A stretch of DNA of 33,470 bases from Ichthyobacteriaceae bacterium (lineage in GTDB: Bacteria > Bacteroidota > Bacteroidia > Flavobacteriales > JADGDT01). Positions 1 through 33,470 of this stretch are shown here, piece by piece. The stretch's first letter is position 1. Each line of letters opens with the position of its first letter. The notes below the pieces were generated by a model. That model was not told the DNA's origin. It ran no database searches and worked only from the letters and a program-made list of their open reading frames with translations. The stretch is taken from the NCBI GenBank assembly GCA_023145615.1, contig JAGLDK010000042.1, positions 1 to 33,470 of the forward strand, written 5' to 3'. A program made the translations under genes and the position numbers.

Positions 1-523
1 ACCTACAAAACTTAGGGAAATTCGCAACAGTTGGCAGTAGCTCATTCAGTTTATTAACATGATGCGAACCAATGTTAAAAAGTACGGAGTTCAACCATTT
101 AGATGGGGTTATATTATTTGCGGCACACGGATACTAGGAAAGAATACATCATTACCTCTCTTTGATATGAATCGTGAGAGCCTGCGAAAAGGTATTTTTT
201 TTTGCGACCTAACGCAAGTGGGCGTATTTTATTTTCAATACTATTGTTGTCGATATCTAACTTTCCATTTTGCGTATATATAGAAAGCTGACTCCATAAT
301 TTTAAGATATATTTAATGGCTTTTCCGATTTGGACAGTAATTTATTTCTTTCAGCTTCGAGATAAGTTTTTGAATTAGTATCAATACGTGTTCAGTTCAG
401 CTCTGATTTTATTATTATACAGAGATTCTACAAATTTTCGTCTAGCATGAGCTAAGCATGCCAAATGTGTTAATTTTTTTTTGAATACAACTTCAAAACA
501 ACTGGCATATCCATAGGTTTGCG
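1..523 (-). pseudogene. IS66-family transposase, decayed C-terminal remnant
   Basis: Reading the minus strand from about 523 to 1 gives the C-terminal part of an IS66-type DDE transposase. Seen in order: a stretch ending LTHLACLAHARRKFVESL (the family's conserved 'GCWAHARRKF' block), stop codons beginning at 381-383 and again up to about 330, then GKLDIDNNSIENKIRPLALG and KKYLFAGS (the block holding the last catalytic Glu), a stop near 118, and after a frame change near 122 the tail NITPSKWLNSVL...KLNELLP, which matches the usual 'NP.EWL.dVL...ELLP' ending. The N-terminal half, with the DETP block, is missing to the right, so the element is truncated as well as interrupted. The window edge probably lies close to the transposase 3' end; the terminal inverted repeat would be further left. 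It cannot encode active transposase. An open frame at 59-283 on the plus strand is merely antisense to it. Confidence 0.88.
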
Positions 524-575
524 GTTATTAAAAAATGAAACCTAAAATTAGAAAGTTGGAGAAATAATAAATGAT

Positions 576-677
576 ATGAAAAACATTTTAATACTTTTTC
601 TAATTATTGGAATTAATATAACTACAATTGCACATAATAAAATTGAAAATAAAGTAATAATAACAAAATGGAATTAG
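576..677 (+). CDS. small hypothetical protein with signal-peptide-like N-terminus
   Basis: A 33-residue frame starts ATG AAA AAC and consists of a hydrophobic segment (ILILFLIIGINITTIA, about residues 4-19) followed by a short polar tail ending KWN. It stops inside the start of the next gene, overlapping it by 10 bases (the ATG at 668 is embedded). It looks like the signal peptide of a secreted protein whose body has been lost, or a small membrane peptide translated just before the UPF0303 gene. No family is recognised. It lies directly beside the IS66 remnant, so rearrangement debris is a reasonable explanation. Low confidence as a real gene. Confidence 0.25.
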   Translation: MKNILILFLIIGINITTIAHNKIENKVIITKWN

Positions 678-1084
678 AAGAATTTAGTAATAAACTTGCT
701 CTCGAAATGGGACTTTCAATTATTGATTTAGCAAAAACTCGAAATCAACATATTGCTGTCGAAATTAGTAGATTAAACCATACTCTATTTCTATTCGTTG
801 ACGATAAACTTCCAGCCGACAAACATAATTGGTTGAGAAGAAAAGCAAATGTTGCTAAACACTTTGAAGAAAATTCTTTAAGTGTGAAAAATGATTTGAT
901 AAGCGGAAAAATGTCATTGGAAGAAACATTTGGACTTGATAAGAAAGATTATATAGCAAAAGGTGGCTCAATACCTATATTTGTAAAAAATGCAGGTATG
1001 ATTGGAACAATAACTGTATCAGGGTTAAAAGATGTTGACGACCATAAAATTATCATTGATGCGTTAAAGGGAAAATTCTTTTAA
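668..1084 (+). CDS. UPF0303 / haem-degrading-domain family protein
   Basis: The 138-residue product matches the UPF0303 (YBR137W-like, Haem_degrading PF03928) family. Recognisable blocks are FSNKLALEMGLSIIDLA near the N-terminus, the strand IAVEISRLNHTLF, the NWLRRKANVAKHF helix (about residues 55-68), and the C-terminal GGSIPIFVKNAGMIGTITVSG then DDHKIIIDAL. Family members are small cytosolic proteins of roughly 140-165 residues; their biochemical role in bacteria is poorly defined, and some relatives bind haem or corrinoid-type ligands. This copy is at the short end, with the usual N-terminal helix trimmed. It stands alone, between an IS66 fossil and the RES-Xre operon on the opposite strand, so context gives no functional hint. 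Confidence 0.8.
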   Translation: MELEEFSNKLALEMGLSIIDLAKTRNQHIAVEISRLNHTLFLFVDDKLPADKHNWLRRKANVAKHFEENSLSVKNDLISGKMSLEETFGLDKKDYIAKGGSIPIFVKNAGMIGTITVSGLKDVDDHKIIIDALKGKFF

Positions 1085-1398
1085 AGAACAAAAAAAAGGA
1101 AAACATTAAAACTGAAACAGGAAAAGCAAAAAATAACGTATTATTAAACAATAACTTCTATTAACAATAGTTCATTACTTTTTTGAGTCAAAATTCAAGC
1201 AAAACACTAATGCCTTGTTTTTTAATGTTTTAGCATTTTAATATGAAAATTGTAAAGTATTAACTATAAGTACTTTGTAGTTTTTAGGTAAAAATCAAAA
1301 ACAACACATTTAACTAATTAATATTATAGGTATTATATATAAAAACAACGTACTATTTATTAATATAACACTCCATTTACTGCTAAAAATTATTGAAT
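1085..1398. other. intergenic, no gene seen
   Basis: About 310 very AT-rich bases between the UPF0303 gene and the terminator of the RES-Xre operon. All frames are closed by frequent stops and I see no tRNA or other structured RNA. Confidence 0.5.
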
Positions 1399-1438
1399 AA
1401 AAAAAAGTTCTATATCTAGAATATATATACAGAACTTA
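1399..1438 (-). terminator. hairpin terminator of the RES-Xre operon
   Basis: Downstream of the RES gene (minus strand), AAGTTCT at 1405-1411 pairs with AGAACTT at 1431-1437, extended by weaker AT pairs. On the minus strand the hairpin is followed by a run of T (plus-strand A-run at 1399-1406). This fits an intrinsic terminator for the toxin-antitoxin operon. Confidence 0.5.
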
Positions 1439-1461
1439 AAAACAAACTCCACTAACTTATG

Positions 1462-1920
1462 TTAATTCTCGGGGAACAATCTTTCATCGAAAAAAAAGTT
1501 TTCTATTATCCTTATTCTAATACTACTAAAATCTTCATGAAAAGGATTTATCAAATAATTATAATCTCCTTTTACCGCTGCCGATGGTACTTTTAGTAAA
1601 CAATATTCGTTATTCAATATAAATTTATCTCCTATTTTTTCGGTTTGTTTTATATTAATATTGTTATTCCAATTATCAGGCAAATCAAAAACGCCATCTA
1701 TTTTAACATGATCTGGAATGTCAATTTCTATCATTTTAAAATTATCGGGTAAAGTTGGCAATGGCAAATGAACTAACACTTCAAAAGCTGCTAATGCTCT
1801 GCTTTCGGCAGTATAAATCATTTCCGTACCTTTTGTATTCCATCTATTACCAAATAATGCCGCTCCAACTCCGCTTAATTCTTCTGCAAAAAGTTGTGTT
1901 GAAATTCTATATACCTTCAT
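1462..1920 (-). CDS. RES-domain toxin (NAD+-consuming) of a RES-Xre toxin-antitoxin pair
   Basis: The 152-residue protein is a complete RES domain (PF08808). It opens with MKVYRIS, followed by GNRWNTKGTEMIYTAES and then ALAAFEVLVH. The residues that make up the NAD-binding/catalytic pocket in characterised RES toxins can be placed at R26, Y36 and E47 (spacing 10 and 11), with a Ser in the later 'VPSA' strand (S113). RES toxins characterised elsewhere deplete cellular NAD+ by phosphorolysis or hydrolysis, and ParT-type relatives ADP-ribosylate target proteins. The toxin is the second gene of a two-gene operon; its ATG lies 3 bases after the antitoxin stop, so the two are probably translationally coupled. 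No truncation is seen, so the toxin is predicted functional. Confidence 0.9.
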   Translation of the reverse strand: MKVYRISTQLFAEELSGVGAALFGNRWNTKGTEMIYTAESRALAAFEVLVHLPLPTLPDNFKMIEIDIPDHVKIDGVFDLPDNWNNNINIKQTEKIGDKFILNNEYCLLKVPSAAVKGDYNYLINPFHEDFSSIRIRIIENFFFDERLFPEN

Positions 1921-1923
1921 ATC

Positions 1924-2379
1924 TTATACAAAAATTCCGTATTCAATTCTATTTAATTCTGCTAAAATCAACTCTTTTCCGTACGATGTAATTAATAAGT
2001 CTGTTGGCTTTTTTCCTTCAAAAGCGTATGAATTTATATTTAACCATTTATAAAATTTATCTGCACTTCCAAATACACGCATTCCAATACTAAACACCTC
2101 AAGTACCTCTATTATTTTTTCAGATTGCAACCTTTTAAAAACATGACTATTATCTTTTAAATTGCGTTGTAATGTTTTTATCGACATATCTAAATAATTC
2201 GACCATTCAACATCGGTATAAGGAGTTAACAATCGTATTTGAGCAAACACATCAATACTCAAGCCATTTTCGATAATTGTATTTGTATAAAGTTTATTTT
2301 CAATTACTTCATAAAAGTATTTTTGTTCTTTACTATCAACTATTAAAGATGACAATAACTCATAGCTAGCTGATACCAT
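1924..2379 (-). CDS. Xre/MbcA/ParS-type antitoxin (DUF2384)
   Basis: The 151-residue product is the cognate antitoxin of the RES toxin. The N-terminal part (about residues 35-75: LSIDVFAQIRLLTPYTDVEWSNYL then SIKTLQRNL) is an Xre-like helix-turn-helix region. The C-terminal half has the DUF2384/MbcA-ParS signature: a helix with VLEVFSIGMRVFGSADKFYKWLN (about 89-112) followed by FEGKKPTDLLITSYGKELI and a last helix that blocks the toxin active site in solved complexes. The gene precedes the toxin, the usual order for RES-Xre operons. Such antitoxins normally autorepress by binding their own promoter; I could not single out a clean operator in the AT-rich region upstream. Confidence 0.9.
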   Translation of the reverse strand: MVSASYELLSSLIVDSKEQKYFYEVIENKLYTNTIIENGLSIDVFAQIRLLTPYTDVEWSNYLDMSIKTLQRNLKDNSHVFKRLQSEKIIEVLEVFSIGMRVFGSADKFYKWLNINSYAFEGKKPTDLLITSYGKELILAELNRIEYGIFV

Positions 2380-2890
2380 AAAACATAATTTGGGGATTAG
2401 TTTTTTAAATTACATCAATTATTCATAATCAAAAATTAATATAAATAACTTGCCTTAAAACATAGTTTAACGGCTCTTTTCATAAACAAATTAAGTAGTT
2501 TGGTTCTCTTAAAAATCCAGTATTTTATAGAATAGTTATTATTTAGTACTTGTAAACTACAATAGCTACACAATTAAGCAACTGTAATAATTAAAGCGTT
2601 ATGTAAACTTTAAAAACAAATTCGGATTTTAATTAACTAAAAGCCTTTTTTAATTCAGTTAAGAGTAACACCCTGAGTTTAAAACAAACAGGTTATTATT
2701 GGTTTTATACATCAGCAGGATTGCCTACTACTGAATTAAATTGCCTCTTCAGAACGAAATGAAAAATAATTTCAGAGAAACAATCATAAAAACCAACCTA
2801 TAATTAAGATACACACACCTATTTTATATGATTTTTTGATATAAATCGAGATACATTAGTATTTCATCACAAAAATATTTTTATTTTATA
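2380..2890. other. intergenic between RES-Xre operon and dnaB
   Basis: About 510 bases separate two divergent transcription units. The region must hold the antitoxin promoter (minus strand, 2380-2460) and the dnaB promoter at its right end. The middle (2640-2780) is slightly less AT-rich than its surroundings but has no open frame with recognisable homology, no tRNA and no strong hairpin. Confidence 0.45.
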
Positions 2891-2899
2891 TGATAATAC

Positions 2900-2907
2900 T
2901 ATTTTTG
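2900..2907 (+). promoter_or_regulatory. Bacteroidota -7 element (TATTTTTG) of dnaB
   Basis: TATTTTTG matches the Bacteroidota -7 consensus TAnnTTTG and is followed by CAGA then the dnaB ATG at 2912. Transcription normally starts a few bases after this element, so the mRNA would have almost no 5' leader. No convincing -33 TTG is visible. Confidence 0.55.
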
Positions 2908-2911
2908 CAGA

Positions 2912-4426
2912 ATGGAGAACACACAACCACAACGAAAAAATTACAGTTCAAAAAATACTGATGTAGTTACATTGGCTAAAGGCAAAATTCAACCTCAGGC
3001 AATCGATCTTGAAGAGGCTGTTATTGGTGCTATGATGATTGATAAAAAGGGTTTAGATGAAGTAATTGATATACTTAGTCCAAAAGTATTTTATAAAGAA
3101 TCTCATCAAAAAATATTTAGTGCAATATTTAGTTTGTTCGAAAAAACTGAACCTATTGATATTTTAACAGTTTCGAATGAGTTGAAATTAGCTGGTGATT
3201 TAGATAAAATTGGTGGTGATTATTATTTGGTACATCTTTCTCAAAAGGTATCAACATCGGCACACATTGCGTACCACTCCAGAATATTAACTCAAAAACA
3301 TATTCAACGAGAGCTAATACGTGTTTCGGCAGAAATTACAAAAGATGCTTACGACGAAACTATTGATGTGTTAGAATTAATTGATTCGTCGGAAAATAAA
3401 TTGTTTGATATTACAAACGGTAGTTTTAATAAAGGTGCCGAAACTGCGCAAAGTTTAGTACATCAAGCAATAGAAAAAATTCAGGAAATGGGTAATAAAG
3501 AAGGCCTTTCGGGAGTGCCTTCTGGATTTAAAAAACTCGACCAAGTTACTAACGGTTGGCACCCTGCCGATTTGGTTATTTTAGCGGCTCGTCCGGGTAT
3601 GGGTAAAACAGCTTTTGTACTTTCAATGGCTAAAAACATGGCTATTAAACACAATACACCTGTTGCTATTTTTTCGTTAGAGATGGCAAATATTCAGTTA
3701 ATTACTCGTTTAATATCGAGTGAAACTGGTATTTCTTCCGAAAAATTAAAAAAAGGAAATTTAGCTGATCACGAATGGCAACAGCTAAACACAAAGGTTA
3801 AAGCACTTGAAAATGCTCCTATATTTATTGACGATACTCCTGCCCTATCAATTTTTGATTTACGTGCAAAATGTCGTCGATTAAAATCGCAATTCGATAT
3901 TAAAATTATAATTATCGATTACCTTCAACTAATGACTGCTGGTGGAAAAGGTGGAAACCGAGAGCAAGAAATTTCAATGATTTCGAGAAACCTTAAAGCC
4001 ATTGCAAAGGAACTTAATGTTCCAGTAATTGCACTTTCTCAGTTATCGAGAGCGGTAGAAACACGTGGAGGAAATAAAAGACCAATGCTATCCGATCTTC
4101 GAGAATCTGGAGCAATTGAGCAGGATGCTGATATTGTTTCGTTTATATATCGTCCAGAATATTACGGAATTACAGAATGGGAAGATGGGACTCCTACCGA
4201 CGGACAAGGTGAGCTTATTATTGCCAAACATCGTAACGGATCGTTAGAAGATGTTAGACTTAAATTTATTGGTGCCCAAATTACTTTTGCCGATTTAGAT
4301 GAAGATTTTGCAGGTGGAGAATTCGAATCGAGTATTAACGACAATATTTCAGGAGATCCAAATAGTGCTTTCGTAAATCCATCGAACAACGATGAATTTA
4401 ATCCGTTTGATGATTCTCCGTTTTAG
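2912..4426 (+). CDS. dnaB: replicative DNA helicase DnaB
   Basis: The 504-residue protein is a full-length hexameric replicative helicase that unwinds DNA 5' to 3' at the fork and recruits primase. The N-terminal DnaB domain (about residues 25-130) starts at PQAIDLEEAVIGAMM. The RecA-like ATPase domain begins near 195 with GVPSGFKKLDQVTNGW; Walker A is ARPGMGKTA with K232-T233, Walker B is IIIIDYLQLM with D336, and the motif LSDLRESGAIEQDADIV follows near 395. The tail (from about 460) is acidic and Asn/Asp-rich, ending FNPFDDSPF, common in Bacteroidota DnaB. There is no intein insertion. It is a single-gene unit with its own promoter element and a strong terminator just downstream. Confidence 0.98.
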   Translation: MENTQPQRKNYSSKNTDVVTLAKGKIQPQAIDLEEAVIGAMMIDKKGLDEVIDILSPKVFYKESHQKIFSAIFSLFEKTEPIDILTVSNELKLAGDLDKIGGDYYLVHLSQKVSTSAHIAYHSRILTQKHIQRELIRVSAEITKDAYDETIDVLELIDSSENKLFDITNGSFNKGAETAQSLVHQAIEKIQEMGNKEGLSGVPSGFKKLDQVTNGWHPADLVILAARPGMGKTAFVLSMAKNMAIKHNTPVAIFSLEMANIQLITRLISSETGISSEKLKKGNLADHEWQQLNTKVKALENAPIFIDDTPALSIFDLRAKCRRLKSQFDIKIIIIDYLQLMTAGGKGGNREQEISMISRNLKAIAKELNVPVIALSQLSRAVETRGGNKRPMLSDLRESGAIEQDADIVSFIYRPEYYGITEWEDGTPTDGQGELIIAKHRNGSLEDVRLKFIGAQITFADLDEDFAGGEFESSINDNISGDPNSAFVNPSNNDEFNPFDDSPF

Positions 4427-4479
4427 TATAATGTATTGGTTTTCTATTTTATAATTATCAAATAGAAATACTTAATAAA

Positions 4480-4528
4480 AACAAAAATTCCCCTAAAATC
4501 TTTAATAAGATTGATGGGAATTTTTGTT
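4480..4528 (+). terminator. intrinsic terminator after dnaB
   Basis: AACAAAAATTCCC at 4480-4492 is complementary to GGGAATTTTTGTT at 4516-4528, with a smaller inner stem (AATCT/AGATT) in the loop. It lies 54 bases after the dnaB stop and ends in a T-run. Confidence 0.8.
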
Positions 4529-5011
4529 AATTCATTCTTTGATTTAACTAATAAATACAACTTTTATATTTATAGTAGTTACCCTAAATAGGAATCAATT
4601 TATTTAACGCCTTAGCATTTTCTGCTACATTTTATCCTCCGTTTTTTTCACTCTACTTTCCTAATAGTCATAAACACCTTGTACATAATATATTATTGAA
4701 TGGGTATTATAAGTATTTAAATCTTTATTTTGTTCAACATATATAGCTACTATTTTTTTTGTATTTTTTCATTATATAAAGACACTCTATAATAAGAAAA
4801 TACGCCACTATGTTTAGATAAAACATTGAAAAACACATACTTTTTGATGATGATATTCCTAAATGGAATTACCTTATACGGAACAAGAAAGAATCTGATT
4901 TTATTTTTGATAACTTTACTTAACTAAGTTTTTGATTTTAATTGATGATTTTTTTATTGTAGAATACAAATTTTATAAAGCTAATTACTCAAAATAATAC
5001 TTCTCAATAAC
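4529..5011. other. intergenic; possible short coding fragment at its right end
   Basis: About 480 AT-rich bases. Near 4825-4923 (plus strand) a 33-codon stretch without a start codon reads IEKHILFDDDIPKWNYLIRN and continues for 12 residues to a stop. Its composition looks more protein-like than the surroundings, so it may be a degraded gene end, but I do not recognise a family. Otherwise only stop-rich sequence and presumably the promoter of the next gene. Confidence 0.3.
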
Positions 5012-6268
5012 ATGAAACTAAAATTTACCATAATACTACTTCTATTAATTAGCAATTTTGTACATGCCAAATACATAATTGTAACAATGGATAACAAGCA
5101 AAGCAATCATTTAAAGGCTTATGGGGTTACTTATTGGGCTATTGAAAAAGCTATTCCGTCGTGGTGGTTGCTTAATTATAAAGGAGGTTCTTTTTTGTAT
5201 AAGTATTCCGAAGAATTGCAATTTCAATGCTCTGTTAAAAGTGTTTCGTTTAAAATAATGAACGATAACGAAGCTTTGGCATTAATTAATACAATTAAAA
5301 GTCCTTCTCAAAACATGGATGCTTTAGAATTACACAAGGCTCCTAAAATTGCAATTTATTCTCCTAAAGGAAATATGCCGTGGGACGATGCTGTTACAAT
5401 GGCTTTAACTTATGCCGAAATTCCGTATGATGTAGTTTACGACGATGAAGTTTTAGCCGATGGTTTGGCTATTTACGATTGGTTACACTTGCATCATGAA
5501 GATTTTACGGGGCAATATGGTAAATTTTGGTCGTCTTTTAAACAAGCTCCTTGGTATGTTCAACGCAAATCAGAATCGGAAGAAAGAGCTAAGAAACTTG
5601 GATATTCTAAAGTATCGATAGAAAAATTAAATGTTGCCAAAAAAATAAAAGAGTTTGTTGCCGGGGGTGGTTTTATGTTTGCAATGTGCTCGGCTACCGA
5701 TTCGTTTGATATTGCTTTGGCTGCCGAAGGTAATGATATTTGCGAACCTATGTTTGATGGTGATGAATCGGATGCTGGTTACAACAACAAACTAAACTAT
5801 AATAAATGTATGGCTTTTAAGGATTTTACTTTGGTAACTGATCCTGGAGAGTACGAATTTTCGAACTTAGATACTACTACAAAACGAAAGGTAAAAGAAG
5901 AAAGAGATTATTTTATGCTGTTTGAATTTTCGGCAAAATGGGATCCAGTGCCAACTATTTTAACTCAAAATCATAAAAAAGTTATTAAAGGTTTTATGGG
6001 TCAAACAACCGCTTTTGATAGAAGCATGATAAAATCGAATGTTTTGGTTTTAGGAGAAAATAAAGAAATAGGAGAAGCCCGATATATACACGGTAGCCTT
6101 GGAAAAGGTATGTGGACTTTTTATGGCGGACACGACCCCGAAGATTACCGACACAGAGTTGGAGATCCAAAAACAGAGTTAAAAAATCATCCAAACTCTC
6201 CCGGTTATCGACTTATTTTAAATAATATTTTATTTCCATCGGTTAAGAAAAAACCACAGAAAACATAA
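5012..6268 (+). CDS. secreted class-I glutamine-amidotransferase-like protein (Bacteroidota family labelled 'asparagine synthetase B')
   Basis: The 418-residue product begins with a signal peptide (FTIILLLLISNFVHA, cleavage near residue 19-20), so it is exported. The N-terminal 90 residues contain MDNKQSNHLKAYGVTYWAI and WWLLNYKGGSF. From about 110 (APKIAIYSPKGNMPWDDAV) a class-I amidotransferase-like fold is suggested: an elbow-like GGGFMFAMCSATD with C226, then a late FYGGHDPEDYRHRVGDP with H374. Homologues in this phylum are often called asparagine synthetase B from old transfers, but neither the N-terminal Cys-1 glutaminase nor the AsnB ATP-pyrophosphatase motif (SGGxDS) is present and the protein is secreted, so that name is almost certainly wrong. 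The true substrate is unknown; a ThuA- or BPL_N-like periplasmic role is possible. It is a single-gene unit. Confidence 0.75.
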   Translation: MKLKFTIILLLLISNFVHAKYIIVTMDNKQSNHLKAYGVTYWAIEKAIPSWWLLNYKGGSFLYKYSEELQFQCSVKSVSFKIMNDNEALALINTIKSPSQNMDALELHKAPKIAIYSPKGNMPWDDAVTMALTYAEIPYDVVYDDEVLADGLAIYDWLHLHHEDFTGQYGKFWSSFKQAPWYVQRKSESEERAKKLGYSKVSIEKLNVAKKIKEFVAGGGFMFAMCSATDSFDIALAAEGNDICEPMFDGDESDAGYNNKLNYNKCMAFKDFTLVTDPGEYEFSNLDTTTKRKVKEERDYFMLFEFSAKWDPVPTILTQNHKKVIKGFMGQTTAFDRSMIKSNVLVLGENKEIGEARYIHGSLGKGMWTFYGGHDPEDYRHRVGDPKTELKNHPNSPGYRLILNNILFPSVKKKPQKT

Positions 6269-6467
6269 TACAACCTAAACAATTATTAATGATTAATTGT
6301 AAATGGTTAATTATCTAACACCCTCTTATTAGTTTAATCTAAAGTTTAAATTTATGTACACTAATAATTTTATTACAACACTTAAATTTCAATAATAAGC
6401 AAAACACATTGATAATTATAAATGTATTTTATATCTTGATAAAAATCAAAATAATTAATAAATCATT

Positions 6468-7133
6468 ATGGAAATAAACAAATATATTGATCATACGGTA
6501 TTAAAAGCTACTAGTACAATAAATGACATAAATACACTTTGCGACGAAGCTATTGAAAACAAATTTTATGCAGTTTGTGTAAATGGTTGTTATGTTGTTA
6601 CTGCAAAAGAAAAACTACAAAATACTGATATTAAAATTGCAGCTGTTATTGGGTTTCCACTTGGTGCAATGAGCAAAGAAGCTAAAATATTTGAGGCTAA
6701 AAAGTGTATTGAAGATGGTGCTAACGAAATTGATATGGTGCTAAATATTGGTTTATTAAAATCGGGTAAATACCAAGAAGTTGGAAACGAAATAAAAGAA
6801 ATTAAAGAGGCTATTGGTAATAATGTGCTTAAAGTTATTTTCGAAAACTGCTACCTTACTAAAGATGAAATAAAAATTGCGTGTGAGTTATCGATAAAAG
6901 CAAAAGCCGATTTTGTAAAAACTTCAACCGGATTTGGAACTGGTGGTGCAACTGTTGAAGATGTTGAATTAATGAAACAAATAGTTGGAAATAACGCCCA
7001 AATAAAAGCCGCCGGTGGTGTACGAGATATTGAAACTGCAAACAAATATATTAATATGGGAGTTACCCGACTTGGAACTTCATCGGGTGTATCGTTAGTA
7101 ACTACCGGAAAATCGAAAGAAGGAGAATATTAA
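6468..7133 (+). CDS. deoC: deoxyribose-phosphate aldolase
   Basis: The 221-residue protein is a standard-length DeoC, the cytosolic class-I aldolase that cleaves 2-deoxyribose-5-phosphate into glyceraldehyde-3-phosphate and acetaldehyde in deoxynucleoside catabolism. Seen: the N-terminal YIDHTVLKA; VNGCYV; VIGFPLGAMSKEAK; GANEIDMVLNIG with the catalytic Asp; the Schiff-base lysine K151 in FVKTSTGFGTGGAT; and the second active-site lysine K180 in IKAAGGVRD. The C-terminus LGTSSGVSLV is the phosphate-binding end. The nearest downstream gene (SIMPL protein, 87 bases away, same strand) may be co-transcribed but is not functionally related. A TTG...TATCTTG pair at about 6409-6437 is a possible promoter. 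Confidence 0.97.
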   Translation: MEINKYIDHTVLKATSTINDINTLCDEAIENKFYAVCVNGCYVVTAKEKLQNTDIKIAAVIGFPLGAMSKEAKIFEAKKCIEDGANEIDMVLNIGLLKSGKYQEVGNEIKEIKEAIGNNVLKVIFENCYLTKDEIKIACELSIKAKADFVKTSTGFGTGGATVEDVELMKQIVGNNAQIKAAGGVRDIETANKYINMGVTRLGTSSGVSLVTTGKSKEGEY

Positions 7134-7220
7134 ATAATAATTAATTAATTAGCCATTACAAACTACTATTGTAAGCACCAAATTTACAATTTTAAACATT
7201 TAGTAATAAATAAGTAAAAC

Positions 7221-7940
7221 ATGAAAAACATAAAATTAATTATCCTGTTAGTTACACTATTAAATGTAACAAGTTATGCTCAGCATAAAACACTTAACAC
7301 TTTAAGTGTAACTGGAAAAGGAACGTTAAATACCAAGCCCGATATTGCAAATATTAACTTTAATTTAAATATTACTAATACCGATTTTCAGAAAGCTATT
7401 AACGAGTTAAATACTAAAACTAATAAACTTACTGATGCTTTAAAAAAAGCAGGAATTAAAAAAGATGAAATTTACACATCAAATTATTCTATTGTAAAAG
7501 ATTATCAGCGTAATTATAAAACCGGAGATAATAAATTTAAAGGCTACAGAGTTTCTCATCAAATAAACATAAAAACAAAAGCCGAAACTAAAGATATAAA
7601 TAAAGTATTTTCGGCAGTAACTAGCAGTATTAACGAGGTTGAGTTAAGCCTAAGTTTTGCTATTGGAGACAAAGATGGGTCGGAAAACAAACTAATATCT
7701 CTGGCTATAAAAGATGCAAAAGCTAAGGCAAAATTAATAGCTACAGAATCGGGTGTAAAGTTGTTAAAGATTAAACAAATACAACTTAATAATAGTTCTA
7801 TACCTTACCGATCAGCACAAAACCAAATGCATTTATCAAAAAATATGCTTGCCGAAAGTGCTCCTGCAATGGTTAATAATTTTAATCCTTCAAATATTAA
7901 GCAAAACACAACTGTAAGTATTGTTTGGATTATTGAATAA
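7221..7940 (+). CDS. SIMPL-domain (DUF541) periplasmic protein
   Basis: The 239-residue protein has a signal peptide (IKLIILLVTLLNVTSYA, cleavage after about residue 20) and then a complete SIMPL/DUF541 domain (PF04402): LNTLSVTGKGTLNTKPDIANI, the ELNTKTNKLTDALKKAGIKK helix, the DEIYTSNYSIVKDYQ strand, and the C-terminal DAKAKAKLIATESGVKLLKI helix. The family includes BP26/OMP28 and E. coli YggE; proteins are periplasmic or surface-attached and are linked mainly to oxidative-stress tolerance or channel-like assemblies, without a defined catalytic activity. Length is normal. A very strong terminator follows directly. Confidence 0.9.
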   Translation: MKNIKLIILLVTLLNVTSYAQHKTLNTLSVTGKGTLNTKPDIANINFNLNITNTDFQKAINELNTKTNKLTDALKKAGIKKDEIYTSNYSIVKDYQRNYKTGDNKFKGYRVSHQINIKTKAETKDINKVFSAVTSSINEVELSLSFAIGDKDGSENKLISLAIKDAKAKAKLIATESGVKLLKIKQIQLNNSSIPYRSAQNQMHLSKNMLAESAPAMVNNFNPSNIKQNTTVSIVWIIE

Positions 7941-7968
7941 GGATTACACATCTTACAATTCAATAAAT

Positions 7969-8024
7969 AAAAAAACCATCATAAATAAAAGCTAAATTAT
8001 CTTTTATTTATGATGGTTTTTTTT
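7969..8024 (+). terminator. strong intrinsic terminator after the SIMPL gene
   Basis: The arm at about 7970-7991 (AAAAACCATCATAAATAAAA core) is perfectly complementary to 8001-8022 with a 9-base loop, ending in a T-tract. It lies 30 bases after the SIMPL stop codon. Confidence 0.9.
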
Positions 8025-8100
8025 GATTTTAACATTTAGATTTTAATATATGAATAATGATTTACCGAAAAAAAATGTATATTACAGAAACAAATCTACC

Positions 8101-8139
8101 AAATAGTTTAATCTAATTATTTTTATAAATAAACTATTT
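8101..8139 (+). promoter_or_regulatory. inverted repeat upstream of the FkbM methyltransferase gene
   Basis: AAATAGTTTA at 8101-8110 is the exact reverse complement of TAAACTATTT at 8130-8139, separated by 19 bases, ending 17 bases before the ATG. It could be an operator or a leader hairpin; in DNA this AT-rich a chance origin cannot be excluded. Confidence 0.3.
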
Positions 8140-8156
8140 ACAAACCCTACTTTACT

Positions 8157-8972
8157 ATGAATAAGTATTTAAAATATGCATTAGAAGCAATAAAAATGTG
8201 GGATATTTACATTATATGGACATCTTTTAAATATTTTGCAACTAATACCCCCCCTAAAAAAAGCCTACAAATAAATAATCCTACAATGGGTAATTTTATG
8301 TGCAGAGCTAATACTACCGATTTTATGTACAGTTTTTTTTCGTACGAATACAAAATCAAACTTAAAATACTAGATAAAATTAAAGATTTTGAAGTGTTTA
8401 TTGATGTTGGTGCCTGTATTGGAGATTACAGTATTTGGATGGCAAAAAACAATCTTAAATCTTACGCTTTCGAACCTAATAAGGATAATTTTAAAAGCTT
8501 AAATGAAAATATAAATTTAAATAACCTATCAAATAATGTAACTACTTTTAATTATGGATTAGGACTAAAAAATGAAAAAGCAACTTTTGGTACGCATCCT
8601 ATAAATAGAGGATACTCTGGTAAGGATATTAATTACGACGAATTTATTAATCAAGAAGTTGAAATAAAAAAATTTGATAGTGTTTTTGAAAGTATGAATA
8701 TAGGATACGATACTCCTATTATAATGAAAATTGATGTTGAAGGAATGGAAGCCGATGTTATTGAAGGGGCTGAAAATTTCTTTTCGAAAGCAAGCAGAAT
8801 TTTATTAATTTTCGAATCGCATACTCGTAGTAGTAAAACATTAACTGCTTTAAGTAAAATTGCAATGTTTACGTTTGTTGATATGGATGAACTAAATATT
8901 GGTATATTAATTGATAACACTGCTAAAACAACAAAAATTAAACGCAAAAAATTAGAACACGAAATATCTTGA
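8157..8972 (+). CDS. FkbM-family SAM-dependent methyltransferase
   Basis: The 271-residue protein is an FkbM-type (PF05050) methyltransferase, a class that O-methylates sugars in glycans or other small hydroxylated substrates. SAM-binding motif I is FIDVGACIGDYS (residues 81-92) followed by the acidic loop YAFEPN (about 103-108). The family C-terminal hallmark MKIDVEGMEADVIEGA is near 194-209, followed by ILLIFESHT. About 80 N-terminal residues precede the Rossmann domain. No signal peptide is obvious. The gene is flanked by terminators on both sides, so it is transcribed alone and not as part of a glycan operon; its substrate cannot be inferred from neighbours. Confidence 0.9.
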   Translation: MNKYLKYALEAIKMWDIYIIWTSFKYFATNTPPKKSLQINNPTMGNFMCRANTTDFMYSFFSYEYKIKLKILDKIKDFEVFIDVGACIGDYSIWMAKNNLKSYAFEPNKDNFKSLNENINLNNLSNNVTTFNYGLGLKNEKATFGTHPINRGYSGKDINYDEFINQEVEIKKFDSVFESMNIGYDTPIIMKIDVEGMEADVIEGAENFFSKASRILLIFESHTRSSKTLTALSKIAMFTFVDMDELNIGILIDNTAKTTKIKRKKLEHEIS

Positions 8973-8976
8973 AAAT

Positions 8977-9023
8977 AAAAATGTGATATGTATTTTTTAA
9001 AAAGTACATATCACATTTTTTTT
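8977..9023. terminator. bidirectional terminator between fkbM-type gene and tolC-type gene
   Basis: AAAAATGTGATATGTA at 8977-8992 is the reverse complement of TACATATCACATTTTT at 9005-9020, with A and T runs on both sides. It lies between convergent genes and can serve both strands. Confidence 0.88.
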
Positions 9024-9082
9024 ATGGTAAATTGATAATAGCTAATAACCGTATTTACAAAATAAGTTAAACAATAACAGTT

Positions 9083-10402
9083 CTACATTTCTTGCATAAA
9101 CAAACCTGCAAGTTTTATTAACTGCAACTCTGCAATTTTAGCTGTAAATTTTGCATCGTTATACTGATTTATCGAATTCTGAAGATTTACCTGAGCATTT
9201 CTATAATCAATAGAAGTAATTAAACCCAAACTAAATTTCTCTTTCGAATAAGAATAATTTAACTTATTTGTTTCCATATTAGTTTCTTCAGCTTTTAAAA
9301 TATACTTTGAATTTTTGTAAGTAACATAAGCATTCGATACCATACGCTCTAAATTATTCTCCTGATTAAACACTCTTTCTTCAGCATTTAACTCCAATAT
9401 TTTAGCATTCTGAACTTGAGTATGAGTTCTTCCACCATCAAAAATATTCCAGCTAAGTATTGCCGATGCATTATATCCCTGAGATTCACTTTCTAACATA
9501 AATCCAACCTCGTTATCTTGATGCACATAATTATAACCTCCATTAATATCTATTTTAGGCATATAACCCGACTTTTTAGATGCTGTATCGAAACTAGCAA
9601 TTAATACATTTTGTTGAGCCAATAAATATTCTACATTTTTAGACTGGGCAAGTGTTAACATCTCAGTTTCCGAAATCTGTTTACTAATAATTACGTTTGT
9701 ATCAACAATAAATTTAGTATGCACATCTCTCGATAAAACAACATTAAAATTACGTTGTAATACTTGTAAACTATTCTCTATTTTAAACAAATTAATACTG
9801 TCTTTGTTTCTATCAACCTCAGCCTTTAGCACATCTAACTTTGTAGCCTGACCAAATTCGGCTTGAGTTTTAATCTTTAAAAGCCTTTCTTTCGAAATAT
9901 CAATAGTACGTTTCTGATTTTCGTATCTAGATACTTGATTTGCTATCTGATAATAACCAACAATAAGTTGCATTAACACATTTTCGATGGTAGCACGAGC
10001 CTGTAATTCGGAAACTGTAAGTCTTGAATCGAACTTTTTGCTGTTATAAAACCTGCTCATTCCATCAAAAACACGATAGTTTAAAGCCACCCCATAATTA
10101 TAATTTAACGATTGGGCTCCGTCTTGTTCGGCTACTCCTCTACTTCCAAAATTCTGATAAACATCTTCGTTTTTATAATTATAAGCACCTTTTGCTCCAA
10201 GAGTTGGCATATATCCCGAATTCATAATTCCAGCATTATTTTCGGCAATGCTAATATTATTTCTGGCAATTTTTATATCATGATTTTCTTTCATGGCAAT
10301 TGCCACTGCCTCTTTTATTGTTAACACCTCAGTTTGCACCAAACTATTTTCTTGTGCAAAAATTACCAGAGGCATCATTAATAATATTATAATTTTTTTC
10401 AT
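9083..10402 (-). CDS. TolC-family outer-membrane efflux channel
   Basis: The 439-residue protein is the outer-membrane duct of the tripartite pump encoded just upstream. A signal peptide (KKIIILLMMPLVIFA) is followed by two repeated OEP domains (PF02321): the first from VLTIKEAVAIAMKENHDIKIARNN to about residue 215, the second from about 235 to the end, each of long alpha-helical hairpin regions with short beta segments (for example QSLNYNYGVALNYRVFDG and SAILSWNIFDGGRTHTQVQNAK). Length is typical for Bacteroidota TolC proteins; no N-terminal lipobox cysteine is seen. It is the third gene of the adaptor-RND-TolC order, separated from the RND gene by 210 bases containing short repeats, so read-through or a secondary promoter there is possible. 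Confidence 0.95.
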   Translation of the reverse strand: MKKIIILLMMPLVIFAQENSLVQTEVLTIKEAVAIAMKENHDIKIARNNISIAENNAGIMNSGYMPTLGAKGAYNYKNEDVYQNFGSRGVAEQDGAQSLNYNYGVALNYRVFDGMSRFYNSKKFDSRLTVSELQARATIENVLMQLIVGYYQIANQVSRYENQKRTIDISKERLLKIKTQAEFGQATKLDVLKAEVDRNKDSINLFKIENSLQVLQRNFNVVLSRDVHTKFIVDTNVIISKQISETEMLTLAQSKNVEYLLAQQNVLIASFDTASKKSGYMPKIDINGGYNYVHQDNEVGFMLESESQGYNASAILSWNIFDGGRTHTQVQNAKILELNAEERVFNQENNLERMVSNAYVTYKNSKYILKAEETNMETNKLNYSYSKEKFSLGLITSIDYRNAQVNLQNSINQYNDAKFTAKIAELQLIKLAGLFMQEM

Positions 10403-10415
10403 TATAGTAAATTTT

Positions 10416-10468
10416 AATTGTCAATGGTTAATTGTCAATAGTTAATGGTTAATAAACTACTGACAATT
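10416..10468. repeat. short tandem/inverted repeat between the RND and tolC-type genes
   Basis: AATTGTCAATGGTT at 10416-10429 is repeated as AATTGTCAATAGTT at 10430-10443, then a partial AATGGTT follows at 10444-10450, and the inverse TGACAATT occurs at 10461-10468. The core AATGGTTAATT also occurs just downstream of two other genes, at 6302-6312 and 20602-20612, so this looks like a small dispersed intergenic repeat. Confidence 0.55.
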
Positions 10469-10612
10469 AAATTTGATTCTCAAACAAATGTAGCGGAATA
10501 GTTACTACGCTACTACCTATAGTAATGGGTATTAACGATAATAATCATTCTATAAATCACGTAATTTATCAGAGAATCTTAAATTTAAAACAGCTATATC
10601 AGCAATAATAAA

Positions 10613-13600
10613 TTATATATCTCCAGCCTTACGTTCAGCTTCCTGCTCTCTAATAGCTCTTTCTAATAACTCAGGTTCAATACTTTCTCCAGTCCAAATT
10701 TTATGTTTCAATCGTTTCATATTATTAAACGATTTAATCATAATAGGAAACATAACTAACGTAATTATTGTTGAAAATAAAATTCCGTAACCAATAGATA
10801 TTGCCATTGGTTTTAAAAACTGAGCTTGTGTACTTTTCTCGAACAACATAGGTGCTAAACCTGCAATTGTTGTTAACGATGTTAAAAATATTGGACGGAA
10901 ACGGGAATAACCTGTACGTTTTAAAGCCTCATCAAATTTTATTCCTTCCTTTAAATATCCATTAAATTTACCCACAAACACCAATGCATCGTTTACTAAA
11001 ACTCCTACCAGAGCCACAATTCCTAATGCCGATAAAATATTAATTTGAATATCGTGTATCCAATGCCCCCAAATTACACCTACCGAACTAAACGGAATAA
11101 GTAATAGCACCAAAACAGTTTGTCCGAACGAGCGGAAAGTAAAAGTAATTACAGCAAAAATTAAGAAAAACATTATTGGCAATACAAGCGCTGCCGAAGT
11201 TTTTGTTTTAAACATTTCTCTTACTTGCCCTTCAAATGCAACTTCAACAGAAGGATATTTTGCTAAAATTTCGGGAACAATATTTTCTTTAACCTCAGCC
11301 ATAATATCCGATGCCGAACTTTTTTCGTTCATTAAATCGGCTTCAACAATAATTTCTCGTTGTGCATCTAAATGATTTATTGCTACAGTACCACGTTGTA
11401 TTGTGTATGTTGCAACTTCTGCAAAAGGAATACGTTGTCCGGTTTTGGTTGTAATTCTCATCTCATCTAAATTTGATATTGATGCACGATAATCTTCATC
11501 ATATCTAACCCAAATTTTAACCTGATCTCTGCCACGTTGCAAACGCTGAACTTCTTTTCCGAAGAATCCAGAACGCACCTGCCCCATTACATCTCTTAAA
11601 CTAAGCCCTAACATATAAGCTTTATCTTTAAGCTTAACATCAATTTCTTTAATCCCCTTCGGGTCGTCGTCCATTACATCTCTTAAAGCTGGCATTTTAT
11701 TTAATTCAGCTTTTAAGTCGATTTTAGCTTTATTTAATTCTTCTAAATCCTGACCAACAAATGCTACTGAAACTGGCTTTCCGAAATGACTACCACTACC
11801 AAACGACAAATATTCTACACCATAAGTTGCTCCAATTCGTTCTTTTAAATCTCTTACAATTATATCACTTTGTAAATTACGTATTTCAGCATCAAGCATA
11901 ATTATAGTAACCTTTCCATCTGATGTAGCTGGTCCGGTTTGAGAATAAATTGTTTCAATAATTTGTAAACTATCTCCTCTTTGAGAAGAAAAATAATCGT
12001 TAGTTTCCTGAGCTGCTTTTTCTATTTTCTCAAGCCAAGCCATTGTAATTTCAGCTTTAGTACCAGCTGGCATTTTCAATACAATTGGCACAGTTGCTCT
12101 ATCCATATTGGGAAAAAATGTTTTTCCAATAACTCCACCTTTTACAGCAGCAAGAGAAATAATAAACATTGCAAATATTGTAGCAAAAGTTAAACTTTTG
12201 TTTTTAAGTACATAAACCAAAACAGGCATATAAAGCTTGTCTCGCATCCAAAACATAATTTTATCGAATGTTTTAGTAATAATATTATCCTTTTTCTTTC
12301 CAGATAATCCTTTAGAATGAGCCAAGTGCGATGGTAAAAATATTAATGCTTCAATAAGCGAAATAGCCAAAGTAGCAACAACAACAAAAGCAACCTCTCC
12401 AAAGAAATCAGATAACCTACCATCTAAGAAAAATAAAGCTCCAAAAGCAATCATAGTAGTAAGTACTGCCGAAACTATTGAAGGTATTACTTCCATAGTA
12501 CCATCAATGGCAGCTTGCACTGAGTTTTTTCCTTTTTCGTAGTGGTGATAAACATTTTCGGCAATTACAATACCATCGTCAACTAAAATACCAATAACAA
12601 CAATCATACCAAATAACGATAGCATATTAACCGTCATTCCGTAAGCTGTACCCAAAATAAACATTCCTAAAAACGATACGGGGAAACCTGCTGCTACCCA
12701 AAATGCCATACGTGGATTTAAGAAAAGTGACAAGAATAACAACACCAAAAGCATACCCGAAAGTCCATTATTTATCAATAAATCTTGACGACTTTTAAGT
12801 ATATCACTCATGTTATTAGTAACCTCAATATCTATACCGCTTTTGGTTTGATTATATTCCTCAATATATACTGCAACCTTTTCTACAACACTAACTAAAT
12901 CTTCGTCATCAGTAGTCATTACGTTTACGTAAATTGATCGAGATCCATTTATGTGTATTTCATTTGGAGAATCAGACCAGCGATCTGTTACAGTAGCAAT
13001 ATCTTTCAATAATACTTTTTTACCTGATTTATCAGATCTAATAAGTATGTTGTCCATTTTATGAGCGTAGTATTCTTTAGCTCTACCTCTAATTAAATAC
13101 TCCTCTTTATCAGTTTTAATTTTACCACCAGTTAAATCAATATTTTCGTTTCGTACTGCTGCCGCAACCTGTTCGAAAGTAAGATTATACGAACGCATTT
13201 TTGTTTCGTTAACCGCAATTTCTATTTCCTCATCCGGAAAACCGTAAAGTGTTATTTTAGATATTCCGCCCAAACGTCTAAGATCATCTTCTATTTTTCT
13301 AGCAGCATCTTTTAACGATTTTAACGAAACATCATCTCCTGAAACTACAAAACCAATTGCTCTATTGGTGTTTTCGTTTTTAAAAACTACAATAGGCTCC
13401 ATCATTGCTGGAAAAGACGCAATTCTATCAACCGCATTTTTAACATCCTGAAAAGCTTTATTGGTATCGTAACCTTTTAAAATTTCAACTTTTACAGTCC
13501 CCATGTTTTCAGATGAAGTTGATGTAAAACGCTCAACACCCGAAATTCCCCTAAGATTTTCTTCAATTTGAATAATTATACCTTCCTCTACTTCTTTTGG

Positions 13601-13768
13601 CGATGCACCCGGATAAATACCCTGAATGGTAATCATTCTGTTTTTAATCAATGGAAAAAATGATGCTCCCATGTTGATCATACTAAAATACCCAAACACA
13701 ACAAGTGCAAAAATAAGCACATTGGTGGCAACCGGATATTTTATAAAATATGTTATTATTTTTCTCAT
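10613..13768 (-). CDS. RND-family (AcrB/HAE1-like) inner-membrane efflux transporter
   Basis: The 1051-residue protein is the proton-driven pump of the tripartite system (ACR_tran, PF00873). An N-terminal membrane helix (about 12-32) is followed by the first periplasmic porter region beginning FFPLIKNRMITIQGIYPGAS, then transmembrane block 2-6. The proton-relay acidic pair is in IGILVDDGIVIAENV at D397-D398 (TM4). A second periplasmic region runs from about 560 to 850, and a second membrane block follows, with ALVGVLVNDALVFVGKFN near 950 and the closing RPIFLTSLTTIAGLAPML motif. All expected segments are present. Substrates cannot be read from sequence; the ~1,050-residue length and the linked adaptor suit HAE1-type hydrophobe/drug efflux rather than the heavy-metal class. 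The start lies 10 bases after the adaptor stop, so they form one operon. Confidence 0.96.
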   Translation of the reverse strand: MRKIITYFIKYPVATNVLIFALVVFGYFSMINMGASFFPLIKNRMITIQGIYPGASPKEVEEGIIIQIEENLRGISGVERFTSTSSENMGTVKVEILKGYDTNKAFQDVKNAVDRIASFPAMMEPIVVFKNENTNRAIGFVVSGDDVSLKSLKDAARKIEDDLRRLGGISKITLYGFPDEEIEIAVNETKMRSYNLTFEQVAAAVRNENIDLTGGKIKTDKEEYLIRGRAKEYYAHKMDNILIRSDKSGKKVLLKDIATVTDRWSDSPNEIHINGSRSIYVNVMTTDDEDLVSVVEKVAVYIEEYNQTKSGIDIEVTNNMSDILKSRQDLLINNGLSGMLLVLLFLSLFLNPRMAFWVAAGFPVSFLGMFILGTAYGMTVNMLSLFGMIVVIGILVDDGIVIAENVYHHYEKGKNSVQAAIDGTMEVIPSIVSAVLTTMIAFGALFFLDGRLSDFFGEVAFVVVATLAISLIEALIFLPSHLAHSKGLSGKKKDNIITKTFDKIMFWMRDKLYMPVLVYVLKNKSLTFATIFAMFIISLAAVKGGVIGKTFFPNMDRATVPIVLKMPAGTKAEITMAWLEKIEKAAQETNDYFSSQRGDSLQIIETIYSQTGPATSDGKVTIIMLDAEIRNLQSDIIVRDLKERIGATYGVEYLSFGSGSHFGKPVSVAFVGQDLEELNKAKIDLKAELNKMPALRDVMDDDPKGIKEIDVKLKDKAYMLGLSLRDVMGQVRSGFFGKEVQRLQRGRDQVKIWVRYDEDYRASISNLDEMRITTKTGQRIPFAEVATYTIQRGTVAINHLDAQREIIVEADLMNEKSSASDIMAEVKENIVPEILAKYPSVEVAFEGQVREMFKTKTSAALVLPIMFFLIFAVITFTFRSFGQTVLVLLLIPFSSVGVIWGHWIHDIQINILSALGIVALVGVLVNDALVFVGKFNGYLKEGIKFDEALKRTGYSRFRPIFLTSLTTIAGLAPMLFEKSTQAQFLKPMAISIGYGILFSTIITLVMFPIMIKSFNNMKRLKHKIWTGESIEPELLERAIREQEAERKAGDI

Positions 13769-13778
13769 TTTTTCAACC

Positions 13779-14891
13779 CTATTTATTTACCTTAACTTCC
13801 ATTCCGTTAAACGCTCCACCAACATTTTGAGTAACAATTTTTGCTCCTTGTGATAAGTTGTTAACTATAACAGTTTTTTTATTATAACGCACAGCATTAA
13901 TTTTAAACTCTTTTAGCTTCGAGTTTTCAACCAAATAAATGTAATCGTTATTATGTATCAAGTTTCTTGATATTATGGTTGCATTATCAACAGTTTTACC
14001 TTCAATTTGTGCATCTAAATACATTCCCGATTTTAAACCTTTTCCACGTACCTCAATAAACACCGATACTGTTTGCGTATTTAAATCAATAGCTCCGTTT
14101 ATACGTTTTATAGTAGCAGTCCATTTACTAACTTTATCGTTTGTTAAAACAGTAACCGTATTACCAACATTCATGTAATTAGCATCTTTTGATTTTACAG
14201 CTAATTCTAACTCAAAAACATCCATATTACTGAAAGTTCCAATTTTCTGACCAGCACGTACCAAACCACCCGGATTAACATTCGATTCGGTTACAATACC
14301 ATTAAACTTAGCTCTAACATTAAATTTACTATGTTTAGCTTCTAAATTTTTAATAGCATAATATTGCGTGTAAACCTTACGACCAGTAATAAAATACTTC
14401 TCTTTTTTAGAGTTTGTTTTAGGTAATTGTTTGATTGTTTTTTCAATATTAAAATCTTGTAAATATTTTTCCCATTTATTAAACTCGTTTGGGTAATCAA
14501 TTTTTATATCAGAAAGAATACTTGTAATTAAGTTCTGAAATTCGCTACGGCTAGAAAATAGTTGTGCACGTACTTCCGAATCATCAACTCTTAACATCAA
14601 TTCTCCTTTTCGGTATTTAGTACCAACTCTAAACTCTTTAGATGCACCTTTTAAAACACCTGTTACTTCAGTAAAAATTCCAATAGAATTTTTTGCTTTA
14701 AGCTGTCCCGATCCTTCTACTATTAAATTTATGGTAGAATTTTTCACTTCCTGCACAAACACAACTCTATCGGCTGGTTTATACAAACGGTCTATTTTAG
14801 GCTTAACTGAACCAATTTTTTTTGCCGCCAAAACTGCCACTACTAGCACTATTACAGCAATCACCCAGGTTTTTCTTACGTTTAACTTCAT
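13779..14891 (-). CDS. RND efflux periplasmic adaptor (HlyD/MFP family)
   Basis: The 370-residue membrane-fusion protein joins the RND pump to the TolC channel. An N-terminal anchor (WVIAVIVLVVAVLAA, residues 9-23) lacks a lipobox Cys. The barrel-sandwich/lipoyl half begins at GSGQLKAKNSIGIFTEVTG; a helical hairpin of about 60 residues (roughly 105-175) follows, then the return strand FNVRAKFNGIVTESNVNPGGLVRAGQ. The beta-barrel domain comes after 'LELAVKSKDANYMNVGNTVTVL', and a membrane-proximal C-terminal domain ends NGMEVKVNK. It is the first pump gene downstream of the MarR regulator, 115 bases away. Confidence 0.93.
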   Translation of the reverse strand: MKLNVRKTWVIAVIVLVVAVLAAKKIGSVKPKIDRLYKPADRVVFVQEVKNSTINLIVEGSGQLKAKNSIGIFTEVTGVLKGASKEFRVGTKYRKGELMLRVDDSEVRAQLFSSRSEFQNLITSILSDIKIDYPNEFNKWEKYLQDFNIEKTIKQLPKTNSKKEKYFITGRKVYTQYYAIKNLEAKHSKFNVRAKFNGIVTESNVNPGGLVRAGQKIGTFSNMDVFELELAVKSKDANYMNVGNTVTVLTNDKVSKWTATIKRINGAIDLNTQTVSVFIEVRGKGLKSGMYLDAQIEGKTVDNATIISRNLIHNNDYIYLVENSKLKEFKINAVRYNKKTVIVNNLSQGAKIVTQNVGGAFNGMEVKVNK

Positions 14892-14904
14892 TTTGTTTTT
14901 ATTT

Positions 14905-14922
14905 CTGATGCTTAATCATCAG
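14905..14922 (-). promoter_or_regulatory. hairpin/palindrome just before the adaptor gene start
   Basis: CTGATG at 14905-14910 and CATCAG at 14917-14922 form an inverted repeat with a 6-base loop, ending 13 bases before the adaptor ATG (14891, minus strand). It could be a MarR operator half or a leader hairpin controlling translation; not distinctive enough to choose. Confidence 0.3.
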
Positions 14923-15006
14923 GTTACTATATTTAACATATTCTGCAATTACTAAATACCAAACACCAATTTTTGTATCAATATGGTTTACGAATATTAA
15001 TTGCAT

Positions 15007-15459
15007 CTACAACCTACTTTCTAACTCAATAGCTTTATCCTTCAACCTATTTTTAAACTCTATAAACTTGTTATATTCCTCATCTGTAAAAACTGATTTC
15101 AGTTCCTTATCAACTTCACTAATAATTGGTGTTAGCTCTTTAACTTTCTCTTTTCCAAGATTTGTAAGATAAATATGATTAATACGTTTATCTTCTCTTG
15201 AGCCAACTCTTAAAACCAAATTTTTCTTTTCTAAAGTATTAATAACCCTAGCCATAGTGGTTTTATCTCTGCCTATTTTATTCGATAACTCTTTCTGACT
15301 CATGCCGTCATCGAAACTCAAATGCTTTAAAAAAGCAAATTGATCGCCACTAATATCAATATGCCTTACTTGGAGTGTTTTTTCCATTAACCTCCTGATT
15401 TTATGAGACAAACATCCAATAGGATGTATTACCTGAATATCTTTTATGTTCTCAATCAT
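15007..15459 (-). CDS. MarR-family transcriptional regulator of the efflux operon
   Basis: The 150-residue regulator has a central winged helix-turn-helix: MSQKELSNKIGRDKTTMARVINTLEKK (recognition helix around GRDKTTMARV) followed by the wing LVLRVGSREDKRINHIYLT, flanked by helices that form the MarR dimer interface. I start it at the ATG at 15459 (MIENIKD...). The open frame extends to a TTG at 15504, but a promoter-like sequence occupies 15480-15520, so the longer start is unlikely. MarR proteins repress their own promoter and neighbouring pump genes until a phenolic or drug-like ligand binds; the position upstream of a complete RND system on the same strand fits that role. Confidence 0.9.
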   Translation of the reverse strand: MIENIKDIQVIHPIGCLSHKIRRLMEKTLQVRHIDISGDQFAFLKHLSFDDGMSQKELSNKIGRDKTTMARVINTLEKKNLVLRVGSREDKRINHIYLTNLGKEKVKELTPIISEVDKELKSVFTDEEYNKFIEFKNRLKDKAIELESRL

Positions 15460-15488
15460 AGTATTTAGTTGTACATACACCTTTAAGC

Positions 15489-15521
15489 CCGCAAAAGAAA
15501 GCAAAATTTAATTGACAAACA
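15489..15521 (-). promoter_or_regulatory. putative promoter of the marR-efflux unit
   Basis: On the minus strand a TTTG in ...TTGTTTGTC (about 15515-15520) is followed about 17 bases later by TTCTTTTG, one mismatch from the Bacteroidota TAnnTTTG element. Transcription would begin some 25-30 bases before the ATG at 15459. Confidence 0.45.
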
Positions 15522-15554
15522 AGTTAAAATATGTGACAAATCATATTTTTAACT
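15522..15554 (-). promoter_or_regulatory. inverted repeat, candidate MarR operator
   Basis: AGTTAAAATATG at 15522-15533 is mirrored by CATATTTTTAACT at 15542-15554, identical to its reverse complement except for one extra T, around an 8-base spacer. It abuts the putative -33 region of the marR promoter, the place expected for autoregulation. Confidence 0.4.
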
Positions 15555-15580
15555 GATATTAACATAAGTTATATATATAC

Positions 15581-15745
15581 AAAACACCTCTACCTGATGA
15601 ACTAAATCATCAAATAGAGGTGTTACATTTATTAAAAAAAAATTAAGCGTAATAACTTAAACTATACAAAAGATGTATATTAATTATACAATTTAATAAA
15701 ATTGGTTATCCAACAAATAAGGTGAAATTATTTATTTTTGTTATT
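15581..15745 (-). ncRNA. candidate small RNA: orphan promoter element and orphan terminator
   Basis: A strong two-step hairpin lies at 15583-15624 (AACACCTCTA with TAGAGGTGTT, inner GATGA with TCATC) although no protein gene ends nearby: marR starts to the left on the minus strand and the next gene starts far to the right. On the minus strand the hairpin is followed by TTTT. About 130 bases upstream, the minus strand has TATCTTTG (plus positions 15751-15758), a perfect TAnnTTTG element. A transcript of roughly 160 bases from about 15745 to 15581 would contain no meaningful open frame. This is inference from position; an abandoned gene's terminator is the alternative. Confidence 0.3.
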
Positions 15746-15758
15746 GGAAGCAAAGATA

Positions 15759-16089
15759 TTAATTGACTGTGGGTTAGTTTTTTTTAAATCGAAAAGATGT
15801 CTAATATACCTTTCGGCTCCGCTAAATATCACGATTATTCTACAACATTAATGGTAGAACCAAAACTATAATTCATATATATTTAAAACATTTATTTTAA
15901 GATACATACACTACAATTTAATATAAAAAAAATGTTAAGTTTTAACTTAAATAAACCACAAACTAAACTATAATTAATATCTTCTAAAAATTAAAGAAAC
16001 TAAGCCTTATAATTAGTTTTTTTATCGACTTAAAAAGTAAACATATAATACTTATATTATATTACAGTATAAACTAATCCCATTATTAA
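15759..16089. other. intergenic upstream of the M1-like gene
   Basis: About 330 AT-rich bases with no open frame of interest. It should contain the promoter of the plus-strand gene at 16090, but no clear TAnnTTTG element is seen close to its start. Confidence 0.4.
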
Positions 16090-18939
16090 GTGAATAACAA
16101 GCTACTATACATATTATTACTGCTTTCAGTTACTATAATGGCTCAAAATACGCCATTAAATACAATTGTAATTGATGCAGCATTAAACTCTAAAAGCAAT
16201 AGTATATTTGGCTTACAAAACACGTCGTATTACAACAATAGTAACGATACTTTAACCGAAATATACCTTCATTCGTGGGCTGGAGCTTACAGAGAAAGTA
16301 GTACCGAATTGGGAAAAAGACTAAGAGAAGATAGGGAAACTGCATTTTATTTTGCTAATGAAGAAGAACGTGGAAACATATCTAAATTAATTTTTAAAAA
16401 CGAAAAAGGAAACCTTTTAAAATGGAAGTTCTTTAATATTTCTCAAGACATAATAAAACTACAGTTAAATAAGCCACTGCCTCCAAAATCAAAAATAGAA
16501 TTTACAACATCATTCAATATAAAATTACCCGATGCTAAATTTACAGGATTTGGGTATGAGAGTAATGGATACTACTTAAAAGAATGGTATATAGTACCTG
16601 CTGTTTATGATAATGGTAATTGGAATACAATGTCGAACAAAAATTTGGACGATTTATTTACCAATCAAACTTTGTATTTAATTAGATTAAATCTATCTAA
16701 ACAATATCAAATTTCATCAAACTTATTGTATCAGAACAACTATTTGGGCTTTAATAAATATCAAGCTACAATTTCGGGTACAGCTATTGGATCGGTAAAT
16801 ATTATGATTAGAGATAATCATGAATTTAAACAAATACCAATATCTACAACACAAGGAAACATTATAGATATTGAAACAGATTTAGAATATCCTTACAATT
16901 TAAGAATTGAAACTTCGTTGGAAAATATTTTAAAAAAGCAACTTAATTTTTTAGAAAATAAACTTGGTGTATATAAAAAAACAAAGTTATGGATGTCGTC
17001 AGACTACATAAAAAACAACCCAATTTATACTATGAATTCTATTCCATTTATTACAATAATGGGACCAAAATTTCAAAAAGAAATTGAGTATTTTAAAACA
17101 ATGAGTTACTATTATATAAAATCATCAATAAACACAAATATCCGAGAAAACTCGTGGCTTATAAAAGGATTAACATCGTATTTACTTGCCGAATACATTA
17201 ATACATATTATCCAGAAAAAAAACTTTTTGGAAATTTATCGGAATTTTGGGTTTCAAGACTTTTTGATTTATCAGACTTAAGCTTTAACGACCGACAGCA
17301 ATTGCTATATTTAATTATGGCTCGTATGAATTACGATCAGGCAATTGGAAACTCTCAAGATGATTTTTCGAATTTGAATTTATTAGCCATTAATGAGTTT
17401 AAAACATCAATGGGTTTAGCATATTTAAACGATTATATGGGCGATTGGGATTTTAACAAATCATTAAAACGTGTTTATAATTTTTCTACTACAAACTTTA
17501 CAAATCAAAGCAAGGTTAAAGATATTTTCGAAAAAAATACAACTCGTAATACCGATTGGTTTTTCGATGATTTTGTTAAAAAAAACAACCTTATTAATTT
17601 CGGAATTACTAGACATAAAAAAGAGTGGATTTTACAAAATAAAACATCTTTTTCGGGTCCATTAAAAGTTATGGAATATAAGAATGACACACTACTTAGC
17701 TCGAAGTGGGTAAATAATTTTGCAGGAGAAAAAACATATATTCCTACTAACCATGATGCTGATAAAATTGAAATTAACAACAGTAAAGTTGTTCCGGAAT
17801 ACGATTACAAAGACAATCAATTTAATTATAATAATAAATGGTATTCGATATTGCGTAAGCCAATTCAGTTTAAAATTATGCAGGATATTGAGAACCCAAA
17901 ATACTATCAAATATTTGTAAATCCCGAAGGTGGGTGGAATGCTTATGATGGAGTTTCGTTAGGACCAACTTTTTCTAATAGTGCATTAATCGAAAAGCAG
18001 TTTAACTATAAAATAGCTCCTTTTTACTCTTTCAGGTCGAATAGTTTAACAGGACACATATCTGTTAACTACGCTCAATTGCCACGTAATAGCAAACATA
18101 TACAAAGAATTTCGTACGGATTATTTGCTAAATACTCTCATTACAATGACAACTTAGGCTACTACAAATACAACCCATATATTAACTTAACTCTTAAAAA
18201 GAAAGACCCAAGAAGCGATTCTCAGAACAGTATATTTGCACGTTATGTTTATATTGACAGAGAGTTACCTAAAAGTTTTAATCAAGAAGAAATAGAAAAA
18301 TATGCAGAATTCCGACTTTTTAACATTCGTCATAAATATCATAATCCTGAAATAATTGAAGATTTAAAAATAAGAAATGACTTGCAGATTGATCCTAAAT
18401 TTTTCAAGCTAAGTTCTGAAATTAGGTGGAGAAAAATTTTAGAAAACAAACAGAAACTTGACTTCAGAGTTTTTGCAGGTTTTTTTCCATACCACAATAC
18501 TGATACCGATTATTTTGATTTTGGACTTAACAGTTCTACCGACTATTTATTTGATTTAGGATATTATGGAAGATCGGAAGAAACCGGTTTTTTAAGTCAA
18601 CAACTTATTACAAACGATGGTTCTTTTAAATCGGATTACGAAGGAGAATTTGCTAATAAATGGATGCTTACAACAAACTTACACTCATCAATTTGGCATT
18701 TTTTAGAGGTTTATACCGATATTGGATTATATAAAAACAAAGGGCAAAGTATAAAATACCGATGGGATGCAGGTATAAGATTAAATATAGTACCCGAACT
18801 AATTGAAATTTATATGCCGATATATTCTAATAATGGTTCGGAAATACTTGATTTATCTAAATATCCCGAAAAATTAAGATTTGTATTTATTGCCGATCTA
18901 CAAGGTTTATTAAACTACTACCGCAGAGGTCTTTATTAA
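16090..18939 (+). CDS. large secreted M1-peptidase-like protein with degenerate zinc site
   Basis: The 949-residue protein begins at a GTG codon directly after an in-frame stop, giving a good signal peptide (KLLYILLLLSVTIMA). The first ~270 residues resemble the N-terminal beta domain of M1 aminopeptidases (YYNNSNDTLTEIYLHSW is the typical opening). The catalytic region is recognisable from RENSWLIKGLTSYLLAEY (352-369), the counterpart of 'WLxEGxAxY', but the zinc ligand Glu is Lys (K359). At the spacing expected for HExxH one finds KTMSY (336-340). All three ligands and the catalytic Glu are thus replaced and peptidase activity is unlikely. From about 600 the protein is rich in alternating aromatic strands and ends with FVFIADLQGLLNYYRRGLY, suggesting a beta-rich, possibly outer-membrane barrel domain. 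No frameshift is seen, so it is a maintained pseudoenzyme. Confidence 0.65.
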   Translation: MNNKLLYILLLLSVTIMAQNTPLNTIVIDAALNSKSNSIFGLQNTSYYNNSNDTLTEIYLHSWAGAYRESSTELGKRLREDRETAFYFANEEERGNISKLIFKNEKGNLLKWKFFNISQDIIKLQLNKPLPPKSKIEFTTSFNIKLPDAKFTGFGYESNGYYLKEWYIVPAVYDNGNWNTMSNKNLDDLFTNQTLYLIRLNLSKQYQISSNLLYQNNYLGFNKYQATISGTAIGSVNIMIRDNHEFKQIPISTTQGNIIDIETDLEYPYNLRIETSLENILKKQLNFLENKLGVYKKTKLWMSSDYIKNNPIYTMNSIPFITIMGPKFQKEIEYFKTMSYYYIKSSINTNIRENSWLIKGLTSYLLAEYINTYYPEKKLFGNLSEFWVSRLFDLSDLSFNDRQQLLYLIMARMNYDQAIGNSQDDFSNLNLLAINEFKTSMGLAYLNDYMGDWDFNKSLKRVYNFSTTNFTNQSKVKDIFEKNTTRNTDWFFDDFVKKNNLINFGITRHKKEWILQNKTSFSGPLKVMEYKNDTLLSSKWVNNFAGEKTYIPTNHDADKIEINNSKVVPEYDYKDNQFNYNNKWYSILRKPIQFKIMQDIENPKYYQIFVNPEGGWNAYDGVSLGPTFSNSALIEKQFNYKIAPFYSFRSNSLTGHISVNYAQLPRNSKHIQRISYGLFAKYSHYNDNLGYYKYNPYINLTLKKKDPRSDSQNSIFARYVYIDRELPKSFNQEEIEKYAEFRLFNIRHKYHNPEIIEDLKIRNDLQIDPKFFKLSSEIRWRKILENKQKLDFRVFAGFFPYHNTDTDYFDFGLNSSTDYLFDLGYYGRSEETGFLSQQLITNDGSFKSDYEGEFANKWMLTTNLHSSIWHFLEVYTDIGLYKNKGQSIKYRWDAGIRLNIVPELIEIYMPIYSNNGSEILDLSKYPEKLRFVFIADLQGLLNYYRRGLY

Positions 18940-19010
18940 AACGTTAAATAAAATTATTATACCAATTATAAATCAACAACTAAAACTCTCATTTCAAATA
19001 ATATTCTTCT

Positions 19011-19018
19011 TACATTTG
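19011..19018 (+). promoter_or_regulatory. Bacteroidota -7 element (TACATTTG) of the GH20 gene
   Basis: TACATTTG is a full match to TAnnTTTG and is followed by the common CA. It lies 39 bases before the ATG at 19058, giving a leader of roughly 30 bases. Confidence 0.6.
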
Positions 19019-19057
19019 CACCTTTTTAAATTTTAATTATAACACATTAGGTATTAA

Positions 19058-20596
19058 ATGCAATATTCTAAAATATTAACTTATACTTTACTTGCAATAT
19101 GGCTACTTTTTCAACCATTTAGCAAAGCTTCAACTTTACAAGAAATTCCTCCAATAACATCAATAAGTATTATACCTATTCCGAATAAATTAATTTTAAA
19201 GGATGGTATTTTTAAAATTAATTCAGAAACAGCAATTACTTTCGATAATGAACTTAGTGCATCTGCCAATATTCTGAAAAAATATTTATATAAAGGTATG
19301 GATTTAAACCTTGGCGGAAAGGGTAGTAATAGTATAGAGTTTACTTTAAACAATAATATTAAAAACTACGAGGGTTACAAAATTACAATCAATAAACAAA
19401 AACTACATATTGAAGCTAGTAGTAATAGTGGCGCTTTTTACGCTATTGAAACACTAAAACAACTTCTTCCTGCCGATTTTAAACACGGAAATTACAGAAA
19501 CAAAACTATATTGATTAATCAATTAGAAATTGAAGATGAGCCTAGATTTGAATATAGAGGTTTAATGCTTGATGTTGCTCGACATTTTTTTACTGTTGAT
19601 GAAGTAAAACACACTATTGATTTATTGGCAAGATATAAAATCAACAAACTACACTTACATTTATCTGACGATCAGGGGTGGAGAATTGAAATAAAATCGT
19701 GGCCAAACCTCACCGATTTCGGATCTAAATCGTCGGTTAAAAATGAAAAAGGTGGTTTTTATACTCAACTCGATTATATTGAGATACAGGAATATGCATC
19801 GGCTAAACACATTACAATTATTCCTGAAATTGATATGCCCGGACATACAAATGCGGCACTATCATCATACGCCGAATTAAACTGTAACAATATTAAAACC
19901 GAGCCTTATTATGCTATGAAAGTTGGCTTTAGTAGTTTGTGCGTTAATAAAGATATTACGTATAAATTTATTGATGATGTAATTAGAGAATTATCGGATA
20001 TTACCACTGGAAAATATATACATATTGGCGGAGATGAATCTAATTCTACCAAAAGAAACGATTTCGTAAAATTTATAAACAGAGCCCGAGGAATTGTTTA
20101 TAAACACGATAAAATTCCGATAGGTTGGGATGAAATTGCTAATACTGATATTGATTCTACTACAATAGTACAATATTGGGGTAAAAAGGAAAATGCAATT
20201 TTAGCGGCTAAAAAAGGTGCTAAAATAATTCTATCGCCTTCAGATAAAATATATTTGGATATGAAATATAACAAATCAACCAAATTAGGATTAACATGGG
20301 CAGGACAAAACAACGTTGAAGATGCTTATAATTGGCGTGTAAATAACTTAATTAAAGGTGTTGACGAGCAAGATGTTTTAGGAATTGAAGCTCCTATGTG
20401 GTCGGAAACAATTACTACTCTCGACGAAATGGAGTATTTAGTATTTCCACGTTTGCCAGGTGTTGCCGAAATTGCTTGGTCTAAAGAAAAAAATAGAAAT
20501 TGGAAAAATTATAAAAAACGTTTAGGCTATCATAAATTAATTTTCGAATATATGAACATTAATTATTACAAGTCGGAATTGATTGATTGGAAATAG
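19058..20596 (+). CDS. beta-N-acetylhexosaminidase (GH20)
   Basis: The 512-residue exported enzyme (signal peptide ILTYTLLAIWLLFQPFSKA) hydrolyses terminal beta-GlcNAc/GalNAc residues from chitin fragments, peptidoglycan or glycoproteins. A GH20b domain (about 35-155) is followed by the GH20 catalytic barrel starting DEPRFEYRGLMLDVARHFF. Diagnostic blocks: INKLHLHLSDDQGWRIEIKS; IIPEIDMPGHTNAAL; and YIHIGGDESN with the catalytic Asp-Glu pair D326-E327, used in substrate-assisted catalysis. The late IEAPMWSETI and FPRLPGVAEIAWS motifs are also present. It ends shortly after the barrel without extra C-terminal modules. A periplasmic or surface location is expected; the lack of a lipobox or sorting domain favours periplasm. 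No SusC/D genes lie nearby, so it is not part of a polysaccharide-utilisation locus here. Confidence 0.96.
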   Translation: MQYSKILTYTLLAIWLLFQPFSKASTLQEIPPITSISIIPIPNKLILKDGIFKINSETAITFDNELSASANILKKYLYKGMDLNLGGKGSNSIEFTLNNNIKNYEGYKITINKQKLHIEASSNSGAFYAIETLKQLLPADFKHGNYRNKTILINQLEIEDEPRFEYRGLMLDVARHFFTVDEVKHTIDLLARYKINKLHLHLSDDQGWRIEIKSWPNLTDFGSKSSVKNEKGGFYTQLDYIEIQEYASAKHITIIPEIDMPGHTNAALSSYAELNCNNIKTEPYYAMKVGFSSLCVNKDITYKFIDDVIRELSDITTGKYIHIGGDESNSTKRNDFVKFINRARGIVYKHDKIPIGWDEIANTDIDSTTIVQYWGKKENAILAAKKGAKIILSPSDKIYLDMKYNKSTKLGLTWAGQNNVEDAYNWRVNNLIKGVDEQDVLGIEAPMWSETITTLDEMEYLVFPRLPGVAEIAWSKEKNRNWKNYKKRLGYHKLIFEYMNINYYKSELIDWK

Positions 20597-20650
20597 AAAT
20601 TAATGGTTAATTATTCAGTACCTATTTTTAATTTCAAATGGTACTTTATA

Positions 20651-20710
20651 AAAAATGGCTACGTTATAATATCTAAGTTAAATTTAAAATATTATAACGT
20701 AGCCATTTTT
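20651..20710. terminator. perfect 22-bp bidirectional terminator between convergent genes
   Basis: The arm 20651-20672 is perfectly complementary to 20689-20710 (core ATGGCTACGTTATAAT), with a 16-base loop and A/T runs at the outer ends. It separates the GH20 gene (plus) from the end of the phosphonate operon (minus) and can stop both. Confidence 0.92.
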
Positions 20711-20740
20711 GATTTCAGCTTTATAAATCAATTGTTAAAA

Positions 20741-21868
20741 CTATCTTAATAAAATACTTTTAACAATTTCAGCATTAAATTTACGAGGATTATTTTTCAA
20801 TCTATCAGCATTTACATTTGCTAAAATAGCATCCATTTCAACACTTTCAATTCCTATATTTTCAAAATTAATATCAACACCTATTAAATCTGTTAAATTT
20901 TCGAGATACAATTTTGCTTCTTTTACAGTTTCAACACCTATAATATCAAACAGTATTTTAATATTATTTTTAACAAATTCCACTCCCCTACTATCGTTAC
21001 ATTCCTCTGCATTCAGCAAATAATTATACTCAACAAAAGCTGGTAACGTATAAAAAACAGCGTGTCCATGCGGTATATTATATCTCGTTGAAATTGAATA
21101 CGACAATGCGTGAGGTGCTGTTGTTTTAGTAATATTAATTGCCTTGCCCGATAAATACGAAGCATACGCAATTTTAGAATTCAATTTTTTATCATCCGAA
21201 AAAACAGAATCTCTTAAGTTTTCTATTAAAACAGAAACAGCTTCTTTTGCATATTCTAAAGATTCTTTAGTAGAATTTACCGACCAAAAAGATTCAATAC
21301 CCTGAGCCAATGCATCTAAACCAGTACATGCTTTTAAATATTGAGTTTGAGATAAAATTAAATCAACATTTAAAAAAGCTACCGAAGGCAATAAGTTATA
21401 ATCGGCTAACGAATACTTTTTATTTTTATAATATACAACTGCAAAATGTGTAGCCTCACTTCCGGTACCACTTGTAGTTGGAATTGCAATTATTGGTATG
21501 GTATTATTTTTTTTAGCAATATTTCCTTTTAATATATCAATATAATCAGTCGATTTTTCGGTTGTAAAAGCACTTATTAACTTTGCCATATCAATAACAC
21601 TTCCACCACCAATTGCAACAATTAAATCGCAATTACTTTCCTGAAAAAGTTCAACTCCTTTTAACGAATCTTCATATTTTGGATTACTATCGAAATCAGA
21701 AAACCTAACAAATTCAACATCCGAATAAAGTTTTGAAATAAAACTTTCGGCATCCGAAGTACTAAACGATTTTTTACCTGTTACCAGAAAAACCTTTTTA
21801 GTTGACAACTTTTTTATTTGAAATAGTAAATCCTTAGCAGAGCTACTTTCTATTAAATTCTGATTCAT
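20741..21868 (-). CDS. phosphonoacetaldehyde reductase (iron-containing alcohol dehydrogenase family)
   Basis: The 375-residue protein is a group-III (Fe-ADH, PF00465) dehydrogenase, expected to reduce phosphonoacetaldehyde to 2-hydroxyethylphosphonate with NAD(P)H. Visible: the nucleotide-binding VAIGGGSVIDMAK (about residues 85-97), the hallmark IPTTSGTGSEAT (129-140), TGLDALAQGIESFWSVNS (182-199) with metal ligand D185, and TAPHALSYSISTRYNIPHGHA with H253 and H267. The fourth usual ligand His is Gln (Q189). The substrate is inferred from the two preceding genes and overall resemblance to the phosphonate-linked subgroup. I chose the ATG at 21868 (MNQNLIESSS), 20 bases after the decarboxylase stop, over a TTG at 21904 that would overlap it. 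Last gene of the operon. Confidence 0.88.
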   Translation of the reverse strand: MNQNLIESSSAKDLLFQIKKLSTKKVFLVTGKKSFSTSDAESFISKLYSDVEFVRFSDFDSNPKYEDSLKGVELFQESNCDLIVAIGGGSVIDMAKLISAFTTEKSTDYIDILKGNIAKKNNTIPIIAIPTTSGTGSEATHFAVVYYKNKKYSLADYNLLPSVAFLNVDLILSQTQYLKACTGLDALAQGIESFWSVNSTKESLEYAKEAVSVLIENLRDSVFSDDKKLNSKIAYASYLSGKAINITKTTAPHALSYSISTRYNIPHGHAVFYTLPAFVEYNYLLNAEECNDSRGVEFVKNNIKILFDIIGVETVKEAKLYLENLTDLIGVDINFENIGIESVEMDAILANVNADRLKNNPRKFNAEIVKSILLR

Positions 21869-21887
21869 ACTATAGTAATTATAACTC

Positions 21888-23009
21888 TTATTTCTGCTGA
21901 ACAAAATTCTGAAAAGACTCTTTATTTTCTTTTGTTGAAGTTGTTGGTCGTCCTAAATTAGCTCTCGATCCTTGATTAACCATAATTTCTAAAAATGCAA
22001 TTCCTTTATGAAAAATTAAATCTTGCAACGCAATTTCTAATTCTTTTTTAGTATTTACACTAACAGTATACGAGTAATTACTCGCCTTAGCAACACCACA
22101 AAAATTTAAAGTTGATGCAACAGTTGCCTGCCCTCCAACCGAATCGTGAACCTGATTATTTAGCAAAATATGTTTAAAGTTTTTTACCATAGGTAAACTA
22201 CCACTAACAGCTAAACTACCCATGTGCATAATTACCGAACCATCGCCATCTAAACAAAAAACATTTTTATTTTCGGCACCCAAAGCAACTCCTAAAGCAA
22301 TTTGAGACGTATGCCCCATTCCTCCAACAGTTAAAAAATCTTTTTCGTGCCCTTGCCCCATTGCTTCTCTCAACTCAAAAACTTCTCTCGATGTTTTTCC
22401 GGTAGTAGAAACAACAATTCCATCGGCAATATTATTCAACACAACTTCAATTGCATCTTCTCTACTTAATTCAAAATCATCGGCATTATTCTTTACCGAT
22501 TTATAACTTTCGAAAGCTCCTTTACGCACCAAAATTGCAACAGGTTTACCTTGCTCAACAGCATTTAACTTGGCTTTTTCAATAACCTTTTTATAATTCG
22601 ATGTGTTATCTAATATTTGATACGAAACATCAACAGCATCTAAAAGTTGCTTAGTAACTTTACCTTGTTTTACATGCTGAGGTTCATCTTTTGTTTCTCC
22701 ACGCCATCCAATCATTAAAACCATTGGAATACCATAAACCTCCTCATCGGCAATAGATAAAATTGGATTTATGGCATTACCCAATCCCGAATTTTGCATA
22801 TAAACCATAGGCACATTTCCGGTAGCCAAATAATTACCAACAGCCAAGCCTATTGCTGAGCCTTCGTTTGCCGATATAATATGCTTATCCTTACTAGTAT
22901 TATCATCAATATACGAGCAAATATCTTTTAATAACGAATCGGGAACTCCTGCAAAAAATTCAATTTTATTATTCAATAATTCCTGAAAAAAAAGTTTAGT
23001 ACTAATCAT
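21888..23009 (-). CDS. aepY: phosphonopyruvate decarboxylase
   Basis: The 373-residue ThDP- and Mg-dependent enzyme decarboxylates phosphonopyruvate to phosphonoacetaldehyde, the irreversible step that pulls the unfavourable PEP-mutase reaction forward. The N-terminal pyrimidine-binding domain has FFAGVPDSLLKDICSY and the cofactor-activating Glu in SANEGSAIGLAVG (E49). The C-terminal pyrophosphate-binding domain has GGMGHTSQIALGVALG (229-244), the metal motif GDGSVIMHMGS (255-265) and LLNNQVHDSVGGQ (282-294), which is characteristic of phosphonopyruvate decarboxylases as opposed to acetolactate synthase relatives. Length is normal for the short Ppd form. It starts 1 base after the PEP-mutase stop codon, hence tight coupling. 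Confidence 0.96.
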   Translation of the reverse strand: MISTKLFFQELLNNKIEFFAGVPDSLLKDICSYIDDNTSKDKHIISANEGSAIGLAVGNYLATGNVPMVYMQNSGLGNAINPILSIADEEVYGIPMVLMIGWRGETKDEPQHVKQGKVTKQLLDAVDVSYQILDNTSNYKKVIEKAKLNAVEQGKPVAILVRKGAFESYKSVKNNADDFELSREDAIEVVLNNIADGIVVSTTGKTSREVFELREAMGQGHEKDFLTVGGMGHTSQIALGVALGAENKNVFCLDGDGSVIMHMGSLAVSGSLPMVKNFKHILLNNQVHDSVGGQATVASTLNFCGVAKASNYSYTVSVNTKKELEIALQDLIFHKGIAFLEIMVNQGSRANLGRPTTSTKENKESFQNFVQQK

Positions 23010-23010
23010 A

Positions 23011-24315
23011 TTATTTTGTTCCAGGTATTAAATTTAATATTTCTTTAATCGACATCATTTGGTCGTCTGCTTCCTTAGATCTAGAATTTTCTAAAATAGA
23101 AGTTGCAGTACTTTGCATTGACGGGTATGAACTACGCAACATATGATTTGCATAAATAACCACATTTGCACCAGCTTCTGCCAACTCTTCCTCAGTAATA
23201 TGATTGTAGCTCGATGGTACTACAACCAACGGTTTACGATTTTCTATTTTATTATACAATGCACAAAACTCAAGTATTTCTTGTTCCGATTTTTCTCTAC
23301 TATGAATCATAATTCCATCGGCACCAGCAATAATAAACGCTTTAGCACGAGCAATTGCATCGTCCATTCCTTGCTTTAAAATCAAGCTTTCAATACGGGC
23401 AATAACCATAAAATCTTCGGTTACACGAGCAGCACGAGCCATTTTAATTTTATTACTGAAATTTTCAATACTATCTTGTTGCTGTTTTACTTCGGTACCA
23501 AACAACGAGTTTTTCTTCAGTCCAATTTTGTCTTCAATAATAATTGCCGACACTCCTAAACGCTCAAGCGTACGAACTGTAAAAACTAAATGCTCAGGTT
23601 TTCCACCAGTATCTCCATCATAAATAATAGGTTTGGTAGTACACTCTAAAATATCGTTTAAACTGTGTAAACGAGATGTTACATCAACAGCTTCAATATC
23701 GGGCTTACCTCGTAATGTTGAATCGGTTAAACTCGACGACCACATTCCATCAAACTCCTTTATTTTACCATCTTTATTTACAGTAGTAGTTTCGCAAATA
23801 AGTCCTGATAAACCACTGTGAGATTCTAAAATTCTAACAATTTCTTTCGACTCAATAAGTCTTCTTAATCTCGATCTACGTAAATCGGGAGTAGTACCAA
23901 TTTCAGATATAATTTTCTTTAATTTACTCGACGATATTCCTTCTGTATATTTTACATCAACAACTTTTCCTCCCCATTCGGCAAGTATTTTTATAGCTTT
24001 TGCTCTGGTTTTTTGTTGCACACCTTCTTTCCAGTCATCTCCATGAACAACAAAATCGGGTTTTATTAAACGTAAATTATCTTCGTAATCTAAAGTTTCT
24101 TGAGGTATAACTTTCGAAATTCCTTTTATATTTGATATAACCTCTTTTCTACTTTCGAAATCCATTACAGGTAAACGTTTGTAGCTAGATATTGCCTTAT
24201 CAGTTAATAACCCAACAGTTATCTCTCCTAATTTACGAGCTTCTTTAATAATATTTAAATGTCCGGGGTGTACCAAATCGGCACTCATTCCTATATATAC
24301 AATATTCTCTTTCAT
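23011..24315 (-). CDS. aepX: bifunctional cytidylyltransferase-phosphoenolpyruvate mutase
   Basis: The 434-residue protein fuses two domains. Residues 1-140 are a nucleotidyltransferase of the cytidylyltransferase superfamily, with HPGH at 16-19 in the [15 protein letters not shown] block, HGDDW at 91-95, and [10 protein letters not shown] at 124-133 (the ISSTxxR-like motif). Residues 145-434 are PEP mutase, which rearranges PEP to phosphonopyruvate and creates the C-P bond. The mutase-specific signature [10 protein letters not shown] is intact at 261-270, with IYDGDTGG at 231-238 and GADGIMIHS at 331-339, separating it from isocitrate-lyase relatives. In related fusions the N-terminal domain activates the final phosphonate (for example 2-aminoethylphosphonate) as the CMP derivative; here the end product appears to be HEP. 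It is the first gene of the operon, after a 253-base gap. Confidence 0.96.
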
Positions 24316-24385
24316 AACAATTTTATTTATTTCGATGTAAAATCAACACTAAAATTAAAACACAATATTACACCATTTAAAAAGC

Positions 24386-24393
24386 CAAAAATA
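24386..24393 (-). promoter_or_regulatory. putative -7 element (TATTTTTG) of the phosphonate operon
   Basis: On the minus strand TATTTTTG fits TAnnTTTG and lies about 70 bases before the PEP-mutase ATG. No clear -33 TTG is seen at the expected distance, so support is moderate. If real, the three phosphonate genes have their own promoter apart from the upstream glycan genes. Confidence 0.4.
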
Positions 24394-24487
24394 TCATAGA
24401 ATAAACAAATACATTGTAAAAAAACGTTTTTTTTTATTCTATTTATTTAATCCAATATCATCACGTAATTTACACTTCAATTATTTA

Positions 24488-24540
24488 AAATTTAGGAGTA
24501 TTACACACCGTTAAATTATCAATTTAACACTCTAAAATTT
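24488..24540 (-). terminator. imperfect long hairpin downstream of the flippase gene
   Basis: GTTAAATT at 24510-24517 pairs with AATTTAAC at 24521-24528 around ATC, and flanking AAATTTAGGAGT / ACTCTAAAATTT extend it imperfectly to 24488-24540. It lies 30-80 bases after the flippase stop on the minus strand. It may be a weak terminator or an RNA 3'-end structure; the missing long T-run keeps confidence low. Confidence 0.35.
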
Positions 24541-24568
24541 AACTACAAATTACAACACAATATAAACT

Positions 24569-26032
24569 CTATTTTATAATTTTAAATTTCATCAACACAT
24601 TAAGTAATACTTCTCTTATTTGTTCCGATGGTTTTATTAGGCATATCATTGCCAAAAACAAAACACTTAAAACCAACGAATATATTATAATAGTTACAAT
24701 AGGATTTAGTATTAATGGCAAAGAATAAAACAATGCGGTTAATAATAAAATAAATGCAACTACATAAAACGATTTTATTGAAAACGGAAAATATCCAAAC
24801 TTATTTTTAACAAAAAACAACTTCATTAAATTATACAAAACCATACCGAAAGCAGTTGCTAAACCTGCCCCGAAAATTCCGAATAAAGGAATAAATATAA
24901 TATTTAAAACTATTGTTAATACAATTAAAATTACGCCAAAAACCAAGTCGAATCTGTAAAATTTAGAGTTTGTAATAATAGTTCCGTTTATACCCGTTGC
25001 CATATCAAACCACTTACTAAATGCAATTATAATAGCCACATATTCTCCTCCAGCAAACTCATTTGGCAAAAGCATATACATAAACTTTACGTTTACAGCT
25101 ATCAGCATAAATACAAAACCCGATATAACAAGTAGGTTAATTGAACTTGCTTTATATAATTTAAGTACTTCTTTAGTATTGTTTTCGGCTAAAGCTTTCG
25201 ATACAAATGGCATTAGAATTTGTTGCATTGATCGGCCGGGTACAGAAACTACTATTCCTATAAAACTTCCTACCGAATAATATGCTACATTACTTAAATT
25301 AACAAACTGAGAAATCATTAATTTATCAACCTCTAAAACCATAAAAGATATTGATGCCGAAAAAATAACAAATAACGAAAAATACAAAGGCTCTTTATAT
25401 TTGTAAATAGGTTTAACATTTAAGTTGTAATTTTTTAAAGCATACACAGCCATTACAACCATACGCACACCATAACCTACTGCCAACCATTTTATAAAAC
25501 CATCGCTATCAATAATATTAAAATAAAGCAATATTAATAATACGCTTACAAATATTCTGATTGATACTTCTTTTAAAACATTTCCGAATACACTTTTTAA
25601 TTGCACTTTTGCATAAGCATAAAATACCTCGAAATACCCCACAAATAAAGCATATAAAAGCACATAACCTGTGTACGATGTAACAAGTTTACTTTTACTA
25701 CTCAATAAAGTATTAATTTCGGTTTGAAAAATAAAAAACAATATTGCAATAGGAATTATTACAATTAATGGCAATAAAAATGTAAAAGTTAAAAAACCAT
25801 CTTTTTCCTCTTTTGTTTTATAATGAGAGTAAAAACGAATTATGGTATTACTCATACCCAACGATAATAACGGAAATAAAATCATGGAGGCAGATAGCAA
25901 AACGGCTACCAATCCATAATAATTATCATCCATAATATACGGATACAAAAACAGCGTATTTATTGCACCAACACCAAAGCCTAAATAAGTAAATATTACA
26001 TTTTTTATAGACTGATTAACAACTACTCCCAT
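24569..26032 (-). CDS. oligosaccharide flippase (Wzx-like, MOP superfamily)
   Basis: The 487-residue inner-membrane protein has about 14 hydrophobic helices throughout and no soluble domain. The opening NQSIKNVIFTYLGFGVGAINTLFLYPYIM and the early MGLGMSN-like segment (LLSLGMSNTIIRFYSHY) are typical for polysaccharide-biosynthesis/Wzx flippases of the MATE/MOP superfamily. Such proteins turn undecaprenyl-linked oligosaccharides to the periplasmic face. It begins 4 bases after the preceding transferase gene and ends the glycan sub-operon. No Wzy polymerase or chain-length regulator is visible in the window, so the exported unit may be a short oligosaccharide or glycolipid, or polymerase genes may lie elsewhere. 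Confidence 0.9.
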   Translation of the reverse strand: MGVVVNQSIKNVIFTYLGFGVGAINTLFLYPYIMDDNYYGLVAVLLSASMILFPLLSLGMSNTIIRFYSHYKTKEEKDGFLTFTFLLPLIVIIPIAILFFIFQTEINTLLSSKSKLVTSYTGYVLLYALFVGYFEVFYAYAKVQLKSVFGNVLKEVSIRIFVSVLLILLYFNIIDSDGFIKWLAVGYGVRMVVMAVYALKNYNLNVKPIYKYKEPLYFSLFVIFSASISFMVLEVDKLMISQFVNLSNVAYYSVGSFIGIVVSVPGRSMQQILMPFVSKALAENNTKEVLKLYKASSINLLVISGFVFMLIAVNVKFMYMLLPNEFAGGEYVAIIIAFSKWFDMATGINGTIITNSKFYRFDLVFGVILIVLTIVLNIIFIPLFGIFGAGLATAFGMVLYNLMKLFFVKNKFGYFPFSIKSFYVVAFILLLTALFYSLPLILNPIVTIIIYSLVLSVLFLAMICLIKPSEQIREVLLNVLMKFKIIK

Positions 26033-26036
26033 ACTT

Positions 26037-27203
26037 TTATAAACTATCTATAAATTTAATTACGTTATTAGTTGCACTACCTATTTTATACTGATGAAAT
26101 TGCTCAATAAACTTATTAAGTTTTATGTTTTCGGAATTATTACTACCCAAACTTTTAGTTACATTGCTTGTAAAATCATTAAACGTTTTTACAATATTAC
26201 CCGGATACATTTCTAACAAATCAACATTCATACCTCTGTGTTTTGTGTATTCCTCAATATCGTACGGAATAAAAATCATTGGTTTACGCAATACCGCATA
26301 ATCAATAATAATACCCGAATAATCGGTAATTAGCAAATCAACTAACGGCAATATTTCATTAACATCCTCTAATTTTTTCTGATCTAAATAAATTATATTT
26401 TCATTAAATTCTATTTTACCCTCAATTTTATGCCTGTCGTTTTTATGTAATCTAACAAGTAAAATAATATTTTCTTTCGTTAAAAATTCATTCAGTTTTT
26501 TAAATGAATAATCTTTAAAAGGAAAAAGTATTAAATCAGTATCGTCTCGGTAAGTTGGAGCGTATAAAAGTATTTTACTCCCTTTTTTAATATCCAAATT
26601 ATCTAAAACACTTTCGTCTTTATTAAGTAACAAATCGTATCGTGGATAACCTGTTTTAATTATTTGTTGAGGTAACAATCCAAACGAAGTACTTAAAATA
26701 TTAGTTTCAAAATCAGAACTCGAAATCATGTAATTAAGATTTGAGTTTAGTTTTAAAAAGCTTGAAATTTCATTGGGATTTAAATTTTCCATACTTGCAC
26801 CAATAGCCTTAAATGGAAACCCGTGCCACACATTAATTGTTATTTTATTATTACTATAAGGATTAAACGGTGTGGTATCGTACAAGCCATGAGATATAAC
26901 AATTACTTTACTTTGCACATATATTTTTAAGGCTTTAAACGAATACGAAAAAACAATTTTATTACCATATTTACTTTGCAATAATTTAAGTAAATCAAAA
27001 TCTCGTGTAATAAAATATACATCTTTTTGTTGGCTATACATTACATCAAACAACTGTTTAGAGTTGCTGTTAAAGTATCGTCCTTCAGAACAAGATATTA
27101 AAACCCTATTTGATTTAGGGCTAATAAACATCAACAAAAATCTTGATATTAACCCCAATAAAACACCATATATTTTATAAAAATAATAAACTATTTTCCC
27201 CAT
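26037..27203 (-). CDS. CDP-glycerol glycerophosphotransferase-like (TagB/TagF family) transferase
   Basis: The 388-residue protein belongs to the Glyphos_transf family (PF04464). Family blocks: VISHGLYDTTPFNPY, INVWHGFPFKAIG (about residues 123-135), TGYPRYDLLL, LYAPTYRDD, LLVRLHKND, and the signature LLITDYSGIIIDYAVLRKPMIFI followed by YTKHRGMNVDL. An N-terminal hydrophobic stretch (VYYFYKIYGVLLGLISRFLLMFI) suggests membrane association. Characterised members move glycerol- or ribitol-phosphate from CDP-polyols to lipid-linked sugars. The ATG at 27203 directly follows the upstream stop, so I prefer it to a TTG at 27218. No CDP-glycerol synthesis gene is in the window, but a CTP-dependent phosphonate operon is, so CMP-hydroxyethylphosphonate is a plausible alternative donor. 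Confidence 0.88.
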   Translation of the reverse strand: MGKIVYYFYKIYGVLLGLISRFLLMFISPKSNRVLISCSEGRYFNSNSKQLFDVMYSQQKDVYFITRDFDLLKLLQSKYGNKIVFSYSFKALKIYVQSKVIVISHGLYDTTPFNPYSNNKITINVWHGFPFKAIGASMENLNPNEISSFLKLNSNLNYMISSSDFETNILSTSFGLLPQQIIKTGYPRYDLLLNKDESVLDNLDIKKGSKILLYAPTYRDDTDLILFPFKDYSFKKLNEFLTKENIILLVRLHKNDRHKIEGKIEFNENIIYLDQKKLEDVNEILPLVDLLITDYSGIIIDYAVLRKPMIFIPYDIEEYTKHRGMNVDLLEMYPGNIVKTFNDFTSNVTKSLGSNNSENIKLNKFIEQFHQYKIGSATNNVIKFIDSL

Positions 27204-27204
27204 A

Positions 27205-28257
27205 CTAAACACCATCAATAGCCTTAAATAATTCTTTTTCTCTGTTATTAAAACTATAGTTTTTAATAACTCTTAATCTTGCTTTTTCTGCGTATTCAGT
27301 TTTATTTTTAAGGCCAATTACTTCTTTAACCAAAACATCTAAATCGTTAACATTTCTGTTTTTTAAAACAAAACCAGTATCTCCAATAATTTCAGGAATA
27401 ATATTAGACGATGACCCAATTGGAATACATCCACACAACATAGCCTCGGTAAGTGCAAGTCCAAAACCTTCGAAAATAGAAAGCTGAAAATGATAAGTGC
27501 TTTTATTAAAATACTCCCTCATTTTTTCTTTCGATAGTATTCCTAAAAAAATAACATTAACAGGAATGTTACGTATATTTTTAGGTGCAATTGTACCAGC
27601 AATATAAAATGTATAATCGGCATATTTTTCGGCTAACTCTATAATTAAATCTCCACCTTTTAGTATAAATTGTTTATCCGAAAATGCTGAAATAAACGAT
27701 TTCTCATCTTTAATAAAATTTGGCAAAGGTTTCCAAAAAGCACTATCAACGCCGTTATATATAACTTTAAAATCGGTTTTATTATTCTTGAAAAAAGTTT
27801 TATATCCTTGATTTTCGGAATCGGTATTCTGCAAAAAAGTATTTTTAACACTAACTAACGATGAGCTTACAGGTAAAAGTTTTGTTGCATATTTATACGA
27901 AACTCCACAAAAAAACTGAATCATTTTTTTGCGTAAACTTCCATATCCAATTGATGGAATACTTGCACAATCGGTACCGTGCAAAACAATAAAAACTGGT
28001 ACGCCAAATAATTTACCAATAACCGAAGGTATTAACGACCAATATCCTCCAAATTCAACAATAACTTTATCGGCTTTAAAAATATGAGTTATAAAAAACA
28101 CAAATTGAAACAACAAATTAAAAGGCAACATAAATTTGTTTGCCCATTTATAAGTATTAATTATTACGTTGTATTTTTTCGATAAAATATCTATATCCGA
28201 TTTAATAAACGAGCTAATAAATGGCGCAACTAATATTATATTACTTCTATCCTTCAT
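27205..28257 (-). CDS. glycosyltransferase family 4
   Basis: The 350-residue cytosolic enzyme has the two Rossmann domains of GT-B retaining glycosyltransferases. In the N-terminal domain FGVPVFIVLHGTDCASIPS and KLLPVSSSLV mark the acceptor side; the C-terminal domain has KVIYNGVDSAFWKPL and the donor-binding motif FEGFGLALTEAMLCGCIPIG (the family E-x7-E) followed by IPEIIGDTGFVL. Donor sugar and linkage cannot be read from sequence. The start is 6 bases after the first glycosyltransferase gene and the stop 1 base before the TagF-like gene, so it is translationally linked in the glycan operon. Confidence 0.92.
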   Translation of the reverse strand: MKDRSNIILVAPFISSFIKSDIDILSKKYNVIINTYKWANKFMLPFNLLFQFVFFITHIFKADKVIVEFGGYWSLIPSVIGKLFGVPVFIVLHGTDCASIPSIGYGSLRKKMIQFFCGVSYKYATKLLPVSSSLVSVKNTFLQNTDSENQGYKTFFKNNKTDFKVIYNGVDSAFWKPLPNFIKDEKSFISAFSDKQFILKGGDLIIELAEKYADYTFYIAGTIAPKNIRNIPVNVIFLGILSKEKMREYFNKSTYHFQLSIFEGFGLALTEAMLCGCIPIGSSSNIIPEIIGDTGFVLKNRNVNDLDVLVKEVIGLKNKTEYAEKARLRVIKNYSFNNREKELFKAIDGV

Positions 28258-28263
28258 ATTAAT

Positions 28264-29571
28264 TTAAACCATATTTAAAACCTCGGCCAACTTACCCGTA
28301 ACACTTTTACGAGAATACTGATTTATATTTTCAGACTTTACAAACAACCCTCCATTACTGTACAAATTAAAATAATTTAATACCGATTTTTTCATTTCCT
28401 CTTTGTCCGAATAATCAATATTTACTCCACCATTTGTGTTTTTTAAAACTTCTGATAAATCGCTTCCGTTTGGAGAAATAGCTAATATTGGACGGTTGGC
28501 GTTTAAATATTCAAACAATTTACCCGGCAACATGCCCATTGCATTTTTAGGATTATTTGTTAATAACAACAATAATTGAGAACTTTTCTGAAACCTTACA
28601 GCTTCTTTATGATTCAAATAACTATTGTAAACAACATATTTTTTCAATCCATTTTTTTCTAAATATTCAAAAACTTCATCGCTTACACCTCCGGCAAGTT
28701 TTATTTGTAATTTATTGGCAAATACTTTATTAATATCAACAAGCTCTTTAAGTGCATTCCAAAAAACAATTGGATTACGTTCGGCGTTCATCGATCCGAT
28801 ATGAGAAATAGTAAACTTTTCGTCTAACAAAACCTGCTCATCCTCGTTAAGTTCGTTATCGAAACCGTTAGTTAAAACATGAATATTATTTTTATTACTG
28901 ATTTTAAAAAAATCATTTTTCCATGCCTCACTTACTGTTAAAACCTTATCTGCAGTGTATAAAACTTCTTTTTCTAACTGATGATGTTTTTTATCGGCCC
29001 ATTTACTTAGTTTCAAACTAGAGTAATAATCAATATTTGTCCAAGGATCTCTGAAATCGGCAACCCATTTTATATTAAGTTTATTTTTAAGTTGCAAACC
29101 AATCATATGCATACTATGTGGCGGACCCGACGAAACAACAACATCAATATTATTTTCTGATAAATATTTTTGTAAAAACTTAACCGATGGAGAAATCCAA
29201 AATTTACGAGCATCAGGAATAAATAAGTTTCCACGCACCCAAACCGAAAGCTTTTGTATAATACTTTGGTTTTCTTCCGACTCAATAAAACCTCCTTTAG
29301 TTTTATTAATGCTTTTTTTACCTCCAATAATACTTGCCAAATTATATGGCTCTAAAATTGGTTGCTTTATAACCTCAACTCCTTCTGGAATTTCAGAAAT
29401 TAAAGTTTCGTCAATCATTGGATAACTTGGATTTGAAGCTGTGTAAACCACAGGCTCCCATCCAAATTCTCTTAAATATTTTACAAACTTAAGCCAACGC
29501 TGTACCCCCGGACCTCCGGCAGGTGGCCAATAATATGTAATTATAAGTACCTTTTTTCTTGAATTTTGCAT
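28264..29571 (-). CDS. glycosyltransferase family 4
   Basis: The 435-residue protein is a GT-B glycosyltransferase (GT4-like, with a Glyco_trans_4_4-type N-terminus): ITYYWPPAGGPGVQRWLKFVKYL at the start, VVVSSGPPHSMHMIGLQLK, KWVADFRDPWTNIDYY (about 166-180), then ADKVLTVSEAWKND. The C-terminal donor domain has FTISHIGSMNAERNP and MGMLPGKLFEYLNANRPILAI, which replaces the usual E-x7-E segment. This type is common in Bacteroidota surface-polysaccharide clusters; the sugar is unknown. It is the first gene of the tight GT-GT-TagF-Wzx run and lies 51 bases downstream of the YfhO-type gene. Confidence 0.92.
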   Translation of the reverse strand: MQNSRKKVLIITYYWPPAGGPGVQRWLKFVKYLREFGWEPVVYTASNPSYPMIDETLISEIPEGVEVIKQPILEPYNLASIIGGKKSINKTKGGFIESEENQSIIQKLSVWVRGNLFIPDARKFWISPSVKFLQKYLSENNIDVVVSSGPPHSMHMIGLQLKNKLNIKWVADFRDPWTNIDYYSSLKLSKWADKKHHQLEKEVLYTADKVLTVSEAWKNDFFKISNKNNIHVLTNGFDNELNEDEQVLLDEKFTISHIGSMNAERNPIVFWNALKELVDINKVFANKLQIKLAGGVSDEVFEYLEKNGLKKYVVYNSYLNHKEAVRFQKSSQLLLLLTNNPKNAMGMLPGKLFEYLNANRPILAISPNGSDLSEVLKNTNGGVNIDYSDKEEMKKSVLNYFNLYSNGGLFVKSENINQYSRKSVTGKLAEVLNMV

Positions 29572-29622
29572 TAACTATATTTACTTAAAAGTATATTGTA
29601 ATACGGTATGTAAAACTATTAA

Positions 29623-32034
29623 TTAGTCCTCTTTTCTTTTAACTCCAAAAAATATACCTACCACTATCAAACCAAATAAAATAATATTACTTGCTAATGT
29701 TATTTTATTTCCTGTTGAAATAACTTGAGGTTCAAATTTAAACACAACCTCGTGTTTTCCTTTAGGAATCCACAAAGCACGCAACACATAATTTGCTCTC
29801 GAAATTTCAGTTTTGTTTCCATCTATATAAGCATTCCAACCACCCGAATAATATATTTCAGAAAAAACAGCTAATCCATCGTTGTTGTTTTCAGTATTAT
29901 ATTTTAGCTCGTTTGCCTGATAATGAGTTAATTTAATTTTTGCTGAATTATCTAAAACCAAATTTTTATTCAACAAATTATCGGCAAATCGTTTATCAAT
30001 AATAGCATCGGCACGAGTGTTTAATTTCGATAATGCAGTCATTTCTGCATTTGCATTTTCAACCAATTTATAGCTATCAACAAACCAAGCATTTCCGTTA
30101 GCATTAGGGTTTTCAACAACTGTTGATTTACCCTCTTTTGTAGGCGCAATAATATACTTAGTGTTAAGCATATTTATTACCTGCTGATTTTGTTTTGATA
30201 ATTGAAAATCCCAAAGATCTTGATAACGCTGTAATTTTGCACCATGATATCCTCCTATTGATTGGTGGTAATATGATGTGGTACTATTATTCATAGTACT
30301 TACAGTTGCATTATAAACTCTGTAAATTGATGTGTCTTTTAATATTTGAGCATCGGCACTACTTAATGGAAAAGCATTATCTACTTTACGAGCATTCAAA
30401 AAATCATCGTTATTTAAATAGCGTTTATTTACACCTCCTAAATCAAATATTACCAAAATAGCTAATATTGCTAACGCTAAGTTTTCTTTCAACTTATTCT
30501 TCATAGCAAAATACAAAGCAACTGCCGAAACCGAAATAAGTAACAAACTTCTTAAGCTATCGCTTTTTAACATATCAAGTCTATCGGCACGAATTGCATC
30601 CATTGGGAAACCCATTTGTGCATATCTCGAATCGGTTAATCCTATAAAATCGAACATTGACGAACCTAACAAGAAAAACAATAATGATAAACCACCTGTG
30701 GCAATAAAACTTATCTTTAATGCTTTAAATTTATCCGTATTATCTTTTTTACCAAAAAACCATTCTTTTAAAGCTAACACAGCTAAAAATGGCATTGTAA
30801 ATTCTGCAACAATTTGTATTGACGATACTGCACGGAATTTATTATACATCGGAAAATAATCAATCATAATATCGGTTAACCACATCATGTTTTTACCCCA
30901 TGCTAAAGTTAAACTCATAATTGTTCCGGTTAAAAGCCACCATTTTAAAGTACCATCAACCAAAATTATACCCAATACAAACAAGAAAATTATAATTGCT
31001 CCAATATATGCCGGACCCGATGTAAATGGCTGACCTCCCCAATAAGTTGGCACTTGCTTTAATATTTGATTTAACTGTCCGTTTGGAACTCTGCCTTTAA
31101 GTGCATTTGCAAGGTTAGAATCGGTAGAAAGTTCTTCTGACGAAGCTCCTCCCATAAAATTTGGAATCAGCAAATTAAACGTTTCAGAAATTCCGTAACT
31201 CCACTGAGTAATATAATCTTTATCTAATCCGCTTGATTTTTTAGCTGTTTCTTTTCCTAAAGTTAATTCCGACGGACCACGTGTTGTATGTTTTGTGTAT
31301 TCAATTGTTGCCATTAATTTGGTAGCATTTACTCCAAACGCCAAAACCACAGCAGCCAACAATACTACAACACTTTTAAAGAAACTATTAAAAGTGCTAT
31401 TTTTATAAGCTTCGTAAATATAAAAACCACCCAAAATTAAAATCAACAACCCAAAATAATAAGTCATTTGATAGTGGTTAGCACTAATTTCAAGTGCCAT
31501 AAAAATTGCGGTAATTATACCTCCCAGTAAATATTTCTTTCTAAAAGCTAATATTATTCCGGCAGTAAGCATTGGTAAATATGCAATTGCATGAGCTTTT
31601 GAGTTATGCCCAGCTTCAACAATAATAAACATGTAAGTTGATAATCCAAAACCTAAAGCTCCTATTAACGAAATACGCCAATCGTTACCCAATAATATCA
31701 TCATAAAATAAAAACTTATAAACGATAATAATAAATAATCGGCCGGACGAGGTATTGGACGTAGTAAAGAATCTAATGATTTTACTAAATCGTATTTGTA
31801 TTTCGATGCTATTTGATAAGTTGGCATACCACCAAACATTGAGTTTGTCCAATATGGTTCTTGTTTATACTCATCTCTGAACTCTACAATTTCCTGAGCC
31901 ATACCACGAGAGTTTATCCCGTCTGATTGATATATTTTTTTTCCGCTAAGCAACGGACTAAAATATATAACTGATATTAATAAAAAAAGCCCAACAACTA
32001 TAAAGTGAGGCACAAATGGTTTAAGTTTATTCAT
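29623..32034 (-). CDS. YfhO-family multispanning membrane protein
   Basis: The 803-residue protein begins MNKLKPFVPHFIVVGLFLLISVIYF and carries about a dozen membrane helices up to residue ~560, with one near the C-terminus (SNIILFGLIVVGIFFGV). A soluble domain of ~210 residues lies between. Family hallmarks: SDGINSRGMAQEIVEFR and YWTNSMFGGMPTYQI in the first periplasmic loop. YfhO proteins have a GT-C-like architecture, and Gram-positive members are needed to add sugars to teichoic acids, so a polyprenyl-sugar-dependent glycosyltransferase is a reasonable but unproven role, supported by the glycosyltransferase neighbours. An upstream in-frame ATG at 32106 lies inside a terminator hairpin, so the ATG at 32034 is preferred. 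Confidence 0.88.
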   Translation of the reverse strand: MNKLKPFVPHFIVVGLFLLISVIYFSPLLSGKKIYQSDGINSRGMAQEIVEFRDEYKQEPYWTNSMFGGMPTYQIASKYKYDLVKSLDSLLRPIPRPADYLLLSFISFYFMMILLGNDWRISLIGALGFGLSTYMFIIVEAGHNSKAHAIAYLPMLTAGIILAFRKKYLLGGIITAIFMALEISANHYQMTYYFGLLILILGGFYIYEAYKNSTFNSFFKSVVVLLAAVVLAFGVNATKLMATIEYTKHTTRGPSELTLGKETAKKSSGLDKDYITQWSYGISETFNLLIPNFMGGASSEELSTDSNLANALKGRVPNGQLNQILKQVPTYWGGQPFTSGPAYIGAIIIFLFVLGIILVDGTLKWWLLTGTIMSLTLAWGKNMMWLTDIMIDYFPMYNKFRAVSSIQIVAEFTMPFLAVLALKEWFFGKKDNTDKFKALKISFIATGGLSLLFFLLGSSMFDFIGLTDSRYAQMGFPMDAIRADRLDMLKSDSLRSLLLISVSAVALYFAMKNKLKENLALAILAILVIFDLGGVNKRYLNNDDFLNARKVDNAFPLSSADAQILKDTSIYRVYNATVSTMNNSTTSYYHQSIGGYHGAKLQRYQDLWDFQLSKQNQQVINMLNTKYIIAPTKEGKSTVVENPNANGNAWFVDSYKLVENANAEMTALSKLNTRADAIIDKRFADNLLNKNLVLDNSAKIKLTHYQANELKYNTENNNDGLAVFSEIYYSGGWNAYIDGNKTEISRANYVLRALWIPKGKHEVVFKFEPQVISTGNKITLASNIILFGLIVVGIFFGVKRKED

Positions 32035-32088
32035 ATTGGGGATACTTAATGTAGGGTATTTTATTTGATATATTGTTTTTATAAGCAC

Positions 32089-32124
32089 TAAAACCTCTGA
32101 AAGCATACACTAACAGAGGTTTTA
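32089..32124 (-). terminator. hairpin terminator between DUF4834 and YfhO-type genes
   Basis: TAAAACCTCTG at 32089-32099 is the reverse complement of CAGAGGTTTTA at 32114-32124 around a 14-base loop. It begins 5 bases beyond the DUF4834 stop codon on the minus strand and contains the upstream ATG at 32106. The T-run is short, so termination may be partial. Confidence 0.65.
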
Positions 32125-32128
32125 CTAT

Positions 32129-32407
32129 TTATTTATCTAACTCTTCAAAGTCGGTATAATCTCCGGCATCGTCCGATTTAAATTTATCTTGTCCTGGCTT
32201 TTTCTTATCTTTTATTATTGTTGTTTTACCTTCAGGCTCTCTTGTGTTATCCTGCTGATTAAACCCTTCTTGATTAAATTGCTGACCGAATTTTTCTTGC
32301 ATCTTTTTTGCTGCAAACCCCATTATTTGAGGAGCAAAAAGTCTTGCTAAAAATTTAATACCATAAAATATAAGTGCAATTATTAATATAGTTCTAATTA
32401 ATCCCAT
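32129..32407 (-). CDS. DUF4834-family small membrane protein
   Basis: The 92-residue protein has one N-terminal membrane helix (IRTILIIALIFYGIKFLARLF, residues 4-24) and a polar, charged tail (IIKDKKKPGQ...DYTDFEELDK). This is the pattern of DUF4834, a small uncharacterised family restricted to Bacteroidota. It follows lptB by 28 bases on the same strand and is likely co-transcribed with it. Function is unknown. Confidence 0.82.
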   Translation of the reverse strand: MGLIRTILIIALIFYGIKFLARLFAPQIMGFAAKKMQEKFGQQFNQEGFNQQDNTREPEGKTTIIKDKKKPGQDKFKSDDAGDYTDFEELDK

Positions 32408-32435
32408 ATTGTATATTTTTGTTGCCTTCTGGCAA

Positions 32436-33167
32436 TTAATTTCTTTTTCTTAACTCAAACTTTTCTCCTAAATACACCTTACGTACCATTTCATCGGCAG
32501 CAAGTTCCTCGGGTGTTCCATGTTTTAATATGCTTCCTTCGAAAAGTAAATAAGTACGATCAGTAATTTCTAACGTTTCCTGTACGTTGTGATCGGTAAT
32601 TAGTATTCCAATATTTTTATCTTTCAATGTACTTACAATACCCTGAATATCCTCAACCGCAATTGGATCTACTCCTGCAAATGGCTCATCTAAAAGAATA
32701 AATTTAGGATCGGTAGCAAGTGCTCGTGCAATTTCGGTACGTCGGCGTTCTCCACCCGAAAGCAAATCTCCTCTACTTTTACGTATATGCCCCAAACTAA
32801 ACTCTTCAATTAACGATTCCATTCTCATGTTACGTTCTTTCTTCGACAATTTCGTCATTTCAAGTACGCCCATAATATTATCCTCTATACTTAATTTCCG
32901 AAATACCGATGCTTCCTGAGCCAAATACCCAACACCTTGCTGAGCTCTACGATACATAGGATCATGTGTAATTTCCTTATCATCTAAATATATATGACCT
33001 TCGTTAGGCTTTATTAAACCAGTAATCATATAAAATGATGTAGTTTTTCCAGCACCATTTGGTCCCAGTAAACCTACAATCTCTCCTTGCTCTACTTGTA
33101 TTGAAACACCCTTTACAACCTTACGGCTTCCGTATTTCTTAATTATATTGTCTGCTCTTAATATCAT
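32436..33167 (-). CDS. lptB: LPS export ABC transporter ATP-binding protein LptB
   Basis: The 243-residue ATPase powers extraction of LPS from the inner membrane by LptFG and its passage along the Lpt bridge. Motifs: Walker [10 protein letters not shown] (35-43), Q-loop YLAQEASVF (81-89), signature LLSGGERRR (135-143), Walker [13 protein letters not shown] (156-167) and switch H193 in ITDHNV. The LptB hallmark [21 protein letters not shown] distinguishes it from generic ABC ATPases. LptF/G/C/A are not adjacent, which is normal in this phylum. It is the first gene of a minus-strand unit with its own promoter. Confidence 0.96.
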
Positions 33168-33193
33168 ATCCAGTAGCTTTTCTTTGCCAGCCC

Positions 33194-33223
33194 CAAATTT
33201 AGAGTTTTTTTTGTGGCTACAAA
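33194..33223 (-). promoter_or_regulatory. promoter of the lptB unit
   Basis: On the minus strand TTTG (33220-33223) is followed after 18 bases by TAAATTTG (33194-33201), close to the Bacteroidota consensus TTTG-N19-TAnnTTTG. The leader before the ATG at 33167 would be about 20 bases. This is the clearest promoter in the window. Confidence 0.7.
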
Positions 33224-33321
33224 GACGTTTTTAACGATACTGCCATTTATAAGTTAAACTGTATTTTTATTATTGTGAACTTATGGTTTTGGTAACATCT
33301 AAATTACATCAACTAAACAAC

Positions 33322-33470
33322 CTACAATTTTTCAACCTCAGTTTTAGTCAATCCTGTTGATTTAATAATTACATCAACATCTATTCCGTTTAATTTTAAA
33401 CTCTTTGCTATTTCTAAGTTGCGTTTTTTCTCTCCTTCTTTTATTCCCTCGTTTTTAATCTTATATTCCG
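33322..33470 (-). CDS. Rpn-family (PD-(D/E)XK nuclease/transposase-like) protein, C-terminal end only
   Basis: A minus-strand frame open to the window edge gives 48 residues ending at a TAG at 33322-33324. It reads EYKIKNEGIKEGEKKRN, then LEIAKSLKLNGIDVDVIIKS, then TGLTKTEVEKL. The Lys/Glu-rich 'KEGxExG' stretch followed by 'AK.L...G.....I...TGLs.eEIekL' is the characteristic tail of the Rpn/PDDEXK_2 family (recombination-promoting nuclease or putative transposase) abundant in Bacteroidota. The nuclease domain lies beyond the right edge and cannot be examined, so it could be intact or broken. Confidence 0.7.
   Translation of the reverse strand, partial: EYKIKNEGIKEGEKKRNLEIAKSLKLNGIDVDVIIKSTGLTKTEVEKL

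Follow-up and report, generated by a model that had tools for sequence, protein, structure and literature searches.

A TagF-like transferase encoded beside a 2-hydroxyethylphosphonate cassette as a candidate phosphonate transferase

The stretch of DNA analysed here (the window, 33,470 nucleotides from an Ichthyobacteriaceae bacterium) contains, at positions 24569-29571 of the minus strand, four glycan genes in close succession: two GT4 glycosyltransferases, GT4a (28264..29571; PF13439, 40.5 bits) and GT4b (27205..28257; PF00534, 58 bits), both above their Pfam cut-offs, followed by a TagF-like protein of the PF04464 family (26037..27203; 388 amino acids) and a Wzx-type flippase (24569..26032). 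The intergenic gaps are of 6 bases (GT4a/GT4b), 1 base (GT4b/TagF-like) and 4 bases (TagF-like/flippase). The listed TTG start of the TagF-like gene, at 27218, overlaps GT4b, and translation probably begins at the ATG of position 27203. The score of the flippase with PF01943, 18.8 bits, is by itself below the cut-off of 28.2, and homologues at three other loci (L129, L027 and L030) are above it, with 37-46 bits. No polymerase was recognised among the genes of the glycan operon. GT4a adjoins, on the same strand, a gene for a YfhO-family membrane protein (29623..32106; PF09586, 46 bits), which is the conserved head of the locus and next to which GT4a is likewise conserved.

The phosphonate operon begins 253 bases downstream of the flippase, also on the minus strand; coordinates and profiles thus agree with the first-pass annotation, which described a four-gene glycan operon with gaps of 1-6 bases immediately upstream of phosphonate genes. 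The gap (24316..24568) contains no terminator-like site and one promoter-like site (24420-24393), the score of which is not above chance; it may hold a promoter. The first gene of the cassette encodes AepX (23011..24315; TIGR02320, 410 bits, above cut-off), in which a CyTase domain of the 2-hydroxyethylphosphonate (HEP) type is fused to a PEP mutase that carries the EDKX5NS motif at residues 261-270. This N-terminal domain, the sole PF01467 match in the window, is 59% identical to the CyTase chain of Fom1 (5x3d) over 138 ungapped residues (195 bits), and reaches at most 40 bits with structures of glycerol-3-phosphate cytidylyltransferases. Then come the phosphonopyruvate decarboxylase AepY (21888..23009; TIGR03297, 462 bits, above cut-off) and an iron-dependent alcohol dehydrogenase (ADH) proposed to be a phosphonoacetaldehyde reductase (20741..21868; PF00465, 141 bits), for which a TTG start at 21904 is listed and the ATG at 21868 is likely. 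The assignment of the latter is at the family level, the nearest NCBIfam models all being under their cut-offs (TIGR03405, 163 of 423.7 bits); the evidence for the proposed role is its position, and most of 80 loci carry it within this cassette.

The TagF-like enzyme scores 242 bits with PF04464 (cut-off 22.1) and falls far short of the NCBIfam equivalogs TarF (132 of 550 bits), TarL (116 of 1000) and TarB (68 of 500). Its predicted fold matches that of TagF (3l7i, GT-B; E 1e-22, TM 0.75), and the catalytic histidines H444 and H584 of TagF align with H127 and H253, which are invariant across 19 PF04464 proteins from such loci. The same model gives no discrimination between CMP-HEP and CDP-glycerol, the comparison for which it had been suggested.

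Parts of the locus recur in two other genomes. A second species of the same genus (G001, 97% complete) has the same gene order split over two contigs (C175 and C49), one carrying YfhO (66% identical), GT4a, GT4b (55%, in the same place) and then the TagF orthologue (63%), and the other the flippase (63%), AepX, AepY and ADH, with 77 bases between the flippase gene and aepX. The TagF gene is cut there by the contig end, and its link to the G001 pepM is drawn across two contigs. Another genome (G002, 99% complete) has kept YfhO (67%) and GT4a, whereas neither a pepM match nor an orthologue of TagF was obtained from it; because it retains the first two genes without these, YfhO and GT4a are not phosphonate-specific. 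Within the order of the host, the closest homologues of the TagF-like enzyme are found in genomes that gave no match for PEP mutase, at the same type of YfhO-GT4 locus, a situation that had been named beforehand as speaking against phosphonate transfer, and formally it does; at one of these loci (L029), tagD lies inside the operon.

A broader view was obtained from a survey of 58 aepX-aepY-ADH loci, gathered by scanning the collection with an AepX alignment (a scan with the TagF protein as sole query found no relatives), in which the gene directly after ADH was compared with 107 control genes from the same loci; many of these loci come from metagenome bins, and they are not independent of one another. 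According to Pfam, this gene belongs to the LicD family in 25 of the 58 loci, to PF04464, the second commonest, in 12, and to the CDP-alcohol phosphatidyltransferases in one, while each of the two main families accounts for at most 1 of the 107 controls. The Fisher p-values for enrichment, 1.5e-5 for PF04464 and 1.4e-12 for LicD, have to be read with this non-independence in mind. Slightly higher counts from iterated profiles (13 PF04464, 26 LicD) were dropped in favour of those from Pfam: the profiles had drifted, and a whole-genome Pfam search shows neither family in the genome of loci L078 and L121 (G652). In some genomes a YidC-sulfatase fusion follows the cassette. Where PF04464 adjoins the cassette, LicD is missing from 14 of 15 genomes (one has it) and a strong TagD match from 13 of 15 (two have one), and 13 of the 14 checked have at most one IspD-like gene, a second match occurring in one; apart from the AepX domain, two genomes with classic-type cassette TagFs (G646 and G649) gave neither a TagD nor an IspD-like match. 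The TagF-like gene of the window does not occupy this slot, being upstream of the cassette, behind the flippase and the 253-base gap. In Ancylomarina and Marinifilum, too, a PF04464 gene immediately precedes aepX.

Whether a PF04464 subgroup, with the window gene in it, travels with aepX was a question put by the first-pass annotation; for the window gene this is rejected by the tree, since grouping the enzyme with those cassette-linked TagFs that resemble it most (L058/L063) gives a p-AU of 0.0009. On one side of the tree, 13 cassette-linked proteins have the appearance of a clade dedicated to HEP, which we do not claim, as that side was sampled without relatives from pepM-less genomes. The idea of a TagF-like phosphonate transferase is sustained for the family by a pairing with the cassette that recurs, and is weaker for the window gene, given its tagD-linked and pepM-less homologues.

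The reading that we prefer, with a probability of a little under 0.6, is that a HEP cassette was added to an old locus for CDP-alcohol transfer, and that the candidate TagF-like enzyme now transfers HEP. Gene content, family membership, predicted fold, catalytic residues, the linkage in G001 over two contigs and the recurrent pairing elsewhere are observed; that HEP is made and transferred, which acceptor receives it and that the donor was swapped are our inferences. AepX would produce phosphonopyruvate, AepY would convert it to phosphonoacetaldehyde and ADH would reduce the latter to HEP, which the CyTase domain of AepX would then activate to CMP-HEP. The two GT4 enzymes would build an oligosaccharide or glycolipid, a hydroxyl of which would attack the phosphonyl phosphorus of CMP-HEP in the TagF-like enzyme, with release of CMP; the Wzx-type protein would flip the decorated product after transfer. 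The older YfhO-GT4-TagF-Wzx locus probably served a CDP-alcohol, and linkage of the HEP cassette would have changed the donor supply.

The main competing possibility, which we consider unlikely, is that the TagF-like enzyme takes CDP-glycerol produced by a GpsA-TagD fusion encoded elsewhere and adds glycerol phosphate to the glycan of the YfhO locus, the HEP cassette being a neighbour with another target. Neither tagD nor tarI occurs in the window, as the first-pass annotation had noticed, but this does not extend to the genome (G000, assembly 68% complete): contig C87 has a GpsA-TagD fusion (TIGR01518, 183.5 bits, cut-off 165.4) and a second TagD-like gene, so that G000 can probably, judging from these matches, make CDP-glycerol. 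A tagD homologue in the genome had been set down in advance as evidence against HEP transfer and is formally just that; for the window, we dropped the absence of tagD as an argument for CMP-HEP, as tagD is present in G000 and PF04464 genes also occur without tagD or pepM. G001 has a GpsA-TagD fusion above the same cut-off, another genome (G016) has a syntenic YfhO-GT4a-tagD-TagF-Wzx operon, and grouping of the window enzyme with the TagFs of such operons is not rejected (p-AU 0.30). However, the fusion in G001 lies 8 bases from a different PF04464 gene, and C87 of G000 has a PF04464 gene of its own within the same large glycan locus. Moreover, a glycerol phosphate transferase would leave the HEP cassette without a transferase in G000, where a Pfam search of the 68% complete assembly found no LicD match.

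It is rather improbable that CMP-HEP is used instead by an unlinked transferase (LicD, the PF04464 gene of contig C94 or an EptA-like enzyme) or in a small-molecule pathway. The incompleteness of G000 leaves room for this, as do a third, weak PF04464 gene on its contig C94, the YidC-sulfatase fusions mentioned above and a LicD gene elsewhere in G001; but this LicD gene adjoins an IspD-like/SDR pair that apparently provides its donor, and in G001 the CDP-glycerol synthase and a probable CDP-ribitol synthase each appear to have a transferase of their own. As to a small molecule, none of the annotated aepX neighbours was recognised as a tailoring gene of the fosfomycin type. Finally, the enzyme could accept CMP-HEP as well as CDP-glycerol, or else a third CDP-alcohol, and the glycan would then be mixed. 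The PF04464 family must have further donors, because its genes are found without tagD and pepM matches in four genomes (G009, G155, G036 and G075), but the material examined revealed no enzyme with two donors, and we regard this as very improbable.

For HEP transfer by the TagF-like enzyme of the window we count the Fom1-type CyTase domain, the linkage in G001 with G002 lacking both partners, the slot survey, the scarcity of LicD, TagD and IspD-like genes in genomes with a cassette-linked PF04464 gene, the separate transferases of the G001 synthases and the lack of a LicD match in G000. On the other side are the probable CDP-glycerol supply of G000, the nearest homologues in pepM-less genomes (one with tagD in its operon), the upstream position and gap, the rejected L058/L063 grouping, the contig break in G001 and the non-independence of the survey loci. 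The case for this particular gene is weaker than that for PF04464 as a candidate family for transfer of activated phosphonates in general, for which neighbourhood support is strong. Whether PF04464 is a widespread second class of phosphonate transferase, derived on more than one occasion from enzymes of the teichoic type and standing in for LicD next to the CMP-HEP cassettes of several phyla, with the window locus representing a change of donor from phosphate ester to phosphonate, seems to us an even question. The recurrent partner would be a second, structurally known enzyme family for phosphonate attachment besides LicD, its candidates are open to a simple assay, namely release of CMP from CMP-HEP, and, if the proposal is true, genes annotated as CDP-glycerol glycerophosphotransferase may carry phosphonates.

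Attachment of activated phosphonates to cell surfaces has been called enigmatic, LicD-like proteins being the candidates (PMC6697681), and we found no published statement pairing a PF04464-type transferase with a phosphonate, the 2013 survey of pepM neighbourhoods being outside this comparison. The phosphonyl tailoring (Pnt) pathways, which use CMP-AEP and phosphotransferases resembling LicD (Rice et al. 2019, PMC6697681), share with the window the PEP mutase, the decarboxylase, the cytidylyl activation and a presumed CMP-releasing transfer to a surface glycan; the window differs in having a Fom1-type CyTase (PF01467), a reductase that speaks for HEP and not AEP, and a PF04464 transferase in place of LicD. 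In Fom1 itself the CyTase likewise precedes the PEP mutase, but the fosfomycin pathway passes through CMP-HEP on the way to a free antibiotic, whereas the CMP-HEP genes of the window lie beside glycan genes. In Clostridioides difficile, the Type A flagellar glycan carries phospho-N-methylthreonine and partly 2-AEP, and its operon includes a gene annotated as glycerophosphotransferase, a likeness drawn from the published descriptions; unlike the window, that species has no pepM, and the role of the transferase is unassigned there (PMC8861647, PMC10889297). With the glycerol- and ribitol-phosphate transferases TagF, TarF and TarL (3l7i, 8va1) the enzyme shares the Pfam family, the fold and both catalytic histidines of TagF, but it differs by its scores far under the TarF, TarL and TarB equivalog cut-offs, the want of tagD and tarI in the window, the Wzx-type flippase and the adjacent phosphonate genes. 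The G016 locus is made up of the same families in nearly the same order, but tagD stands in the operon there and the genome has no pepM match.

Reading along the minus strand, the membrane protein YfhO (32106-29623) is followed by two glycosyltransferases placed in the GT4 family by Pfam, GT4a (29571-28264) and GT4b (28257-27205), by the TagF-like protein (ATG at 27203, end at 26037; PF04464, 242 bits) and by a Wzx-type flippase (26032-24569), which scores weakly against PF01943 by itself (18.8 bits) but has homologues exceeding the cut-off of that family. From GT4a to the flippase the intergenic gaps are 6, 1 and 4 bases and, 253 bases further on, the same strand carries AepX (24315-23011), AepY (23009-21888) and Fe-ADH (ATG at 21868, end at 20741). 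Coordinates and Pfam thus agree with the first-pass annotation, which described two GT4 enzymes, a PF04464 protein and a flippase, tightly spaced, upstream of a phosphonate operon.

AepX combines CTP_transf_like and PEP_mutase domains (Pfam); it passes the NCBIfam cut-off as a PEP mutase, and AepY does so as a phosphonopyruvate decarboxylase. The N-terminal domain of AepX is identical at 82 of 138 residues, with zero gaps, to chain 5x3d, labelled in the PDB search only as a phosphoenolpyruvate phosphomutase chain, which we take to be the cytidylyltransferase domain of Fom1. The PEP mutase part contains the motif EDKX5NS. For Fe-ADH the nearest NCBIfam models score under cut-off, and reduction of phosphonoacetaldehyde is assigned from its family and its position in the cassette. 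Since the Fom1 domain converts CTP and 2-hydroxyethylphosphonate (HEP) to CMP-HEP (PMC6697681), we infer, with good support, that the cassette makes CMP-HEP.

An AlphaFold2 model of the TagF-like protein (mean pLDDT 84) retrieved TagF (3l7i; E 1e-22, TM 0.75) as top structural match, then TarL and capsule polymerases. H444 and H584 of TagF align to its H127 and H253, both invariant in 19 PF04464 proteins, all from phosphonate loci; its scores are far under the TarF, TarL and TarB equivalog cut-offs (NCBIfam).

An association of the PF04464 family with aepX-aepY-reductase emerged from the best 80 loci among the close AepX relatives listed. In 58 of these loci Pfam was run on the gene next to the end of aepX-aepY-ADH, on the same strand and no more than 400 bases away, and identified a LicD in 25, PF04464 in 12, a glycosyltransferase family 2 member in 4 and a CDP-alcohol phosphatidyltransferase in 1, whereas for 107 control genes, at least 4 places away in the same loci, LicD and PF04464 were both missing from a list whose lowest count was 2. 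Assuming one control match for each, Fisher's test gives 1.5e-5 for PF04464 and 1.4e-12 for LicD, values which overstate the strength because the loci share ancestry. Even so, the PF04464 cases are spread over records labelled Bacteroidales, Cyclobacteriaceae, Ignavibacteria, Cloacimonadota and Aliidiomarina, although many are metagenome bins and may be misnamed. PF04464 also stands at third place in L063 (Syntrophomonadaceae) and immediately before aepX in Ancylomarina, Marinifilum and the survey genome G620. Locus L090 parallels the window: a flippase of the same family directly precedes aepX-aepY-ADH, and the transferase that follows is a LicD.

A protein of about 1000 residues with YidC-type insertase and sulfatase-fold domains follows the PF04464 gene in one locus (L049:5427-8474, by Pfam), with genes of similar length at that position in L050, L055 and L064; one gene directly after ADH has both domains, judging by length L069:13705-17106. 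As the sulfatase fold takes in EptA-type phosphoethanolamine transferases, this protein may be a further transferase. YfhO homologues are found no further than about 10 kb from aepX in L084, L088, L090, L099, L105, L111, L118 and L120, mostly rumen Bacteroidales, a trait shared with the window, and YfhO may belong to the phosphonate-receiving glycan.

The main alternative donor is CDP-glycerol. A tagD homologue elsewhere in the genome, which the first-pass annotation held to speak against HEP transfer, does exist: contig C87 carries a large glycan locus in which another PF04464 is accompanied by a GpsA-TagD fusion (TIGR01518, 183.5 bits against a cut-off of 165.4) and by a further TagD-like gene (80 bits), so that CDP-glycerol is probably made. 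The fusion, of glycerol-3-phosphate dehydrogenase and glycerol-3-phosphate cytidylyltransferase (L008:4724-6079 and L013:10491-11864), would lead from dihydroxyacetone phosphate to CDP-glycerol in one protein. Also on C87, a PF04464 gene is grouped with a TagD-like gene and a class V aminotransferase that resembles AEP transaminases (under cut-off) at L009:1476-4572, which looks like a route to some CDP-amino-alcohol. In G001, of the same genus, the GpsA-TagD fusion has another PF04464 gene 8 bases away, and LicD has an IspD-like/SDR pair beside it; every other donor there thus seems to have a transferase of its own. PF04464 adjoins the cassette in 15 genomes (G652 through a custom profile only); of these, LicD occurs in one, a strong TagD match (128-138 bits, under cut-off) in two, Ancylomarina and Marinifilum, and a second, weak IspD-like match in one of the 14 scanned (G653; G652 left out). 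To judge from these matches, most PF04464 enzymes linked to a cassette would have CMP-HEP as their sole recognised CDP-alcohol-like donor. Conversely, PF04464 occurs in 5 of 23 genomes searched with LicD after the cassette (G652, whose gene there is not a Pfam LicD, being kept apart). Absence of tagD proves nothing by itself, because four genomes (G009, G155, G036, G075) contain PF04464 although they gave no match to tagD or to pepM.

Close homologues in genomes without PEP mutase, likewise named beforehand as evidence against HEP transfer, were found too, several in the same kind of locus. In the 296 genomes of the order, TagF was matched at 1e-20 in nine and pepM in two, the window's own genome and G001. 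The pepM-less G016 has YfhO-GT4a-tagD-TagF-Wzx, G036 the same minus tagD, and G155 and G075 variants, which makes this type of locus either older than the phosphonate cassette or more widespread. In the tree, grouping of the window TagF with YfhO-locus TagFs is not rejected (p-AU 0.30), whereas grouping with the classic-type cassette TagFs of L058 and L063 is (p-AU 0.0009). In three relatives from the order, none of which matched pepM or tagD, the TagF-like gene has a methyltransferase-like neighbour (L026:1079-1720, the one scanned with Pfam; L027:8194-8826; L030:10326-10961), hinting at another, methylated phospho-alcohol donor.

Within the genus, G001 (97% complete) has YfhO-GT4a-GT4b-TagF reaching a contig end and, on a separate contig, Wzx-AepX-AepY-ADH, with 77 bases between Wzx and aepX. 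Identity to the window is 63% for TagF (N-terminal 113 residues), 63% for Wzx, 55% for GT4b, 46% for GT4a, 88% for AepX, 67% for AepY and 61% for ADH. In G002 (99% complete) YfhO-GT4a is retained and a UDP-GlcNAc 2-epimerase-like gene comes next; neither a pepM match nor a TagF orthologue was obtained there, and a Wzx homologue (49%) lies at a different locus. TagF and the cassette are thus present together or absent together in these three genomes, a small sample.

The best supported reading is a putative pathway in which AepX, AepY and ADH would supply CMP-HEP, the TagF-like enzyme is predicted to transfer HEP to a glycan built by the GT4 enzymes, and the flippase would export the HEP-bearing glycan. 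In the open-access literature searched, we found no previous mention of PF04464 being paired with phosphonates. The type A flagellar glycan of C. difficile offers a related lead: its operon includes a gene annotated as a glycerophosphotransferase, and the glycan can carry the phosphonate 2-AEP (PMC8861647, PMC10889297).
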